Origin: an uncultured Caryophanales bacterium
GTDB taxonomy: Bacteria > Bacillota_I > Bacilli_A > RFN20 > CAG-826
Assembly: GCA_946407815.1 (NCBI GenBank)
Contig: CAMJPB010000001.1
Location: 62,001-126,000 of the forward strand
Length of the DNA: 64,000 bases
Reading direction: 5' to 3'
Part shown: piece by piece, positions 1 to 64,000 of the stretch
Layout: each line of letters opens with the position of its first letter
How positions within the stretch are numbered: the stretch's first letter is position 1
The notes under the pieces: generated by a model
Databases searched by the model: none
What the model was told of the DNA's origin: nothing
The model's input: the letters and a program-made list of their open reading frames with translations, nothing else
Translations under genes and position numbers: made by a program

Positions 1-40
1 TACAAAATAAAGAATAATTTATATCATTATTGTCGCATCT

Positions 41-118
41 GGCGATTGTGGTGAAGAGGCCTAACACTACCGGCTGTGAACCGGTCATTCGCGCGTTCGA
101 ATCGCGTCAGTCGCCCCA
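41..118 (+). tRNA. tRNA-His (GTG)
   Basis: Cloverleaf with anticodon GTG in loop CT-GTG-AA. The extra 5' G (base 41) pairs with C115, as in bacterial tRNA-His, followed by a 7-bp acceptor stem and an encoded CCA. The T-loop is the normal TTCGAAT. Its 3' end (95-120) is duplicated at 1489-1514, which marks it as an integration site. Confidence 0.96.
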
Positions 119-132
119 TACAAAATAAATTA

Positions 133-157
133 GAACCAATCCTTTGGTTCTTTTTTA
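133..157 (+). terminator. Terminator of tRNA-His
   Basis: Hairpin GAACCAA-tcc-TTGGTTC followed by six T. Confidence 0.8.
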
Positions 158-168
158 TAAATTGACTC

Positions 169-197
169 TTGAAAAAGTGTCGGTTAACCGATATAAT
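169..197 (+). promoter_or_regulatory. Promoter with embedded operator for the HipB-like gene
   Basis: TTGAAA (169-174), a 17-base spacer and TATAAT (192-197). The perfect palindrome CGGTTAACCG (181-190) fills the spacer, where a bound repressor would block polymerase. The -10 box ends six bases before the ATG at 204, so the transcript is probably leaderless. Confidence 0.65.
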
Positions 198-203
198 ACG
201 GAT

Positions 204-599
204 ATGACATTCTTAGATTTACTTTCAGAGAAAAAAACAACTGTGTATTCGTTGTCTATTGATAGCGGTGTACCAAAAACTACTTTGACTGATATTGCAT
301 CTGGAAAAGCAGATATTTTTGAATGTTCTGGAAAGACACTTTTAGCCATTTCTAAATGTTTAAATGTATCTATAGAGTATTTGCTTTCATTAGAAAGGGA
401 AGAGGCAAAGACGGTTTTGCCTGCATTTTTGTCTGACTCAATTAATGATTATCGTAAAGCTATTAGAAAAGATAGCACACTTATTGACTGCTACAGTGAT
501 CAACTCAATAGTTCAATTAATGTGGCTGAAGTTGAACATCTTATTTCCAAAGAACAAGCTGATAGATTGCGCTCTAGATATTTTAGGAGGTTTGCCTGA
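204..599 (+). CDS. HipB-like HTH regulator/antitoxin
   Basis: This 131-residue protein starts with a lambda-repressor-type helix-turn-helix (about residues 5-60; core SIDSGVPKTTLTDIASGKAD) and has a helical C-terminal half of unknown fold. An upstream in-frame ATG exists at 144, but ATG 204 fits the domain start and the promoter. It overlaps the following HipA-like kinase by one base (TGATG). That arrangement matches HipB-HipA type II modules, in which the HTH partner represses the operon and neutralises the kinase. The palindrome inside its promoter is the likely binding site. The specific target is unknown. Confidence 0.75.
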   Translation: MTFLDLLSEKKTTVYSLSIDSGVPKTTLTDIASGKADIFECSGKTLLAISKCLNVSIEYLLSLEREEAKTVLPAFLSDSINDYRKAIRKDSTLIDCYSDQLNSSINVAEVEHLISKEQADRLRSRYFRRFA

Positions 600-1474
600 T
601 GATTGATTTTACATATTTACCAACAAAGAAAAAAGCCTATGGTGGAGCAAACGGAAGCAAACTTTCAGTTATTTATAACAACGAATTATATATGCTAAAA
701 CTTCCTATGCATGCTTTGAAAAATCCAAATCTTTCCTACACAAACAGTTGCACATCAGAATATCTTGGCTGTCATATTTTTAATATGTTGGGAGTAAAAG
801 CCCAAGAAACATTTCTCGGAAAGTATGAATTTCACGGGAAAGTTAGAACAGTTGTTGCTTGCAAAGATTTTACATCTCCTGGCGTTGTTATTATGGATTT
901 TGCGTCTATTAAAAACCAAATAATAGATTCGGCATCTAACGGATATGGAACAGAATTATCCGATATTTTAGATACTATTGAGAAACAAACTGCGGTAGAC
1001 CCAAAAGAACTAAAAGAGCATTTTTGGAATATGTTTGTAATCGATGCATTTATCGGTAATTGGGACAGACATAATGGGAACTGGGGATTTTTATATAATC
1101 AAGAAACCGATCATATGGAAATTGCTCCAATCTTTGATTGCGGATCAGCCTTATTTCCACAGATTGATGACGAATTGATAAAGAAGGTTATATCGTCAAA
1201 TGCAGAAATGAATGCTCGTGTTTATGATGTTCCAACGTCGGCTATTTTAATAGATGGCAAACGAGCAAATTATTACAAAGTAATTTCATCAAAACAATAC
1301 GAGGATTGCACCAACGCAGTTAAAAGAATTTTACAAAGAATTGATTTGAACGTAATAAATGGATTAATTGACTCAGTTGAGCAGTTGAGCGAACTACAAA
1401 AAGAGTTTTTAAAAAGAATTTTGAAACTAAGAAAAGAAATTCTATTTGATGATTTGTTTGAATCTATTAAGTAA
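599..1474 (+). CDS. HipA/CtkA-like serine-threonine kinase
   Basis: This 291-residue protein resembles the C-terminal HipA kinase fold and the short CtkA-type kinases. Motif NWDRHNGN (residues 154-161) carries the catalytic Asp and the Asn of the kinase loop, and IFDCGSALF (178-186) sits where the DFG-type metal site is expected. A strong AGGAGG lies 11 bases before the ATG, inside the upstream gene. HipA toxins phosphorylate cellular targets such as aminoacyl-tRNA synthetases, but this substrate cannot be read from sequence. It is smaller than E. coli HipA (about 440 residues) and lacks an obvious N-terminal subdomain. It sits in a tRNA-His-flanked mini-island. Confidence 0.8.
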   Translation: MIDFTYLPTKKKAYGGANGSKLSVIYNNELYMLKLPMHALKNPNLSYTNSCTSEYLGCHIFNMLGVKAQETFLGKYEFHGKVRTVVACKDFTSPGVVIMDFASIKNQIIDSASNGYGTELSDILDTIEKQTAVDPKELKEHFWNMFVIDAFIGNWDRHNGNWGFLYNQETDHMEIAPIFDCGSALFPQIDDELIKKVISSNAEMNARVYDVPTSAILIDGKRANYYKVISSKQYEDCTNAVKRILQRIDLNVINGLIDSVEQLSELQKEFLKRILKLRKEILFDDLFESIK

Positions 1475-1488
1475 GAATTATTCCACGT

Positions 1489-1514
1489 GTTCGAATCGCG
1501 TCAGTCGCCCCATA
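1489..1514 (+). repeat. attachment-site-like copy of the tRNA-His 3' end
   Basis: 26 bases identical to 95-120 (T-arm, acceptor strand and CCA of tRNA-His). No cloverleaf precedes it, so it is not a second tRNA. Such displaced tRNA 3' ends are typical of tyrosine-recombinase integration. The two copies are 1394 bp apart and bracket only the HipB/HipA-like pair. Confidence 0.85.
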
Positions 1515-1524
1515 GATTTTAAGG

Positions 1525-1556
1525 TAGTTAATATATAATATTAACTATTTTTTTAT
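1525..1556 (+). terminator. Possible terminator after the HipA-like gene
   Basis: TAGTTAATAT-AT-AATATTAACTA type hairpin followed by seven T. AT-rich but well paired. Confidence 0.5.
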
Positions 1557-1663
1557 TTTAAAACTCGTAATAATGTATTCAAAAACTTTGAATTTAACTT
1601 TCTAATTTATTGAAAGTTCGTGTATATTATTATATAATATCTATACAAAAAGGTAACTAGAAC

Positions 1664-2695
1664 ATGAAAAACAAAATCGCAATAGTGGAATCATTAATAT
1701 TCACGTATCAATCGAAAGAAAATACCGTTGCTTCTGTAATTGAAGACAATAACATTTGGCTTACTCAAAAATCTATAGCGGATTTATTTGAAACAGGTGT
1801 AAATACAATTAATTATCATATTAACGAAGTGTTTTCATCCAATTAATTGGATGAGAGGTCAACTTTTCGAAATTTTCGAATAGTTCAAAAAGAGGGTAAC
1901 AGGGAAGTAGAAAGAGATGTTAAATTTTATTCCTTAGAGATGATTATAGCGATTGGATTTAGAGTGAATTCTTCTAAAGCAACTGAGTTCCGTAATTGGG
2001 CTATAAACATTTTAAAGAAATATACAATTAAAGGATATGCTCTTGATAACGTTAGACTAGCTAATGGCGCTTATTTAACTAAAGATTATTACGATGAACT
2101 CCTTGAAGAAATTAGATTAATTCGCTTAAGCGAACGTAGACTCTATCAAAAAGTAACCGATTTATTTGTAACAGCAATTGATTATGATTCTAAAGCGGAA
2201 CAAACCTTAATGTTTTTTAAAACTGTACAGAATAAATTGCACTATGCAGTCTCAGGCAACACTGTTCCAGAGATTATTTATAATAGAGCAGACTCTAATA
2301 AAGAGAATATGGGTTTAAAAACATGGAATAATGCTCCAAATGGTAGAATCCATAGAAGTGATGTAGTTGTTGCTAAAAACTATCTAGAAAAAGACGAATT
2401 GACTTCACTATCTAGACTCGTTGAAATGTATCTTGATTTTGGTGAAGAAATGGCTTCTAGGAATATCCCTTTAACTATGAATGATTACATAAAGAGACTG
2501 GATTTATTGCTTCAATTTAACGGTCGAGAAGTTTTAGACAATCCTGGTAAAGTTTCAAGAGAAGTGGCCGAAAGATTCGCTTTAAGCGAATTTGAAAAAT
2601 ACCGAATTATCCAAGAAAGACAAATTACATCTGACTACGATCTATATATAGAAAATGCTTCTATTGAAGAAATACCGAATATAAAGAAGAAATAA
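1664..2695 (+). pseudogene. RhuM-family protein broken by an in-frame TAA
   Basis: The reading frame encodes a RhuM (virulence-protein/DUF4145-neighbour type) protein of about 343 residues. It has an N-terminal DNA-binding-like segment (IWLTQKSIADLFETGVNTIN), then FYSLEMIIAIGFRVNSSKAT and FRNWA, which are hallmarks of the family. A single TAA at 1844-1846 splits it after VFSSN. The frame resumes without a shift at LDERSTFRNFR, so one substitution (probably GAA to TAA) explains it. A TTG at 1847 could restart translation of the C-terminal 282 residues, but no Shine-Dalgarno precedes it. RhuM proteins are common in mobile and accessory DNA. Their function is poorly known. Confidence 0.8.
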
Positions 2696-2982
2696 TAATG
2701 TAATGAATTACGTTATATCTGTTTTTACTCTTAAATATTTTGGTGGAATCTGTTAAATGCTTTAAAGTATTAACACAGTTGCAAATTGCTTATTGACTAT
2801 TAACTCAGTTACAGCAAGACAGATTATTTACAATCCTTGATCTAAAATCAGTGATTTTTTTGATATTTTGGACATGTGTGTATAATCTAATGGCGTAATA
2901 ATGGCGTAATAAATATTAATATTTGGCGTAATAAAGTATATAAAGTAATCGAGATAAAAATATAATACAAACAAAAAAGATA
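2696..2982. other. Intergenic, no gene
   Basis: AT-rich stretch without a supported ORF. It holds three copies of GGCGTAATA within 2893-2935 and a possible TATAAT at about 2880-2886. It looks like the upstream remnant of a lost gene, but nothing firm can be said. Confidence 0.4.
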
Positions 2983-3013
2983 GAACCAATGCTTAGCACT
3001 GGTTCTTTTTTTT
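2983..3013. terminator. Bidirectional terminator
   Basis: GAACCAatgcttagcacTGGTTC stem with eight T on the plus strand and an A-rich 5' flank. It serves the minus-strand Rrf2 gene and any plus-strand transcript. Confidence 0.75.
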
Positions 3014-3416
3014 AGATGTAATAGCTATTGGAATAAGATATGATTTGTTTTTCCACTAAGTTTTCTAATGTTATTTTTGTAAGATATTCATCCATTAAAT
3101 TATCTAAATCGTCAAAGGCTTCATCTATTGGAAGACTACCAGAACTTATTTTGCCAAAAATGTTCTCCGTAATATAGACAATATCTTTTAAAGTTATTTG
3201 GTTAGGTGTTTTTGCAAGACGATAACCACCTTGATTTCCTCTATTTCCTAATATGAGTCCAGCATTTTTATATAGTGGAACAATTTGTTCCAAAAATTTC
3301 TTTGATATATCTTTTCTTTTTGAAATATCTAGTAAGGAAATATAGTTCTCACTATAGTGTTCTCCTAAATCGATAAACATTTTAATGGCAGTGATGCTTT
3401 TACTTGATAGTTTCAT
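3012..3416 (-). CDS. cymR: Rrf2-family repressor, CymR-like
   Basis: The 134-residue protein has an Rrf2 winged-helix N-terminus (MKLSSKSITAIKMFIDLG; recognition part near SKKFLEQIVPLYKNAG and GNRGNQGGYRLAK). It contains no cysteine at all, unlike IscR or NsrR, which use Fe-S clusters. Cys-less Rrf2 proteins in Bacillota are typified by CymR, the repressor of cysteine and sulfur uptake, which in Bacillus works in complex with CysK. Here the gene is divergent from cysK with an 89-base shared control region, which supports that identity. SD GAGGT precedes the ATG by 6 bases. Confidence 0.75.
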   Translation of the reverse strand: MKLSSKSITAIKMFIDLGEHYSENYISLLDISKRKDISKKFLEQIVPLYKNAGLILGNRGNQGGYRLAKTPNQITLKDIVYITENIFGKISSGSLPIDEAFDDLDNLMDEYLTKITLENLVEKQIISYSNSYYI

Positions 3417-3428
3417 ATTTATACCTCA

Positions 3429-3483
3429 TTGACGTTATTATACAACAGTGCTAAAATATTGTAAACCTACTAAACATATAGGT
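3429..3483 (+). promoter_or_regulatory. cysK promoter and candidate CymR operator
   Basis: TTGACG (3429-3434), 17-base spacer, TAAAAT (3452-3457). Just downstream, at the expected transcription start, lies ACCTA-N9-TAGGT (3465-3483), a plausible repressor site. On the minus strand TATAAT (3436-3441) would drive the cymR-like gene, so both promoters overlap. Confidence 0.5.
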
Positions 3484-3505
3484 AAAGTAAAAAGAGGCAA
3501 ATAAT

Positions 3506-4432
3506 ATGAAAATCTATGAAAGAATCACAGATACAATTGGACACACTCCATTAGTGGAACTCAAGAATATTGAAAAACAGTTTAATTTAAAAGCTAAATT
3601 AGTAGCTAAGGTAGAATCATTTAACCCTGCAGGAAGCGTTAAAGATCGTATTGCTTTTGCAATGATTAATGATGCTGAAGAGAAAGGTTTAATTAACAAA
3701 GATACAGTTATTGTGGAACCAACATCTGGAAATACCGGTATCGGTTTATCTATGGTCGCAGCAAGTAAAGGCTTAAGAATTATTCTTACTATGCCAGAAA
3801 CCATGTCTGTTGAAAGAAGAAATTTATTAAAAGCCTATGGTGCTGAATTAGTTTTAACCGAAGGTGCAAAAGGGATGAAAGGTGCAATTGCTAAAGCAGA
3901 AGAAATTGCTAAAGAAACACCTAATTCATTTATTCCATCTCAATTCACCAATATGGCTAACCCAAAAATGCATTATTTAACAACCGGTCCAGAAATCTTT
4001 GAAGACAGCGAAGGAACTATTGATATCTTTGTTGCCGGCGTTGGCACTGGTGGAACATTATCTGGTACAGGTAAATTCTTAAAAGAAAAGAAAGCTTCTG
4101 TGAAAGTTGTTGCGGTTGAACCAGAAACTTCTCCAGTTCTTTCTAAAGGAACGCCTGGTCCACACAAGATTCAAGGCATCGGTGCCGGCTTTGTTCCTGA
4201 AACATTAGACACCTCTATCTATGATGAAATCATTACAATTTCTAATGAAGAAGCTTTTGAAAAAGGTAGATTATCCGCGAGAAAAGAAGGCTTGTTGATT
4301 GGTATTTCTTCTGGTGCTGCACTAGCTGCCGCTATCAAACTTGCGCAAAGAGAAGAAAACGAAGGTAAAACTATTGTTGTCTTATTCCCAGACACTGGTG
4401 AAAGATATTTATCAACAGCAATGTTCGAATAA
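3506..4432 (+). CDS. cysK: Cysteine synthase (O-acetylserine sulfhydrylase)
   Basis: The 308-residue fold-type II PLP enzyme makes cysteine from O-acetylserine and sulfide in the cytoplasm. NPAGSVKDR holds the PLP lysine (K46), PTSGNTGIG (about 73-81) binds the substrate carboxylate, and [11 protein letters not shown] (about 175-186) is the phosphate-binding loop. Length matches the family. SD AGAGG lies before the ATG. The divergent CymR-like gene suggests feedback control, and CysK may itself be the CymR partner (known in Bacillus, inferred here). No cysE is seen in the window. Confidence 0.95.
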
Positions 4433-4457
4433 AACAGTAAGAAAAAATAGTAAAATT

Positions 4458-4482
4458 GAACCATTCAGATGGTTCTTTTTTA
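4458..4482 (+). terminator. cysK terminator
   Basis: GAACCAT-tcag-ATGGTTC hairpin followed by six T. Confidence 0.85.
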
Positions 4483-4561
4483 GTGAAAATTTCACTTTAT
4501 AGTAGATTTGCACTTTTGTCCGTAAAAACATTAAATATTAGTAAAAAATTACAAATAAATA

Positions 4562-4589
4562 TTGAAAATAAGGACAAATCGCCTATAAT
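4562..4589 (+). promoter_or_regulatory. Promoter of the DUF3990 operon
   Basis: TTGAAA (4562-4567), 16-base spacer, TATAAT (4584-4589), then six bases to ATG 4596. There is no room for a leader, so a leaderless mRNA is predicted. Confidence 0.55.
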
Positions 4590-4595
4590 TTTAGT

Positions 4596-5261
4596 ATGAG
4601 TTATAAGACGATTTTTCATGCTAGTGATGTGATAGTTGAACATCCAAAATATCACTTTGAAGGGTCTAATGAACATAATGATTATGGCCTCGGGTTTTAC
4701 TGCACAAAAAATCTTGATATGGCCAAAGAGTGGGCCAATAGGGTAACTCGTAATGGTTATGTGAATAAGTATTACTTTGATGATCGTGATCTCAAAATAT
4801 TAGATTTGACAGATAAAACTAAATATAACGTTTTAAATTGGATTGCTATACTCGCTCATAATCGAAATTTTCAAGAAAATGATAGGGTAGAATTCGCTGA
4901 GGAGATTGCCTACTTAGAAAAGTACTATATAAATACTCAGGAATATGATGTAGTTATCGGCTATCGTGCAGACGATGCTTACTTCACATTTCCGAAAATG
5001 TTCATCAAAAACGCTTTAACTTTTGAAAAACTCGAAGAAATATATCTCTTAGGAAACCTTGGAATGCAATATGTCTTAATTAGTGAAAAAGCATTCAAAA
5101 GAGTCAAGTTTGTAGGAGCACTTAACGCTGAACCTATTTTCTATGAAAGATATCATCGTCGTTTAGACGCTGCAAATGACACTTATAAGAAATTAGAAGT
5201 ACTTGAGAAAAATAAGAAAGGTCATCGTATTAAAGACTTGATGAGTGAAGAAAATGATTAA
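4596..5261 (+). CDS. DUF3990 protein, possible ADP-ribosyltransferase-like toxin
   Basis: The 221-residue protein has the DUF3990 pattern: IFHASDVIVEHP near the N-terminus, NDYGLGFYCT (28-37), AKEWA, and EYDVVIGYRADDAYF (about 117-131). The H-x-S start plus YGxGFYxT layout resembles ADP-ribosyltransferase-like folds, which suggests an NAD-using toxin, but the catalytic assignment is inference. The next gene overlaps it by 8 bases and carries an HTH, so the two probably form a toxin/regulator unit. No signal peptide is present. Confidence 0.65.
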   Translation: MSYKTIFHASDVIVEHPKYHFEGSNEHNDYGLGFYCTKNLDMAKEWANRVTRNGYVNKYYFDDRDLKILDLTDKTKYNVLNWIAILAHNRNFQENDRVEFAEEIAYLEKYYINTQEYDVVIGYRADDAYFTFPKMFIKNALTFEKLEEIYLLGNLGMQYVLISEKAFKRVKFVGALNAEPIFYERYHRRLDAANDTYKKLEVLEKNKKGHRIKDLMSEEND

Positions 5262-6282
5262 GGTATATAACTACGATGATATTGTTTATCATCTTGGAGC
5301 ATTAATAACCTATGGACTTAATGAAGGCTATTCATATAAGTCTATTGAGGAACATCTTGTTTCCTCATCTTTTATTAATGCTTTAGAAAATGGGGAATAT
5401 GATATTGAAAAAACAGTAGATGAAGTGGTGGAGTCAACCTATAAAATAAAACTCAGCAAAGAGTTTGAAATGTCTTTTATGGGGTTATTCTTCGCTGAAT
5501 CATACTTCCAATTATTTCTTAATCTAAATAGAAGTTTTGAATACTTGTTTTTATATTGGCCAATTTCCGATTTTGTGGAGAAATATGGTATTTACCATGA
5601 AATGGACTATTCAAACTTAGAAAGAGATTTTAAAAAGTACGTAAAACAAACATCTTTACTTCGCAAATTAAGTATAACTAGACAAATCAAACTTTCAGAT
5701 GTTGCTAAACTTACTTTGATAAATAAAAACACAATCGATAAATATAGCCAAGACGACAAATTTCTAGAGGGTGCATCCATTAATACAACACATAAACTCT
5801 CAAAATTATTCGGGGTAAAGGAAAACTTATTTGTAACTAACTTAGGTGTATATTTAGATTCATCAATATACTTACATGTAAAAAATAATGAAGATTTCAA
5901 AAACTACTTAGGTTTATATTTCGCTAATTATTTTGATACATCGATAAATGAAAAAGACTTTCTCTATGACAAAAGTAGTAAATTATTCATTTCGAAAAAC
6001 AAAGACCTCAAATTAGTGGTCTTAGCAAGTGAAAAATGTTGTCTGAGTATAAATGAGCTAAATAAAAAATATGACTCTCATACATATCTTATTTTCTTCC
6101 CTGGAGCATATTTAGATAGTAATGTTGATTTTAACTACCTTAAAAACTCTCCTACTTTAGAAGTCATGGTGGTAACCCATGATTTTATCTACCTAATTAA
6201 AAAGGGAAGAAAAAAAGAAATCACCGACATTATATATAAGTCTCTTATTAATCTATCTAAAGAGAAAGTATCTCAAATCTAA
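5254..6282 (+). CDS. HTH protein paired with DUF3990 protein
   Basis: 342 residues from ATG 5254, which overlaps the upstream stop. A GTG at 5245 is also in frame. Three parts are visible: a helical N-terminus (1-130), a helix-turn-helix-like centre (about 145-195; RQIKLSDVAKLTLINKNTI), and a C-terminal alpha/beta segment ending in a basic helix. I do not recognise the whole protein. Its position suggests an antitoxin or regulator of the DUF3990 gene. It is much larger than the usual small DUF3791-type partners. Confidence 0.5.
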   Translation: MIKVYNYDDIVYHLGALITYGLNEGYSYKSIEEHLVSSSFINALENGEYDIEKTVDEVVESTYKIKLSKEFEMSFMGLFFAESYFQLFLNLNRSFEYLFLYWPISDFVEKYGIYHEMDYSNLERDFKKYVKQTSLLRKLSITRQIKLSDVAKLTLINKNTIDKYSQDDKFLEGASINTTHKLSKLFGVKENLFVTNLGVYLDSSIYLHVKNNEDFKNYLGLYFANYFDTSINEKDFLYDKSSKLFISKNKDLKLVVLASEKCCLSINELNKKYDSHTYLIFFPGAYLDSNVDFNYLKNSPTLEVMVVTHDFIYLIKKGRKKEITDIIYKSLINLSKEKVSQI

Positions 6283-6300
6283 GTTAAATAAAAACTCCCT

Positions 6301-6812
6301 CTTAACCCTAGGGGGTGCATAAAAATATAAAATATTTCTAATCTAGAAATTTTAATCATATTAACTTTGTTAATATAATTTTTACTTTTATAGCACCCCC
6401 TATAAATGTGGTTGAGAAATATATTTTTATATATAAAATGATAGGTGAAGATATTAGTCACTATAAGTGAGGTTATTCTGGTCAAATAATCTCTTCTTAA
6501 TAGTAAGTAATTCTCTTCAAAATAAGTATTAAGGACTTATTACTAAAGAAGAATAAAAGTGCACATTACTCTTAATAAGTAATCTCTCCTTAATATGAAA
6601 AGTCACTTTCTATTTTAAAAGTGTGGTCGACCAACCACAGTTTTGATAAAAGTGACAAACAACTCGACTTTTCTTTTGTATCTAGAAGCGGATAAATATA
6701 GGAAGCTTCTTATAGACAATTGATTAGTCACAAGGTTGTTCATATTAACCTCATCTTTTAATCATAAATAGGGATTACTAGGGAGGAAGAAAAGAAAGGA
6801 GAAAAACAAAAT
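6301..6812 (+). promoter_or_regulatory. Long conserved 5' leader of surface gene 1
   Basis: About 500 bases without an ORF. It opens with an inverted pair GGGGGTGC (6311-6318) / GCACCCCC (6393-6400). Farther on, 6598-6656 is a 59-base block identical to 18036-18094 upstream of the second surface gene. That block forms nested stems: GTCACTTT/AAAGTGAC outside and AAAAGTGTGGT/ACCACAGTTTT inside. Flanking sequence (AAAAGTGCACATT-n-CTCTTA, TTGTTCATAT-n-AACCTCA, AAGAAAGGAGAAAA) is also shared. It is probably a structured leader controlling adhesin expression. Confidence 0.65.
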
Positions 6813-9800
6813 ATGAACAAATTATTAAAAAAGCTCGCCGCAACCCTTCTAGGTTTTGCGATGGCTGCCGGTGTCGGTGTAGCTGTTTCCAGTCATAAAA
6901 TTGTTAATTCTGTTTATGCTGACAGTGTTTCAAGCGCATCATGGACCAATAAATCCGTTCCAAGTGGTTGGAGTGTAAGTGATAGTACAAAATATGAATT
7001 CTCAACTGCAAATAATAGTTATTTGAAAATGTGGGGTGGTGCATATTTGCAATATGATACCCTACTTAGGATTGACAATCAGGAATCATTTACAATAAGT
7101 GTTCAAATGCAATCGTTTGGAAGCAAATCTGGGACTAGTTTTGATTTAAAAGGCGGTCTTTACAATTCGAGCGGAACTTTGGTCTCTGACGAAAAAACAT
7201 TTACTGCCGGGAGTAAAACAACCAACAATTTTGTGTTGACTCCATTGAGCACAGCAGAATATGTTTATTTACGTGTTTACTCTAGTTCTAGCGCAACTTC
7301 TGGCACATGTACAAGAGTTTTTTCTACATCAGCAACTTACACTGCTTATTCTGACACTCCGTCAGACAATGTGACTTTGAATTTAAGTACAAATTCTCTT
7401 AGCATTGACCTTTATACATCAACGACCGCTCAACTTACAGCAACAGCTATAACTACAGGTAGTGCAACGTCTGGACTCTCAGCTGTTTCTAGCGATACTT
7501 CAGTTGCTACAATTAGTACTGCAAGTCCAGTAAGCGGCACAGCATTCACTGTTACGGGAAAAAAGGTTGGAAGTGCAACAATTACAGTAACTTCAACTTG
7601 GGATAGCAATAAATCTAAGACTTGTACAGTAACTGTTACTGATTCAACACCTGTTCCAGCATCAGAAACCCTTGGCCAAGATTTAGATGGAAAAACAGTT
7701 TACATAAAAGCCGGAAATTATTATTTAGGTAATGATATTTCTAGCAGCGCTACTGGTTCTGGTGTTACTACAACAGCTAATGCTAAGGCATTTTTATTTA
7801 CATTAAGTTCAATAAACGATACTTATGAAATCACTGATGCAAGTGATTCAACAAAGTATTTAAATTGTACAACTTCAAATGGTGCAAATGTTAGATTAAA
7901 CACAACAGCTTGTACTTGGACTTTAACTGAAAAAACACTTGCAAGTGGTACTACCGGTAGTTGGACACTTACACATACTACTAATCAGAAGATTTTGACA
8001 TGTTATGAATCTGGTCCAAACTGGAGAATCTATAATGCTGGATCCACATCAAACAGAAATGCAGATCTTGATTTTCCAGTTGTTTCGAATGATCCTGAGA
8101 TTACTGCTGTATCGTTAACAGGAAGTCCAGCTACATCGGCTAGTATAGGTGGAGGCAGCACTTTTAAGATGACAGCTACAGTTACAGCTGTTAATGATGA
8201 TGGTGAATCATTATCTAGAAATGTAAATTGGACAGTTAGCCCAGCGGGTGCCGTTACATTTAGTAAAAACCCATCTGCTTCGGGTGAAGAAATTACCGTA
8301 ACTGCGGTTAATACAGCAAATAGCAATGTTAAAATCACAGCTTCTTCTGCTGCAACAGGTTTTACATCAGTTTATGCAGATTCAAATGAATTCAACATTG
8401 TTCAAGCATTCCCAATTACAAGTGTTTCTTTAAGCGCAACAACTACAGGCGGTCCAAATTATAACGCTGGTGGCAATCCAAGTTTCACGGTTGGTTTTAC
8501 AACTTCAATTAGTTATGAAAGTGATACGGGATCTAATAAGGTAAATATTACTGTTAGTCCGAATGCAGGTGTTACTGGATATGGCGATAATGTTACTGCT
8601 GGTAGTTTTGATTTAGTTTTCACTCAAACTGGAAATTACACAATTACATCAACAGCTGTTGAAAATAGCGAGAAATCTGCATCGGTTAGCATTTCAATTA
8701 CAAATATAGTTGTTCCTACTTATACTTTAGTTACAGACCCTTCTCAACTAACTGATGGTACAACATTTGTTATTGTTGGCTATGCAGCTTCAACTTATAG
8801 AATTGGAAATGGACTAAATAGTGGTCATGAAAAAATGAATGTTGTTACCTCTGCAACCACAATTTCTGACGGATTAAATGAAGGTAGTACACTTACAACA
8901 AGTGAAGCTGATATATTTACATTGGTTGGTGACACTGATAATTGGGAAATTAAACGTGGAAACACTTATCTCCAATTCACTGGTGGTAGCAACGGTAATG
9001 ATAGTTTTACAGAAACAAGTAGCGCTGATACAAAATTCACTATTTCTGGCGATGCAACTATTGATATTATTAGTAATTCGAGATCAAACAGATACTGGAG
9101 ATACAATACTAGCACCGGCGATTTACGAAACGGCGGTTCTACTTATGAATCAAACATTTATATGTTTGCAATAATTGCTCAAGGAAAAACTATCTCTAGT
9201 ACTAGAATGACCAATGGTACTGTTTCTGCAAAAACAAATGACAGCACTTGGACAGTCACAGGGTTTAAATTCTTCGTTACTTATGAAGGCGAATCAGAAA
9301 CTGAAGTGACATCTTTAACAACATTTGCTGTTACAGAATCTGTCCCAACAATTAATGAAAATGGAACAATGGAAGTTACTGTTACACCTACATTTAAAGG
9401 TGTCACATATACTGCAAAAGCTGCAACAATTACTGCTACATTAACATTTGTTGATCAATATTCAATTGCACGTTTATACGATATTGAATTAGCTTTAAAT
9501 GGCACTCAAGCTGATTTAACTTGCGATGGCATTTATATGGGCTATATCACTCATACAGATAAAAACAGTAACCTTTATTATGATTTATTTATAGGTAATG
9601 GTAATTATGGAATGGAAATTTATGGAACAACCAGCAATCCATCTTCATATACTGTTGGGGAAACTTATCTGACAGTTACTGGGACATTAAAGAACTATAA
9701 CTATTTATATGAAATGACTGAAGCAACTGTTAGTGTTCTTAATGATGCTACTAGAAAATCACATATCTCTGCTCCTAGCACATATGTTGTTAATGGCACA

Positions 9801-10574
9801 GAATCAGCAGATACTTTATACTTAGCAAGCAGAAAGACAAGTTTATCTGGAACAGTTTATAGTATTAATGATGATACAACAGCAGATACAACAGCTACAT
9901 CAGGATCAAATAATTCTGTTTATGTCACTGTTGGTGAAACCAATGTTTTACTTTATGTAAAAGCTGCACAAGCTACATCAGAGGTAGCTGCCAAAATTGT
10001 AGTTGGGCAGTCAATTACTGTTGAAGGTTTTACTACCTACTTCAAAAATAACAATCAAGCAACGTTTGAAGTCCTATTTGAGGCTGTGGTTGAAGCAGAG
10101 GCAAACTATCATGCTGCTGATTTTGCAAGAGATTTACTTAAATTAACTAGAGCTACTTGTGCAGCAAGCGATGAAGGAAACGGTTCAGTATTAACAGGTA
10201 TTTGGACCACTTTAGCAGGTGCTGATTATTGGCTTAAAGTTCAAGCTGCTGGTGAAGCATCAACACTTGTTGGTGGCACTCCGGATTTCACAATTGAAGT
10301 ACCAAATACTGAACAAGGTATTATGGCTATGAATGATTCAGATGCAATCGCAGCAGCTCTTGCCCGTTACGATTGGTGTACAGCAAAATACGAATTAACC
10401 AACTTTATTGTTGGAAGAACAGTAACTGTTTCATTCTCAAGTGGTGCAAGGCTACTAAATTCAGTGTTTAACGAAAACACTAATACAGTCACAATCATTG
10501 TCATCATCTCAATGATCTCAATGACCGCAATTGGAGGTTACTTCTTCTTACGTAAGCGTAAAGAGAATATCTAA
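6813..10574 (+). CDS. Giant Ig-like surface protein 1
   Basis: The 1253-residue secreted protein has a signal peptide at 1-36 (basic MNKLLKKLAAT, hydrophobic core, cleavage near VYA-DS). It is Thr/Ser-rich with bacterial Ig-like (BIG2-type) modules at about 190-275 and 430-530. A repeated beta-rich module is present (YIKAGNYYLGNDI and FVIVGYAASTYRIGNG regions), as is an OB-fold-like stretch near 890-970. A conserved Cys/Trp-containing domain sits near 1105-1200. The last 29 residues form a hydrophobic helix, then FFLRKRKE; there is no LPxTG. The same tail ends the protein at 18246. The likely role is an adhesin or cell-surface scaffold. SD AAGGAG precedes the ATG. Confidence 0.8.
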   Translation: MNKLLKKLAATLLGFAMAAGVGVAVSSHKIVNSVYADSVSSASWTNKSVPSGWSVSDSTKYEFSTANNSYLKMWGGAYLQYDTLLRIDNQESFTISVQMQSFGSKSGTSFDLKGGLYNSSGTLVSDEKTFTAGSKTTNNFVLTPLSTAEYVYLRVYSSSSATSGTCTRVFSTSATYTAYSDTPSDNVTLNLSTNSLSIDLYTSTTAQLTATAITTGSATSGLSAVSSDTSVATISTASPVSGTAFTVTGKKVGSATITVTSTWDSNKSKTCTVTVTDSTPVPASETLGQDLDGKTVYIKAGNYYLGNDISSSATGSGVTTTANAKAFLFTLSSINDTYEITDASDSTKYLNCTTSNGANVRLNTTACTWTLTEKTLASGTTGSWTLTHTTNQKILTCYESGPNWRIYNAGSTSNRNADLDFPVVSNDPEITAVSLTGSPATSASIGGGSTFKMTATVTAVNDDGESLSRNVNWTVSPAGAVTFSKNPSASGEEITVTAVNTANSNVKITASSAATGFTSVYADSNEFNIVQAFPITSVSLSATTTGGPNYNAGGNPSFTVGFTTSISYESDTGSNKVNITVSPNAGVTGYGDNVTAGSFDLVFTQTGNYTITSTAVENSEKSASVSISITNIVVPTYTLVTDPSQLTDGTTFVIVGYAASTYRIGNGLNSGHEKMNVVTSATTISDGLNEGSTLTTSEADIFTLVGDTDNWEIKRGNTYLQFTGGSNGNDSFTETSSADTKFTISGDATIDIISNSRSNRYWRYNTSTGDLRNGGSTYESNIYMFAIIAQGKTISSTRMTNGTVSAKTNDSTWTVTGFKFFVTYEGESETEVTSLTTFAVTESVPTINENGTMEVTVTPTFKGVTYTAKAATITATLTFVDQYSIARLYDIELALNGTQADLTCDGIYMGYITHTDKNSNLYYDLFIGNGNYGMEIYGTTSNPSSYTVGETYLTVTGTLKNYNYLYEMTEATVSVLNDATRKSHISAPSTYVVNGTESADTLYLASRKTSLSGTVYSINDDTTADTTATSGSNNSVYVTVGETNVLLYVKAAQATSEVAAKIVVGQSITVEGFTTYFKNNNQATFEVLFEAVVEAEANYHAADFARDLLKLTRATCAASDEGNGSVLTGIWTTLAGADYWLKVQAAGEASTLVGGTPDFTIEVPNTEQGIMAMNDSDAIAAALARYDWCTAKYELTNFIVGRTVTVSFSSGARLLNSVFNENTNTVTIIVIISMISMTAIGGYFFLRKRKENI

Positions 10575-10593
10575 TTATTGACTTAATTAAAGG

Positions 10594-10625
10594 GAAGGCT
10601 CTTAGACCAAAGGGCCTTCTTTTTT
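10594..10625 (+). terminator. Terminator of surface gene 1
   Basis: Ten-bp stem GAAGGCTCTT / AAGGGCCTTC with one G-T pair and loop AGACC or similar, then six T. Confidence 0.85.
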
Positions 10626-10699
10626 GTTTAACCATGTATAAATACTCTGATAACGTAGAATAAATTAAGTAACAAAAAAGTAACTATTTTAAAAATTTT

Positions 10700-10736
10700 T
10701 AGCCAATTCCTCCTTTTTACCCGTATTAGGTATATA
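10700..10736 (+). promoter_or_regulatory. Shared promoter element, copy 1
   Basis: TAGCCAA, twelve bases, then ACCCGTATTAGGTATATA. The same two blocks with identical 12-base spacing occur on the minus strand at 37350-37386, upstream of an unrelated gene. ACC-N7-GGT inside it is a small inverted repeat. Confidence 0.6.
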
Positions 10737-10750
10737 TAGGGGAAATTTTT

Positions 10751-11668
10751 ATGAAAGATGAAAATAACACAAATAAGTTAGTTTCAATTTTAGAAACAAA
10801 AGAAGAAACTGAAATTAAAAGTCTCATTTATAACTTTAGAGGAAAAGACGTTATGTTAGATAGTGATATTGCAGAGCTTTTTGATATTGAAACAAAACAT
10901 CTGAACCGGCAGATGAAAAGGAACGTAGAAAGGTTTCCGGAAGACTTCTGTTTTCAACTAAATTCTAATGAATTTAAAATTTTGAGGTGCCAAAATGTCA
11001 CCACAAAATCTGGCGGAAGAAGATATTATCCGTTTGTCTACACGGAAGAAGGTATCATAGCACTTGCTGGAGTATTGAAAAGCGATATTGCTGATCAAAT
11101 GAGTATTAAAATTGCTCGAGTGTTTATTAAAATGAAAAATGCATTAATTACTTATGCCAAACCTCTAAAAATGATTAGCCAAGTACATGGAGAATTAATT
11201 GAATTTAAAGAATATACAATTAAGAAGTTAGATGATGCGTTTGCTAGGATTGAAAAATTAGAGCCTAAGAAAGAAGTATTGTTGCTTAATGGTGAATGGT
11301 TTGATGCCTATGAGGCTATTGTTAAGCTTATTGAAAGAGCGAAAGAAAGTATTGTTTTAGTGGATCCATACGCAGATGATAAAGCGCTTATTTATTTGTC
11401 CCATAGAAAAGAAGGCGTATCAACAACTCTTTATAGAGGCAAAAAGTCAGAACCTAATGAACACGAAATTGAAGCGTTCCAAAAACAATATGGCGAATTG
11501 GTTGTTAAAGACTTTAATGAATCGCATAATCGATTTCTTATTTTAGACTCGACTGAAGTTTATGATTTAGGAACATCTTTAAATAGCATGGGCAATAAAA
11601 TCATTACGATTAACAAAATTGAGTTAAAAGAAGTTGCACAAGTTTTAATAGAAAAGTTTAAAAACTAA
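10751..11668 (+). CDS. ORF6N-domain protein with C-terminal PLD-like domain
   Basis: The 305-residue protein has an N-terminal ORF6N/KilA-N-type DNA-binding domain (about 21-130; VMLDSDIAELFDIETKHLN, RFPEDFCFQL, YPFVYTEEGI). A helical linker follows, then a C-terminal phospholipase-D-like domain (about 180-300). HNRFLILD (about 259) is the HxK-type motif with Arg in place of Lys, followed by DLGTSLNSMGNK. ORF6N proteins are frequent in phages and mobile DNA. The fusion suggests a DNA-bound nuclease or effector, but activity is unproven. SD AGGGGA precedes the ATG by 9-10 bases. Confidence 0.75.
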   Translation: MKDENNTNKLVSILETKEETEIKSLIYNFRGKDVMLDSDIAELFDIETKHLNRQMKRNVERFPEDFCFQLNSNEFKILRCQNVTTKSGGRRYYPFVYTEEGIIALAGVLKSDIADQMSIKIARVFIKMKNALITYAKPLKMISQVHGELIEFKEYTIKKLDDAFARIEKLEPKKEVLLLNGEWFDAYEAIVKLIERAKESIVLVDPYADDKALIYLSHRKEGVSTTLYRGKKSEPNEHEIEAFQKQYGELVVKDFNESHNRFLILDSTEVYDLGTSLNSMGNKIITINKIELKEVAQVLIEKFKN

Positions 11669-11933
11669 TGGCAAAAACCTTGAATGAATTGATCAATTAT
11701 AAAATAATGTCCTTGGTCAAGAGAATTACGCCGATTATTTCTCACAGGTAGTAAATGTATACCGAAACAATAATCCTCTTGATTGCTTGTTAAAGCCTCA
11801 CAGTTAGTGTCTTGACGGCTTTAATTTATGGGAAGCCTGATTGACCAAAGGGCTTCCTTTTCTTATGTCTTGTCCGGGTTTTTTCTCATGTATATTAGAG
11901 AAAAACAAATAAAAAAGATTGCCAAGCATGAAC
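11669..11933. other. Intergenic with terminator, no gene
   Basis: No supported ORF. A terminator hairpin GGAAGCC / GGCTTCC (11831-11857) with T-rich tail resembles those behind both surface genes, so this may be the 3' remnant of a lost third surface gene. The IS3-family left end follows at 11934. Confidence 0.45.
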
Positions 11934-11974
11934 TGTACCCCAAATCCTGGACAACAGGAGGAGGGGTATTTTTC

Positions 11975-12517
11975 ATGAAATACACATTGGAATTTAAACT
12001 TGAGTGCGTCAACAAGTATAAAAATGGGATGCGCATTGAAAGGCCAGATATATGTAAATCTTCTCGTGATATCTTTATTCAGAAAGTTAGAAACTGGGCG
12101 GCGTTATATGATAGGTTTGGAGAAGAAGGTCTCAAAAGAAAACATTTCAACAAGGAATGGACAAAAGATGATCGCTTTAAACTAGTTGCAGAAGTTCTGG
12201 CTGGAAAAGCGATACGACAAGTTGCATTAGACAACGGACTTGATGATGGCCAACTTACTGGATGGGTCAGAAGATATCGAGAAAAAGGTATAGATGGTTT
12301 AGACTTACATAAAGGAAGAAAGCCAGAGGTACCTACTATGCCTAAGAAAAAGAAAGTTGAATTAGCTCCATCTGAAAAAGAAGAATTAGAACTTCTTAGA
12401 GCGAGAAATGAGTATTTAGAAGCGGAGAATATCTACTTAAAAAAACTCGATGCCTTGGTGACAAAGAGGGAAGTCGCGCATCCCAAGGCGAAAAAGCAAA
12501 AGTCATCAAAGAAATAA
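11975..12517 (+). CDS. IS3-family transposase OrfA
   Basis: 180 residues. It has helix-turn-helix regions for terminal-repeat binding (KYTLEFKLECVNKYKNG; then FKLVAEVLAGKAIRQVALDN), a WVRRYREKGIDGL segment and a C-terminal leucine-zipper-like coiled coil (ELELLRARNEYLEAENIYLK). The start is ATG 11975 behind SD AGGAGGAGG, inside the IS left end. The run A-AAA-AAA at 12439-12445 is a canonical -1 slippery site that joins OrfA to the OrfB frame. Confidence 0.9.
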   Translation: MKYTLEFKLECVNKYKNGMRIERPDICKSSRDIFIQKVRNWAALYDRFGEEGLKRKHFNKEWTKDDRFKLVAEVLAGKAIRQVALDNGLDDGQLTGWVRRYREKGIDGLDLHKGRKPEVPTMPKKKKVELAPSEKEELELLRARNEYLEAENIYLKKLDALVTKREVAHPKAKKQKSSKK

Positions 12518-12549
12518 TAGATTCTAAACTTGGTTTTAGACTATCAACT

Positions 12550-13359
12550 TTGCTAAAAGCGGCTTCATTATCTAAATCAACATATTACTTTGAAATTAAT
12601 AAACCTGATGTAGATATAAAAAATGAAGAATTAATCGAAAAGATTAAGGATATTTTCTTAGAAAATAAGAAGAGATATGGTGTCAGGCGAGTAACTGCAG
12701 AACTTCATAATCAAGGCATTCTTGTAAATCATAAAAAAGTTCAAAGAATAATGAACAAATTTGAATTAAAAGCAATTAAAGCAAAAATTAAATATCATTC
12801 ATACATTGGTGAAGTTGGTCATATTGCAGATAACATTATCAATAGAGATTTTGAAGCATCTAAACCTAATGAAAAATGGACAACTGATGTTTCTCAATTT
12901 AATTGTCCGTTCGGCAAGGCATATTTATCTCCAATTCTTGATATGTATGGAACCGACATTGTTGCATGGGATCTTTCTTTATCGCCTAATTTAGATCAAA
13001 CAAAACGAATGTTGGATGAAGCTTTCAGAAATAATCCAAATATAGAAGGCCTTGTGTTCCATAGTGATATGGGTTGGCAATATCAACATAACTATTACCA
13101 GGAGCGCCTTAAAGAAAAAGGAATCATTCAATCAATGTCTAGAAAGGGAAATTGCATAGACAACTGCATCATGGAAACATTCTTCGGTACATTAAAATGA
13201 GAGATGTTTTATGGCCACGAACAAGAATTTCAAACATTTGAACAACTGTATCAAGCGATTGCTGATTACATCGATTATTACAACAATAGGAGGATTAAAG
13301 GTAAAACAAAATGGATGCCTCCAGTTAAGTTTAGGGAAGCATCCATGTTAGCCTTATGA
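12550..13359 (+). pseudogene. IS3-family transposase OrfB, truncated by TGA
   Basis: This is the catalytic DDE integrase part. The frame is open upstream to the slippery site at 12439-12445, so the product would be an OrfAB fusion; 12550 is only the first ATG. The catalytic set is visible: TTDVSQF (first Asp), VFHSDMGWQY (second Asp) and CIDNCIMETFFGTLK (Glu). TGA at 13198-13200 then cuts the frame, although EMFYGHEQEFQTFEQLYQ and the usual C-terminal YNNRRIKGKTKWMPPVKF continue in the same frame to 13359. In relatives a Ser or Asn stands at this place, so one substitution killed the gene. The missing tail is about 53 residues. Confidence 0.85.
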
Positions 13360-13434
13360 TATAATCCAATTAACTTGTCCAGGAAACTGGGTACATATCA
13401 AGCAAGGCAATCTAATTAATAAGTAATAAGTTAG

Positions 13435-13698
13435 TTAACAATATTGGATCTCGTAGTCAATTCCATAAGGAATGTCATATTGATATCTAATTGAATTAAG
13501 TATTCCTTCAATATTGTCTTGGACTTCTTTCCTGTAATAGTTATCCGCGACATACATTTTAATGACAACCACTAAAGTGTCTCCTCTACTTGAGACAGAT
13601 ATACCTTCACATCTATCTTGGTAAGAGGTAGAACCAAATTCATATGCTGAATCATTTAATGCCCTACGCATTACATTTACTGCTTCATAAATACTCAT
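13435..13698 (-). CDS. Small hypothetical protein
   Basis: 87 residues, starting MSIYEAVNVMRRALNDSAY. ATG at 13698 is preferred over 13704 because AAAGGGG lies 8 bases upstream. The predicted fold is alternating helix and strand (ISVSSRGDTLVVVIKMYVAD). It has no signal peptide or known motif that I recognise. It sits between the IS element and the HEPN-MNT pair. The function is unknown. Confidence 0.5.
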   Translation of the reverse strand: MSIYEAVNVMRRALNDSAYEFGSTSYQDRCEGISVSSRGDTLVVVIKMYVADNYYRKEVQDNIEGILNSIRYQYDIPYGIDYEIQYC

Positions 13699-13774
13699 AA
13701 GCATGTCCCCTTTGTTATTAGTCTAATTATATATTGACTAACATTCTGATTGAAATAACAATTTAGATTATTAC

Positions 13775-13848
13775 TGTCCTATTAATTTAGTAACTAGAGG
13801 ACAATTTGTCCTTTTTTAATTTACATAAGAGGACAGTGGTGTTATATT
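13775..13848 (+). promoter_or_regulatory. HEPN-MNT promoter with four-half-site operator
   Basis: Promoter TTTACA (13820-13825), 17-base spacer, TATATT (13843-13848). Half-sites: TGTCCT 13775-13780, AGGACA 13798-13803, TGTCCT 13807-13812, AGGACA 13830-13835. Gaps are 17, 3 and 17 bases, so the whole array is symmetric about 13805. The last half-site lies between -35 and -10. Confidence 0.7.
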
Positions 13849-13866
13849 TATATCAAGGGGTTTCAT

Positions 13867-14334
13867 ATGACGCTAAAAGAGATTAGAGAATCATATGGTG
13901 TTTCGCAGATAGACGCTGCAAATACTTTAAAAGTCCCTGTTAGAACGTTAAGACGATATGAAACTGACGAAAAGTACGGTAATCCTTTGCTTAGAAATAC
14001 TTTTGTAAACCTATTAAACGAAAAGTACGAGATAACAGAGTCAAAAGGAATTCTTAGTGTAGAACAAATAAGAAATACTCTCCTTCCAATTTTAGTGGCT
14101 AAGAATATTTCTTGCTGTTATTTGTTTGGTAGCTATGCAAAAGGAACAGCTAAAGGAAGTAGTGATGTAGATCTTTTGGTTGATACAGATATAACTGGTC
14201 TAGAATTCTTTTCTCTGATGGAGGAAATCAGGACAAAGCTTCACAAAAAGATTGATTTACTAAGACTAAAGGATTTGCAAGTTGATAATCCAATTATATT
14301 GGAAATACTCAAGGAGGGTATAAGAATATTATGA
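13867..14334 (+). CDS. HTH-MntA-type nucleotidyltransferase antitoxin
   Basis: The 155-residue protein fuses an N-terminal XRE-type HTH (about 1-50; YGVSQIDAANTLKVPVRTLR) to a minimal nucleotidyltransferase (about 62-155). The signature GS-X10-DxD is intact: G88-S89, D100 and D102. MntA antitoxins AMPylate a tyrosine in the HepT toxin, and the partner downstream keeps that tyrosine. The HTH fusion explains autoregulation through the upstream palindromic array. SD AAGGGG precedes the ATG. The stop overlaps the next ATG (ATGA). Confidence 0.88.
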   Translation: MTLKEIRESYGVSQIDAANTLKVPVRTLRRYETDEKYGNPLLRNTFVNLLNEKYEITESKGILSVEQIRNTLLPILVAKNISCCYLFGSYAKGTAKGSSDVDLLVDTDITGLEFFSLMEEIRTKLHKKIDLLRLKDLQVDNPIILEILKEGIRIL

Positions 14335-14669
14335 TTAGTCAAACCGACATTAGATTATTAAATCTTATGATCGAAAAATGTAATCGACTAATCGATATTT
14401 GTAATACTTATAATGATAAGACAATTGAATCTAATTATGTCTATAGTGACGCTATTCAATACGAATTTGAAAAACTATATGAGGATATGACAAGATTGTC
14501 TATTGAACTTAGAATAATGCACCCCGAAATCCATTTTGATGATTTAAGATCAATTAGAAATCGTGTTGCCCATGATTATGAAAGTGTAAGTTTACAAATA
14601 TTGTTAGATACGGTTCATAAAAACATTCCAAAACTAAAAGAAGACCTTAAAAATCTTCTTCAAAGTTGA
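14331..14669 (+). CDS. HEPN-domain toxin, HepT-like
   Basis: 112 residues and all helical. The RNase/regulatory motif R-X4-H-X-Y is complete: R76, H81 and Y83 in RNRVAHDY. In HepT this Tyr is the AMPylation site used by MntA. It is translationally coupled to the nucleotidyltransferase by a 4-base overlap. The family cleaves RNA and works as a toxin or phage-defence effector; the target here is unknown. Confidence 0.85.
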   Translation: MISQTDIRLLNLMIEKCNRLIDICNTYNDKTIESNYVYSDAIQYEFEKLYEDMTRLSIELRIMHPEIHFDDLRSIRNRVAHDYESVSLQILLDTVHKNIPKLKEDLKNLLQS

Positions 14670-14746
14670 ACAAATTAGACCAGGTAGATTATCTACTTGG
14701 TTTTTAAATTTACTTACTATAAAAAAAGCATCGTTTCACAAATTTT

Positions 14747-14812
14747 AAGTGTCTTTTAGACTCTCAAAACAAGGATATTTAAAAAGTTTATTAAAAATAT
14801 ATGTGATCTTTT
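14747..14812 (+). repeat. Left flank repeat of the AbiE module
   Basis: AAGTGTCTTTTAGACT (14747-14762) and AAAAGTTT-n-TTAAAAATATAT-n-TGATCTTTT (14782-14812) both recur in the same order at 16552-16567 and 16662-16692 behind the module. Confidence 0.6.
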
Positions 14813-14838
14813 TCGTTATAGTATTCTTGAGATTGATA

Positions 14839-14867
14839 TTGACTAAAAAAGTCAAAAAGAGTATCAT
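14839..14867 (+). promoter_or_regulatory. AbiE promoter and operator
   Basis: TTGACT (14839-14844), 17-base spacer, TATCAT (14862-14867). The inverted repeat TTGACT-aaaaa-AGTCAA (14839-14855) overlaps the -35 box and is a likely site for autorepression by the AbiEi-like protein. Confidence 0.6.
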
Positions 14868-14888
14868 TTTGCTGAGGATACATAGTAT

Positions 14889-15524
14889 ATGACATCTCAA
14901 GCGTTCACTAACAAGTTAAAAGAAAACTTCTCATTCAATGAACCTATATTCACTGAAGAACTTTTAAAACTATTTTCAAATAAATCTAGAGCTCAAGTAT
15001 TTAGATATGTTGAAGAAGCCAAAGAAAGTGAAACTCTTATTCAAGATAACGTTGGCGTTTATTATTTGCCTAAGAAAACTGAATTAGGTTTATCGGTTTT
15101 ATTAACTGATGACATAATTGAGAAAAAATATATTAATAACAAAGATAAAGTTTATGGAGTTTACTCTAACATTAAACTTTTAAATATGTTTGGAGTAACA
15201 ACACAAATGGCAGGTGTAATAACAGTTGTTAGCAATAGAGAATCTTCAAAGAAAAGAATGATTACCTTAAATGGAAGAAGATTTATTTTAAAAAAGTCAC
15301 GATGCAAAATTACTAGCGAAAACTATGCTGCATATACTCTTTTAGAGCTTTTTAATTGTATTGATAAAAACGAAACAATTTGTAAAGATGCCAGAGAAAG
15401 AATCCTTTATTTTATTAAAGGCGAAAAAATAGGTGTCATGGATATAGTAAAAATGGCAAAGGTTTTTCCTTCAAAAGCTATCAAAAATTTTATGAAGACA
15501 GGAATTATTTATGAAATTATTTGA
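14889..15524 (+). CDS. AbiEi-like antitoxin/transcriptional regulator
   Basis: The 211-residue protein has an N-terminal winged-helix part (SFNEPIFTEELLKLFSNKSR, about 15-35; RYVEEAKESETL). A longer C-terminal domain follows, with GVYSNIKLLNMFGVTTQMAG and LNGRRFILKKS, as in AbiEi-type antitoxins. It overlaps the nucleotidyltransferase toxin by 14 bases. In AbiE systems (type IV toxin-antitoxin, phage abortive infection) this protein represses its own operon and protects the cell. Confidence 0.8.
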   Translation: MTSQAFTNKLKENFSFNEPIFTEELLKLFSNKSRAQVFRYVEEAKESETLIQDNVGVYYLPKKTELGLSVLLTDDIIEKKYINNKDKVYGVYSNIKLLNMFGVTTQMAGVITVVSNRESSKKRMITLNGRRFILKKSRCKITSENYAAYTLLELFNCIDKNETICKDARERILYFIKGEKIGVMDIVKMAKVFPSKAIKNFMKTGIIYEII

Positions 15525-16422
15525 AGATAAGGAAAAATTTGAAGAATATTTATCTAAAACATCAGAGTTTTTTCAAATTGATAAAACACAGATTGAAAAA
15601 GATTATTTTGTAGTGTTGTTGCTTAAAAGAGCTTTTCAATTTGTTCCCGGTTTAGTATTTAAAGGCGGAACATCATTATCTAAATGCCAAAAAGTAATAC
15701 ATCGTTTTTCTGAAGATATTGATTTAACACTAGATTTAAGTCATAGCACGCAAAAATTTAAAAGAGAGTCATTAAGAATTTTAATACAACTATGTGATGA
15801 AGAACCTTTTTCACTAGCAAACAAAGATGTCAGGGCAAAACACACTCACGCTAATTACAATATGTTTGATATAAAGTATCCAAACTCTGAAATTAACCCA
15901 TGGATTAGAGAAAACATTAAAATGGAAATGGTGTATCTTTCAAGATGCTATCCTTCTGAAAGATCAATGATTTGTTCATATATTGGAGAATACCTCAAGG
16001 CAATAAATAGAATGGATTTAATCATGGAATTCGAATTAGAACCATTTGCGATACAAGTTCAATCATTAAGTAGAACATTGGTGGATAAAGTTTTCGCTAT
16101 TTGTGATTATTATCTTAGAAATGAAGTCCAAAGAAACTCCCGTCACATCTATGATATTTGTCAAATCTTAACTAAAGTTGAACCAAATGATGATTTAAAA
16201 GAACTTATCCATGAAGTTAGAGTTGAAAGACAGAAGAGCGATAGATGCCCATCATCGCTCGAAGGAGTCTCGATTAACAAAATATTAAACGAAATAATCT
16301 CGTCAAACTTCTATAAAAGAGATTATGAAAATGTCACAAGACTTTTGCTTTTTAAAGATTTTGAATATGAAGATGCGATTAAAAGTCTTGATGCAATCAT
16401 TAAGAGCAATATCTTTAAATAA
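15511..16422 (+). CDS. AbiEii-type nucleotidyltransferase toxin
   Basis: 303 residues, DUF1814/AbiEii family. FKGGTSLSKC (50-59) and FSEDIDLTLD (66-75) are the nucleotidyltransferase motifs with both acidic residues (D69, D71). ITKDYFV-like KDYFVVLLLKR and the later VDKVFAICDYYLR motif also fit. The family transfers nucleotides to RNA or tRNA ends and stops growth when freed of AbiEi. Length and operon order match complete systems, so the pair looks functional. Confidence 0.88.
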   Translation: MKLFEDKEKFEEYLSKTSEFFQIDKTQIEKDYFVVLLLKRAFQFVPGLVFKGGTSLSKCQKVIHRFSEDIDLTLDLSHSTQKFKRESLRILIQLCDEEPFSLANKDVRAKHTHANYNMFDIKYPNSEINPWIRENIKMEMVYLSRCYPSERSMICSYIGEYLKAINRMDLIMEFELEPFAIQVQSLSRTLVDKVFAICDYYLRNEVQRNSRHIYDICQILTKVEPNDDLKELIHEVRVERQKSDRCPSSLEGVSINKILNEIISSNFYKRDYENVTRLLLFKDFEYEDAIKSLDAIIKSNIFK

Positions 16423-16871
16423 AGATTTATAGATTAATCTAATAACTATTATTTTAGCTTTATATAGCGATGTTTTAAGCTTACATATGGTTTTATATGT
16501 TCACCTTATTTTAAAAGCTCTATAAGAGTATATATGTACTTAATACCGTTCAAGTGTCTTTTAGACTTACAAAACAAAGAGATTTAAAATGATGATTTCC
16601 AAATATATTGTAATATAAAATGTTTTACATTTTCTTTTAGGTTTAACACACAACATATTTGAAAAGTTTGTTAAAAATATATCTGATCTTTTGTTGTATT
16701 ACAAAACTCGCTTGAAATTTGGTGCAAAACACTACAAAACTCGCTTGAAATTTGGTGCAAGTTTGTGTAGAACTCGCTTGAACTATATAACGTATTACTT
16801 GCAGTTTTCCCCAAAAATAGACTAATTTTACTTGCAGTTTACCCCATAACCATTCGTTTGGAGGCTATAAA
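16423..16871. other. Intergenic with right AbiE flank repeat and tandem repeats
   Basis: No gene. It holds the right copies of the AbiE flank repeat (16552-16567, 16662-16692) and two 30-base units containing ACTACAAAACTCGCTTGAA followed by ATTTGGTGCAA (about 16699-16764). A third partial unit GTAGAACTCGCTTGAA follows. Then come two copies of ACTTGCAGTTT-n-CCCCA (about 16799-16851) just before the ATPase remnant. Confidence 0.6.
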
Positions 16872-17284
16872 ATGTTAAAAAGAAAAATCGATAAGAAGTT
16901 AAAATTTTGGTTAGAGAATAGAAAACAAGCATTGCTTATTGTCGGTGCAAGACAAATAGGAAAAACTCATTCTATCATGAATTTTGTTAATAGCCATTTT
17001 AAAAAGGTTATAAGCATTGATTTTTCTGATCGAACAGATTTAATTGATACTTTCTCAATCTTGGAAAATTCTGACGATTTAATAATGAGGTTTTGCCTAT
17101 TGAAATTAAATCTGGAAAAAGAATAGAGGATCAAATTTATGATCGCACAGCCTTAAATAACTTGCTTAAACTCTATAATTATCCAGTTGCATATGTTTTT
17201 GGTGAAACAAATGTCACCAAAGAAAATAATCAAATTTATCAGCTACCAATATATATGATAGATTTCATTAAAAAAGAAAATTAA
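16872..17284 (+). pseudogene. AAA ATPase (DUF4143 family) with large internal deletion
   Basis: The N-terminal 75 codons match the AAA_14 domain, including LIVGARQIGKTHSI (Walker A; P-loop variant GARQIGKT). The downstream part in the next frame encodes EVLPIEIKSGKRIED and ALNNLLKLYNYPVAYVFGE, the C-terminal DUF4143 block. Intact relatives are about 400 residues, so roughly 250 codons and the frame were lost at a junction near 17083-17097. SD GGAGG is kept. These ATPases are common multi-copy accessory genes. Confidence 0.8.
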
Positions 17285-17700
17285 TCAACGTACTGATACT
17301 TAGTCTTGTTATTTGAAGAATATTTACCATTTAATCGATCTCTAAGAGTGTGGGGATCGATTTTATTTTTCTTTGCAGCTTCACTTATCGAATCGTATAT
17401 CTCTAAAACAGAGTTATTTTCATCCACTTTAGCGACTCTTTTTCTTTTGTTGGAGTGTTTTTCTTTCTTTAGTGGCTCTATAAAGGTAGGAACATTATCT
17501 TTATCTACCCTTCTCCAGATTAGATTTTTCGCTGTTAAAACATCTCCTCTTGTCGCCTTATCAATAGTTCTAGGATGTAGATGTCTACTTCTAGAGGCCG
17601 CTCTTGCAGAAGGATAAGTTTTCACTAGTTGCCCATTAAGTTTATAACAAGCAATAACGCTGTTTCTATCTTTCGCCATACATAAAATATAAGCCCTCAT
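17281..17700 (-). CDS. NUMOD1-type DNA-binding protein without nuclease
   Basis: The 139-residue protein has two tandem NUMOD1/IENR-like modules, about 16-65 (VIACYKLNGQLVKTYPSARA, then RTIDKATRGD, LIWRRV) and about 87-139 (VAKVDENNSVLEIYDSISEA, then TLRDRLNGKYS, KYQYV). Such modules normally sit beside HNH or GIY-YIG homing endonucleases and contact DNA. No nuclease residues follow here. An ATG seven codons downstream (17679) is an alternative start. It is convergent with the ATPase remnant, sharing 4 bases. Confidence 0.65.
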   Translation of the reverse strand: MRAYILCMAKDRNSVIACYKLNGQLVKTYPSARAASRSRHLHPRTIDKATRGDVLTAKNLIWRRVDKDNVPTFIEPLKKEKHSNKRKRVAKVDENNSVLEIYDSISEAAKKNKIDPHTLRDRLNGKYSSNNKTKYQYVD

Positions 17701-17768
17701 ACTTATACGTAAATATGTGTCACACAGGGATTTTTCTAATAGTAAAAATCACACATTTTTGCTTGACA

Positions 17769-18245
17769 AACTCTAGGGGGTGCAATTAAACACATAAAAA
17801 AAAGAATAAGTATATTTAATAACTATTGTTATTATTTGGCACTCCCTAGTGGAGAGTGCTTGCTTCTTCTTCTTCTTCTTTATAGAATATAAAGCGAGGA
17901 TAGTTAGATAGAGTAAAGGTTTTAGTGGTCAAAAAATCTTTCTTTATTAATCTATCCGAAGCGTTAAGAAGAAAATTTGATTTAGTAGAACAAAAGTGCA
18001 CATTGCTCTTATAAAGAGAGTTTCTCCTTAACACAAAAAGTCACTTTCTATTTTAAAAGTGTGGTCGACCAACCACAGTTTTGATAAAAGTGACGCACAA
18101 CTAGACTTTTTAATACTTTAATGAGTTCAATCTAGACTCTTTAATGTAATTACAAAAGTCAATTAAGTTGTTCATATGAACCTCACTAAATAGTAATAAC
18201 GAAAGGCACTATTTGGGAGGAATAAAAGAAAGGAGAAAACTCAAT
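17769..18245 (+). promoter_or_regulatory. Long conserved 5' leader of surface gene 2
   Basis: Parallel to 6301-6812. TAGGGGGTGCA (17775-17785) is paired with GGCACTCCCTA (17838-17848). AAAAGTGCACATT is at about 17991-18004. The 59-base block 18036-18094 is identical to 6598-6656, and GTTGTTCATAT-n-AACCTCACT comes near the end. The ribosome site AAGAAAGGAGAAAA is identical too. Intervening sequence has diverged, so the shared block is under constraint. Confidence 0.65.
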
Positions 18246-21200
18246 ATGAACAAATTTTTAACAAAGATTGCCAAAGCCCTCTTAGGTTTATCAATGGCAA
18301 TCGGTGTTGGTATAGCTGTTGGAAGCAATAGTAAAGCTGAACCTGCAAAAGCTACTGATTATGTTAAAATTGCAACTTTTGATTTTACTGGTAGTGCCAC
18401 TCCTACAGGAACTACATCAACTGCTTTGTCAAGCACTACTGATATTGCAACCTACCTTAACGCATGTACATCCGATGTTACTGTAACTGTTTCTGCAAAA
18501 TCAGGAGATATTTATAAAGGCAAAGGAAGTGGTGGATCAGGAATTCCTCAAGCTGTTTTTAAAGTTGGAAAAGCAAGCGGCGCCGGTTCATTTACCTTTA
18601 CAATTTCAGGTTCGGATAATGTCGCTAAAGTTGAATTTGAAGCTTACGGTTGGAAAACTACAACTGCATTAAGTGTTAATTCAAGCGCTACACAAAGTCC
18701 TTCTACTGCTGCTTCATCATGGAAACCATCTTTCGTATTAGGAACTCCAACTACTACATTAACAGTTAGTTCTGCTACAAGTTGTACATGTATTGAGAAA
18801 ATGACACTTTGGAAAGAGGATAGTGGTACTCCAACACACACTCACACTTGGAGTGATTGGGCACAAACCGTTGCTCCAACTTGTACTACTGTTGGTGAAG
18901 AAGAAAGACACTGTACTGATCCAGATTGTCCTGATTCTGCAACTGAAACTCGTGAAGTTGCGAAAATTGCTCATAATTATGTTGCGGGTACCGTACATGC
19001 AGCCACTTGTACTGAAGATGGGTATACAGAATATGAATGTTCAATGTGTGGAGATTCAAAACATGACGACGTTGTCGCTGCTACTGGTCACAACTATGTA
19101 AATCATGTTTGCACAGTTTGTGGTGCGGAAGAACCGAGCGAAACAACAGTTACTACTAATATTAGTCAATATGCTACAGCCCACAGTTGGGTAAGCAGTT
19201 CAAGTTCTGGACAAAAGAGCATTACCATGGACGAAAATATCACCGCTTCTTGTAATTCTGGTACTAACTCAGGAAAATATTACTCTGATGGGTGGAGAAT
19301 TTATCAAAATGAAACTGGAAAGATTACAATAACAGCTTCAAATAACGCAACGTTATCTTCTGTAACTTTTACTTTTACAAATAATAATGGCGGAACTTTG
19401 AATTACGACTCGTCAGCATTAACATCAGGAACTCCTGTTACAGTCTCTGGTAATTCTGCTGAATTTACCTTAGGAAATAGTGGCTCGGCCACAAATGGTC
19501 AAATAAGAATTACAGTTATAAGTGTTACTTACAGTATTGAATCATCATCAACTAAACCAAGAGGCACAATTTCTATAACGTCTCCTAGTGATACAACTTT
19601 TGTGGTTGGTGATATTGGAAATTTAACTTATTCTTGGACACCAAATTCTGAAGCTAGTAGTGCAACAATTACATCAGCGGTTTGGTCATCATCAGCTGCT
19701 GCAATAACTGTTGACAATGAACATGGTACTTTTGAAGCCTCGCAAGCTGGTTCTGCTACATTGCAACTTGATGCAACGGACAGTACGGGTGAGGAATACA
19801 CTGTTTTAACAGAAAGTATTACAGTAACAAATCCACCTTTCGTATTGCCAGATATGCCTAGTGGGGATTATGTCAAAGTAACATCTGCTCAGGATGATTA
19901 TAGTGGTTATTATCTTATTGTATATGAAAGTGGTTCAGTTGCTTTTGATGGCGATCTAACTACTTTGGATGCAGTTAATAATGGTGTTTCAGTATCAATT
20001 GTTGATGGCAATACTATTGAAAACAATTCAACATCGAGAGCAGATACATTAAATAAAAGCGCTGTATACATTTCGAAAAATGGAACTCATTATGATATAG
20101 CTGCAAATATAAATAAAGAAAACGTAGTTTTCATTGGAAATGATGGTACTGGTAACGGCTTAAATACTAACGCTGATCGTATTTACAATAATACAATTTC
20201 CTTCTCAACTAACATGGTTGTTTCGGGTAGTGGCGGTAAGACAATTGGTTATAACAATAACAGCGATCAAATGAGATTTAGATATTTTAGTACTAGTGGT
20301 GTTTCTTATTATAAGAAGACTGTTGGTGTCGACACATTAAGAAGCATTGCTATCGTTGACCCAGTTACATCATTAAAGGATGGACAAAAATTTAATTTCG
20401 GCGGTTCTGTTACCGCAACTTATTCACAAACAGGAACAGCTGGTCATACCGGAATTACAAGTGGTTTGTCGTTCTCGATTGGAGGAGAAGCAGTAACCTC
20501 TGACACAACTATGACTAGAGGTGACTACACCGTTACAGTTACTTATAATGATGGAACCACATCAAAATCAAATACATATTCACTTTCTGTCGGATATGCA
20601 GATGCGACCGGTGTAAACATTTCAGGTCCTTCTTCTATTTCTGTTGCAAAAGGTTATGAAGGAACATTTACTGCTACAGTTACTCCTTCTAACGCTGAAA
20701 ATAGTGTCGTGTGGTCTGTAACAGATACTTCTGGAAACGCTACATCTTTAGGTTCAATCGATTCAGCTACTGGCGAATTTACAGCAGGTAATACTCCAGG
20801 AACATTAAGAGTTGTTGCCACATCTTCTGATGGATACGCTTCTTCATATGTAACAGTCGAGATATCTGGTGATCCATTACTTGAGATCAATAAGAGCAGC
20901 ATCACAGCTTATTCGATCGATTCAGCTGAATCATTAAGCGTTACGCCTAAGAATTTCCCTGAGGGAACTATCACTTATTCATGGGCATCAAATAACACCA
21001 ATGTTGCAACTGTCTCAAATGTTTCAACATCAACAAATTCCATTGAGTTTGTTGGTGCTGGCGGACAGGCTTTAATTACTGTTGTTGCTTATGTTAATTC
21101 AGTAGAAAAGGCCTCTGCATCTTGTACAGTTAATGTCACCAAAACGAGAAGTGTTTCTGAAGCTGCTGTTTTATCTGGAACATATGATTTTTCTTCGGTT

Positions 21201-22094
21201 ACAGAAAACGGAACAAGAATTACTGATGAAACGGTAGGCGATTTGAACACAAATTATTATGCTGCAGATTCTCTTTATCCGTTAGACACTCCAACCTTAT
21301 CTTTACCTTCATATGACTCAACTACAAACTATGTTTATTTAGGAAATGGCACTGGTGGTGCTCACCCTTCAACCGGAGGAATGCTTAAATTTGGTAAGTC
21401 AAAATTTGGTGGAGAAATAAGCTTTACTTTCACTCATACAATTACAAAGGTTGTTGTTTCAGCTCAAAAATGGGCTACTAATTCTGAAGAAGGTGAAATC
21501 CAAATTAATGGTGAAGCTCCTTCAGTTAATGCTGGTCAAAGTTCATATGTAGAGGTTGTTGCTGAAAATTTATCAACAAATACAATCACAATTAGCACTC
21601 CTGACTCATCAGCTCGTTGCTTTGTTAATTCAATTACTTTCTATTCTCAACAAAGTTCAACTGAAATCGGCAGAAGTGCTGATGTAGTTGGGCTTGAATC
21701 ATTTGTTGAAAATAAATTGAAATGGAACTCATACCACAATGATCATATATCTGGTGATACAACTGGCGATGGATCATGTGTTGATTTCTATGATAAAGAT
21801 GGTGAAAGTGGTGCTAAATATGCATTCAATCACTTAAACACTCATCAAAAAGCTCTTTTTACAACAAATTCAGCATATACAAATGAATGGTTACGTCTTC
21901 AAGATTGGGCGAAAGCAAATGGTGATGTATTAGACTCTGAAACCTTATTGCTGAAGACAACATCTGGTTCAGCTTTACTTAAATTCTTTAGTAATGAAAC
22001 CACGAACTCAGTAGCAATCATCGTTATCATTTCAATGGTATCTATGACCGCTATTGGAGGATACTTCTTCTTACGTAAGCGTAAAGAGAACTAA
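18246..22094 (+). CDS. Giant Ig-like surface protein 2
   Basis: 1282 residues from ATG 18246 (SD AAAGGAG). It has a signal peptide at 1-36 (MNKFLTKIAKALLGLSMAIG, cleavage near KATD). A Cys-rich segment at about 195-300 holds HTHTWSDWAQTVAPTC followed by repeated CxxC pairs (CSMCG, CTVCG), as in metal-binding or disulfide-linked surface repeats. Beta-rich modules and a BIG2-type domain (near 790-880; GTFTATVTPSNAENSVVWSV) follow. A C-terminal domain precedes the tail VAIIVIISMVSMTAIGGYFF plus LRKRKEN. The tail is nearly identical to that of the 6813 gene, so both proteins use the same anchoring route. Probable adhesin. Confidence 0.8.
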   Translation: MNKFLTKIAKALLGLSMAIGVGIAVGSNSKAEPAKATDYVKIATFDFTGSATPTGTTSTALSSTTDIATYLNACTSDVTVTVSAKSGDIYKGKGSGGSGIPQAVFKVGKASGAGSFTFTISGSDNVAKVEFEAYGWKTTTALSVNSSATQSPSTAASSWKPSFVLGTPTTTLTVSSATSCTCIEKMTLWKEDSGTPTHTHTWSDWAQTVAPTCTTVGEEERHCTDPDCPDSATETREVAKIAHNYVAGTVHAATCTEDGYTEYECSMCGDSKHDDVVAATGHNYVNHVCTVCGAEEPSETTVTTNISQYATAHSWVSSSSSGQKSITMDENITASCNSGTNSGKYYSDGWRIYQNETGKITITASNNATLSSVTFTFTNNNGGTLNYDSSALTSGTPVTVSGNSAEFTLGNSGSATNGQIRITVISVTYSIESSSTKPRGTISITSPSDTTFVVGDIGNLTYSWTPNSEASSATITSAVWSSSAAAITVDNEHGTFEASQAGSATLQLDATDSTGEEYTVLTESITVTNPPFVLPDMPSGDYVKVTSAQDDYSGYYLIVYESGSVAFDGDLTTLDAVNNGVSVSIVDGNTIENNSTSRADTLNKSAVYISKNGTHYDIAANINKENVVFIGNDGTGNGLNTNADRIYNNTISFSTNMVVSGSGGKTIGYNNNSDQMRFRYFSTSGVSYYKKTVGVDTLRSIAIVDPVTSLKDGQKFNFGGSVTATYSQTGTAGHTGITSGLSFSIGGEAVTSDTTMTRGDYTVTVTYNDGTTSKSNTYSLSVGYADATGVNISGPSSISVAKGYEGTFTATVTPSNAENSVVWSVTDTSGNATSLGSIDSATGEFTAGNTPGTLRVVATSSDGYASSYVTVEISGDPLLEINKSSITAYSIDSAESLSVTPKNFPEGTITYSWASNNTNVATVSNVSTSTNSIEFVGAGGQALITVVAYVNSVEKASASCTVNVTKTRSVSEAAVLSGTYDFSSVTENGTRITDETVGDLNTNYYAADSLYPLDTPTLSLPSYDSTTNYVYLGNGTGGAHPSTGGMLKFGKSKFGGEISFTFTHTITKVVVSAQKWATNSEEGEIQINGEAPSVNAGQSSYVEVVAENLSTNTITISTPDSSARCFVNSITFYSQQSSTEIGRSADVVGLESFVENKLKWNSYHNDHISGDTTGDGSCVDFYDKDGESGAKYAFNHLNTHQKALFTTNSAYTNEWLRLQDWAKANGDVLDSETLLLKTTSGSALLKFFSNETTNSVAIIVIISMVSMTAIGGYFFLRKRKEN

Positions 22095-22105
22095 TCTAAA
22101 CTAAA

Positions 22106-22422
22106 TTAACTAAGGCTCTATAACATTCCCTGGGGTTTAATGGGGTTTGGAGCCAAAATAACATCTAAAAAACTCAAACATTTATTGGGGTTAGTGAAGA
22201 CCTGTTAGTCGATCTGATTAATGGGTCTTCTTGCTACTTAGCAATAATCATCATATTTAAATTTCTATGAATAATAACTAAGTTATTAAATACATAATTA
22301 TTTGAATATTTTGATAAGGATTAAAGATTAGAATTTTTATAGAAAATACTGATTAAAACTCTAACATTTAATGGGGTCATCGAAAAAATCGACCCCATAG
22401 AAAGTTACAGAGCCTTAACTAA
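22106..22422. mobile_element. ISL3-like MITE with 8-bp target duplication
   Basis: The element 22114-22414 (301 bp) starts GGCTCTATAACATTCCCTGG and ends with the complement of GGCTCTGTAACTTTCTATGG (about 19 of 23 terminal bases match). TTAACTAA flanks it on both sides (22106-22113, 22415-22422). GGCTCT ends plus 8-bp duplications are ISL3-family traits. There is no ORF inside, so it needs a transposase elsewhere. Confidence 0.75.
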
Positions 22423-22424
22423 TA

Positions 22425-22464
22425 GGAAGCCTTGGAAATTGACTAAGAAGGGGCTTCCTTTTAT
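22425..22464 (+). terminator. Terminator of surface gene 2, displaced by the MITE
   Basis: GGAAGCC (22425-22431) / GGCTTCC (22452-22458) with T-rich tail. It resembles the terminators at 10594 and 11831. It now lies 330 bases behind the stop codon because the MITE was inserted between. Confidence 0.7.
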
Positions 22465-22502
22465 TTATATTTAATTTATTTAAAAAAGATTAATAAACGT
22501 AA

Positions 22503-22641
22503 TATAATAATTATGCCAAGGGTGGAAATAACGAGCGTTCGACCACGGCGCGTTTAAACTCAATTGTTTAAATGGATCCCAGCGTTTCAAGGACTCGCTC
22601 TCCTTGTTGGCAAAAGCACCTATAATTGGGTGCTTTTAGTT
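22503..22641 (+). ncRNA. Unrecognised structured small RNA, copy 1
   Basis: TATAAT (22503-22508) lies six bases before the 5' end of the conserved RNA (22515-22611). A terminator AAAAGCACC / GGGTGCTTTT follows at once (22612-22638). Pairings: GCCAAGG with CCTTGTTGGC closing the ends; GAGCG (22533-22537) with CGCTC (22596-22600); TTTAAAC (22553-22559) with GTTTAAA (22566-22572); and a possible pseudoknot GTGG (22522-22525) with CCAC (22543-22546). It is duplicated at 23190. Confidence 0.75.
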
Positions 22642-22768
22642 TTGCCTTTTTAAGGTATGAAAACTGGGAATCGCTTCCTCTTATTTGTGATAAAATTTTA
22701 AAGGTTATCATAAATGATGTTCTTTTATTTTTGTTTCATTTCTATTTCTTTAAAAGGTGGTTTTAAAT

Positions 22769-23170
22769 ATGCCTCCTTATATTAGAAATCAAGCAATTGA
22801 TCCAAATATCATTGAAGCCTTAGAAAAACTTCCAAAAATAATGAGAAATAATCAAAATATGGAAGTTAGTATAAGAGCAGAAGCTAGAAATGAAACAGGA
22901 AAAGAACACATTGCTGTCATGACACACGGGTTACAAGTTCGAGACGTTAACTTAATTAAAAAGGCAATAAAATCTCCTGAATTTGTATGTGTTGACCCTA
23001 ACAATCGATATAAAAAGAATTAGTATATATCGCGTAAAGGAAATCATGGTGCAAATAATAGAAATAAGGGTGTTTTATTAAAAGTTGTTACTAAAGTAAA
23101 ATGTGATGGCAAAGAAGAAATTGTTACTGTTTTTCCAACAAATTCGATAAAGCCTTTAAAAAGCAAATAA
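22769..23170 (+). pseudogene. BECR-like (barnase/EndoU/RelE-type) nuclease gene broken by TAG
   Basis: The frame of about 133 codons has MTHGLQVRDVNLIKKAIKSP, then VLLKVVTKVKCDGKEEIVTV and FPTNSIKP. The His-containing HGLxxRD and the closing TvFPTNsIK resemble phage-type barnase-EndoU-colicin-RelE nucleases (family call by eye). TAG at 23021-23023 interrupts it after RYKKN, and the same frame continues to TAA 23168. SD AAAGGTGG precedes ATG 22769. It lies between two copies of the small RNA. Confidence 0.6.
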
Positions 23171-23177
23171 AATCAAT

Positions 23178-23312
23178 TATAATGGTATTGCCAAGGGTGG
23201 AAATAATGAGCGTGCGACCACGGCGCATCTGAACTTATGTTTAGATGGGTGTCAGCGTTTCAAGGACTCGCTCTCCTTGTTGGCAAAAGCACCTATAACG
23301 GGTGCTTTTAAT
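23178..23312 (+). ncRNA. Unrecognised structured small RNA, copy 2
   Basis: TATAAT (23178-23183) is again six bases before the RNA (23190-23284), and a terminator AAAAGCACC / GGGTGCTTTT (23285-23310) follows. The variable stem here is ATCTGAAC (23227-23234) with GTTTAGAT (23239-23246), so both sides changed together relative to copy 1. GAGCG/CGCTC and GTGG/CCAC are kept. The 30 bases behind the terminator (TTTTAAGGTATGAAAACTG) also match copy 1. Confidence 0.75.
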
Positions 23313-23415
23313 TTTGTCTTTTTAAGGTATGAAAACTGAGAATCAGACTCTTCTAAATTTTATAAAATTAAATTCAAAATATAATTAAAAGTAGTCACAA
23401 ATGTGACTATTTTCT

Positions 23416-24450
23416 TTAGAAACATTTCTCTTTTCTTTGTTTTTTGCACTGCTCTTGGTGACCACAGTGATAACAAAGTTCGTTATTACACATTCCCTTA
23501 TTTTCGTAGTAACTTCTAACATTACTAATTGTTGTCTCGGCAATGTTATTTAAAGCCTCATTTGTAAGGAATGCTTGGTGAGAAGTGACAATAACATTTG
23601 GCATTGAAATAAGTCTTGTTAGGATCTCATCATCAACGATGTGACCAGAATAGTCTTTAAAGAAAATGTTACTTTCTTCTTCATAAACATCTAAACAAGC
23701 CGCTCCAACTTTTCTAGACTTAATTCCTTCTAAAAGAGCTTCAGAATCAATGAGTGCACCTCTAGAGGTGTTGATTATAACAACACCTTTTTTCATCTGT
23801 TCAATAGAAGGCTTAGAAATTAAGTGGTGGGTTTCTTCCGTTAATGGACAATGTAATGAAATAATGTCACTTTGTTTATAAAGTTCATCTAAAGTGACAT
23901 ATTTTGCTTTTACTTCAGGATTTGGGAATTTATCAAATGCTAAAACGTTCATGCCAAAACCGTTACAAATATCGATGAAAATACGCCCGATTTTACCAGT
24001 TCCGATAACTCCAACAGTTTTCCCGTATAAATTAAATCCAGTCAATCCATCAAGGGAGAAATTAAAATCTTTAGTTCTAATGTAAGCTTTATGAATTCTT
24101 CTTATGGAAGTTAAAAGTAACGCCATCGCATGTTCTGCAACAGCATAAGGCGAGTAGGCTGGAACGTGAACAACATGTATTTTTCCAAATGCTTTAGAAA
24201 CATCAACGTTATTGTATCCTGCGCATCTTAACGCAATTACTTTAACACCTAACTCATAGAGTTTATCAATAACTTCTCCATTAACTGTGTCGTTAACAAA
24301 GACGCAAACAACGTTGTGTCCTTTAGCAAGTTCAACAGTTTTTGGATTAAGTTTAGTCTCAAAAAATGTGATGGATAAATCTTCATTAATGTATTTCTCA
24401 AACGACTCTTTATCGTAAGAATGAGTATCAAACATGGCAATTTTAATCAT
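23416..24450 (-). CDS. ldhA: D-lactate dehydrogenase (D-2-hydroxyacid dehydrogenase)
   Basis: 344 residues from ATG 24450 (SD AAGGAG at proper spacing; the longer frame has none). It reduces pyruvate to D-lactate with NADH. GVIGTGKIGRIF is the Rossmann loop, LRCAGYNNVD and NTSRGALID are family signatures, and TSHQAFLT holds the catalytic His. The C-terminus is unusual: the last about 25 residues contain five Cys (CNNELCYHCGHQEQC, then KCF), absent from standard LdhA. They may bind zinc or an Fe-S cluster, or act in redox control (inference). Confidence 0.9.
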   Translation of the reverse strand: MIKIAMFDTHSYDKESFEKYINEDLSITFFETKLNPKTVELAKGHNVVCVFVNDTVNGEVIDKLYELGVKVIALRCAGYNNVDVSKAFGKIHVVHVPAYSPYAVAEHAMALLLTSIRRIHKAYIRTKDFNFSLDGLTGFNLYGKTVGVIGTGKIGRIFIDICNGFGMNVLAFDKFPNPEVKAKYVTLDELYKQSDIISLHCPLTEETHHLISKPSIEQMKKGVVIINTSRGALIDSEALLEGIKSRKVGAACLDVYEEESNIFFKDYSGHIVDDEILTRLISMPNVIVTSHQAFLTNEALNNIAETTISNVRSYYENKGMCNNELCYHCGHQEQCKKQRKEKCF

Positions 24451-24548
24451 TGTCAAAATCTCCTTACTTTTTAATATTACCATTAATGGTATTTATTCAC
24501 AATTTATATGCATTTTTTAGACAAGAATCAACGAAATTGCAAAATTCT

Positions 24549-24588
24549 GGCACTCTCACTTGCAGAGTGCTAATTTTGTGCTACAATG
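24549..24588 (+). promoter_or_regulatory. CIRCE operator and promoter of clpB
   Basis: TGGCACTC-N9-GAGTGCTAA (24549-24574) is a near-perfect CIRCE element, the HrcA binding site. It overlaps TTGCAG (24561-24566), which is 16 bases from TACAAT (24583-24588). Heat-shock control by HrcA is predicted. Confidence 0.9.
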
Positions 24589-24613
24589 TAGTTGCAAAAA
24601 GGAGGATAAACTT

Positions 24614-26725
24614 ATGCAAATGAATCAAGTACCAGATTATGAAAACGATAAAGATATCCTTCAAAAATTCGGAAGGAATATCAACGAAGAGGTTAAAAAA
24701 GGAAAGGTTGATCCTGTAATTGGACGTGATGAGGAAATTCGTAAAATCATCGAGATTTTAGCGAGAAAATCTAAAAATAACGTTATTTTACTAGGAGAAC
24801 CTGGCGTAGGAAAAACTGCTATCCTAGAAGGTTTAGCAGAACGTATCGTTAAGGATGATGTGCCTTCAATATTAAAAGATAAAACTATCTATGAACTTGA
24901 TATGGGCGCATTAGTCGCAGGCGCTAAATATAGAGGTGAATTTGAAGAAAGACTAAAAGCAGTCCTTAATAAAATTAAGGAAAGTGAAGGTAAAATCATT
25001 CTTTTCATCGATGAAATCCATTTAATTGTAGGCGCTGGTAGAACTGATGGAGCACTCGATGCTTCTAACATGTTAAAACCAATGCTTGCAAGAGGTGAAA
25101 TTGACTGTATAGGCGCAACAACTTTAAAAGAATATAGAGAATATATTGAAAAAGATAGAGCGCTTGAAAGAAGATTCCAACCAGTCATGGTTAATGAGCC
25201 ATCTGTAGAAGATACTGTCACAATTCTTAGAGGATTAAAGAACAGATTTGAATCTTTCCATGGTGTTAAAATCACTGACAATGCTTTAATTGCTGCAGCT
25301 TCTTTATCTAATAGATATTTAACATCTAGATTTTTACCAGACAAGGCAATCGACTTAGTGGATGAAGCCTGTGCTTCTATTAAAGTTGAACTCGCTAGCA
25401 TGCCTCATGAACTAGATGAACTTGAAAGAAGAATTAGACAACTTCAAGTTGAAAAAGTGGCGCTCTCAAAAGAGAATGATCAAGCTAGTAAAAAGCGTTT
25501 AGCTGACCTCAACACTGAACTCTCTTCTTTAGAAGAAAAAGACAAGGTTCTTAAGGAACAATGGCAAAAAGAGAAAGAAGAAATTGCCTCTATTAAAGAA
25601 AGCAAAGAAAAGCTTGAGAGAGCAAAGTTCGACTTAGGTGTAGCCATTTCTAAAGGTGAGTACGTCAAAGCCGGAGAGCTTCAATATAAAACTATTCCAG
25701 AACTTGAAAAGAAACTCGCAGAAAGTGATGTTTCAGGTAAAGACAAGATGCTTTCTCAAATTGTTGATGAAGAGCAAATTTCTAAAATTATCTCTCGAAT
25801 GACAAACATTCCTCTTTCAAAGATTGAAAAAGGAGATAGAGAAAAAGTCTTAGATCTTAAATCTACTTTATCTAGAAGAGTAATAGGTCAAGATGAGGCT
25901 CTTACTTTAGTAAGTGACGCTATTTTAAGACAAAGAGCAGGAATCAAAGATTCCAATCGACCAATTGGATCGTTCATGTTTTTGGGTCCAACTGGTGTGG
26001 GTAAAACCGAAGTAGCAAGAGCTTTAGCGGAATCTCTCTTTGATTCTGAATCCCATATTATTCGTATTGATATGAGCGAATACATGGAGAAGTATTCTAC
26101 TTCAAGACTTATTGGAGCCCCTCCAGGATACGTTGGTTATGAAGAAGGTGGTCAATTAACTGAAAAAGTTAGAAGAAATCCTTATTCAATTGTCTTGTTC
26201 GATGAAATCGAAAAGGCTCATCCTGAAGTATTTAACTTACTACTTCAAGTTCTTGATGATGGTCGTCTTACTGACTCCCAAGGAAGAGTGGTGGACTTTA
26301 GAAACACAATTATCATCATGACCTCAAATATTGGCTCTGAATATCTACTTAATAACGAAAGAGATAAAGTAGACGCCTTACTTCATCAAACATTTAAGCC
26401 AGAATTCTTAAATCGTATTGATGAAATTGTCTATTTCTCACCTCTTTCAAAGGAAACTCAAGAAAGAATCGTGGACAAAATGCTCAACCTTTTAGGCAAG
26501 AGATTAGAGGAAAATTATTACAGCTTCGGATTTTCCGAAAGCTTAAAGAAATGGATCTTAGATTCTTCCTATTCTCCAGTTTATGGAGCACGTCCAATTA
26601 AGAGATTTATTCAAAACAAAGTTGAAACTGAAATCGCGAATAAAATCATCTCTCAAGAGGTTGACACAAAGAGCAAATATTTAGTGGACTACTCTAACGA
26701 TAAAGTCGTTATCAAAAAGATTTAG
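24614..26725 (+). CDS. clpB: ClpB disaggregase lacking the N-domain
   Basis: 703 residues from ATG 24614 (SD AGGAGG). Two AAA+ modules are present: Walker A GEPGVGKT (61-68) and GPTGVGKT (about 457-464). A ClpB-type coiled-coil M-domain lies at about 265-390. The hexameric ATPase threads aggregated proteins together with DnaK. Full-length ClpB is about 860 residues; the Clp_N substrate domain is missing and the protein begins almost at the first AAA module. CIRCE upstream places it in the HrcA regulon. Confidence 0.93.
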
Positions 26726-26743
26726 TCAATATTTATCTTAACT

Positions 26744-26771
26744 AAGGACTTACTTTGTAGGTCCTTTTTTG
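26744..26771 (+). terminator. clpB terminator
   Basis: AAGGACTTAC / GTAGGTCCTT hairpin with a six-T tail. Confidence 0.75.
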
Positions 26772-26806
26772 TTAGAATAATAGATTAGACAAAAAGGAGA
26801 GTAGAT

Positions 26807-28003
26807 ATGTTATTAGAGAGATTTCTTAACTACGTCAAAATAGATACTCAATCAGATGATTTTTCTGAAGACACTCCTACAACTAGAAAACAATTTGATT
26901 TACTAAATCTTCTTAAGAAAGAATTAGATAATCTTCATATTCAAAATGAATTAACTAGAACAGGGCGTTTATATGCTTTCATTCCTGGGAGCACAGAGTT
27001 AGATCCAATTGGTGTGTGCGCTCACGTTGATACAGCCCCAGATTTTTCTGGTAAAAACGTTAATCCTCAAATTATTAAGAATTATGATAGAAAACCAGTC
27101 ACTTTAGGGAAGTCAGGTAGAGTTCTTGATCCAGCAGAATATGGAGTTTTATTAACTTTAGAAGGCAAAACTTTAATTACCACTGATGGCGAGACTTTAT
27201 TAGGCGCTGATGATAAAGCAGGTGTTGCTATTATCATGGAAGTAGCGGAGCAAGTCTTAAAGTTAGATGAAAAAGAACGTCGTCCAATGTACATTTTATT
27301 CACACCTGATGAAGAAGTTGGACGCGGTGCAGAAGAGTTAGACAAAGATAAATTTAAAGCCAAATTTGCCTATACTTTTGATGGAAGTGAACCTGATGTT
27401 ATTAACATCGAAACATTTAACGCTAAAGCAGCCCATATTGTAGTTACAGGTAAAGCAATTCACCCTGGTTATGCATATGGCATCATGGTGAATGCAGCGA
27501 TGGTTTTAAATGAGTTTATTTCAATGCTTCCAAAGAAAATGGTTCCGTCAAAAACTACTGGTTATCAAGGTTTCAACCACTTAACAGACATTTCCGGTGG
27601 TGTTGACCACGCTGAAATGTATTATATTTTACGAAATCATGACAAGGCTAAACTTGCTAAACAAGAAGTTCAGTTTAAGGATATTGCTGCTAAACTTCAG
27701 AAGAAATATCCAAGTGCAAAGATTGAGTTAAACATTCGTGATTCTTACTCAAATATGCTTGAAATCATTAGCAAACAGCCTGAGTGCAAAACATTCATTG
27801 AAGGCATCTTTAAGAAGATGAATATGGACTGCACTTACGTTCCAGTTAGAGGCGGAACTGATGGTGCTACATTCTCATTTAAAGGTGTGCCATGTCCTAA
27901 CTTAGGAACCGGTTCTTATAATCACCATGGTCCGTACGAATTTGCAGTTTTAGAAGAAATGGAACTCCTTGTAAAACTTGGAGTTGAAATCTTCAAAAAA
28001 TAG
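26807..28003 (+). CDS. pepT: Peptidase T (tripeptide aminopeptidase)
   Basis: The 398-residue M20B dizinc peptidase releases N-terminal residues from tripeptides in the cytoplasm. Metal and catalytic motifs are in order: AHVDT (H73, D75), LGADDKAG, TPDEEVGRG, TFDGSEP and a C-terminal NHHGPYEF. Length matches the family. SD AAGGAG precedes the ATG. The hairpin at 28037-28062 follows as a terminator. Confidence 0.93.
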   Translation: MLLERFLNYVKIDTQSDDFSEDTPTTRKQFDLLNLLKKELDNLHIQNELTRTGRLYAFIPGSTELDPIGVCAHVDTAPDFSGKNVNPQIIKNYDRKPVTLGKSGRVLDPAEYGVLLTLEGKTLITTDGETLLGADDKAGVAIIMEVAEQVLKLDEKERRPMYILFTPDEEVGRGAEELDKDKFKAKFAYTFDGSEPDVINIETFNAKAAHIVVTGKAIHPGYAYGIMVNAAMVLNEFISMLPKKMVPSKTTGYQGFNHLTDISGGVDHAEMYYILRNHDKAKLAKQEVQFKDIAAKLQKKYPSAKIELNIRDSYSNMLEIISKQPECKTFIEGIFKKMNMDCTYVPVRGGTDGATFSFKGVPCPNLGTGSYNHHGPYEFAVLEEMELLVKLGVEIFKK

Positions 28004-28036
28004 CAAAATCCCCGGGAAATCCTGCATATTTTTGGA

Positions 28037-28066
28037 AAAACTCACTGTAAATTGTGGGTTTTTCTT
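28037..28066 (+). terminator. pepT terminator
   Basis: AAAAACTCAC-tgtaaatt-GTGGGTTTTT stem with one G-T pair and T-rich end. Confidence 0.7.
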
Positions 28067-28170
28067 TTGGTCTTACTTTTAGTGGTAAACATAGTTTGTT
28101 CACAAAAGAAATTGCAAATATACGTGCGATAGCACATACTAATACTATCAACGCAAAGGAGAATAAAATT

Positions 28171-28302
28171 ATGGCAGAACAAAAATATCGTTGCGCACTT
28201 TGTGGACAAGTCGTCACACCTCTTCCAGATGGCAGTTGCCCAATCTGTGGTGCACCAAAAGAAATGCTTAAACCTTACATTGATGAAGACGAGGAACAAT
28301 AG
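28171..28302 (+). CDS. Rubredoxin-like zinc-ribbon mini-protein
   Basis: 43 residues. YRCALCGQVVTP and CPICGAPK give two CxxC knuckles spaced as in rubredoxin and the C-terminal domain of rubrerythrin. SD AAGGAG precedes ATG 28171. It probably carries electrons or binds Fe/Zn in anaerobic redox or peroxide handling. A stand-alone version this short with an acidic tail (DEDEEQ) is slightly unusual. Confidence 0.8.
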   Translation: MAEQKYRCALCGQVVTPLPDGSCPICGAPKEMLKPYIDEDEEQ

Positions 28303-28314
28303 AAATATTGTCCT

Positions 28315-29574
28315 ATGATTACTTTATTTAAAAATGCTCGTATTTTAACTATGAAATCTTCAGATATCATTTCTGGAGAACTCGCAGTTAAAGATAATAG
28401 AATTTCCTATATCGGCCAGCATTACGAAGGTGAAGTTCCTGATCGAGTCATTGACTGTGAAGGAAACCTTTTAATGCCGGGTTTTAAAAATGCCCACGCC
28501 CATACAGCGATGGTTTTTGCAAGATCTTGTTCAGATGACTTATCGCTTCATGATTGGCTTTACACAACTATTTTTCCTATGGAAGAAAAGTTTGAAGATG
28601 GAGACATCTATTATTTAACTAAACTAGGCATTTTAGAATATTTAACCTCTGGAATTACCGCTGCATTTGACATGTATTTCCATGTTCCTGAAATTGTTAA
28701 GGCTAGTGAAGAATTAGGATTCAGAAGCGTTATTCTTGCTACCTCAAATCAGGAGCCTATTTCTCTTTTAAGAGAAAGATTTGAAACAATTAATAAACCA
28801 GACTCACTTTGTAAGTATAAACTTGGCATTCACGCTGAATACACAACAAGCGAAGAACGTATCAAGGAAGTCGTAGCTTTAGGACACGAGCTTAAAGCCC
28901 CAATTTTTTTACATGTTGGTGAAACTGAAGCCGAAGTTAATGGCTGTGTAGAAAGACACGGAAAAACACCTGTTTCTTACCTTGATTCTCTTGGCTTCTT
29001 TGATTATGGTGGCGGTGGATTCCATTGCAACTATTTTACTGACGAAGAAGTCGAAATCTTTAAGAAACATAACTGTTATATCGTTACTTGCCCATGCTCT
29101 AACCTAAAGTTAGCATCAGGCATTGCTCCACTTTATAGATATCAAAAAGCCGGTTTAACAATCGCTATTGGTACGGATGGGGCAGGTTCAAATAACGCTT
29201 TAGATATGTTTAGAGAAATGTATCTAGTCTCAACATTACAAAAAGTTGTTAATAAAGATCCAACCGTTATGGATGGATTTGATGTATTAAAAATGGCCAC
29301 AATTAACGGGGCAAAAGCACTTGATTTAAATGAATCTGATGTTTTAGATGAAGGCAAATACGCTGACATCATTATGATTGATTTAAAGAATCCTGCTATG
29401 CAACCAATTAATAATATTGCTAAAAATATCGTCTATTCTGGTTCAAAAGACATCGTTAAGATGACAATGATAAACGGAAAGATTTTATATTTTGATCACA
29501 AGTTCTACGTTGACCAAGATATTAATGAAATCATTGAAAAGGCCAACGAAGTTACTAAACGTTTGAAAGCATGA
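28315..29574 (+). CDS. mtaD: Amidohydrolase, SAH/MTA deaminase type
   Basis: The 419-residue metal-dependent deaminase has NAHAHTAM (HxH, about 60-67), LHVGETEAEV, GFHCNYFT (metal His) and IAIGTDGAGSNN (catalytic Asp). This set fits 5-methylthioadenosine/S-adenosylhomocysteine deaminases that act in methyl-donor salvage. Other cytosine- or guanine-type deaminases are less likely. The start lies 12 bases after the rubredoxin-like gene, and it overlaps the next gene by 4 bases (ATGA), so the three form an operon. Confidence 0.85.
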   Translation: MITLFKNARILTMKSSDIISGELAVKDNRISYIGQHYEGEVPDRVIDCEGNLLMPGFKNAHAHTAMVFARSCSDDLSLHDWLYTTIFPMEEKFEDGDIYYLTKLGILEYLTSGITAAFDMYFHVPEIVKASEELGFRSVILATSNQEPISLLRERFETINKPDSLCKYKLGIHAEYTTSEERIKEVVALGHELKAPIFLHVGETEAEVNGCVERHGKTPVSYLDSLGFFDYGGGGFHCNYFTDEEVEIFKKHNCYIVTCPCSNLKLASGIAPLYRYQKAGLTIAIGTDGAGSNNALDMFREMYLVSTLQKVVNKDPTVMDGFDVLKMATINGAKALDLNESDVLDEGKYADIIMIDLKNPAMQPINNIAKNIVYSGSKDIVKMTMINGKILYFDHKFYVDQDINEIIEKANEVTKRLKA

Positions 29575-29933
29575 AATTAAATAAAATATTATTTTATATT
29601 GGTCTAGTTACTGTAACTATTGGCTGCTTACTAATTCTTGCAGCAGCTTTCATTAAGGACCAAAAGATTAGTGATTTGCTTTTAGCAATTTCTTCAATCC
29701 TTGGTGTTGTTTCAATTGGATTATTAGTCGCTAGACTTGTAATTATGTCTAGAAACGCAACTCCTTTCCCAATGAATGAAAAATCCAAAGTGGTGGTGAA
29801 AGTTGTTGATGTTAAAGACATTCCGAAGAGCAAAGAAGAAAAACTCTACGAACAATACGAAGACTTATACAAAAAGAACCTAATTTCTAAAGAAGATTTA
29901 GATAAGAAACGCCAAGAATTATTAGGTAAATAA
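29571..29933 (+). CDS. Two-TM membrane protein with SHOCT-like C-terminus
   Basis: 120 residues. Two hydrophobic helices (about 8-28 and 36-58) are followed by a charged stretch. The C-terminal helix KLYEQYEDLYKKNLISKEDL resembles a SHOCT oligomerisation motif. It is coupled to the deaminase by ATGA. The function is unknown. Confidence 0.6.
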   Translation: MKLNKILFYIGLVTVTIGCLLILAAAFIKDQKISDLLLAISSILGVVSIGLLVARLVIMSRNATPFPMNEKSKVVVKVVDVKDIPKSKEEKLYEQYEDLYKKNLISKEDLDKKRQELLGK

Positions 29934-29948
29934 GGGTAAATGCAAATG

Positions 29949-29974
29949 AAAAAGTCGGCAATTGGCCGACTTTT
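29949..29974. terminator. Bidirectional terminator
   Basis: AAAAGTCGGC-aatt-GGCCGACTTTT between convergent genes. Confidence 0.85.
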
Positions 29975-29976
29975 CA

Positions 29977-30234
29977 TCATTCGTAATGTGTCCACATTCT
30001 GATAATTTTAATGGTTTGTTCGTTTTTGTATACTTGGTAGACTAAACGATGATGGATGTTGATCCTTCTAGAATAAGTATTCTCGAAACCCATTAATTTC
30101 TCATATGCTGGAGGATTTTCGAATGGGTTTTCGCTTATCAAATTTAATAATGCAGTAACTTTTGCTAATAACGAAGGAAATTGTTTAATCTTTTCAAAAT
30201 CTTTAGCTGCTTGGTTAGTAAAAACTATTTCCAT
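29977..30234 (-). CDS. yoeB: YoeB-family mRNA interferase toxin
   Basis: 85 residues, RelE/YoeB fold. SRRINIHHRLVYQVY and the invariant C-terminal RMWTHYE (catalytic His and Tyr at the very end) identify YoeB. It cuts mRNA on the ribosome. The start overlaps the antitoxin by 10 bases. All expected catalytic positions appear intact. Confidence 0.95.
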   Translation of the reverse strand: MEIVFTNQAAKDFEKIKQFPSLLAKVTALLNLISENPFENPPAYEKLMGFENTYSRRINIHHRLVYQVYKNEQTIKIIRMWTHYE

Positions 30235-30467
30235 TTAACTTCGACACATTCAGAAAGTGTAGTTTCAACACCTTCTTTAATGCTTTCGTACATACCTGGA
30301 ATGCTCGCTAAATAGAGTGATTCCATAAGATTGTTATAATCTTCCTCGCTAATCATAATGAAATTACCGTCTTTCGTAGAGACACTAATACGGTCATTAA
30401 ACTTGATACACGAACTTGCTAGTTTAAACAACTCTTGTCTTGCGTTTGTAATATTAACAGTTGTCAT
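30225..30467 (-). CDS. yefM: YefM-family antitoxin
   Basis: 80 residues in the Phd/YefM fold: N-terminal TTVNITNARQELFKLASSC DNA-binding part, VSTKDGNFIMISEEDYNNLM core, and an acidic C-terminal segment that would wrap around YoeB. SD AGGAGG precedes the ATG. It precedes and overlaps yoeB as usual. Confidence 0.93.
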   Translation of the reverse strand: MTTVNITNARQELFKLASSCIKFNDRISVSTKDGNFIMISEEDYNNLMESLYLASIPGMYESIKEGVETTLSECVEVKWK

Positions 30468-30483
30468 ATAAAACCTCCTAGCA

Positions 30484-30517
30484 TGTACATAATACCGTAC
30501 ATATATAAATAAGTAAA
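30484..30517 (-). promoter_or_regulatory. yefM-yoeB promoter and operator
   Basis: On the minus strand: TTTACT (30512-30517), 17-base spacer, TATTAT (30489-30494). TGTACA (30484-30489) and GTACAT (30497-30502) match the TGTACA-type sites recognised by YefM and overlap the promoter. Confidence 0.7.
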
Positions 30518-30519
30518 TA

Positions 30520-30544
30520 AAAAATCCGCTTTTTCAAGCGAATT
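30520..30544 (-). terminator. Terminator of the thioredoxin-like lipoprotein gene
   Basis: Minus-strand TTCGCTT-gaaa-AAGCGGA hairpin followed by a T-run. Confidence 0.7.
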
Positions 30545-30547
30545 TCT

Positions 30548-31591
30548 TTAGAAAGTATAAGTGACTTTCGGAAGTGCGTAATCAAGGAACGATTTTAAGA
30601 TTCCTTCGTAATATTTATCTGCATCCTCGTGTTTCCAAGAGATGCCATAACCAATATTAACTTGAGATTCTCTCAAAGCTTTTCCTTGAAGAACTGTCTT
30701 AGTATAACTAAGCTCTGCAACCCTTTCTTTTGAGTAATAAGACTCAGTGATTACGTACTTATTGCCCTCTTGAGTAATTGTGTCATTATAAATGACTGCG
30801 CCTGATTTATAAGCTCCGCTTTCAATGTAAGAGAAGTAAGGAAAGACGCCTGCGCCATAACCAAAGGTTGGATTATTTTTAGTGGATAAACCAAGCTCAT
30901 CTTTGGTGTCTAAATAAGATTGATAATCCTCAGCATTTGGCGCTCTCCAATAAGGTTGGCAATCTATGCAATAAATCTTATTGGCGCCTTGATGAGCAGC
31001 GACATATTTCTTCAAAATTCCAGGATTGATTGCTTTGCAATCGCCACATTCACTTCTTAAGAAATAAATAACTGCATTTTTATCAGAATTTTTGATTGTT
31101 TGATATTGTTCTTTGCTAATTAAATAGCAACCAGGAAGGATAACAGTTTCGCTCATGTATTTGGCGAATTCTTTCTTATCTTTCATGATGTTTGTATGGT
31201 CATTTGAATTAATGGATTGTTTAACTTCTCCATTTTCATAAATCACAAAAGTAGTGGTGCTCTTGTCGATATATTCAATGCCAAAATTAGTATAAACATC
31301 TTTGATGTTATTGTATTCAACTCTGTAGCATGGAACTTTATTTGTGCTAATAAAGTCATCGATGACAGCGCGGAAATCTAGCCAACAACCACAAGTGGTG
31401 CTATTAACGATAAAAAGAAATGTTTCTTTATTGTCGATTTTGGCGCGCAATTCGGAAAGCTCGATTTCTTTTGATTCAGTGGCAAAAGGATCCCCATATT
31501 CGATGTATGCTCGAGTGTCACTTTTACATGAGCTTAAAATAGGGGTAGTTCCTACAATAAAAGGAAGTAAAAATTTAATCCATTTTTTCAT
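30548..31591 (-). CDS. Lipoprotein with two thioredoxin-like domains
   Basis: The 347-residue protein has a signal peptide and lipobox ILSSC (Cys 22). Domain 1 (about 40-150) has TTCGCWLDF in the active-site position, and domain 2 (about 155-300) has SECGDCKAIN, a CxxC thioredoxin motif. It probably handles disulfides at the outer membrane face. A minus-strand TTGAGA, 17-base spacer and TATAAT ends about 8 bases before the ATG, so the mRNA may be leaderless. The pairing of CxC and CxxC domains in one lipoprotein is uncommon. Confidence 0.7.
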   Translation of the reverse strand: MKKWIKFLLPFIVGTTPILSSCKSDTRAYIEYGDPFATESKEIELSELRAKIDNKETFLFIVNSTTCGCWLDFRAVIDDFISTNKVPCYRVEYNNIKDVYTNFGIEYIDKSTTTFVIYENGEVKQSINSNDHTNIMKDKKEFAKYMSETVILPGCYLISKEQYQTIKNSDKNAVIYFLRSECGDCKAINPGILKKYVAAHQGANKIYCIDCQPYWRAPNAEDYQSYLDTKDELGLSTKNNPTFGYGAGVFPYFSYIESGAYKSGAVIYNDTITQEGNKYVITESYYSKERVAELSYTKTVLQGKALRESQVNIGYGISWKHEDADKYYEGILKSFLDYALPKVTYTF

Positions 31592-31648
31592 CGCAAAATA
31601 TTATACGTTTTTTACGTATTTTTCTCAACCTAGAAAATTATAAGAATA

Positions 31649-31675
31649 TAGAGGGGGAAATCAAAGATTACCCCC
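31649..31675. other. G/C-rich hairpin upstream of potA
   Basis: AGGGGGAAATC-aaa-GATTACCCCCT: strong stem with one A-A mismatch, no T-run. The role is unclear; it could be a regulatory hairpin or repeat remnant. Confidence 0.4.
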
Positions 31676-31807
31676 TAGATATTAGACCATAAAAATTAAT
31701 CAAAAAAAGTATTGCAAATTGTAGCGTGTTTCTTTATCATTTTTCCGACTTAATTTTTTGTTAAGTGTAATTCGTTATTTATTGTTATGGTTATGGAGGG
31801 TACTTAT

Positions 31808-33316
31808 ATGGCATCCAATGAAGTAATTATCTCTTTAAATAATGTCGTGAAATCATACGGTGATTTTTTTGCCGTTGATCATTTTACATTAGACATTAAA
31901 AAGGGACAGTTTGTTACAATTTTAGGTCCATCTGGCTGTGGTAAAACCACAACGTTAAGAATGATTGGTGGTTTTGAACTTCCTTCAGATGGCACAATTC
32001 TTTTAAATGGTGAAGACATTACAAAACTTCCACCTTATAAAAGACCAATTAACACTGTGTTTCAACGCTATGCGTTGTTCCCACATTTAGACGTTTATGA
32101 TAACGTAGCATTCGGTCTTAAACTTAAGAAAATTCCTTACGAAGCAGAAGATAAAAAAGGAAATAAAGTTACAAAATTTAGAAAACTTACTCATAAAGAA
32201 ATTGATGAGCAAGTTATTAAAGCATTAAGAGTTGTTGATCTTGAAGAACTCGAAGATCGTGACATTACAACTCTTTCTGGCGGTCAACAACAAAGAGTCG
32301 CAATTGCTCGTTGTATTGTAAATAAACCAGAAATCCTCCTTCTTGATGAGCCTTTAGGCGCACTTGATCTTAAGATGAGAAAAGATATGCAAATCGAACT
32401 TAAGGCAATGCACAAAAAGTTAGGAATAACATTTATATATGTTACTCACGACCAAGAAGAAGCTTTAACAATGTCAGATGTCATTGTTGTTATGAACCAT
32501 GGTGTAGTCCAACAAGTTGGCACTCCAGAACAAATCTATAATGAGCCAGCAAACGTCTTCGTCGCAGACTTTATTGGAGAATCCAATCTTTTCAATGGTG
32601 TCATGACAAACAAGAAAGTTGTTAAGTTCTTAGGTAATGAATTTACCTGTTTAGATGACTTCGAAGTTAACGAACGTGTTGACGTTGTTGTTAGACCTGA
32701 AGATTGCAAAATTCGTTTCAAAGGTGAAGGCGACGTTAATGGTGTAGTCACCTCAAAAGTCTTCAAAGGTGTTCACTACGAGTACTTAATTCAAATCGGC
32801 AAGAATGAAATTCTTGCGAAGTCCACAAAAGACATTAATGACACTGAAGTTGGTGTTTCAATTTCTCCTGATGGAATTCACGTTATGAAGAAACCAGATT
32901 TGAAAAATCTCTTCACTAATTGCGAGGTTCAAAAAGATAATTCAGTCGAACTTTCAACCGGTTATGTTGATGTTGATTTAACTCAACTTCTCCCTGGAAG
33001 TAAGATGGACGATGATGGCTATTTATGCCAAGGTGAAAAGAAATACGACTTAACTGGAGCAAAGCTTACTCTTGAAATTGATAGAGATAAAGTCCAAATT
33101 TCTGACGACACAACAATTGGTCAAATCGAAGGCACTGTTTCAACATCCATTTATAAAGGTGACCACTATGGCATTATTGTTGAAACTGAAGATGATGAAA
33201 CCTTCGTTTTAGATACAGAATACGAATATAACGTTAAAGATAAAGTTTCTATTATTCTTCCAAAAGAAGATATCAAAATTAGACTAAAAGGAGATATTTC
33301 CGACTATGAAATTTAG
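31808..33316 (+). CDS. potA: Spermidine/putrescine ABC transporter ATPase, C-terminally extended
   Basis: 502 residues from ATG 31808 (SD GGAGGG). Walker A GPSGCGKT (40-47), signature LSGGQQQRVAIAR and Walker B ILLLDEPLGALD are complete. The family norm is about 350-380 residues. This protein has a charged insert in the helical subdomain (YEAEDKKGNKVTKFRKLTHK) and a second TOBE-like domain at about 430-500 (GTVSTSIYKGDHYGIIVE) after the first (about 265-350). It is first gene of potABCD and overlaps potB by 11 bases. Confidence 0.93.
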   Translation: MASNEVIISLNNVVKSYGDFFAVDHFTLDIKKGQFVTILGPSGCGKTTTLRMIGGFELPSDGTILLNGEDITKLPPYKRPINTVFQRYALFPHLDVYDNVAFGLKLKKIPYEAEDKKGNKVTKFRKLTHKEIDEQVIKALRVVDLEELEDRDITTLSGGQQQRVAIARCIVNKPEILLLDEPLGALDLKMRKDMQIELKAMHKKLGITFIYVTHDQEEALTMSDVIVVMNHGVVQQVGTPEQIYNEPANVFVADFIGESNLFNGVMTNKKVVKFLGNEFTCLDDFEVNERVDVVVRPEDCKIRFKGEGDVNGVVTSKVFKGVHYEYLIQIGKNEILAKSTKDINDTEVGVSISPDGIHVMKKPDLKNLFTNCEVQKDNSVELSTGYVDVDLTQLLPGSKMDDDGYLCQGEKKYDLTGAKLTLEIDRDKVQISDDTTIGQIEGTVSTSIYKGDHYGIIVETEDDETFVLDTEYEYNVKDKVSIILPKEDIKIRLKGDISDYEI

Positions 33317-34091
33317 ATTTCAAAGGAAATATTTATCAATCCCTTATGTCATTTTATTGGCATTATTTGTTATAGTGCCAATGATTGTGATTGTTGTCTA
33401 CGCTTTTAGCGGACCTGGTGGATTCTTTGGTCCTGCCGGAAATTTCTTCTCCGACGGCTCTAAATTCCATGTTTTATTGGTCTCGTTCTTTATAGCGATT
33501 CAGACAACAGCGATTTGCTTACTAATTGGTTATCCAATTGCCTATTTCTTGGCGAGCAAAAAGTACAACAAAAATGCTGTACTAGTCATGCTCTTTATTA
33601 TGCCTATGTGGATTAACTTCGTATTACGAACAGCCGCCACAAGAGACATTTTATTCGCAATTGGACTTACAGGCGGATCTCATCCTTATTTAGCGACACT
33701 TATCGGTATGGTTTATAACTATTTACCATTCGTTATTTTGCCACTTTATTCCACGATGATTAAGCTTGATAGAAGCCAAATGGAAGCAGCCGCTGATTTG
33801 GGTGCTTCTCCAGTCAAAGTCTTTATCAAAAACGTTATTCCTCAATCCCTTCCTGGAATTATTTCAGCTATTACTATGACACTCATGCCGGTCATGAGCT
33901 CGTATGTTATATCCGATGCGCTTTCCGAAGGAAATATTACATTAATCGGCAATTCGATCTACTTGAGCTTTGCTAACTCGCAATGGCACAACGGATCATT
34001 TACCGCATTCTTATTACTTGTTTTGGTGCTTCTTACAATGTGGGGCACATCTGGCAGAAAGTCAGAGGAAGTGCGAGGTGGCTTATGGTAA
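33306..34091 (+). CDS. potB: Polyamine ABC transporter permease PotB
   Basis: 261 residues, six predicted TM helices. The EAA loop MEAAADLGASPVKVFIKNVI contacts PotA. It is an inner-membrane half-channel for spermidine/putrescine. The start lies inside potA, and the end overlaps potC by 7 bases, so the operon is translationally coupled. Confidence 0.92.
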   Translation: MKFRFQRKYLSIPYVILLALFVIVPMIVIVVYAFSGPGGFFGPAGNFFSDGSKFHVLLVSFFIAIQTTAICLLIGYPIAYFLASKKYNKNAVLVMLFIMPMWINFVLRTAATRDILFAIGLTGGSHPYLATLIGMVYNYLPFVILPLYSTMIKLDRSQMEAAADLGASPVKVFIKNVIPQSLPGIISAITMTLMPVMSSYVISDALSEGNITLIGNSIYLSFANSQWHNGSFTAFLLLVLVLLTMWGTSGRKSEEVRGGLW

Positions 34092-34930
34092 AAAAGATCC
34101 TCGCCAAAACATATATTTATTTCATTCTCCTACTCATGTATCTTCCTATTTTGGTGTTGATGGCATTCTCATTTTCATCAAACACAACTATAGTTGAAGG
34201 TTACAAGTTCTCTGGAGAATTATGGGCTAATTTATTTGATCCAAGCACCAAGATTTCCCAAGAAATTTGGACAGCACTTGGCAATACCTTATTAGTGGCC
34301 ATTAGCTCTGCTGTTGTTGCAACCATTTTAGGTACAATGGGTGCGATTGGAGCCTTCTATTCAAAGAAGAGAGCCCAAAAGGGTATTGAAATTTCAACAC
34401 AAATTCCAGTTTCTAACCCAGAAATTGTTATGGCTTTATCATTGGTCGTTATGTTTGTCTTTATTGGCATCAAGTTCAATTTCTGGACATTACTTATTGG
34501 TCACGTTGTCCTTGGATTACCATTTGTTTACTTATCAGTTAGACCAAAACTTATTCAAATGGATCCAAGTTTATACGAAGCTGCTTTAGACTTAGGATGT
34601 AAGCCAAGCAAAGCTTTAGGAAAGGTTGTTTTCCCTCAAATTATGCCTGGTATTGTTTCAGGTTTCTTACTGTCAGTGACTTTGTCACTAGATGACTTCA
34701 TTGTTACTGCCTTTACCCGTGGTCCAGGTTTATTAAGCGGCAACAAGACAATAGAAACTTTATCAACATTAATTCAGGCTAAACTCAAAAAAGGTGCTAT
34801 TCCACCTGAAATGAGACCATTAACCACAATTATTTTCTTCGTCGTTCTTATTTTTGCGATTGTTATGTCTATTGTACGTAACAAAAATGCAAACAAAACA
34901 AAAGAAAGGAAGGGTAGAGCAAATGCATAA
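34085..34930 (+). CDS. potC: Polyamine ABC transporter permease PotC
   Basis: 281 residues from ATG 34085 (MVKKILAKTYIYFILLLMYL). An earlier in-frame ATG at 33983 lies deep inside potB and is not used. Six TM helices; the EAA loop is YEAALDLGCKPSKALGKVVF. It forms the second half of the channel with PotB. It overlaps potD by 8 bases. Confidence 0.92.
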   Translation: MVKKILAKTYIYFILLLMYLPILVLMAFSFSSNTTIVEGYKFSGELWANLFDPSTKISQEIWTALGNTLLVAISSAVVATILGTMGAIGAFYSKKRAQKGIEISTQIPVSNPEIVMALSLVVMFVFIGIKFNFWTLLIGHVVLGLPFVYLSVRPKLIQMDPSLYEAALDLGCKPSKALGKVVFPQIMPGIVSGFLLSVTLSLDDFIVTAFTRGPGLLSGNKTIETLSTLIQAKLKKGAIPPEMRPLTTIIFFVVLIFAIVMSIVRNKNANKTKERKGRANA

Positions 34931-36539
34931 ATTATCTAAATCTATATTTTTCCTTCCACTTTTGATGGGAAGCGCAGCCTTGCTCGGAGGATGTGACTCT
35001 AAGAGCGATGTTCGTGTTTTAAGAGTTTTAAACTGTGAAGACTATATTTACGAGTACGCTGAAGAAGACATAGATTACCAAGTTGAAGGTCAAAACTGGT
35101 ACACAGAAGATGTTATGGATCAATTTGTCGATTATTGGGCTGACACTCATGATGGCGAAGAGATCGATTATGTTTATGACACATTTGATACAAATGAGAC
35201 CATGTTTAACGAGCTTAAAACTGGTAAAACATCTTATGATGTTATCGTGCCTTCAGATTACATGATTCAAAAGCTCATCTCAAATGATATGCTTCATAAG
35301 ATTTCTGACGAAAATAAAGATGCTTTATGGGCAAACATTTCAGGTTATTTGAAAGATGAGTTTGATAATATCAAAGCTGTCTATGAAAACGAAGACAAAT
35401 CAGTTCATAAAGAATACGCTTTAAGCGAATTCTCAGTTCCTTATATGTGGGGTACAGTTGGCTTAATGTACAACCCATCTTATTACACTGAAAATTCAGA
35501 TTTAACTGAAGAAGAAGTGCATAAATTATTTGAAGATTGGGACAGTCTGTACACAAACGACGCCGTTAAAGGAACTTATTCAATCAAAGATTCTGTTCGT
35601 GATACTTATGCTGTTTCCTTAGTTCACGCTTATAGAGACGAAATTGCAAATTTAACTGAAGAAAACGTTAAAAATGGTGTTCTTGGTGAGGTTTTCAATA
35701 GACACGCTCCAGAAGAAATGGCTGTTGTTAAAGCAGATATGCTCAAACTTAAAGAGTGCGCATTTGGTTTTGAATGTGACTCTGGAAAAACCGATATGGT
35801 TGATCAAAAAGTCGGAGCAAATATGTGCTGGAGTGGTGATGCCACATGGGCAATTACAGAGGCTAGGGATGAGGATGATGAGTCCAATAACTTAGACTTA
35901 TATTATTCAATTCCAACCTCCTATAATGGAGTTGAAGGCAAAGGTGCATCAAACATTTGGTTTGATGGATTATGTATGCCTAAAAACACTGACCATGAGG
36001 ATAACTTAAGCGAAGAAGAAAAAGCTCAATACGAATTAGCAGAAGAATTCATCAAGTTTATGTCCACACCTGAAATCGCTGCACAAAACTGTTATTGTGT
36101 TGGCTACACTCCTGGTGTTGCAGGCGACGCAATGCTTGATTACATGCTTGATTGCTATGACATTAGTGATGATCTTCCAGAATCTCCAGTGTTAGGCGAA
36201 GATTATGTTGAATATGATTTAACATATTTCTTCGATTATGAAAGCTATAAAGACGGTATTAGTACAGTTGTCTTTAAAGCCGACCCTGACACCGCTAAAA
36301 GGGAGCTTGCTGCCCAATATCCTGAGCAATCTATTTTAAATAGACTTGCTGTTATGAAGGATTTTGGAACAGAAGATAATGCCCGTTTGTTAGACATGTG
36401 GGAACAAGTCCGTACAAACGCACTCCCATTATGGGGAATTATTGTTCTAGCGGTGGAAGGTGCAGCTGTTATCGCTTTCGTTTCATGTGCGATTGTGCGT
36501 AAGTCACAACGCAAGAAAGATAAGAAGAATCGTTCTTAA
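34923..36539 (+). CDS. potD: Polyamine-binding lipoprotein PotD, enlarged and C-terminally anchored
   Basis: 538 residues from ATG 34923 (SD GGAAGGG). Lipobox LLGGC (Cys 24). The periplasmic-binding fold has LRVLNCEDYIYEY, YDVIVPSDYMIQKL and MCWSGDATWAI. Standard PotD is about 350 residues. Here there are acidic inserts and a C-terminal helix (LWGIIVLAVEGAAVIAFVSC) plus a basic tail. It would be doubly anchored: lipid at the N-terminus and a TM helix at the C-terminus. Polyamine binding is inferred from the operon. Confidence 0.9.
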   Translation: MHKLSKSIFFLPLLMGSAALLGGCDSKSDVRVLRVLNCEDYIYEYAEEDIDYQVEGQNWYTEDVMDQFVDYWADTHDGEEIDYVYDTFDTNETMFNELKTGKTSYDVIVPSDYMIQKLISNDMLHKISDENKDALWANISGYLKDEFDNIKAVYENEDKSVHKEYALSEFSVPYMWGTVGLMYNPSYYTENSDLTEEEVHKLFEDWDSLYTNDAVKGTYSIKDSVRDTYAVSLVHAYRDEIANLTEENVKNGVLGEVFNRHAPEEMAVVKADMLKLKECAFGFECDSGKTDMVDQKVGANMCWSGDATWAITEARDEDDESNNLDLYYSIPTSYNGVEGKGASNIWFDGLCMPKNTDHEDNLSEEEKAQYELAEEFIKFMSTPEIAAQNCYCVGYTPGVAGDAMLDYMLDCYDISDDLPESPVLGEDYVEYDLTYFFDYESYKDGISTVVFKADPDTAKRELAAQYPEQSILNRLAVMKDFGTEDNARLLDMWEQVRTNALPLWGIIVLAVEGAAVIAFVSCAIVRKSQRKKDKKNRS

Positions 36540-36545
36540 TAACCC

Positions 36546-37307
36546 TTAGTTATTATATATCTTATAGATATATTCCATATCGAAGATTAGTCGTGGGTAA
36601 GAAACCGCGACTATTTTTCTGCTTTCTTCTTTTTTGACTTCGCTGTTGACGTATCTTGCTTTTGGTCGAATAACAAATGGGCCGATGTGAACACATTTTT
36701 CCATGTATTCCCAGCTCTTCTTATCGATGTGACGTCTAAATTCACTTCGAGTGATGAAGAAACCATAATCGATATCGCCATGATAAAGGATTTCTGCGCG
36801 ATCAGCGTTTTTATCAACACCTTGCCACATGACTCTATCAGCGAATGCCTTGATAAATTCTTTGCTAGAGTTAAAAGCATTGTTGATTTGTTTTATTTCT
36901 TCATTAAATTTGAATCTAATTTCAACAGAAGAAATTCTTTTTTGACCACTTCCATCGGTTGTGCCATCGCCATAATGGTAAAGAAGATAGTTGTGAATGA
37001 TTCTTTCATCTATCTTTTGTTCTCTTAAGAATTCAAGAAATGAAAAGATATTTTCCATGTGTAAATGTTCGCATAAACCTGATTTTAATGATGCAAAGTG
37101 GTAGTCATTCTTTTGATAAATGCAGACATCCGGTTTGCAAATGTTATCAGTTTTTACACATTTGATTTTTTCATTTTTGTCCAAATTCGGAAAAATGAAA
37201 GCGATAAAATGCTTTAGATTTGGATTCAATTCGTCAACTTTTTTGTCGTTAATTGCTTTGGCAAATTTATCTTCAAATTCTAATCCGGCTTGGTATGCAG
37301 GATTCAT
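36546..37307 (-). CDS. Hypothetical protein, possible PD-(D/E)XK-like nuclease
   Basis: 253 residues from ATG 37307, with a perfect AAAGGAGGTG ribosome site. CKPDVCIYQKND followed by YHFASLKSG has the spacing of a PD-(D/E)XK core (PD, then hydrophobic-x-K), a weak hint of a nuclease. HYGDGTTDGSGQKR and YGFFITRSEFRRHIDKK are other distinctive parts. There is no TM or signal. It shares a promoter element with the ORF6N-PLD gene at 10751. The function is not established. Confidence 0.5.
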   Translation of the reverse strand: MNPAYQAGLEFEDKFAKAINDKKVDELNPNLKHFIAFIFPNLDKNEKIKCVKTDNICKPDVCIYQKNDYHFASLKSGLCEHLHMENIFSFLEFLREQKIDERIIHNYLLYHYGDGTTDGSGQKRISSVEIRFKFNEEIKQINNAFNSSKEFIKAFADRVMWQGVDKNADRAEILYHGDIDYGFFITRSEFRRHIDKKSWEYMEKCVHIGPFVIRPKARYVNSEVKKEESRKIVAVSYPRLIFDMEYIYKIYNN

Positions 37308-37349
37308 ATTTTCACCTCCTTTCTGAGGGCATTGCTGTTTTTCTCCCTC

Positions 37350-37386
37350 TATATACCTATTACGGGTCAAAATGGCATTTTGGCTA
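37350..37386 (-). promoter_or_regulatory. Shared promoter element, copy 2
   Basis: Minus strand: TAGCCAA (37380-37386), twelve bases, ACCCGTAATAGGTATATA (37350-37367). It differs from copy 1 (10700-10736) at one base of the long block, with equal spacing. Confidence 0.6.
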
Positions 37387-37508
37387 AAAAACTTTTTTTA
37401 AAATTTTTTACTAAGTAAAAATTTTTAAGAATTTTTGCGACTTTAAATTATTTATTTGTAAAATCTAACTTGTTAGACGTTTCATTGAGTGCTATAATTT
37501 ACCACGCT

Positions 37509-37582
37509 GGTTCCTTAGCCAAGTGGTAAGGCAATTGACTGCAACTCAATGAGCGTCGGTTCAACTCTGACAGGAACCTCCA
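37509..37582 (+). tRNA. tRNA-Cys (GCA)
   Basis: Acceptor GGTTCCT/AGGAACC, anticodon loop CT-GCA-AC, encoded CCA. A TATAAT lies shortly upstream (about 37493). Confidence 0.95.
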
Positions 37583-37648
37583 ACTTATTAAAAAAGCGCT
37601 TGATAATCAAATACAAAATGATAAGATAATTGAGCGCTTCAACATAAT

Positions 37649-37725
37649 GCGCCTATAGCTCAATTGGATAGAGTATCAGACTACGAATCTGAGGGTTACA
37701 GGTTCGATTCCTGTTAGGCGCGCCA
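37649..37725 (+). tRNA. tRNA-Arg (ACG)
   Basis: Acceptor GCGCCTA/TAGGCGC, anticodon loop CT-ACG-AA, T-loop TTCGATT, encoded CCA. A34 would be read as inosine. Confidence 0.96.
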
Positions 37726-37761
37726 AAGTAAATAAGCCAACAAAACCAAAAAAAGAAAATT

Positions 37762-37839
37762 CGGGGCGTAGCGCAGCTTGGTTACCGCACTTGATTTGGG
37801 ATCAAGGGATCAAGAGTTCAAATCTCTTCGCCCCGACCA
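37762..37839 (+). tRNA. tRNA-Pro (TGG)
   Basis: Acceptor CGGGGCG/CGCCCCG, anticodon loop TT-TGG-GA, T-loop TTCAAAT, encoded CCA. Confidence 0.96.
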
Positions 37840-37851
37840 TGAAAAGAATTA

Positions 37852-37873
37852 AACACCTGTTGGTGTTTTTTTC
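37852..37873 (+). terminator. Terminator of the Cys-Arg-Pro tRNA cluster
   Basis: ACACC-tgt-TGGTGT hairpin with a T-run. Confidence 0.75.
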
Positions 37874-37989
37874 TTGTCGGCGAAGAATTTGACCTTGAAT
37901 CCCGTTGTTGAAAAGTTGACCAAAATAAAAAGTATTTGTATATACAAAAAAATCTTGTAAAATATTTCAGTATTTTCGAGGAATCATAT

Positions 37990-38958
37990 ATGAAAAAGTT
38001 TGTCCCTATTTTATTAGCCGTTGTAACAATTTTAGCATGTATCGCTTTAGGATTAGCCAAAGGTGTGGAGCTTGATGCGACACAATACGAAACAATGGTG
38101 GTGCTCGCAATTATTGCAGGAGCGAGTGCATTATATTGTTTCGTTGCTGGAGAATTATCTAGGAATAATTCCCAGATGGATAAATTATGGAGCGTTCTTC
38201 CGATAGCTTACGTTTGGGTTATTGCCGCTATGGGCGAATTCAGATGGAGATTAATTATCATTGCCATTATTGTCACTCTTTGGGGCGCAAGACTTACATA
38301 TAATTTCGCAAAAAAAGGCGCGTATTCAATCAAATTTTGGTCTGGTGAAGAAGATTACCGCTGGGTTTATCTTCGTAAGCAAAAACCATTCACAAATAGG
38401 TTTATTTGGGGAATCTTTGATTTATTCTTCATCAGCATTTTCCAAAACGCAGTAGTTTTAGGAATTACATTACCTGCAGTTGCAATAATGACCTCTGATG
38501 CACCGTTCTCAATTATTGACTTAATTGCTGGTATTTTAATGGCGTCCGCCCTCCTTTACGAAGTAATTGCAGACAGACAACAAAACGCATTCCAAGTCAA
38601 AAAATATGAATATTTAAACAAAGGAATGAAGCTTGAAGATCTTCCTGAACCTTATAGCAGAGGATTCAATATTACGGGTCTTTGGTCTCGCTCAAGACAT
38701 CCAAACTACATTGGCGAGCAAATGATTTGGATTTCACTATATTTATTCACTATCGGCGCAGAAGTTGCCCACTATGGTGTATTTAACTGGTCAATTGTTG
38801 GCTCAGCACTGTTAGTGCTCATCTTCGTTGGCAGTTCTCGTATGGCTGAAGGGATCTCTGTTGCAAAATATCCAGAATACGTTGAATACCAAAAACAAGT
38901 ATTTAAATACTTACCAATTAGAAAGTACAAAGAAAATAATAGTGTGGTTAACTCATAA
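37990..38958 (+). CDS. DUF1295 membrane protein (steroid-reductase/ICMT-like)
   Basis: 322 residues from ATG 37990. Six or more TM helices. The conserved C-terminal block GLWSRSRHPNYIGEQMIWIS carries the RHPNYxGE motif shared by DUF1295, isoprenylcysteine methyltransferases and 5-alpha reductases, and binds a nucleotide-type cofactor there. The substrate is unknown. The gene sits alone between tRNA clusters. Confidence 0.85.
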   Translation: MKKFVPILLAVVTILACIALGLAKGVELDATQYETMVVLAIIAGASALYCFVAGELSRNNSQMDKLWSVLPIAYVWVIAAMGEFRWRLIIIAIIVTLWGARLTYNFAKKGAYSIKFWSGEEDYRWVYLRKQKPFTNRFIWGIFDLFFISIFQNAVVLGITLPAVAIMTSDAPFSIIDLIAGILMASALLYEVIADRQQNAFQVKKYEYLNKGMKLEDLPEPYSRGFNITGLWSRSRHPNYIGEQMIWISLYLFTIGAEVAHYGVFNWSIVGSALLVLIFVGSSRMAEGISVAKYPEYVEYQKQVFKYLPIRKYKENNSVVNS

Positions 38959-39025
38959 ATTTTTCTTGAAAATTTGAATTAATCAAATATAATATACAAA
39001 CTGTAAGTCAAATCTTACGGTTTAT

Positions 39026-39101
39026 GGGTCTGTAGCTCATCTGGGAGAGCGCCTGATTTGCATTCAGGAGGTAGAGAGTTCGATCCTCTTCAGATCCACC
39101 A
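39026..39101 (+). tRNA. tRNA-Ala (TGC)
   Basis: Anticodon loop TT-TGC-AT, D-arm AGCTCATCTGGGAGAGC, T-loop TTCGATC, encoded CCA. Acceptor GGGTCTG/CAGATCC has one G-T pair. Confidence 0.95.
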
Positions 39102-39150
39102 TTTAGTTTACAACCTCCCAAATGCAAATCATGTTTGGGAGCAATTATAT

Positions 39151-39227
39151 GGCTGAGTAGCTCAGCTGGTTAGAGCAGGGAGCTCATACCTCCAAGATCG
39201 GCAGTTCAAACCTGTCCTCAGCTACCA
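39151..39227 (+). tRNA. tRNA-Met (CAT), elongator
   Basis: Acceptor GGCTGAG/CTCAGCT with a G1-T72 pair, anticodon loop CT-CAT-AC, T-loop TTCAAAC, encoded CCA. Called elongator Met because the initiator and an Ile2-like CAT tRNA are found elsewhere. Ile2 remains possible. Confidence 0.85.
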
Positions 39228-39239
39228 AAGTAAAAAAGG

Positions 39240-39274
39240 AAGGCACTAGCTATCAAACTAATGCCTTTTTATTT
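39240..39274 (+). terminator. Terminator of the Ala-Met tRNA pair
   Basis: AGGCACTAG / CTAATGCCT hairpin with a T-rich tail. Confidence 0.7.
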
Positions 39275-39296
39275 TCTTTAGTGATATAATCACTTT

Positions 39297-39917
39297 ATGG
39301 CATTTTTTAAACACATTGCATCATCTTTTATAAAAGATAGAGTTAGTAATACTACAACGGCATTTCAATTAATTATTGCTGATTTTAAGCGTTATATTTT
39401 AATTTTAAAATACGTTTTCTTAGCATTTTCTGCTGGAACAGTTATTTTTAATATTTGCACCGACACAGGTAATTTAGTTATTAATTGTCTCTTATTAGGT
39501 TTATTAGTGGTGTACACAGTTGTGGACGCTATTTTACGACAAAAAGAGATGGTAAATCCAACTAAAAAAGTTCGTCTTATTTATGCTTGGTTAAAAATTA
39601 TTTTAAACGCAGCAGCCTTAACGAGCTCCTTGTACTCACTTTATAGTGCCACCGCAAGTGAAGTAAAACCATTTTCAATTGTTCTTGCAACATTATCAAT
39701 GATAATGTTTATTATCAAAGTAGTGGTGGAAATTTGTTTAGATATTTTCGCTAGCAAGTGGGTATTGCTTAAAAACGCGATGATCATGGATGCAAAAGAA
39801 CATCCGAATACAAGTGGCAAAATTTTTGCTCCTTTTGTTGGAGACGTTGAAGAAGTCGACGCAAAAGAGTCGGTGGTGGCAAGAATAAATAAAAAACAAA
39901 ATAAGAACTTAAAATAA
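39297..39917 (+). CDS. Hypothetical membrane protein
   Basis: 206 residues with four hydrophobic helices (about 35-52, 60-80, 95-118, 127-150) and a charged cytoplasmic tail. TATAAT (39285-39290) ends six bases before the ATG and there is no SD, so it is probably leaderless. I do not recognise the family. Confidence 0.6.
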   Translation: MAFFKHIASSFIKDRVSNTTTAFQLIIADFKRYILILKYVFLAFSAGTVIFNICTDTGNLVINCLLLGLLVVYTVVDAILRQKEMVNPTKKVRLIYAWLKIILNAAALTSSLYSLYSATASEVKPFSIVLATLSMIMFIIKVVVEICLDIFASKWVLLKNAMIMDAKEHPNTSGKIFAPFVGDVEEVDAKESVVARINKKQNKNLK

Positions 39918-39981
39918 CGCTTTTATATAAAACGTTATATGTCTATAATTGTTTATAAGGTAATTTCTGGGGGAATTAGTT

Positions 39982-40323
39982 ATGAAAAATAGAAAAGTAA
40001 GAGGACTAATTAGTGTATTCTTCGCTTTAACAATGGCTTTAAGCACTGGTGCTTTGCTTGCAAAGGCTAAAGCAAATAAACCTGTTGAAATCGTTTTAGC
40101 AGAAGGTGAAAGCGAAACTCCAGAACAAACTCCTGAAACTCCAGAAGAACAACCTGCTGAACAACCTATAGAGCAAGAGGAAACTCCAGCAGAACAACCT
40201 TCTGAATCTGAACAGTCTAATCCAATTACTCCAAAAAATATCTTTATGATATTTGCAAATGCGTTTAGAGATGCAATTAAAGATTTGATTCGTCATATCA
40301 AATCTTGGTTCAAAAGAGGATAA
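39982..40323 (+). CDS. Small secreted Glu/Pro-rich protein
   Basis: 113 residues: signal peptide (about 1-28, RGLISVFFALTMALSTGALL). A low-complexity stretch rich in Glu, Pro, Gln and Thr (ETPEQTPETPEEQPAEQP, about 45-80) follows, then an amphipathic basic C-terminal helix (FRDAIKDLIRHIKSWFKRG). The acidic linker plus cationic amphipathic helix is peptide-like and may bind membranes or wall polymers. SD GGGGGA. The inverted repeat ATAACG-n-CGTTAT (about 39914-39937) and TATAAT (about 39943) lie upstream. Confidence 0.6.
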   Translation: MKNRKVRGLISVFFALTMALSTGALLAKAKANKPVEIVLAEGESETPEQTPETPEEQPAEQPIEQEETPAEQPSESEQSNPITPKNIFMIFANAFRDAIKDLIRHIKSWFKRG

Positions 40324-40326
40324 TAA

Positions 40327-40353
40327 AAAAACTTCCCAAACCGGGAAGTTTTT
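40327..40353. terminator. Bidirectional terminator
   Basis: AAAAACTTCCC-aaacc-GGGAAGTTTTT between convergent genes. Confidence 0.85.
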
Positions 40354-40358
40354 AATAC

Positions 40359-41216
40359 TTACTTAAGTAACTTTTGAGCTTCTTTAGCGACGCCCAAGAA
40401 ATGTTTTCCAACCGCAAGGAAATCGATTCCATGAATCTTTCCTTCGCCTCTATAGTGCTTAATTAGAGCGACCAAATACCATTGAAGCGAGATGTCTATA
40501 CGCCATAAGGCGTAGCGCTTGAGCCCGTCTTTAACTGGGGTCAGTTTCTCGTATTCCTCCAAAAGGCGTTTGCCCTCTAAAGCATCTCCGTTACCAAAGG
40601 TACCGATATCATAAATTGGATCGTTGTTAGCTGCGAACTCAAAATCAATCAAATAATATTGATCATCATCAGAACGAACGATGTTACTCCTTTGGGCATC
40701 GTTATGAGCTAAAGCGAGTGGTTGAGAAAGCAAAAATTCTTTTTGAGCTTGCACTAAATCCCAAAGTTCATAAAATTCCTCATCAAATTTATCAGTGTGA
40801 GTTAATGCTTCTTTTTTGTAGTTTTCTAGTCTTCCTAAAGGATCGTAGTAGACTGAAGCTTTTTTATTTGATGAGTGAAATTTATATAAAAGCTCCGCGA
40901 CTTTTTTGTAATCAAAATTTTTAATTTTGTTTAATGATTCACCACGAATAAAACGGTTAATTTTGATGCCTTTTTTAAGGTCAAAATAAACGTTTTCGGA
41001 GGTGATTCCTAAATTAAATGCGATGTTTTGGGTTTCTTTTTCGAGATTACGGTCGACCATTTCATTAGCTTGAGCGGTTGATATGTAATATACATATTCG
41101 CCTTTGCTTGATTTAACAATGTAGGCTTCATTCATCATTCCGCCTACTAAAGTAGAAACGATTTCTGCGTCTTCGCCGATAACCTTTTTTAGTAATTCAA
41201 AATGTTCTTGTTTCAT
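40359..41216 (-). CDS. Choline kinase/LicA-like phosphotransferase
   Basis: 285 residues from ATG 41216. The aminoglycoside-phosphotransferase-like kinase fold has LAHNDAQRSNIV (catalytic HxD and Asn) and YYLIDFEFAANND (metal-binding DFE). LicA enzymes phosphorylate choline for decoration of surface polymers; ethanolamine is another possible substrate. It starts 4 bases after the stop of the upstream DUF2804 gene, so the two are coupled. A longer in-frame start at 41285 inside that gene is less likely. Confidence 0.78.
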   Translation of the reverse strand: MKQEHFELLKKVIGEDAEIVSTLVGGMMNEAYIVKSSKGEYVYYISTAQANEMVDRNLEKETQNIAFNLGITSENVYFDLKKGIKINRFIRGESLNKIKNFDYKKVAELLYKFHSSNKKASVYYDPLGRLENYKKEALTHTDKFDEEFYELWDLVQAQKEFLLSQPLALAHNDAQRSNIVRSDDDQYYLIDFEFAANNDPIYDIGTFGNGDALEGKRLLEEYEKLTPVKDGLKRYALWRIDISLQWYLVALIKHYRGEGKIHGIDFLAVGKHFLGVAKEAQKLLK

Positions 41217-41220
41217 ATTT

Positions 41221-42246
41221 TTACCATTTATTCGTAACTTTTTCGGCAAACCCAAGCATGTCCGCAAAGAAATATTCTTTGCCATCTACAACAATGTAGC
41301 CAGTGAATTTACCAAAAACTTGGTTTTGAAGTGACTTAATGATACCAACATTCATGTTAGCATGTCTATTCAAAATTGGAGTAAAGGTGAGATTTATATC
41401 TCCTGTTTGACTTCTAAATCTCCATGGCTCCATAAATGAGTCTTTTCCGTGTTTATCAAATGGGATGTCAAAGTGAACATCTTCGAGTTTATATGACTTG
41501 TCGTCAAAGAAGAAAATGTTCTCAGAGTGAGTGGAGGTGTCGCCAAAACCATAGCCTAAATTAAAGCCAAGTCTGTGGCCTTCATACTCACCTGATAATG
41601 AGGACCAGAACCAAGTATTTTTGTAAGTCCATACGCCTCTACCCCAGTCAAGAACACCAAAGGTGTTATCATTGAAATCTAAGATTTCTTCGCCGATTTT
41701 TACGTAGCCGTTACATCTAAGCAAATTGATCTTTTGGTTGTAGTAAAAATGGGCGTTTTTCTTAAATGGTGTAGCGACAACAATTGAGTCTTGGTTTGTC
41801 TCTTCTAGATAAAGGTCTAAACGAACATCTTTCTTGTCTTTTGTGAATTCTTTCCAAGTACAAGTGATGTGTCTTTTGTTGTTCTCGTGTTTGAAAGACA
41901 TTTCAACTTTTTTGCTCTTAAAAGCGACATCGCCAGTAACTGATGAAGAAGGAAGTTTGGTTTTACCAAAAGTAAACCATTTCATCACTGATTTTGTTAT
42001 TTCTAATGGCTTTTCGAAATTTAAATATGAAAGTGAGCACAAAGACATGTAGGAATTATCTGCAATTGTTAAAGCAACGCCATATTTTTGGTTACCAACG
42101 TAGTAATAATCCCATTCTTTAATGCGCATCTTTCCAGCTTTGATGTCGTTACGGTTATATTCTTTTACCAAAGAATTAGCGTAGCCTGCTTGAGTAAGAT
42201 TACCGTTAGCATCTAAAAGCTTTCCTGGATTTAATTTTGTTTGCAT
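41221..42246 (-). CDS. DUF2804 family protein
   Basis: 341 residues. Pattern typical of DUF2804: LDANGNLTQAGYA near the N-terminus, FGVLDWGRGVWTYKNTWFW (about 195-213) and HRLGFNLGYGFGD. It is predicted to be all-beta (lipocalin-like hydroxyneurosporene-synthase fold) with no signal peptide. The function is unknown; linkage to the LicA-like kinase hints at lipid or envelope metabolism. ATG 42246 with AAGGTAAA as a weak SD. Confidence 0.85.
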   Translation of the reverse strand: MQTKLNPGKLLDANGNLTQAGYANSLVKEYNRNDIKAGKMRIKEWDYYYVGNQKYGVALTIADNSYMSLCSLSYLNFEKPLEITKSVMKWFTFGKTKLPSSSVTGDVAFKSKKVEMSFKHENNKRHITCTWKEFTKDKKDVRLDLYLEETNQDSIVVATPFKKNAHFYYNQKINLLRCNGYVKIGEEILDFNDNTFGVLDWGRGVWTYKNTWFWSSLSGEYEGHRLGFNLGYGFGDTSTHSENIFFFDDKSYKLEDVHFDIPFDKHGKDSFMEPWRFRSQTGDINLTFTPILNRHANMNVGIIKSLQNQVFGKFTGYIVVDGKEYFFADMLGFAEKVTNKW

Positions 42247-42400
42247 ATATCTATGTTTACCTTTTTAAGTTAACTTAAGTTTGTAAACCATATTATATCA
42301 CTCGTGAATATACATTTATACAAGAGTTTTGCGCAAAATTATTAAAAATAACTAACAGAAAATTAGAAACTATGATATTCTATTTGCCGGACGACATTAA

Positions 42401-42475
42401 GGACCCATAGCTCAAAGGAAGAGCATTCGGCTCATAACCGACTGGTTGTAGTGTCAGGATCTACTGGGTCCACCA
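42401..42475 (+). tRNA. tRNA-Ile2 (CAT, lysidine type) with aberrant T-loop
   Basis: Acceptor GGACCCA/TGGGTCC and anticodon arm GGCTCATAACCG match Bacillus tRNA-Ile2, so C34 would become lysidine. Encoded CCA. The T-arm reads GTAG-TGTCAGGAT-CTAC: the usual TTCRA is absent, with G at 54 and G at 58 if the loop is GTCAGGA. Confidence 0.75.
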
Positions 42476-42480
42476 AAAAT

Positions 42481-42569
42481 GGAGAGATGGCTGAGCGGTC
42501 GAAAGCGGCGGTCTTGAAAACCGTTGTAGGGCTTCCCTACCTAGGGTTCGAATCCCTATCTCTCCGCCA
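42481..42569 (+). tRNA. tRNA-Ser (TGA)
   Basis: Acceptor GGAGAGA/TCTCTCC, anticodon loop CT-TGA-AA, long variable arm (GTAGGGCTTCCCTAC), T-loop TTCGAAT, encoded CCA. Confidence 0.96.
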
Positions 42570-42577
42570 GATGACAA

Positions 42578-42611
42578 ATTAACCTCGTTACTAAAGCGGG
42601 GTTTTAATTTT
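42578..42611 (+). terminator. Terminator of the Ile2-Ser tRNA pair
   Basis: AATTAACCTCG / CGGGGTTTTAATT hairpin with a T-rich tail. Confidence 0.65.
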
Positions 42612-42655
42612 GTAAAAATTTCCGTTTTGACTTTTTTATAACTATAAAAAAATAA

Positions 42656-42678
42656 AAGGCCTCATTTCTGAGACCTTA
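42656..42678 (-). terminator. Terminator of the DUF349 gene
   Basis: AAGGCCTCA / TGAGACCTT stem. The A-run at 42645-42655 gives the T-tail on the minus strand. Confidence 0.65.
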
Positions 42679-42687
42679 TTTGTTAAA

Positions 42688-43569
42688 TTAGATAGTGTAG
42701 AATTTCTTTTCTTCGTAGTACTTTTTGATGACTTCATTGAATCTTGAATATAAGTCATCATCTTTTTCTTTACCAGCAAATCCAACTTTATTGAATTCAT
42801 CTTTAAGATTTCTAACTTTTCTATTTTCTTCTTCAGAGAAGTCGGAATCTGCGAGTAACTTTTTAGCTTGTAAGATAAGTTCTTCTTTTTTGGCTGCTCT
42901 ATCTGCAAAGAGTTTTTGCATTTCAGCGTGTCTTTCTTTCTTTTTGGCGTTGAATTCTTTTCTAACGGCAGAGAATTCTTGCCATAATTTTTCATCGTCT
43001 TTGCCAGAATAGCCAACTGCTTTCCATTCTTCCATTAAAGCATCCATTTTTTCGTTAGATTCTTTAATGTTTTTAATGTTAAGAAGCTCTTTTGCTCTAG
43101 CGATGATGTCTTCTTTTTTGGCTTTCTTTTCAGAATTAGATTTATCTAATTCTTCGAAGTGCGCTCTTTTCTTGGCATAGAATTCATCTTTAACAGCTTT
43201 AAATTCAGCGTTAAGTTCTTCGTCTTGTTCTTTGGAGCAGCGACCGGCTTTACGGAAGGAATCAGATAAACTATCGAGTTCTTTATTAGCTTTTAAAATG
43301 TCTTTTCTATCGAGAAGTTTTCTCGCGAGGGCGATGATTTCTTTTTTCTCGTCATAAGTGGATTGGTTAAGTTTTGGTTCCTTTTTGGCGAGTTCTTCAT
43401 ATAAAGACATGAATTTTTCGTTTAATTGTCTTTCATAGAAGGTTTCTTCTTCTCTTTGAGAGATGTATTTGTATTCTCTTTTTAAGAAAAGTAAATCTTC
43501 GCTTCGTTTAGAAAGATCTTCTTCTTGAAGTAGTTCGTTTGCTAAATCAATTAATCTTTGTTTATCCAT
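42688..43569 (-). CDS. DUF349 repeat protein
   Basis: 293 residues, highly charged and helical. Four DUF349-type repeats of about 65-75 residues with W/F-x-x-V/A-G-x-(S/C/A) cores are visible: FRKAGRCSKEQDEELNAEF, EWKAVGYSGKDDEKLWQEF and FNKVGFAGKEKDDDLYSRF. The family is linked to ribosome and stress functions in some bacteria, but the role here is unknown. AGATTAC precedes the ATG with no clear SD. Confidence 0.85.
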   Translation of the reverse strand: MDKQRLIDLANELLQEEDLSKRSEDLLFLKREYKYISQREEETFYERQLNEKFMSLYEELAKKEPKLNQSTYDEKKEIIALARKLLDRKDILKANKELDSLSDSFRKAGRCSKEQDEELNAEFKAVKDEFYAKKRAHFEELDKSNSEKKAKKEDIIARAKELLNIKNIKESNEKMDALMEEWKAVGYSGKDDEKLWQEFSAVRKEFNAKKKERHAEMQKLFADRAAKKEELILQAKKLLADSDFSEEENRKVRNLKDEFNKVGFAGKEKDDDLYSRFNEVIKKYYEEKKFYTI

Positions 43570-43702
43570 AAAAGTAATCTCCAGACAGCTGATATATATT
43601 ATAAATGTTATTTACAATAAAGGCATAAAAATTTTGTTTAGTTACTTAACTTAAAGATTTGGTTTGCTAAATAAATCTATTGTGTTATTATATAAACCAC
43701 AT

Positions 43703-43780
43703 CGCAGAGTAGAGCAGCCCGGTAGCTCGTCAGGCCCATAACCTGAAGGTCGCAGCGTTCAAATCCTGCCTCTGCAACCA
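43703..43780 (+). tRNA. Initiator tRNA-fMet (CAT)
   Basis: Acceptor CGCAGAG/CTCTGCA has the C1-A72 mismatch that marks initiators. Anticodon loop CC-CAT-AA, T-loop TTCAAAT, encoded CCA. Confidence 0.95.
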
Positions 43781-43789
43781 ATGAAATTA

Positions 43790-43815
43790 ATAGACACCTT
43801 GTGGTGTCTTTTTCT
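43790..43815 (+). terminator. tRNA-fMet terminator
   Basis: AGACACC-ttg-TGGTGTCT hairpin with five T. Confidence 0.8.
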
Positions 43816-44135
43816 TTGGTTCAGAGTAGGATTGCTTCGTCCTTCTGGTTATGTGGCCTTTATATCCTCTTTTGCATCTAGCTTGTGAAGCGTATCTTTA
43901 GATAGCGAAACTCCATTTGCAAAAGAGTCGCCCCAAAATTGTATTAATGAGGCAGCAGTTAAGATTTTAGGAATTTAATCAATTCTCAAATCATGGGTTA
44001 TGGCATAGAACTTTTAAATGTTAAATTTTTTTCTGACGCACGCGTCATTCAAGGTAAATGACCGCGCGTGCGAGGCTAAAAGATTCTCTTTTTATATTAA
44101 GTTAATTATATTAAGATATGTCCAGAGGTAATCTT
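43816..44135. other. Intergenic with strong hairpin, no gene
   Basis: No supported ORF on either strand. At 44036-44071 ACGCACGCGTCATT / AATGACCGCGCGTGCG makes an unusually GC-rich hairpin for this genome, with no T-run. Its role is unknown; a regulatory hairpin for the following membrane gene is possible. Confidence 0.4.
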
Positions 44136-44804
44136 ATGGAAAACAAAAATAAACACTTACAAATCTTCTTGGCAGTCCTTCTTTTCGGTGGACTTTGGGG
44201 CATTGTTGAAGCTACATTAGGCACATTACTCCATCTTATCCCACACGGAATGAGACTTATTTTTTGGAGCAGCACAACCGTGTTACTTCCAATCGCTTAC
44301 TTCCTAATGGGTGCTTGCTATAAAAAGACAGGTGCAATTAGAAGCGTGCTCTACATGGGTGCATTTGCTGCCGTTATTAAAGTTATAAGTGCTGCTATCT
44401 TTGCATCAAAATTTGAACCAGCTTTATATATGATGATGGAAGCAGCATGTATGTCAGGCGCACTTTTAGTGATTAGACCAAAAGAAATTATTTCTTTCAA
44501 AGGTTTAGGCGCATTTATCTTAGCATCCACATCTTATTTAGGACTTTCAACATTCTATAGACTTGCATCTGCCACAGAAGTTACAGGCCAAGTCGTCTTA
44601 GAAAATATTGAAAAGTATATGTTTACATATAACTGTGTTGCTATTTTATACGCATTCGCATTAGGATTTGTGATTTATGGAATTATTAAACTTGTGACCG
44701 CAAAAAATTGGACTTTTGCAAAAGTTAAACAAGTTTTCTATCACCCAGCATTCGCAGGATCAGTTGCTGCCGTTGCAGTCGCTGTTACCTTAATTCTTCA
44801 TTAA
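44136..44804 (+). CDS. Polytopic membrane protein
   Basis: 222 residues from ATG 44136 (SD AGAGGTAA). About six or seven TM helices, starting FLAVLLFGGLWGIVEATLGT. The size and the Gly-rich first helix resemble substrate-binding S-components of ECF vitamin transporters, but no ligand motif is clear and no EcfT/A genes lie nearby. The function is unknown. Confidence 0.55.
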   Translation: MENKNKHLQIFLAVLLFGGLWGIVEATLGTLLHLIPHGMRLIFWSSTTVLLPIAYFLMGACYKKTGAIRSVLYMGAFAAVIKVISAAIFASKFEPALYMMMEAACMSGALLVIRPKEIISFKGLGAFILASTSYLGLSTFYRLASATEVTGQVVLENIEKYMFTYNCVAILYAFALGFVIYGIIKLVTAKNWTFAKVKQVFYHPAFAGSVAAVAVAVTLILH

Positions 44805-44828
44805 TATAATATTAAAAAAATGGAAAAA

Positions 44829-44853
44829 TACTGCACGCGTTGCAGTATTTTTT
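44829..44853 (+). terminator. Terminator
   Basis: AATACTGCA-cgcg-TTGCAGTATT hairpin with a T-run. Confidence 0.8.
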
Positions 44854-44898
44854 ATGTTGCGAAAATCGCTAATTCCCATAAAATTATTTAGTAGAAAA

Positions 44899-45246
44899 AT
44901 GAATAAAGATTTTGAGATTTTAGAGTTTAAAAATTTTGATGAGATTTATGACTGGTTTTTGAAAAATTCTCGGGAAAAACCGGAGATTTTCGTAAAAATA
45001 TCCAGGAAAAAGCCGGAAATTTGCAATGGAATTTTAAGTTATTATGACGCAGTTAAAGCCGCTTTATGCTTCGGCTGGATTGATTCAACTTTAAGAAATA
45101 TTGATGGCGTTTTAGTTCAAAGATTTTCGCCACGAAAGAAGAATTCACATTGGACCGAACTTAATATAAAACGCTGCGAAGAACTTTATAAAAAAGGGCT
45201 TATGCACGAAGATGGAGTAAAAGTTTGTCCTAAAAAGTTCAAATAA
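44899..45246 (+). CDS. YdeI/OmpD-associated family protein, short
   Basis: 115 residues. SYYDAVKAALCFGWIDSTLR and RFSPRKKNSHWTELNIKRCE are the family core (YdeI-like, often called bacteriocin-protection protein). Relatives are usually 180-200 residues; the C-terminal helical part is missing, so it may be truncated. No SD is visible before ATG 44899, and an earlier in-frame ATG at 44854 also lacks one. Confidence 0.7.
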   Translation: MNKDFEILEFKNFDEIYDWFLKNSREKPEIFVKISRKKPEICNGILSYYDAVKAALCFGWIDSTLRNIDGVLVQRFSPRKKNSHWTELNIKRCEELYKKGLMHEDGVKVCPKKFK

Positions 45247-45275
45247 TTGCTATTTAATAAAAAACGACTTATATT
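45247..45275 (+). promoter_or_regulatory. Promoter of the DtxR-family gene
   Basis: TTGCTA (45247-45252), 17-base spacer, TATATT (45270-45275), seven bases to ATG 45283: leaderless layout. Confidence 0.5.
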
Positions 45276-45282
45276 TATTGCT

Positions 45283-45654
45283 ATGAAACGTTTAGAGTCT
45301 CAAGAAGATTACTTAGAAAAGATCCTTCAAATCTCTCAAGTTAAAGAAAATGTTCACGCAATCGACATTGCTAGAGAGATGAATTTTTCTAAGCCTTCTG
45401 TTTCGGTTGCAATGTCCAAATTAAAGGAAGAAAACTATATTGAAATCAACGAAAAAGGTGAGATTTCTTTAACTCCTTCTGGACGTGAAATTGCTGAAAA
45501 AACCCTGGAAAAACATACTATTTTGACAAAAATGCTCACTTTCTTAGGGGTCGATGAAGCCACAGCTGCTGAGGACGCATGTCGCATGGAACACGACATC
45601 TCAGATGCGACTTGGAAAGCTATCAAAGCTCATTACGACGCCACAAGAAAATAA
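45283..45654 (+). CDS. DtxR/MntR-family metal-dependent regulator
   Basis: 123 residues. The N-terminal winged helix (about 1-65) contains VHAIDIAREMNFSKPSVSVA. The dimerisation/metal-binding helices follow (EKHTILTKMLTFLGVDEATA, CRMEHDISDATWKAIKAH), with the ligands E/H/C/E/H expected for Mn or Fe sensing. No SH3-like third domain is present, as in MntR. It lies directly upstream of feoAAB and probably represses that operon when metal is abundant. Confidence 0.85.
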   Translation: MKRLESQEDYLEKILQISQVKENVHAIDIAREMNFSKPSVSVAMSKLKEENYIEINEKGEISLTPSGREIAEKTLEKHTILTKMLTFLGVDEATAAEDACRMEHDISDATWKAIKAHYDATRK

Positions 45655-45681
45655 TAAAAATTTATAAAATAAAGAAAGAAG

Positions 45682-45707
45682 AGTTAGTTATTGCTAACTT
45701 TTTTATT
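45682..45707 (+). terminator. Terminator of the DtxR-family gene
   Basis: AGTTAG-ttattg-CTAACT hairpin with six T. Confidence 0.75.
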
Positions 45708-45756
45708 TACTTTTAAAAACATAGGCATATAATATTTGTGGTTAGTGAAGACTAAC
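45706..45756 (+). promoter_or_regulatory. feo promoter and candidate metal-regulator operator
   Basis: TTTACT (45706-45711), 16-base spacer, TATAAT (45728-45733). The inverted repeat GTTAGT-gaag-ACTAAC (45741-45756) covers the transcription start, a typical DtxR-family repressor position. Confidence 0.6.
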
Positions 45757-45779
45757 TAATGTAAAGGAGAACAAATTAT

Positions 45780-45992
45780 ATGCCAATCGGTTTAGCTCCA
45801 ACAAATGTTGAAATGCGAGTTGTTAAAATTCTCGCTGATGAAAAGACAAAGAAACATTTAGAGAGTCTTGGCATTTTAGTGAACTCCTTGATTACGATTG
45901 TTTCATCGGTAAATGGCGGCGTAGTTGTCGCTATTAAAGATGGAAGACTAGCTTTAGATCGTTCTATTGCTAGCAAAATTCTAGTTGCGTAG
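45780..45992 (+). CDS. feoA: FeoA-domain protein 1
   Basis: 70 residues, SH3-like FeoA fold (LESLGILVNSLITIVSSVNG, VVAIKDGRLALDRSIASKIL). It assists FeoB in ferrous iron uptake. SD AAGGAG. First of two feoA genes in the operon. Confidence 0.88.
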   Translation: MPIGLAPTNVEMRVVKILADEKTKKHLESLGILVNSLITIVSSVNGGVVVAIKDGRLALDRSIASKILVA

Positions 45993-46006
45993 AAAGGAAG
46001 GAATTT

Positions 46007-46252
46007 ATGCTTAAAAGACTAGATGAATTTAAAATAGGCGAGACTGGCCTAATTAAGAAAGTAGAAGGTGAAGGTCGCCTTCGTAGAAGATTATTTGATA
46101 TGGGTGTGACTCCAGGGGCAAATGTCTATCTACGTAAAAAAGCTCCTCTAGGAGATCCTCTTGAAGTCACAATTAGAGGTTACGAGTTAACTCTTCGCAA
46201 ATCAGAAGCCGAATTAGTGGTTTTAGAAGTAGAGGAGGAAGTGTTTAAATGA
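46007..46252 (+). CDS. feoA: FeoA-domain protein 2
   Basis: 81 residues, FeoA fold (RRRLFDMGVTPGANVYLRKK, APLGDPLEVTIRGYELTLRK). Closer to the classic FeoA motif than the first copy. It overlaps feoB by 4 bases (ATGA). SD AAAGGAAGG. Confidence 0.93.
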   Translation: MLKRLDEFKIGETGLIKKVEGEGRLRRRLFDMGVTPGANVYLRKKAPLGDPLEVTIRGYELTLRKSEAELVVLEVEEEVFK

Positions 46253-48561
46253 AACGTTTCGCATTAGCAGGTAACCCAAACTGTGGTAAAACCACACTTT
46301 TTAACAATTTAACAGGTTCTACAGCCCACGTTGGTAACTGGCCAGGCGTAACTGTAGAGAAGAAAGATGGCGTTTATAAAAAACTTGATGAGCCAATCTC
46401 AATTATTGACTTACCAGGTATTTATTCGCTCTCCCCATATACATCAGAAGAAGTAATTTCTAGAAATTACATCCTAGATGAAAAACCAGACTGCGTTATT
46501 AACATTGTCGATGCAACAAACTTAGAGAGAAATCTCTATTTAACAACTCAATTACTCGAAATTGATGTTCCATTAGTAATCGCCATCAACATGATGGACG
46601 TTCTTGAAAAAGCTGGTGACACATTAAACGAAAAATTACTTGAAGAAAAGCTTGGTGTCCCAGTCGTAAAAATCTCCGCATTAGAGGAGTCAAATCTCAA
46701 GAAATTAATGGAAGTTGCGTACAACGCAAGTAAATCTTATAGAGAAGGTAAATCTATCCTTTATGGTAAAGATTTGACTCATCTAATCGGAGATATCAAA
46801 ATTGCTTTCAAAGGCAAGAAAGTAGACAATCCTTTGTTCCATTCCATCAAACTCGTTGAGAATGATGAAATTGAAACAAAAATGCATGAAGATCTTCTTC
46901 CAATGGTTGAAGAATTCAAGAAAACTCTTAACGATGAAGTCTTTGGAGATGACATCGAAGCAATCATCGCTGATGAGAGATATAGATATATCTCTGAAAA
47001 CTTCGCTAAAGCCATCACAAAACATAAGGTAGAAGGCAAAGACAAAATCAAAGAAAATCGTTCAGACAAGATCGATAAAGTTCTCACCCATAAAGTTTGG
47101 GGCTTACTCATCTTTGCAGCCATTTTATTCTTGGTCTTCCACTTAACATTCTCTGAGAATTTATTCTTCTTAGGTGGCTTATTTAAAGAAACCGCTCCTT
47201 CTTTTGAAGGAAGTATTTACGAAGGATTATTCTGGACGGATGGAGGTATAAACTCACCTGGTGTCATATTGTTTAATTTCTTTGATATGTCATTTGGCGC
47301 GATTAAAGACGCTGTTGCCGGAGCAATGACTAGTGGTCTTGGTGAAGGTCATTGGTTAACCGGGTTCGTTTGCGATGGTGTCCTTTCTGGATTATTCTCA
47401 ATCCTTGGATTCTTACCACAAATTCTGGTCTTATTCTTATTCTTCTCAATTATGGAAGATACAGGATACATGGCCCGTGTTGCCTTTATTCTGGATAGAA
47501 TATTCCGTAAATTTGGTCTTTCTGGACGTGCATTCATCCCAATGATTATGGGCTTTGGTTGCTCCGTTCCAGCGATGATTAACACTCGTACTTTAGCAGA
47601 CGAAAACGAAAAAGTTTCCACAATTAGAGTTATTCCATTCTTCTCTTGTGGTGCAAAACTTCCTATTTTAGTCGCTATTGCAGGCGGTGTTTGTGAAGTA
47701 TTTGGCTTTAAGAGCGTCGATATAATCACCTATTCAATGTATGTTTTAGGCGTTTTAGTCGCTATCTGTGCAGTCCTTTACATGAGACACACAACCTTAA
47801 AAGGTGATGCTGCTCCATTTATAATGGAACTACCTCAATATCACTGGCCACAATTCAAGTCATTAATGATCCACTTATGGGATAAAGCCAAACACTTTGT
47901 TAAGAAAGCTTTCACAATCATTTTAGCTTCTACAATTATTATTTGGTTCTTATCTAACTTTGGGTGGAACTGGCATATGGTTGATTCAATGCAAGACTCA
48001 ATTCTTGCTTCAATTGGTATGCTTATTCAGCCTCTATTTACACCTCTTGGATTTGGTTCACAACTTACATCCATCGGTTGGATCTTTGCTGTTGCTGCTA
48101 TTACGGGTTTAATTGCAAAAGAAAACGTTATTGCCACATTTATTACATTAGGCGCAGTTGCTGTTGCCTACTTAAATAGTGGTGTTGTCGATCCAGAAAT
48201 CATCGCTTTAATTGAAGCTGATGAAGAAGGTGTCTCGGCTGTTACTCAAATGATTAGTGCAACAGGTATTTCATGGCAAGGTTGTATTTCATTTATTGCC
48301 TTTAATATGCTTACAATCCCATGCTTTGCTGCTTGTGCAACTGCTAAAGCAGAACTTAAACAAGGCACATTTAAATGGACATTATTGTTCTGGATTGCTG
48401 CATCCTTTATTGGCGCAGGATTTGTCTATGCCTTCTTATCAATGTTTGACAAGGCTACACTTGCCTGGGCAATTCCAGTTACTATTGCTTTAATTGGATG
48501 TGGAATAGCTTCAATATTTGTCATTAAATCAATTAACAAAAGAAAAACTTTGGAGGCATAA
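46249..48561 (+). CDS. feoB: Ferrous iron transporter FeoB
   Basis: 770 residues. The N-terminal G-domain has GNPNCGKTT (8-16), a switch region with NWPGVTVEKK, DLPGIYSL and NMMD. A helical GDI-like linker and a membrane domain with Gate motifs (GFGCSVPAM; PFFSCGAKLPI) and about ten TM helices follow. It imports Fe2+ across the cytoplasmic membrane, powered by or gated through GTP. Length fits the family. Confidence 0.97.
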   Translation: MKRFALAGNPNCGKTTLFNNLTGSTAHVGNWPGVTVEKKDGVYKKLDEPISIIDLPGIYSLSPYTSEEVISRNYILDEKPDCVINIVDATNLERNLYLTTQLLEIDVPLVIAINMMDVLEKAGDTLNEKLLEEKLGVPVVKISALEESNLKKLMEVAYNASKSYREGKSILYGKDLTHLIGDIKIAFKGKKVDNPLFHSIKLVENDEIETKMHEDLLPMVEEFKKTLNDEVFGDDIEAIIADERYRYISENFAKAITKHKVEGKDKIKENRSDKIDKVLTHKVWGLLIFAAILFLVFHLTFSENLFFLGGLFKETAPSFEGSIYEGLFWTDGGINSPGVILFNFFDMSFGAIKDAVAGAMTSGLGEGHWLTGFVCDGVLSGLFSILGFLPQILVLFLFFSIMEDTGYMARVAFILDRIFRKFGLSGRAFIPMIMGFGCSVPAMINTRTLADENEKVSTIRVIPFFSCGAKLPILVAIAGGVCEVFGFKSVDIITYSMYVLGVLVAICAVLYMRHTTLKGDAAPFIMELPQYHWPQFKSLMIHLWDKAKHFVKKAFTIILASTIIIWFLSNFGWNWHMVDSMQDSILASIGMLIQPLFTPLGFGSQLTSIGWIFAVAAITGLIAKENVIATFITLGAVAVAYLNSGVVDPEIIALIEADEEGVSAVTQMISATGISWQGCISFIAFNMLTIPCFAACATAKAELKQGTFKWTLLFWIAASFIGAGFVYAFLSMFDKATLAWAIPVTIALIGCGIASIFVIKSINKRKTLEA

Positions 48562-48566
48562 AAGAT

Positions 48567-48761
48567 ATGTTTACTAACCCAAATACACTTTGGATTGAAA
48601 TAATAGTGGTTATTGCTGTTACTATTTTTCTTGGTGCACTTTTTGGGAGATATTTGTACCGCAAAAAGCATGGTTTACCAACAGGTGAATGCGCTTGTTG
48701 CTCACATTCTAAATCAAATTTAGTAAAAAAATATCATAAGTATTACTCTAAAAATAACTAA
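48567..48761 (+). CDS. FeoB-associated Cys-rich membrane protein
   Basis: 64 residues: one TM helix (about 9-30), a basic stretch and CACCSHSK. It sits 5 bases behind feoB, where short Cys-rich membrane proteins (FeoC-like position) are usual in Bacillota. It may bind iron or redox-sense. It ends the operon before the terminator at 48771. Confidence 0.85.
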   Translation: MFTNPNTLWIEIIVVIAVTIFLGALFGRYLYRKKHGLPTGECACCSHSKSNLVKKYHKYYSKNN

Positions 48762-48770
48762 AGATAATGA

Positions 48771-48804
48771 AGAGGACTAAAAGCAAGATTAGTCCTCTTT
48801 TTTA
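48771..48804 (+). terminator. feo operon terminator
   Basis: AGAGGACTAA / TTAGTCCTCT hairpin with seven T. Confidence 0.88.
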
Positions 48805-48992
48805 ATATTCTTCTAATTTTATTAGAAATCATCATTTTTATTCTTTTTTAGTAGCTTTTAAATTAATCTTTTGATTCGTTTAGAATCGGTTTGTAAATAA
48901 ATCTATTTAAAGTGTGGCACTTTTGTGGCACACGTATGTATATAATACTGAAGATTTTTATATCTATATTTTTTATGAAAGGTCGATATTAT

Positions 48993-51900
48993 ATGAAAAA
49001 AACATGGATAAAAAGTATATCGTTATCACTTGCTTGTTTGTTAGGCTGTGGTGTGCTTACTACAGCCCTTGCTGTTAATAATAAACAAAGCAATCCAGTA
49101 GAGGTAGATGCCGCTACTACTACGACAGCCACTTTGACATATAGTGATGTATTAGCAAACGCTCGTAGTGATTATAAAAAGACTGTCTGGGGCGATTGGC
49201 AGTGGTGGAAAGTCCCAAAAAAGGATGGTGAAATCTATGCTGGTGATAATACTTATTTTGTAAACAATAAAGCTTATTCTGATGGGGCGACAAAAATCGA
49301 TTTTTCCATCTCCTTTAAAGATGGTTATGTCGTCCCACGAATCGAAATGGTTGCTACGACCCTTGCTACTAACTCAAATAGCTTCAGCTGGACGATTGGT
49401 GACACTTATTACAATCAAAATCCGCCATATAAAGTCTATCTTGAGGATACTACTAGTGGTGAACGTCATATAATTGAATCGTTCACAATTACCTATACTT
49501 TTACGAAATATAAGATAACTCTCAATTCTAATGGTGGTACTGGCGGGTTAAGCTCAGTTCTAAATCCTTATAATCGTGCTATGCCAACCATTTCTTCATC
49601 TAATCTTCCGACTAGAGAAGGTTACGTATTTCAAGGCTATTACGATACAAGTGCCAGTACTGGTGGAAATAAGTACTATAACGCCAACGGAACTTCTGCT
49701 AAAACCTTCACAAACAAAGACGATTCCCTTAAACTTTATGCACGTTGGACATTAGCTCAAAAAGCTGTCAATATCACTAAAGGTACCGGTCTTAGTAATG
49801 TATATGTTTCCTCTAATGGTAACGTTACTGATGCTTCGTCATCAGATTTAAAAGCAAGTGGCACTAATTTTGCCCAAGGTTCAACTGTTTACGGTTATGC
49901 CAAACTATCAAAAGGGTACAAGGCACAAAGTGGGTGGACTTTAAAAGCAGGAACTGCCGATACTGAAGGTGCATTATATCTTGTTGGTTCAGGAACTGTT
50001 TCATCCTCTGGATATAATTTCGGTACATTAAATGCTTCCACAATAACTTATAGTATTGATTACGAACTTAATGGTGGTAGCGTAGCAACTGCCAATCCAA
50101 CTTCATATACAATAGAAAGTGATACATTTACTTTAAATAATCCAACAAAAGAAGGATATAACTTTTTAGGTTGGTCTGAAGAGGGTAAAACAGGATATGC
50201 GGAAACTGTTACTGTTACAAAAGGAACATATGGAAATAAAAAATATACTGCAAACTGGGCATTAGTAGAAGAACTTCAAGCTGTTGTTGATGCAATTATT
50301 GATCTTGGTGTACCAACTAATATCTCTTATCCTGGAAGTAAAACTGGTTTAGAAAATGCTGAAAGCTTATATAGTGTTTTAAGTCCTGATTTAAAAGCCG
50401 TCTTAGATAGCGATTATGCCGATGTAGTCAATCAATTAATTGAAGATCGAAATCAATATGATTCTTTAAGAAGTGCTGCAATTGATAATGCTATTAATAA
50501 GATTAATCTTATTAGCGAACCTATTTCCTATCCAGGAAGTAGAGATGAGGTTTTTGCTGCTAGAGACGCTCTTGTTAATTTAGATGAATTAGATAGAGTT
50601 GATAGCGTTGTTACCAATTTAAGTGATTATAATAATGCTTTAAATACATATAATAACTTAAGAGATTTAGCGGTCGAGCAAGTTATTGAAAGCATTGATA
50701 ATATATCTAGAGATGGTGAAGGGAAAATCTTATATCCAAATAGTAAATCCTCTTTAGAAAACACTGAGTCTTTATATGATGCATTAGCAGAAGAAGAAAA
50801 AACTCCTACTGTAGTGACAAATTATAACGATTTGCTCCAAGCTAGAAGCGACTATAACGCTTTAAGAGAAGATAGAGTTCAAGATGTTATTGATGCTATT
50901 GATGATATTTCTAAACCATTTGATGATAGTAGAGAAGAGCAAATTGCTACAGCTCAAGGCTTATTTGATGCTTTAGATAGTTCTGACAAAGATGCATCAG
51001 TTATAACTAATTTAAAAAAATTAGAAGACGCTCAAGCCGCAGATGATGTTGCGGACGATATTGAAGCTCTTCCAACTGTTAGTGATACCGCTGAATATCG
51101 TGTTTTAGTTAATGAAACTAGAGCAGCTTATAACAGTTTAACAAACGACCAAAAAGGATTTATTGGTGAAGATATACTTGAATTGCTGGTAAGCAGAGAA
51201 CAAGCTTTATTAGTGATTGATGCAATTAATAATATTGGTGATCTCTCTTATCCAGGAAGTAAAGATTTATTAGATGTCGCTAATGCTTTGTATGCTGAAT
51301 ATATTGCTGCAGGCTATCCAGCTGAATTTATCGTTAATTATCAAACCTTGGTGGATGATAACTCTAATTATAACAACGCTGATGCAGTTGCTACATTAAT
51401 CAAAGCAATCCCTGTTCCAAGTGAATCAGACACATATTATGATGCAGTAGATACTGCTCAAAGCGCTTATATTGGTTTAAGTGCAGCTGAACAAGCTTTG
51501 CTACAATCTGCTATCTTTGATAGCGAAACTGGTATTACATACGCTGAATATTTAGCCGATAATGTTGCTGCCAGAGATGTAATTGAAAGAATTCAAGATA
51601 TTGGACAAGTCGTTTACGGCGGAGAAGATGATTCGTTAGAGGCTATTGTATACGCTGAAACAGGATATAATGCTTTGAGCAACGCTCAAAAAGCTATTGT
51701 TGATGGTGTTAACCACAATACTTTAGTTAAAGATAGAGCAGATTATGACGCAGTTGACGCAGTTGCAGCATTAATTGAATTAATTCCAGAAGCCAAAGCT
51801 AGTAGCGACTACTATAACGCTGTTGATTTAGCCTCGACTGGCTATGGTCAATTAACTACAGATCAACTTGCAATTATTAATGATGCAACCGCATTTGATT

Positions 51901-54482
51901 ATGAAAAAGTATTAGGTGATAACGTCGCTGCTAGAGCGGTGATTGAAGAAATTGCGAATATTGGTAATGTTACTTATGATGGTGGAGTTAACGATTCATT
52001 AGCAAAAATTGCTTCTAGTGAAACTAATTATGGTAATTTATCTGATGATCAAAAAGATATTGTTAATGCTACAAACTACAGCACATTAACTCTTGACCGT
52101 GAAGTTTATGATAATGTCAGTGCAGTGGCCGCTTTAATTAAAGCCATTCCTACTGCTACAGAAAGCGAAGAATATTATGATGCAGTTGATGCAGCAACTG
52201 CTGCATTCAACTTATTAAGTGGAGAAGAACAAAATGTTTTAAAAGTTTCTATATTTGATCTAGAAACTGGAATTACATATTATCAATATTTATTTAATCA
52301 TGTTGCTGCTAGAGACGTGATTGAAAGAATTCAAGATATTGGTTCTCTCGTTTACGGTGGAGAAGATGATTCTTTAGAGGCTATTGTATACGCTGAGACC
52401 GGATATAATGCTTTAAGCGATGCTCAAAAAGCTATTGTTGATGGTGTTAACCACAATACTTTAGTTTCTGACCGTGAAATTTATAATCATGTCGACAATG
52501 TCGCAGATTTAATAACAGCTATTGTTCCTGCTGAAGGAGAAAGTTACTATAATGCAGTTGAAGAAGCTGCTGCAGCATATAATGCTTTAACTCCAGAAGA
52601 ACAAGCGATTCTTGATAATAGTGTTGAAAAAGATTTTGGAAAAATCTTATCCGATAATTTAGCCGCAAGCCCCGTTATCGAGGCTATTGAAAATATTGGC
52701 AAACTTACATATAACGGTGGAACTAATGACTCCTTAGAAGATATTGAAATTGCTGAAGGTTTATATGAATTATTAACTGAAGATCAAAAAGCCATTGTTG
52801 ATGGTGTTAACCACAATACTTTAGTTAAAGATAGAGCTAGTTATGATAGAGTTGACGTAGTTGCTGAATTAATTGAAAACATTGGTGAAGTGAAACATGA
52901 TGAGGAAACCAAGAATCAATTAGTTGTTGCAAGAAATGCATATAATGCATTAAGTGAAAAAGAAAAAGCTTTAGTTAGTGGCTATAATAACACTTATAAA
53001 ACTTTGGTAGATGACGAACGCGTCTATGAAGCATTTGTAAAAATAGATTCTATTGGCGAAGTAAGCTACGACTTTGAATCACAAGACAAAATTAAAGAGG
53101 CTAGAGAATATTATGATTCTTTAACTGAAGATCAAAAAGCACAACTTGGCAAAAAGTCATTATTGACTTTAGTCAATTCAGAAACTGAATATGCTAGATT
53201 AGAAAAAAGCGCAAACATCTTAGTAATTATTCTCTTAATCGTTGTTTGTTTAACTATCATTGGTGGTATCTGGTTCTTATTCTTCTTATTAAAAAAGAAA
53301 AGAAAAGATGACGACGATAACGACAAAAACAATGCAAAAGGTAAACCAGTAAAAGCAATGTCTTTTGGTGGCGTATTACCAATTATCTTATTCACTTCTC
53401 ATTATGTTGATACTCCATTTATTATTCTTTATGTTTTATGTGCATTAGCCGTTATTATTTGGAGTATCGACTTAGTTTACGTACTTGTTAAGAAATTTAA
53501 AAAGTCTCAACTTGCTGAAGCAACAAGTATGGAAAGTGAAGTACTAGCTTCACCTTCTGAAGAACCTTCTTCAGCTGCAATTGAGGCAAATGCTTTACTT
53601 GAAAGCGTGAAGAAAGATGAAGAAGAATCTAAGCTTGTTGTTGATAAAAAAGGTAATGTTTTCCAAATTAGATACATTAAATCTTTCACTGCCAAATTAT
53701 CGCAATCTAACGATACTCTTAAGGAAAGATATAACGAATTAAAGAACTTAGTTCTTTCTTATGAAGGAACTTCATCAAGAGTGTCTTGGTATTATGACTC
53801 TATTAATGCCTCAAAAGAACAACTCATTAAGTTCGCTATTCGTGGTAAAACATTATGCGTTTATTACTCAAGCAAATTAGAGAATATTGATGATTCATTT
53901 AAACTTGAAGAAGCTAAAGGAAATAGATTTGAAAAAGTTAGAAATTTACTCCGTATTAAATCTGAAAAGAAATTTGAAAATGCGAAAGAATTAATCAAAC
54001 TTTTAATGAAGGAGCTTGGTCTAAAACAAGGTAAGCTCCCTAATGAAGATTACAAAATTCCTTACGAAACTACTGAAGTTTTACTTTCCAAAGGTTTAAT
54101 TAAGGAACTTGCGACACACTTAGAAGTTAAAGAAAGTGTTAAGCAAGAACTACTAAAATCAGTAGCAGTGGAAAAAGTTGATGAATTAATGAGTGATGAA
54201 ACTGCTGAATCTTTAATTGAAGAAGATAACGTCACAAGACGGATTCAAGGTAAGAAAGACATTATTAATGTTGATACTTTATCAATGAACTTTAAAGATG
54301 GTGACTTAGTTAACTTAGAAGCCTTAATCGAGAAGAAACTTGTTTCTTCTAATACCAAATATGTTAAAGTTCTAGCAAGAGGAACTCTTGATAAGAAACT
54401 TAATGTCGATTTACACGATTACTCAATTCAAGCTGTAAAAATGATTCTATTAACTGGTGGTACAGTTAAGAAGATTCAATAA
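48993..54482 (+). CDS. Giant InlB-repeat, helical-repeat membrane protein with cytosolic domain
   Basis: 1829 residues from ATG 48993 (SD GAAAGG). Signal peptide 1-35. Two InlB_B/Listeria-Bacteroides beta repeats (about 165-255 and 355-430; ITLNSNGGTGG, IDYELNGGS) are present. About ten helical repeats of 80-120 residues follow (about 435-1400), each with LxxxQKAIVDGVNHNTLVKD-like ends, resembling FIVAR-type spacers. At about 1408-1430 and 1460-1485 lie two TM helices. The last 330 residues are cytosolic, with YIKSFTAKLSQSNDTLKERY and LIKFAIRGKTLCVYYS, a domain known from many gut Bacillota but without assigned function. It links surface contact to the cell interior. Confidence 0.82.
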   Translation: MKKTWIKSISLSLACLLGCGVLTTALAVNNKQSNPVEVDAATTTTATLTYSDVLANARSDYKKTVWGDWQWWKVPKKDGEIYAGDNTYFVNNKAYSDGATKIDFSISFKDGYVVPRIEMVATTLATNSNSFSWTIGDTYYNQNPPYKVYLEDTTSGERHIIESFTITYTFTKYKITLNSNGGTGGLSSVLNPYNRAMPTISSSNLPTREGYVFQGYYDTSASTGGNKYYNANGTSAKTFTNKDDSLKLYARWTLAQKAVNITKGTGLSNVYVSSNGNVTDASSSDLKASGTNFAQGSTVYGYAKLSKGYKAQSGWTLKAGTADTEGALYLVGSGTVSSSGYNFGTLNASTITYSIDYELNGGSVATANPTSYTIESDTFTLNNPTKEGYNFLGWSEEGKTGYAETVTVTKGTYGNKKYTANWALVEELQAVVDAIIDLGVPTNISYPGSKTGLENAESLYSVLSPDLKAVLDSDYADVVNQLIEDRNQYDSLRSAAIDNAINKINLISEPISYPGSRDEVFAARDALVNLDELDRVDSVVTNLSDYNNALNTYNNLRDLAVEQVIESIDNISRDGEGKILYPNSKSSLENTESLYDALAEEEKTPTVVTNYNDLLQARSDYNALREDRVQDVIDAIDDISKPFDDSREEQIATAQGLFDALDSSDKDASVITNLKKLEDAQAADDVADDIEALPTVSDTAEYRVLVNETRAAYNSLTNDQKGFIGEDILELLVSREQALLVIDAINNIGDLSYPGSKDLLDVANALYAEYIAAGYPAEFIVNYQTLVDDNSNYNNADAVATLIKAIPVPSESDTYYDAVDTAQSAYIGLSAAEQALLQSAIFDSETGITYAEYLADNVAARDVIERIQDIGQVVYGGEDDSLEAIVYAETGYNALSNAQKAIVDGVNHNTLVKDRADYDAVDAVAALIELIPEAKASSDYYNAVDLASTGYGQLTTDQLAIINDATAFDYEKVLGDNVAARAVIEEIANIGNVTYDGGVNDSLAKIASSETNYGNLSDDQKDIVNATNYSTLTLDREVYDNVSAVAALIKAIPTATESEEYYDAVDAATAAFNLLSGEEQNVLKVSIFDLETGITYYQYLFNHVAARDVIERIQDIGSLVYGGEDDSLEAIVYAETGYNALSDAQKAIVDGVNHNTLVSDREIYNHVDNVADLITAIVPAEGESYYNAVEEAAAAYNALTPEEQAILDNSVEKDFGKILSDNLAASPVIEAIENIGKLTYNGGTNDSLEDIEIAEGLYELLTEDQKAIVDGVNHNTLVKDRASYDRVDVVAELIENIGEVKHDEETKNQLVVARNAYNALSEKEKALVSGYNNTYKTLVDDERVYEAFVKIDSIGEVSYDFESQDKIKEAREYYDSLTEDQKAQLGKKSLLTLVNSETEYARLEKSANILVIILLIVVCLTIIGGIWFLFFLLKKKRKDDDDNDKNNAKGKPVKAMSFGGVLPIILFTSHYVDTPFIILYVLCALAVIIWSIDLVYVLVKKFKKSQLAEATSMESEVLASPSEEPSSAAIEANALLESVKKDEEESKLVVDKKGNVFQIRYIKSFTAKLSQSNDTLKERYNELKNLVLSYEGTSSRVSWYYDSINASKEQLIKFAIRGKTLCVYYSSKLENIDDSFKLEEAKGNRFEKVRNLLRIKSEKKFENAKELIKLLMKELGLKQGKLPNEDYKIPYETTEVLLSKGLIKELATHLEVKESVKQELLKSVAVEKVDELMSDETAESLIEEDNVTRRIQGKKDIINVDTLSMNFKDGDLVNLEALIEKKLVSSNTKYVKVLARGTLDKKLNVDLHDYSIQAVKMILLTGGTVKKIQ

Positions 54483-54487
54483 CAAAA

Positions 54488-54511
54488 AGAACGCTTCGGC
54501 GTTCTTTTTTA
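54488..54511 (+). terminator. Terminator of the giant repeat gene
   Basis: AAGAACGC-ttcg-GCGTTCTT hairpin with six T. Confidence 0.88.
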
Positions 54512-54529
54512 AATATATAATATTTACTC

Positions 54530-56107
54530 TTAACTAACGACAAAGTGATGTGGATCTAAACTTCCACATGTAGGGTCAACATTAGAGTGACTTGAGGAAT
54601 CACTTGCTTCAATATAATATTTAACGTCATCTCCGTGAGTTAAACCTTCAAAAGTATAAGTAAAATTGTTGGTTTCTAAGTATCTAGTCATTGAACTTAC
54701 TTGATAGAGTTGATCATTGATGGAAAAATGGATTTTAACATCATTTTCATTAATAGTTGAATTTGAGTAAGAAACAATATTTGTTTTTACTAAATATTTG
54801 TCTTTAAATTCAACTTCACCTTTATAAACCTCTCTAGAGTCAATAAAAAGCATGTTTTTATCAGGAATTTCGTGTGTTCTACAATGTAGAGCGTCTGTAT
54901 TTAAAAACTCTCTTCCATATGAATCAGAAGATGAAAATCCTTGGATTCCATGAACTGTGTAACCTGGTAAAGCTTGTTTATAAACCTCTAATGCTTTTTG
55001 GTTATAAGTTGTATTATCTCCTAAAGGCATATAGACATGTTTATTCGCGATTAATGAGTTAGTGTAAGGTGCAACAGTGCTTCCTCCAGGTTCTTCAACT
55101 CGATAGATTTTGTAGTTATAACCATAAGCACATTTGGTATTAGCAAGTTCATTAGCAACTTGTTCATAATATTTGTATCGAGAGTTAGAAGTAGGTAGTT
55201 TTGCAACAATGATTTTATCTGGTGCAACTATCTTAGCCCAACAATCAATATGTGCGATATAGTCACCTTGAGGGTCAATAGTGATAACATAGTTATCAGT
55301 GCCTGTAAATTGCTTCATTTGATTTCTGACAAATGTTTCATCATTGTTATTTTCAGAAACAACTAAATCATCGCTAAAAGAGGTGCCACGACCATCTTGC
55401 ATTAAATTGCCGCCTGTATGAGTAATGCTCATTTTTGAGTAGTCTAAACCAAGGTAGTTTGCAATCTTTTTAGGCACTGCATTTTGCTCAGTTCTTTGTG
55501 GGCGGTTATATGTAAAATCGACCACAGATAAATTAGAGTTATTAAAAACATAAAATGGAGAGAAATCTCTAACCCAATAGGCATAATCATTATCAATGTT
55601 CATGTCGATAAAGGTTACATTATCCATATTAACTCCAGCATTTTGAAGTTCACTTTTAGCAGCATTAATCCTTGATGACCCATTACTTGAAGGATTGCAA
55701 AGCAAGAGTATTTTATTATCTTCTGAAATTGTTTTATATGCTGATAAAGGCATGTTATTTGGATAACACATTTTAACCATTTCAACTGGTTCAAATTCTG
55801 CCGGCATTCTCAAAGAGAAGTCTTCGATTACTTTGTAATCATCTTCTTCTGGAACAACTGGTGGATCAACAGGTATCACTGGAGGATCTACAGGATCAAC
55901 AGGAGTGACAGGTGGATCAACTGGAGTGACAGGCGGGTCTTCTTTTCCTTCTTCTCCAGGCTCATCGTTTGGGGTCTCGTCCTCATTATGAGGGATCTCC
56001 GCCTCATTATTTATAAAAGGGAAAATATCCCCCAAATTTAAGGAGCAAGAGGACATTATAAGTCCTGAGATTAATAGAAGGATGTTTAACGAACCACGCT
56101 TTTTCAT
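54530..56107 (-). CDS. PAD/agmatine-deiminase-like lipoprotein
   Basis: 525 residues from ATG 56107. Lipobox LIMSSC (about residue 22). An acidic Pro-rich linker (about 38-95) has repeated PPVTPVDPP units, and the peptidyl-arginine-deiminase (Porphyromonas type)/agmatine deiminase fold follows at about 100-430. Catalytic set: YWVRDFSPF (Asp), THTGGNLMQDG, YIAHIDCWAK (His) and TDALHCRTHEIPD (Cys). A beta-sandwich of about 90 residues ends it. Agmatine deiminases are cytosolic; surface attachment suggests action on peptides or extracellular guanidino compounds (inference). Confidence 0.8.
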   Translation of the reverse strand: MKKRGSLNILLLISGLIMSSCSLNLGDIFPFINNEAEIPHNEDETPNDEPGEEGKEDPPVTPVDPPVTPVDPVDPPVIPVDPPVVPEEDDYKVIEDFSLRMPAEFEPVEMVKMCYPNNMPLSAYKTISEDNKILLLCNPSSNGSSRINAAKSELQNAGVNMDNVTFIDMNIDNDYAYWVRDFSPFYVFNNSNLSVVDFTYNRPQRTEQNAVPKKIANYLGLDYSKMSITHTGGNLMQDGRGTSFSDDLVVSENNNDETFVRNQMKQFTGTDNYVITIDPQGDYIAHIDCWAKIVAPDKIIVAKLPTSNSRYKYYEQVANELANTKCAYGYNYKIYRVEEPGGSTVAPYTNSLIANKHVYMPLGDNTTYNQKALEVYKQALPGYTVHGIQGFSSSDSYGREFLNTDALHCRTHEIPDKNMLFIDSREVYKGEVEFKDKYLVKTNIVSYSNSTINENDVKIHFSINDQLYQVSSMTRYLETNNFTYTFEGLTHGDDVKYYIEASDSSSHSNVDPTCGSLDPHHFVVS

Positions 56108-56207
56108 ATTTTCAATTGTATAACATTTATATCTAATAGATAAGTTTTCTTTGAAAAGTTCAAACAAATGTAAGATAATTCAAACGCTATAAAAACTAAA
56201 AATGCTT

Positions 56208-56385
56208 ATGAAAAAATTTACTCTTATTACAGGTGGCGCAAGTGGATTAGGCTTAGAGCTTGCGAAATTATTTGCAAAAGATGGAATAATTTGTTTCTTG
56301 TCTCATCTAACCCTAAAAATTTAGAAACCGCTAAAAATTCTTTAATAAAGAATTTAATGTTGAAATTTCTTATAAGTGTCTTAAA
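56208..56385 (+). pseudogene. Fragment of a short-chain dehydrogenase
   Basis: MKKFTLITGGASGLGLELAK is the N-terminal Rossmann motif (TGGASGLG) of an SDR. After KLFAKDG the frame shifts by a missing A near 56285 (then LFLVSSNPKNLETAKNSLIK), and a second missing A occurs near 56347. Only about 60 codons remain of the usual 250 before a Nif11-like segment begins. Either the region is decayed or these are homopolymer sequencing errors plus a deletion. Confidence 0.65.
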
Positions 56386-56670
56386 AAAGGTAAGTCATTG
56401 CAAAAGCACCAAAGAACTTTTAGCACTCGCTAAACAAGAAGGCGTTGAACTTAACGATGAACAATTAGCAGCAGTTAATGGTGGTCTTTGTGAAGACGAA
56501 GCACCAGTATTTGAAACCTGCCCAGATTGTGGCAACAAGTTGAAGGCGAATATATCGAAACAACTCCTGGTGATGGAAAATATCATTTCCGTTGTCTAAA
56601 CTGCGGATATCATTGGACAAAGAAATTATTAAAAATCTTAAAATCCTCGGGAATTACCGTATATTTTGAA
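56357..56670 (+). pseudogene. Nif11-like leader peptide with zinc ribbon, frameshifted
   Basis: KSTKELLALAKQEGVELNDE then QLAAVNGG is a Nif11/double-glycine-type leader. It is followed by CPDCGNK and, after a -1 slip (missing A in AACAAGTTG near 56540), YIETTPGDGKYHF-RCLNCGYHW, the second half of a CxxC zinc ribbon. The original start is unclear: the leader is joined to the SDR fragment. In intact loci such leaders guide export or modification of small peptides. Confidence 0.6.
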
Positions 56671-56679
56671 CAAAACTCA

Positions 56680-56979
56680 ATGCAATATAAAGTCGATAAT
56701 GAAGTTTTAACAATCTTTTTAGAAGGCAAAATCAATTCAGCAAATTCATATAAATTTGACCAAGAAGTTGATGAGATTATTTCGAAATCAAGTTTTAATC
56801 AACTTGTTTTTGATTGTGAAAAACTTTCTTATATATCCTCAGCTGGTATTAGAGTTATTTTAAAAGTTGAGAAGAAAATTCATAACACGAAACTTACAAA
56901 AGTTTGTTATGATGTTTATAAGCTATTAGACTTGGTTGGGTTTACAAAAGTTCTTACAGCAGAAAAAGTTAAATATTAA
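56680..56979 (+). CDS. STAS-domain protein (anti-sigma-factor antagonist-like)
   Basis: 99 residues if translation starts at ATG 56680. TIFLEGKINSANSYKFDQEV and LSYISSAGIRVILKVEKK are the STAS core, with the phosphorylatable Ser in YISSAG. Proteins like SpoIIAA/RsbV bind anti-sigma kinases, but no kinase is seen nearby. There is no SD, and the frame is open upstream into the zinc ribbon, so the true start is uncertain. Confidence 0.7.
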   Translation: MQYKVDNEVLTIFLEGKINSANSYKFDQEVDEIISKSSFNQLVFDCEKLSYISSAGIRVILKVEKKIHNTKLTKVCYDVYKLLDLVGFTKVLTAEKVKY

Positions 56980-57052
56980 TTTGAGTGTAAAAGTAAACAG
57001 GAGTTAACTTCTGTTTTCTTTTATATGCTTGTGTGTTATTATGTATATAATC

Positions 57053-57661
57053 ATGGACAAAGTTGATGTTTATATTTTAAACATTGAGCTAGTTAAAGAT
57101 AGTTTTAATTTTGTTACAAATTATATTGAACCAACTAGAAGAAGTAAGGCTTTAAAATTTGTTCAAGAAAAGGATCAACTTTTATCCCTTGGAGCGGGTT
57201 ACTTGCTTAAAAAGTATCTTCCAAGCACCAAGATAAAAGAAAGTAAAAGTGGGAAACCATATTTAGAAAACGGTCCATTTTTTAACATTTCTCATTCAGG
57301 CGAATATGTCGTTTTAGCCATTGGAAAAAATTGGGAAGTTGGAGTGGATATTGAACGAGTTGATGAATCTAAATTAGATGCGATTAAATTTAGCCTTCAA
57401 GGTAAAGAAAAAGATGTTTTTGACATAAATTCTTTATTTTTAATGTGGTCAAACAAGGAAAGTTTAATAAAATGTTTGTCTCTAGGAGTTCAAGATATTA
57501 AAATCGTTTCAGGGCTTCCTTTGGAAGGCGTTAGAACTTTTAACGAATCAGAATATTTCACAAAATCACAAATTTATAATAACTATTCATTATCTGTTAC
57601 TTTAAAGGGTAATGAACCATTTAATATCAATATTAAGCCAATAACAGATTTGGAGGAATAA
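57053..57661 (+). CDS. Sfp-type 4'-phosphopantetheinyl transferase
   Basis: 202 residues. FFNISHSGEYVVLAIG, VGVDIERVDESK and LMWSNKESLIKCLSLGV match the conserved PPTase motifs, with the Mg-binding D-x-E and the W-x-x-KE helix. It transfers phosphopantetheine from CoA to carrier domains. It lies 2 bases before the NRPS, which has two carrier domains, so it is the dedicated activating enzyme. Confidence 0.93.
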   Translation: MDKVDVYILNIELVKDSFNFVTNYIEPTRRSKALKFVQEKDQLLSLGAGYLLKKYLPSTKIKESKSGKPYLENGPFFNISHSGEYVVLAIGKNWEVGVDIERVDESKLDAIKFSLQGKEKDVFDINSLFLMWSNKESLIKCLSLGVQDIKIVSGLPLEGVRTFNESEYFTKSQIYNNYSLSVTLKGNEPFNINIKPITDLEE

Positions 57662-57663
57662 AG

Positions 57664-60600
57664 ATGGAAAAGTATTATCTAAGTCAATCTGAACAAGGCA
57701 TTCTATTCGAGTGTCTTCAACCTACCACAAAATATAATTTACCATCTATTATGCCACTTGGAGACAAAGTGGATGTTGCAAAATTAAAGAAGGCTATTAA
57801 GGATTTTTGCGAAATTCACCCAGGAATCTTTGCGGTTATTAAGAAGGATGATGAAGGTCATTTTTATAAGGAATACCATAAGATTTCCGTCGAAATTCCT
57901 ACAAAAGTAGTTGATCAGATTAACGAAAAAGATTTAGTAAAACCATTTGACATTTTTGATTCTAATTTATTCCGATTTGAAATTTTAAAAGATAAGAAAG
58001 AATATTTTCTATTCTTCGATTTTCATCATATTATCGCTGATGGTAATGCGATGAAATTATTCATCGACTCTATTTCGGCATTATATGAAGGTAAAGATGC
58101 TCCAAAAGAAATAGAAAACTCATTTGAATACGGAAATGAAGAAAATAAACTTCTTAAGTCAGACGAATTTAGGAAAGCCGAAGAGTACTTCAAAGAGAAA
58201 TATAGTTTTCTAGATGTTGAATCAACAATAGTTGAAGACATTAAGGAAGAAAAAGTTTCTCACAACACGATTAAGAGACAATTAACAGTTTCAAACGAAG
58301 ACATTCATGCTTTCGTTAAGAAACAAAATATAAAAACATCTTCATATTTCATTTCTAGCTTCATGTTCTTACTAAGTAAGATCAACATGGAGAAAGAAGT
58401 TTTGATTGCTACAATCCATAACGGAAGAAACGAGAGGACCAAAAACACATTCGGAATGTTTGTTAGAACTTTCCCACTTTATATAAATCTTGAGAACATT
58501 AAAAAAACCGATGAAATGCTTAAAAAGGTTAATAAAGAATTAATCGCCAATGTCGAGCATGACCTTTATTCATTCTCAAAAGTTGTTACAAATCTAGGAA
58601 CAAACTCAGATATTCTTTTCGCATATCAAGGTGACTACATGTTTGAAACTAGGTTCCTTGGTAAGAAGACAGTTGCTAAGCAAATCGATGCAAAAGACGG
58701 AAAAGGAACCATGTCAATTGAGGTTCATAGAATTGATGGAAATTTCGAAATTTGGTTCGAATATAGAAGCGATTTATATTTAGAGACAACCATCAATCAA
58801 ATCATCGATTTATACGATATTGTTCTTAAAAAATTATTAAAATCCCCAGGAAATCTCAATGATTTTGAACTTTTAAATGAAAAACAAGTCAAGGTATTAG
58901 ATAGCTTTAATCACGTTGAAATGGACCAAATTGAGCCCGAGAAAACTATCTTAGATAAGTTTGATTATTGGCTAGAAAAACAACCTGATAAAGAACTAGT
59001 TGTCTTTAATGACAAACATTACACATACAAAGAAGTTGATCTCGTCTCAAATAGAATTGCAAACGAACTTGTTAAACTTGGAGTTAAGGCCGAGGACAAA
59101 GTTTCAATTCTTATTTCAAAAAGTGAATACATCGTTATTGCTTCATTAGGCGTCATTAAATCTTGTGGAGCATATCAACCACTCGATGTTTCTTATCCAA
59201 AAGAAAGACTTAACTTCATGGTAAAAGATGCCGGAAGTAAAGTTGTCATCGCTGAAAGACAATATATAGATCTTCTTGACGAATATAAAGGCCCAGTCAT
59301 TTATCTTGATGAGTTAAATAAACTTAAAGATGAATCTCACCCAGTTGATAGACCAAAACCAGAAAATCTCTTTATTATGCTTTATACATCTGGTTCAACT
59401 GGTGTTCCAAAAGGCGTCATGTTAGAACACAGTAACATCATGGCGGTCTGTGGAATTGACACTAAATTCCGTAATCTTCAACATGATGCTCGTGTTAGTG
59501 CCTACGCATCATATGGATTTGACGCAGACATGCTTGACTTATACCCAACAATTTATGTAGGCGGCACAATCTACATTATTCCAGAGGATATGCGATTAGA
59601 TTTAATCGCTCTTAATAAATATATTAATGAGAACAAAATTACTGATGCGTTCTTCACTACTCAAGTTGGTAGACAACTCGTCTCAGAACTTACTTTTGAA
59701 ACGATTAGAACTATTTCAGTCGGTGGTGAAAAGCTCGTTCCATTAAATCCTCCAAAGAACTATAAGTTATTTAACTTATATGGGCCAACAGAAGGCTCAA
59801 TTTATTGCTCAGGTTATAACGTTGATAAACTTTATCACCGTATCCCAATTGGTCATGCTGTTGCGGACTATAAGTTCTATGTTTTAGATGGGAATAAAAA
59901 GAGGCTTCCATGCCTTGCAAAAGGTGAACTTTATATTTCAGGACCTCAAGTTGCTAGAGGCTATTTAAATAGAGATGAAGAAAATAGGAAAGCATTCTTA
60001 ACAAATCCATTTGATAAAGATCCTCGCTTTTCCAAACTCTATAAGACCGGCGACATTGTTAGATTTTTACCTGATGGAGTTATTGACTATATTGGTCGTA
60101 AAGACTTCCAAGTTAAAATTCGCGGATTCCGTGTTGAACTTTCAGAGGTTGAGCAAATCATCCGTCAATATCCAGGCATAAAAGATGCCACAGTTAAAGA
60201 TTTTGCTGACCCTGCAGGTGTTAAATACATCGTCGGTTACATAGTAAGCGATGAAAAGATTGATATTGATGACCTTAAAGGATTCATTAAGAGCAAGAAA
60301 CCACCATATATGGTGCCTCCTTTCATCCTTCAAATTGATGCAATTCCATTAAACCAAAACCAGAAGGTTAATAAGAAAGCTTTACCAGTGCCAGAACTTA
60401 AAGCTGAAGAAGTAGAACCTCCTAAAGGAGAGGCAGAAGAAAAGATTTATGAGATCATGAAAGAAATCCTTGGTCATGAATCTTTTGGAGTGACCACAGA
60501 TATTTATGAAGCTGGTATTACTTCAATTTCCTCAATTACTTTGACTGTAAGACTTTCAAAAGCCTTTAATAAACCAATTAATTCCCAGGATTTAAGCGAA

Positions 60601-63600
60601 CACGCAACAATTCGTGAACTTGCAAAATTCTTAGAAAATAAAGAAGAAGACAAAGTTTATGAAGTGCTAGATGAATACCCAATCACCAAAACCCAAGAAG
60701 GTATTTTCATCGAATCAATAGCTAAACCAGGAAGCACAAACTATAACATTCCATTACTTTTCGAGATTGATAAATCAATCGACACCAAAAAGTTAAAAGA
60801 AGCCATCTTAAAAGCACTTAAAGCACATAGTTATGTAATGCTTACTTTGAAGATGGACGATGACGGAAACATTAAAGCTCTTAGAAAAGAAGTTGAGCCA
60901 CATGTTGAGGTTATTAAACAAGATAAACTTGATAAGTCAAAACTTGTTAGACCATTTGAAATCGTTGGCGGAGAACTTTACCGCGCTGAGATTTATGAAA
61001 CTAAAGAAGGAAACTTCTTATTCTTTGATGTTCACCATATTGTATGCGATGGTACTAGCGAGAATATAATTCTCGAAGATATTAATAAGGCATACTCTGG
61101 TGAAAACCCTGAAAATGAAATTTTCACAGGATTTGAAGTGGCTCTTGAAGAAAATGATAAACGTGAATCAAAAGCATATGAAGAAGCCAAGGATTACTAC
61201 GCAGGCTTACTTAAAGATGCTGAAGATGGTTACCTTCTAAAGAAAGACCTTAAAACTAAAGAAAAACCACATCTTGCAGTGGAAGATATTTTCACTGAAC
61301 TTGATGTCTCAAAAGTAAAAAACTTTTCAGATAAGAACGGACTAACTTTAAATGCTATTACTAACTTTGCATTCGGATTTACATTCTCAAAATATCTATA
61401 CAAACAAGATGCTTTGTTCGTGACCATTTTTAACGGTCGTAATAGTTCTAAAGTCATGAATACTGTCTCTATGATGGTTAAAACTCTACCTGTTTATATG
61501 AAATATAAAGAGGAAGATAAAGTCTTAGAGCTATTAGAGGCAATGAAAAAGCAACTCGAGCTTTCTCAAAGACACGATATCTATTCATTTCAAGAAATCG
61601 CCAATGCGTTTAACGTTACAAGTGATGTAATGTTCGCATATCAAGGTGATAGCTTTGAGTTTGATAAGATTGGAAACAAGAAGGCAAAAGCTGTTATTTT
61701 AGACTCCGACGATGCAAAATCATTATTCTCTCTTGATGTCTTTATCGAAAATGGTAAGTTTAAATTACATTTTGAATATGATGAATTTTTATATAATAAA
61801 GACACCATCGAATCATTCGCTAGATTATTTGAACTTGTCCTTTCAGAAGTTACTTTAAGAAAGCAAATTAAGGATATTAACTGTTTACCTCAAAAGGACA
61901 AAGAACTCTACACAAAAGTATTCAATCAAACTTATGTTGAGCCTACTAATAAGACATACAACAAACTTGTTGAAGAAATGGCGGAAAAACAACCAGATAA
62001 ACTTGCAGTTGCAGGTAAAGATGGCGAATACACTTATAAAGAGTTTAATGAAGCCGCAAATAAGGTAGCTCATGCTTTGCATGATAACAAAGTTGAACTT
62101 GGCGATAGAATTGTTATGCTCATGCCTCGACGTGCCTCTGCTTACATCGTAAGAGAAGGTATTATTAAGTCAGGTGGAGCCTTTGTTACAATCGATCCAA
62201 AATATCCTGACGATAGAATTGAATACATCATTACAAACTCTGACTCCAAAATAATCATCACAACAAAGGAAATTGAAGAGGAAAAGGAAGACCTCATTAA
62301 GAAGACTGGAGTTAAGGTTTTAAGAATTGAAGAAATTCTAAAATCAGATAAAACAACAAATCTAAATCTTGAGATTTCTATGGATTCTCTTGCATATATC
62401 ATCTACACCTCAGGTAGCACTGGAAAACCTAAAGGTGTTATGTTGTCCCACAAGAACTTATCGAACTATGTTCTTGATGGCACCAACCTTGCTACAAGGG
62501 AATATAAAGTCATTAAAGGAAAGGTTTCTTCATGTTCATTCGCATCATTCTCATTTGATGCTTCCTTACAAGAAGAATGTGTCGTTCTTTCACATGGATA
62601 TCAAGCAGTAATTGCAAGTGAAGAAGAAATTGAAAACCCACTTCTTTTATCAGAAACACTTAAGAAATATGGCGTTAATATAATGTTCTTAACCCCATCC
62701 TACGTTTCTAACGTATTAGATACACCTGAATTTGTTGAAGCTCTTAAAAACTTCCAAGTTCTTGATATGGGTGGTGAAGCAGTTCCTTATGAACTTGTCG
62801 AAAGAATTAGAAAACTTGGCATTAATTGCTTAATTGATAATGGTTATGGACCAACAGAAACCACAATCACATCATCTATGACATTTATCAAAGATAAATA
62901 TGTCACAATTGGTACACCGGTTGCTAACACAAAATATTATATTTTGGACAAAGCAGGACATGTTTTACCAATATGCGCGATTGGTGATTTAACAATCGGC
63001 GGTGATAGCGTTGGTATTGGCTACTACAAACTTGAAGAAAAGACTAAAGCTTCATTTATCGAAGTCTTTGGAGAACGTGCTTATCGTTCAGGTGACCTTG
63101 CCAGAATGAATATGGAAGGCAACACCGAATTCTTCGGTAGACTTGATAACCAAATTAAGTTACATGGTTTAAGAATTGAACTCGATGAAATCGAGAATGT
63201 CTGTAATTCCCACCCAGATGTCACTAGATGTGTCATCTTAGTTAAAAATAACGCTGTTGATGGTGACTATTTAGCACTTTACTACACAGCTTCTAAAGAA
63301 GTTTCGAAAGAAGAACTTACAGAGCATATGGCAAAATCACTTACTCCATATATGATTCCAAAGGCCATGATGCAGTTAGATAGAATTCCTTTAACTCCAA
63401 ATGGAAAGATTGATAAGAAAGCTCTTCCTGAGATTGTCACAACTACATCCACAAAGGAGAAAAAAGCTCCTAGAACTAAGTTAGAAAAGGCAATTTGTGC
63501 TATATTTGCTAAAGCACTAGGCGTTGAAAGCGTTGGAGTTGATGAAGATTTCTTTGAACTTGGTGGCACATCCTTAAGTGCTTCTAAAGTCGCAATGCTT

Positions 63601-64000
63601 GCATTAAAAGAGAATTTAGCAATTGCTTACAAAGATGTTTTTGAACATTCAACCGCCGAAGAACTCGCTGGAACTATTGAAAAGCCTGAAAGTATTTCAG
63701 AAACAAAAGAAGAAAAGGCTGTTGAAACTAAAGGAAGTAACAAATATCCTGCTCTTGAAAAGAATAAAGTTGAGTTTGTTGATGAAATTTATAAAGAAAG
63801 AGAACTCGGCACAGTTCTTCTTACCGGAGCAACTGGATTCCTTGGAATCCATATCCTAAAAGAACTTATTGATCAAAAGGTAGAAACTTACGTTTTAGTT
63901 AGATCAAAACACATCTCACTTAGAAGTAGACTCTCACTTCTTTTAGAATACTATTTTGATTCGCCTTTTGAAGAAGAACTAGACAGCTTCATTCATATTG
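57664..64000 (+). CDS. NRPS, C-A-T-C-A-T-R, partial at the right edge
   Basis: 2112 codons are visible and the gene continues past the window. Domains by nucleotide: C1 57670-58900 (FFDFHHIIADG), A1 58960-60400 (LYTSGSTGVPKGV, NLYGPTEG, YKTGDIVRF, NQNQKVNKKAL), T1 60430-60640 (AGITSISS), C2 60680-61900 (FFDVHHIVCDG), A2 61960-63440 (IIYTSGSTGKPKGV, NGYGPTETT, YRSGDLAR, TPNGKIDKKAL), T2 63460-63690 (LGGTSLSAS), then a thioester reductase from 63790 (VLLTGATGFLGIHIL). Condensation HHxxxDG motifs and both carrier serines are intact. The N-terminal C domain suggests acyl-starter loading. The product would be an N-acyl dipeptide released as an aldehyde. SD GGAGG overlaps the end of the PPTase gene. 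Confidence 0.93.
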   Translation, partial: MEKYYLSQSEQGILFECLQPTTKYNLPSIMPLGDKVDVAKLKKAIKDFCEIHPGIFAVIKKDDEGHFYKEYHKISVEIPTKVVDQINEKDLVKPFDIFDSNLFRFEILKDKKEYFLFFDFHHIIADGNAMKLFIDSISALYEGKDAPKEIENSFEYGNEENKLLKSDEFRKAEEYFKEKYSFLDVESTIVEDIKEEKVSHNTIKRQLTVSNEDIHAFVKKQNIKTSSYFISSFMFLLSKINMEKEVLIATIHNGRNERTKNTFGMFVRTFPLYINLENIKKTDEMLKKVNKELIANVEHDLYSFSKVVTNLGTNSDILFAYQGDYMFETRFLGKKTVAKQIDAKDGKGTMSIEVHRIDGNFEIWFEYRSDLYLETTINQIIDLYDIVLKKLLKSPGNLNDFELLNEKQVKVLDSFNHVEMDQIEPEKTILDKFDYWLEKQPDKELVVFNDKHYTYKEVDLVSNRIANELVKLGVKAEDKVSILISKSEYIVIASLGVIKSCGAYQPLDVSYPKERLNFMVKDAGSKVVIAERQYIDLLDEYKGPVIYLDELNKLKDESHPVDRPKPENLFIMLYTSGSTGVPKGVMLEHSNIMAVCGIDTKFRNLQHDARVSAYASYGFDADMLDLYPTIYVGGTIYIIPEDMRLDLIALNKYINENKITDAFFTTQVGRQLVSELTFETIRTISVGGEKLVPLNPPKNYKLFNLYGPTEGSIYCSGYNVDKLYHRIPIGHAVADYKFYVLDGNKKRLPCLAKGELYISGPQVARGYLNRDEENRKAFLTNPFDKDPRFSKLYKTGDIVRFLPDGVIDYIGRKDFQVKIRGFRVELSEVEQIIRQYPGIKDATVKDFADPAGVKYIVGYIVSDEKIDIDDLKGFIKSKKPPYMVPPFILQIDAIPLNQNQKVNKKALPVPELKAEEVEPPKGEAEEKIYEIMKEILGHESFGVTTDIYEAGITSISSITLTVRLSKAFNKPINSQDLSEHATIRELAKFLENKEEDKVYEVLDEYPITKTQEGIFIESIAKPGSTNYNIPLLFEIDKSIDTKKLKEAILKALKAHSYVMLTLKMDDDGNIKALRKEVEPHVEVIKQDKLDKSKLVRPFEIVGGELYRAEIYETKEGNFLFFDVHHIVCDGTSENIILEDINKAYSGENPENEIFTGFEVALEENDKRESKAYEEAKDYYAGLLKDAEDGYLLKKDLKTKEKPHLAVEDIFTELDVSKVKNFSDKNGLTLNAITNFAFGFTFSKYLYKQDALFVTIFNGRNSSKVMNTVSMMVKTLPVYMKYKEEDKVLELLEAMKKQLELSQRHDIYSFQEIANAFNVTSDVMFAYQGDSFEFDKIGNKKAKAVILDSDDAKSLFSLDVFIENGKFKLHFEYDEFLYNKDTIESFARLFELVLSEVTLRKQIKDINCLPQKDKELYTKVFNQTYVEPTNKTYNKLVEEMAEKQPDKLAVAGKDGEYTYKEFNEAANKVAHALHDNKVELGDRIVMLMPRRASAYIVREGIIKSGGAFVTIDPKYPDDRIEYIITNSDSKIIITTKEIEEEKEDLIKKTGVKVLRIEEILKSDKTTNLNLEISMDSLAYIIYTSGSTGKPKGVMLSHKNLSNYVLDGTNLATREYKVIKGKVSSCSFASFSFDASLQEECVVLSHGYQAVIASEEEIENPLLLSETLKKYGVNIMFLTPSYVSNVLDTPEFVEALKNFQVLDMGGEAVPYELVERIRKLGINCLIDNGYGPTETTITSSMTFIKDKYVTIGTPVANTKYYILDKAGHVLPICAIGDLTIGGDSVGIGYYKLEEKTKASFIEVFGERAYRSGDLARMNMEGNTEFFGRLDNQIKLHGLRIELDEIENVCNSHPDVTRCVILVKNNAVDGDYLALYYTASKEVSKEELTEHMAKSLTPYMIPKAMMQLDRIPLTPNGKIDKKALPEIVTTTSTKEKKAPRTKLEKAICAIFAKALGVESVGVDEDFFELGGTSLSASKVAMLALKENLAIAYKDVFEHSTAEELAGTIEKPESISETKEEKAVETKGSNKYPALEKNKVEFVDEIYKERELGTVLLTGATGFLGIHILKELIDQKVETYVLVRSKHISLRSRLSLLLEYYFDSPFEEELDSFIHI

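Follow-up and report, generated by a model that had tools for sequence, protein, structure and literature searches.

In the window, as we call the whole 64,000-nucleotide stretch analysed here, two sequences of the forward strand with the same architecture stand on either side of a small interrupted gene. The original prediction saw in them an unrecognised structured RNA and proposed two readings, namely that the RNA and the gene form an RNA-protein toxin or defence unit, duplicated and then partly inactivated, or that the RNA belongs to an independent regulatory family. We asked what this RNA is and whether it belongs with the gene that it flanks.

Two RNA copies around an interrupted, putative toxin gene

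Copy 1 of the RNA (97 nt) occupies positions 22515 to 22611 and copy 2 (95 nt) positions 23190 to 23284, both on the forward strand, and each begins 6 nt after a TATAAT -10 box (22503-22508 and 23178-23183, respectively), as had been predicted. Directly 3' of each RNA, the sequence and its folding reveal the expected intrinsic terminator, a hairpin followed by a run of T (22612-22643 and 23285-23315, same strand), and the paired changes announced for the variable stem can be read in both copies. A covariance model, R1, built from 31 short members of the family with both window copies among its input sequences, scored copy 1 at 60.6 bits (E 9e-15) and copy 2 at 62.6 bits (E 2.5e-15) in a search of the window. 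Neither RNA matched a known family in Rfam, whether in the gathering scan or with lax filters (E 5), so that the scan proposed to exclude a known RNA came out negative.

The gene between the two RNAs (22769-23170, forward strand) starts with an ATG preceded by a Shine-Dalgarno-like AAAGGTGG, and its translation matches the profile of a toxin family with E 6.4e-27. It had been described as a BECR-like nuclease gene with a premature TAG; the predicted fold and the profile agree with this description, and the in-frame TAG is found at 23021-23023, where it truncates the product at 84 aa. The remaining frame is open and still in the register of the family. Copy 2 of the RNA starts 19 nt past the end of this frame, its -10 box lying 7 nt past it, in the position in which the RNA is found in 62 of 65 relatives, and it is the cognate partner of the toxin gene. 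Copy 1, alone upstream of the gene, is an orphan duplicate. It is contained in a duplicated segment of 221 bp, in which positions 22479-22697 align to 23155-23369 of the same strand with 83% identity (221 aligned columns), the second copy of the segment beginning within the 3' end of the toxin frame. The genome of the window, which is 45% complete, holds a third RNA copy at C1:17520 (locus L190), behind a toxin remnant and beside tRNA genes.

Directly upstream of the toxin-RNA unit, positions 18213-22094 encode a protein of 1293 aa that looks like a surface protein: it contains a Big_2 Ig-like domain (E 3e-5) and ends in a membrane-anchor-like C-terminus (FFLRKRKEN). Between this gene and RNA copy 1 (22360-22470) there are inverted repeats at about 22373-22401 (GGGGTC..GACCCC) and at 22427-22463 (GGAAGCC..GGCTTCC), probably terminators.

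Fold and distribution of the RNA family

Folding of the single sequences was unremarkable: with the RNA alone, z values were -0.7 and -1.95, the proposed fold was not recovered, and the minimum free energy structure of the window RNA paired GAGCG with CGCTC in place of the GTGG hairpin. For this reason, the fold was tested by comparison across relatives. It consists of a helix, P1, that encloses three hairpins, P2 to P4, and the loop of P2 forms a kissing interaction with that of P4. In copy 1, P1 is formed by 22515-22519 and 22607-22611, P2 by 22522-22525 and 22543-22546, P3 by 22551-22559 and 22566-22574, P4 by 22588-22592 and 22602-22606, and the kissing strands are 22533-22537 and 22596-22600. 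GTGG/CCAC and the GAGCG/CGCTC crossing it are both present, as the predicted pseudoknot demands. We counted its base pairs in 64 distinct members, using the conserved CGACCAC and P4 as landmarks at a fixed offset from which the strands were read, and 265 of 320 pairs were standard. When the partners were shuffled, 205.6±5.8 standard pairs were obtained, with a maximum of 226 and none of 5000 shufflings reaching the observed number, and when the register was shifted the count fell to 69-118. The helix co-changes between members, as in GAGC/GCTC, CAGC/GCTG, CGGTG/CACCG and CAGT/ACTG; homologues with compensatory changes thus exist. The fixed-offset count applies to the pseudoknot only; the counts for P1 (320/320) and P4 (313/320) depend on the procedure that located the ends and are in part circular, and P2 is almost invariant and therefore uninformative for covariation. 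The closed fold of the original prediction is accordingly upheld by covariation across relatives and not by single-sequence folding.

P1 closes each RNA into one unit of about 83-180 nt, whose unpaired core is strongly conserved, with no variable spacer-like segment. The short form measures about 83-97 nt. Two longer forms carry either a long P4 arm (about 130-140 nt) or an additional hairpin within the P2 loop (about 120-130 nt), and one locus (L191) combines both extensions. Neighbouring whole copies are occasional, and at L019, L029 and L065 they stand in tandem with no terminator between them. As to the signals around the RNA, 110 of 128 members have a -10 box that agrees at five or six of its six positions, mostly with the 6-nt spacing of copy 1, and a T-run follows in 123 of 125.

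The family was followed through several collections. By BLAST, 18 of 96 genomes of the window's bacterial family had matches, and a search of 84,980 species genomes with the core pattern returned 47 stretches, nearly all in metagenome-assembled genomes of Bacilli, many of them from rumen or horse gut. Pattern matches in Acidobacteria, Muribaculaceae and Hymenobacter lack the fold and were set aside as chance, about five chance matches being estimated; viral contigs gave none. The covariance-model search suggested by the prediction found R1 matches at 132 places in 71 of 224 genomes of the bacterial family, a few low-scoring ones being chance, with up to seven copies per genome. It added nothing in the rest of the order, and in a sample of 344 genomes of the phylum it stayed within the same bacterial family, apart from one weak match. 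All carriers are metagenome-assembled genomes. Judged from these sequences, the small knotted RNAs form a family that had not been listed before, carried by gut Bacilli and essentially confined to one bacterial family.

Linkage of the RNA to a predicted BECR toxin

When we considered the ORFs of 80-145 aa ending at most 60 nt upstream of an RNA, 52 of 54 belonged to one homologous family of proteins of about 120 aa, of which the broken gene of the window is a member. H45, H51, D57 and R85 are invariant in this family and R38 is nearly so; the window frame encodes all five positions, and its TAG falls before the last. An AlphaFold2 model of the toxin (pLDDT 91) gave BrnT (Z 6.5), RelE (Z 5.5), HigB1 (Z 5.4) and CdiA-CT (Z 5.0) as the best VIA-align rows, and nearly all top rows have the BECR fold, with moderate Z values. 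Foldseek returned nothing below E 0.001 (best E 0.07), solved structures searched by sequence with the toxin profile included no notable match, and in Pfam some members matched MuF_C (1.7e-5) and PBECR3 (2.4e-4), both below the cut-offs. As the moderate structure scores agree mutually and with Pfam, the modelled toxin can be assigned to the BECR fold.

The toxin profile matched at 65 places in 50 of the 224 genomes of the bacterial family. A toxin match in genome G627 (L206) is a false positive. The proposed linkage of the RNA to BECR-like genes was found almost throughout: in 62 of the 65 members the RNA lies downstream on the same strand, 61 of them linked by coordinates and the other being L191, with its full extended RNA, and the gap is mostly 33-50 nt. 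Counted by genomes, 48 of the 50 with a toxin also have the RNA (Fisher 1e-28, a value that ignores genome relatedness). Three toxins remain. Behind the divergent one at L193 comes a diverged RNA, which shows a P1 of 9 bp, a CAGC/GCTG kiss and a terminator; the divergent one at L194 has an element of similar plan, structured and on the opposite strand. For both, the scores are weak (11 bits, E 0.1), and the assignment also relies on visual inspection. The last of the three, close to the end of its contig, is a pseudogene.

Toxin and RNA also diverge jointly. The distances between toxins correlate with those between their RNAs (Mantel r 0.64, 52 pairs), a value reached in 0 of 5000 permutations, and again in 0 of 5000 when shuffling was limited to within genera. 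Several genomes carry at least two units whose toxins differ by 62-81%, and the RNAs of these units differ too, often by subtype. The correlation shows that toxin and RNA travel together; it is no proof of contact, because shared ancestry of linked genes also yields it. In addition, RNAs with no adjacent intact toxin are common and intact toxins with no RNA almost absent, and this asymmetry is the pattern expected of an antitoxin and its toxin.

The RNA carries its own promoter signal and terminator. In many toxin genes the ATG comes directly after a -10-like box, so that their mRNA would look leaderless, unlike that of the window gene with its Shine-Dalgarno-like sequence. As read from these signals, more RNA than toxin could be made, with no need for the operon that RNA and toxin share in type III systems. 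At L079, L083, L084, L085, L011, L159, L162 and L164, a near-perfect inverted repeat, ATAAGAC..GTCTTAT, covers the presumed toxin promoter before the leaderless-looking ATG; this repeat could be an operator.

The near-obligate linkage and the joint divergence would look identical if the RNA were a cofactor or guide that forms with the nuclease an active ribonucleoprotein effector, for instance against phage RNA, and the several RNA copies per genome would suit such a role. We nevertheless hold it to be unlikely, given that so many RNAs persist toxin-free and hardly any intact toxin RNA-free, and that the unpaired core offers no spacer-like segment that varies. A small RNA with its own promoter adjoining a toxin gene is the usual layout of type I systems, in which the RNA would pair with the toxin mRNA and block its translation. 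Here, however, the RNA lies on the toxin's strand with no overlap, and in the start region of the mRNA, to which the calculation refers, the cognate duplex (-24.5 kcal/mol) shows no excess over non-cognate ones (-24.8 kcal/mol; mean rank 0.47) and is no stronger than that with shuffled sequence, which makes antisense control very improbable. Just as improbable is an independent regulator or riboswitch-like leader with a hitch-hiking toxin, in spite of the riboswitch-like conserved loops, the immediate terminator, the orphan copies and the tandems with no terminator between them, for the downstream gene is inconsistent across loci, the gene after copy 2 reads on the opposite strand, the RNA accompanies nearly every toxin and its distances follow those of the toxin even within genera; the second reading of the original prediction was therefore abandoned. 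A type II protein antitoxin was rejected, as no neighbouring protein family occurs in more than 11 of 52 modules or in more than 4 of 11 genera, and so was a viral origin, with the RNA core in 0 viral contigs and the toxin in 0 phage and 0 plasmid records.

Because antisense control is unsupported and neither a protein partner nor a downstream gene is conserved, direct inhibition of the nuclease by the RNA is most likely the mechanism, by analogy with known antitoxins. An intact unit has two genes that read the same way, a small predicted BECR-fold endoribonuclease first and the RNA, with its own strong promoter signal, second; the RNA would most likely bind its own nuclease and block the activity as type III antitoxins do. 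That the protein cleaves RNA, that it is toxic, and that the RNA binds and inhibits it directly is what we infer here. We consider it quite probable that the window locus is the remnant of such an RNA-neutralised, type III-like toxin unit, in which the RNA fold is new, the toxin is of the BECR kind and the gene order is reversed: the TAG interrupts the toxin gene, copy 2 persists, and the duplicate stands upstream as copy 1. The linkage, the duplication and the TAG all fit the unit, duplicated and then partly inactivated, that the original prediction put forward. Some orphan RNAs, being so common, may have other roles.

A tRNA gene lies at most 700 nt upstream of the toxin in 12 of 48 toxin-RNA units; of 300 random stretches, 18 have one. 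These tRNAs are mostly a tRNA-Asn/tRNA-Glu pair, 100-320 nt away (L009, L011, L075, L077, L082, L083, L088, L162, L164, L165 and L190). The pair could mark a site of insertion at which one unit is exchanged for another, since L190, with the third RNA copy of the window's genome, also follows tRNA genes.

Known RNA antitoxins and a second BECR-like family

Type III systems (ToxIN, CptIN, TenpIN; AbiQ) likewise join a ribonuclease-like toxin to a pseudoknotted small RNA. In these systems the RNA lies upstream under one promoter as tandem repeats of about 34-45 nt, the toxin is MazF/Kid-like, and RNA and toxin are subtype-specific (PMC5086642). In the new unit the RNA is downstream with its own -10 box, instead of upstream with a shared promoter and a terminator before the toxin; it is a single unit and no repeat array; its covarying pseudoknot is of the kissing type, unlike the H-type of ToxI; and the predicted toxin fold is BECR-like. 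No MazF, Kid or ToxN entry is among the VIA-align matches listed, although a missing row does not exclude the fold. The unit was not filed as type III because of the upstream RNA, tandem repeats and MazF-like toxins of that type, yet it probably works like one.

The closest experimental precedent is AbiF/RCd22 of C. difficile, in which a growth-inhibiting protein is bound and neutralised by a structured RNA of about 100-130 nt that has a promoter and a terminator of its own (PMC12373285). The AbiF gene follows its RNA and is in part transcribed together with it, whereas our toxin gene precedes the RNA; the AbiF system has an Abi_2 protein and two abiF hairpin motifs, in contrast to the BECR-like toxin here. 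The abiF RNA motif (RF03085) matched none of our RNAs in the gathering and lax Rfam scans, nor did Abi_2 match in a Pfam search of 38 toxin members at E 1. The toxin shares its fold and weak profile similarity with RelE, HigB, BrnT and YafQ and with the phage PBECR and MuF_C domains; PBECR domains occur in polyvalent proteins of phages or mobile elements (PMC5512222). RelE-type toxins have protein antitoxins, while the new unit has no conserved protein partner. The term 'RNA antitoxin' does not occur in a 2025 survey of BECR toxins (PMC11980606), and a search of a limited literature collection, where absence is no proof, did not find the toxin-RNA unit described.

A second BECR-like family, family B (MuF_C E 3e-4), has 42 matches in 30 genomes (L209-L232). 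Its toxin gene is followed by a different small RNA on the opposite strand, convergent with it. This RNA has a promoter (in L209, TTGACA and TATAAT) and a hairpin of about 40 nt whose inner part is conserved in sequence, and its T-run falls within the 3' end of the toxin gene. Tandem pairs occur at L217 and L221, and a version of about 130 nt at L219, L222, L224, L225 and L229. It may be a second, independent RNA partner. Family B had been considered as a partner of the kissing-loop RNA, 121-126 nt upstream of which it is found, and was rejected since it carries its own RNA; PBECR4 (L116) and YafQ (L012), likewise considered at first, are single cases, probably chance neighbours.

On the evidence of sequence, ours is a new RNA class and a new toxin-RNA unit, whose function we infer. 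On balance we lean towards a new RNA-neutralised system in which BECR ribonucleases would be controlled by dedicated, non-repetitive kissing-loop RNAs encoded downstream. Control of BECR toxins by RNA may have evolved more than once in the bacterial family, because the second family has a different, convergent small RNA beside it. BECR is among the commonest folds of bacterial RNase toxins. To our knowledge, where an RNA antitoxin is known to target a protein, that protein is ToxN-like or of the Abi_2 family. If true, our reading would extend RNA-based control to RelE-like BECR nucleases. The RNA class would also offer a fresh, non-repetitive fold for structural work, and as the natural pairs of toxin and RNA number in the dozens, with several in one genome, they would allow the study of how an RNA recognises its cognate toxin.
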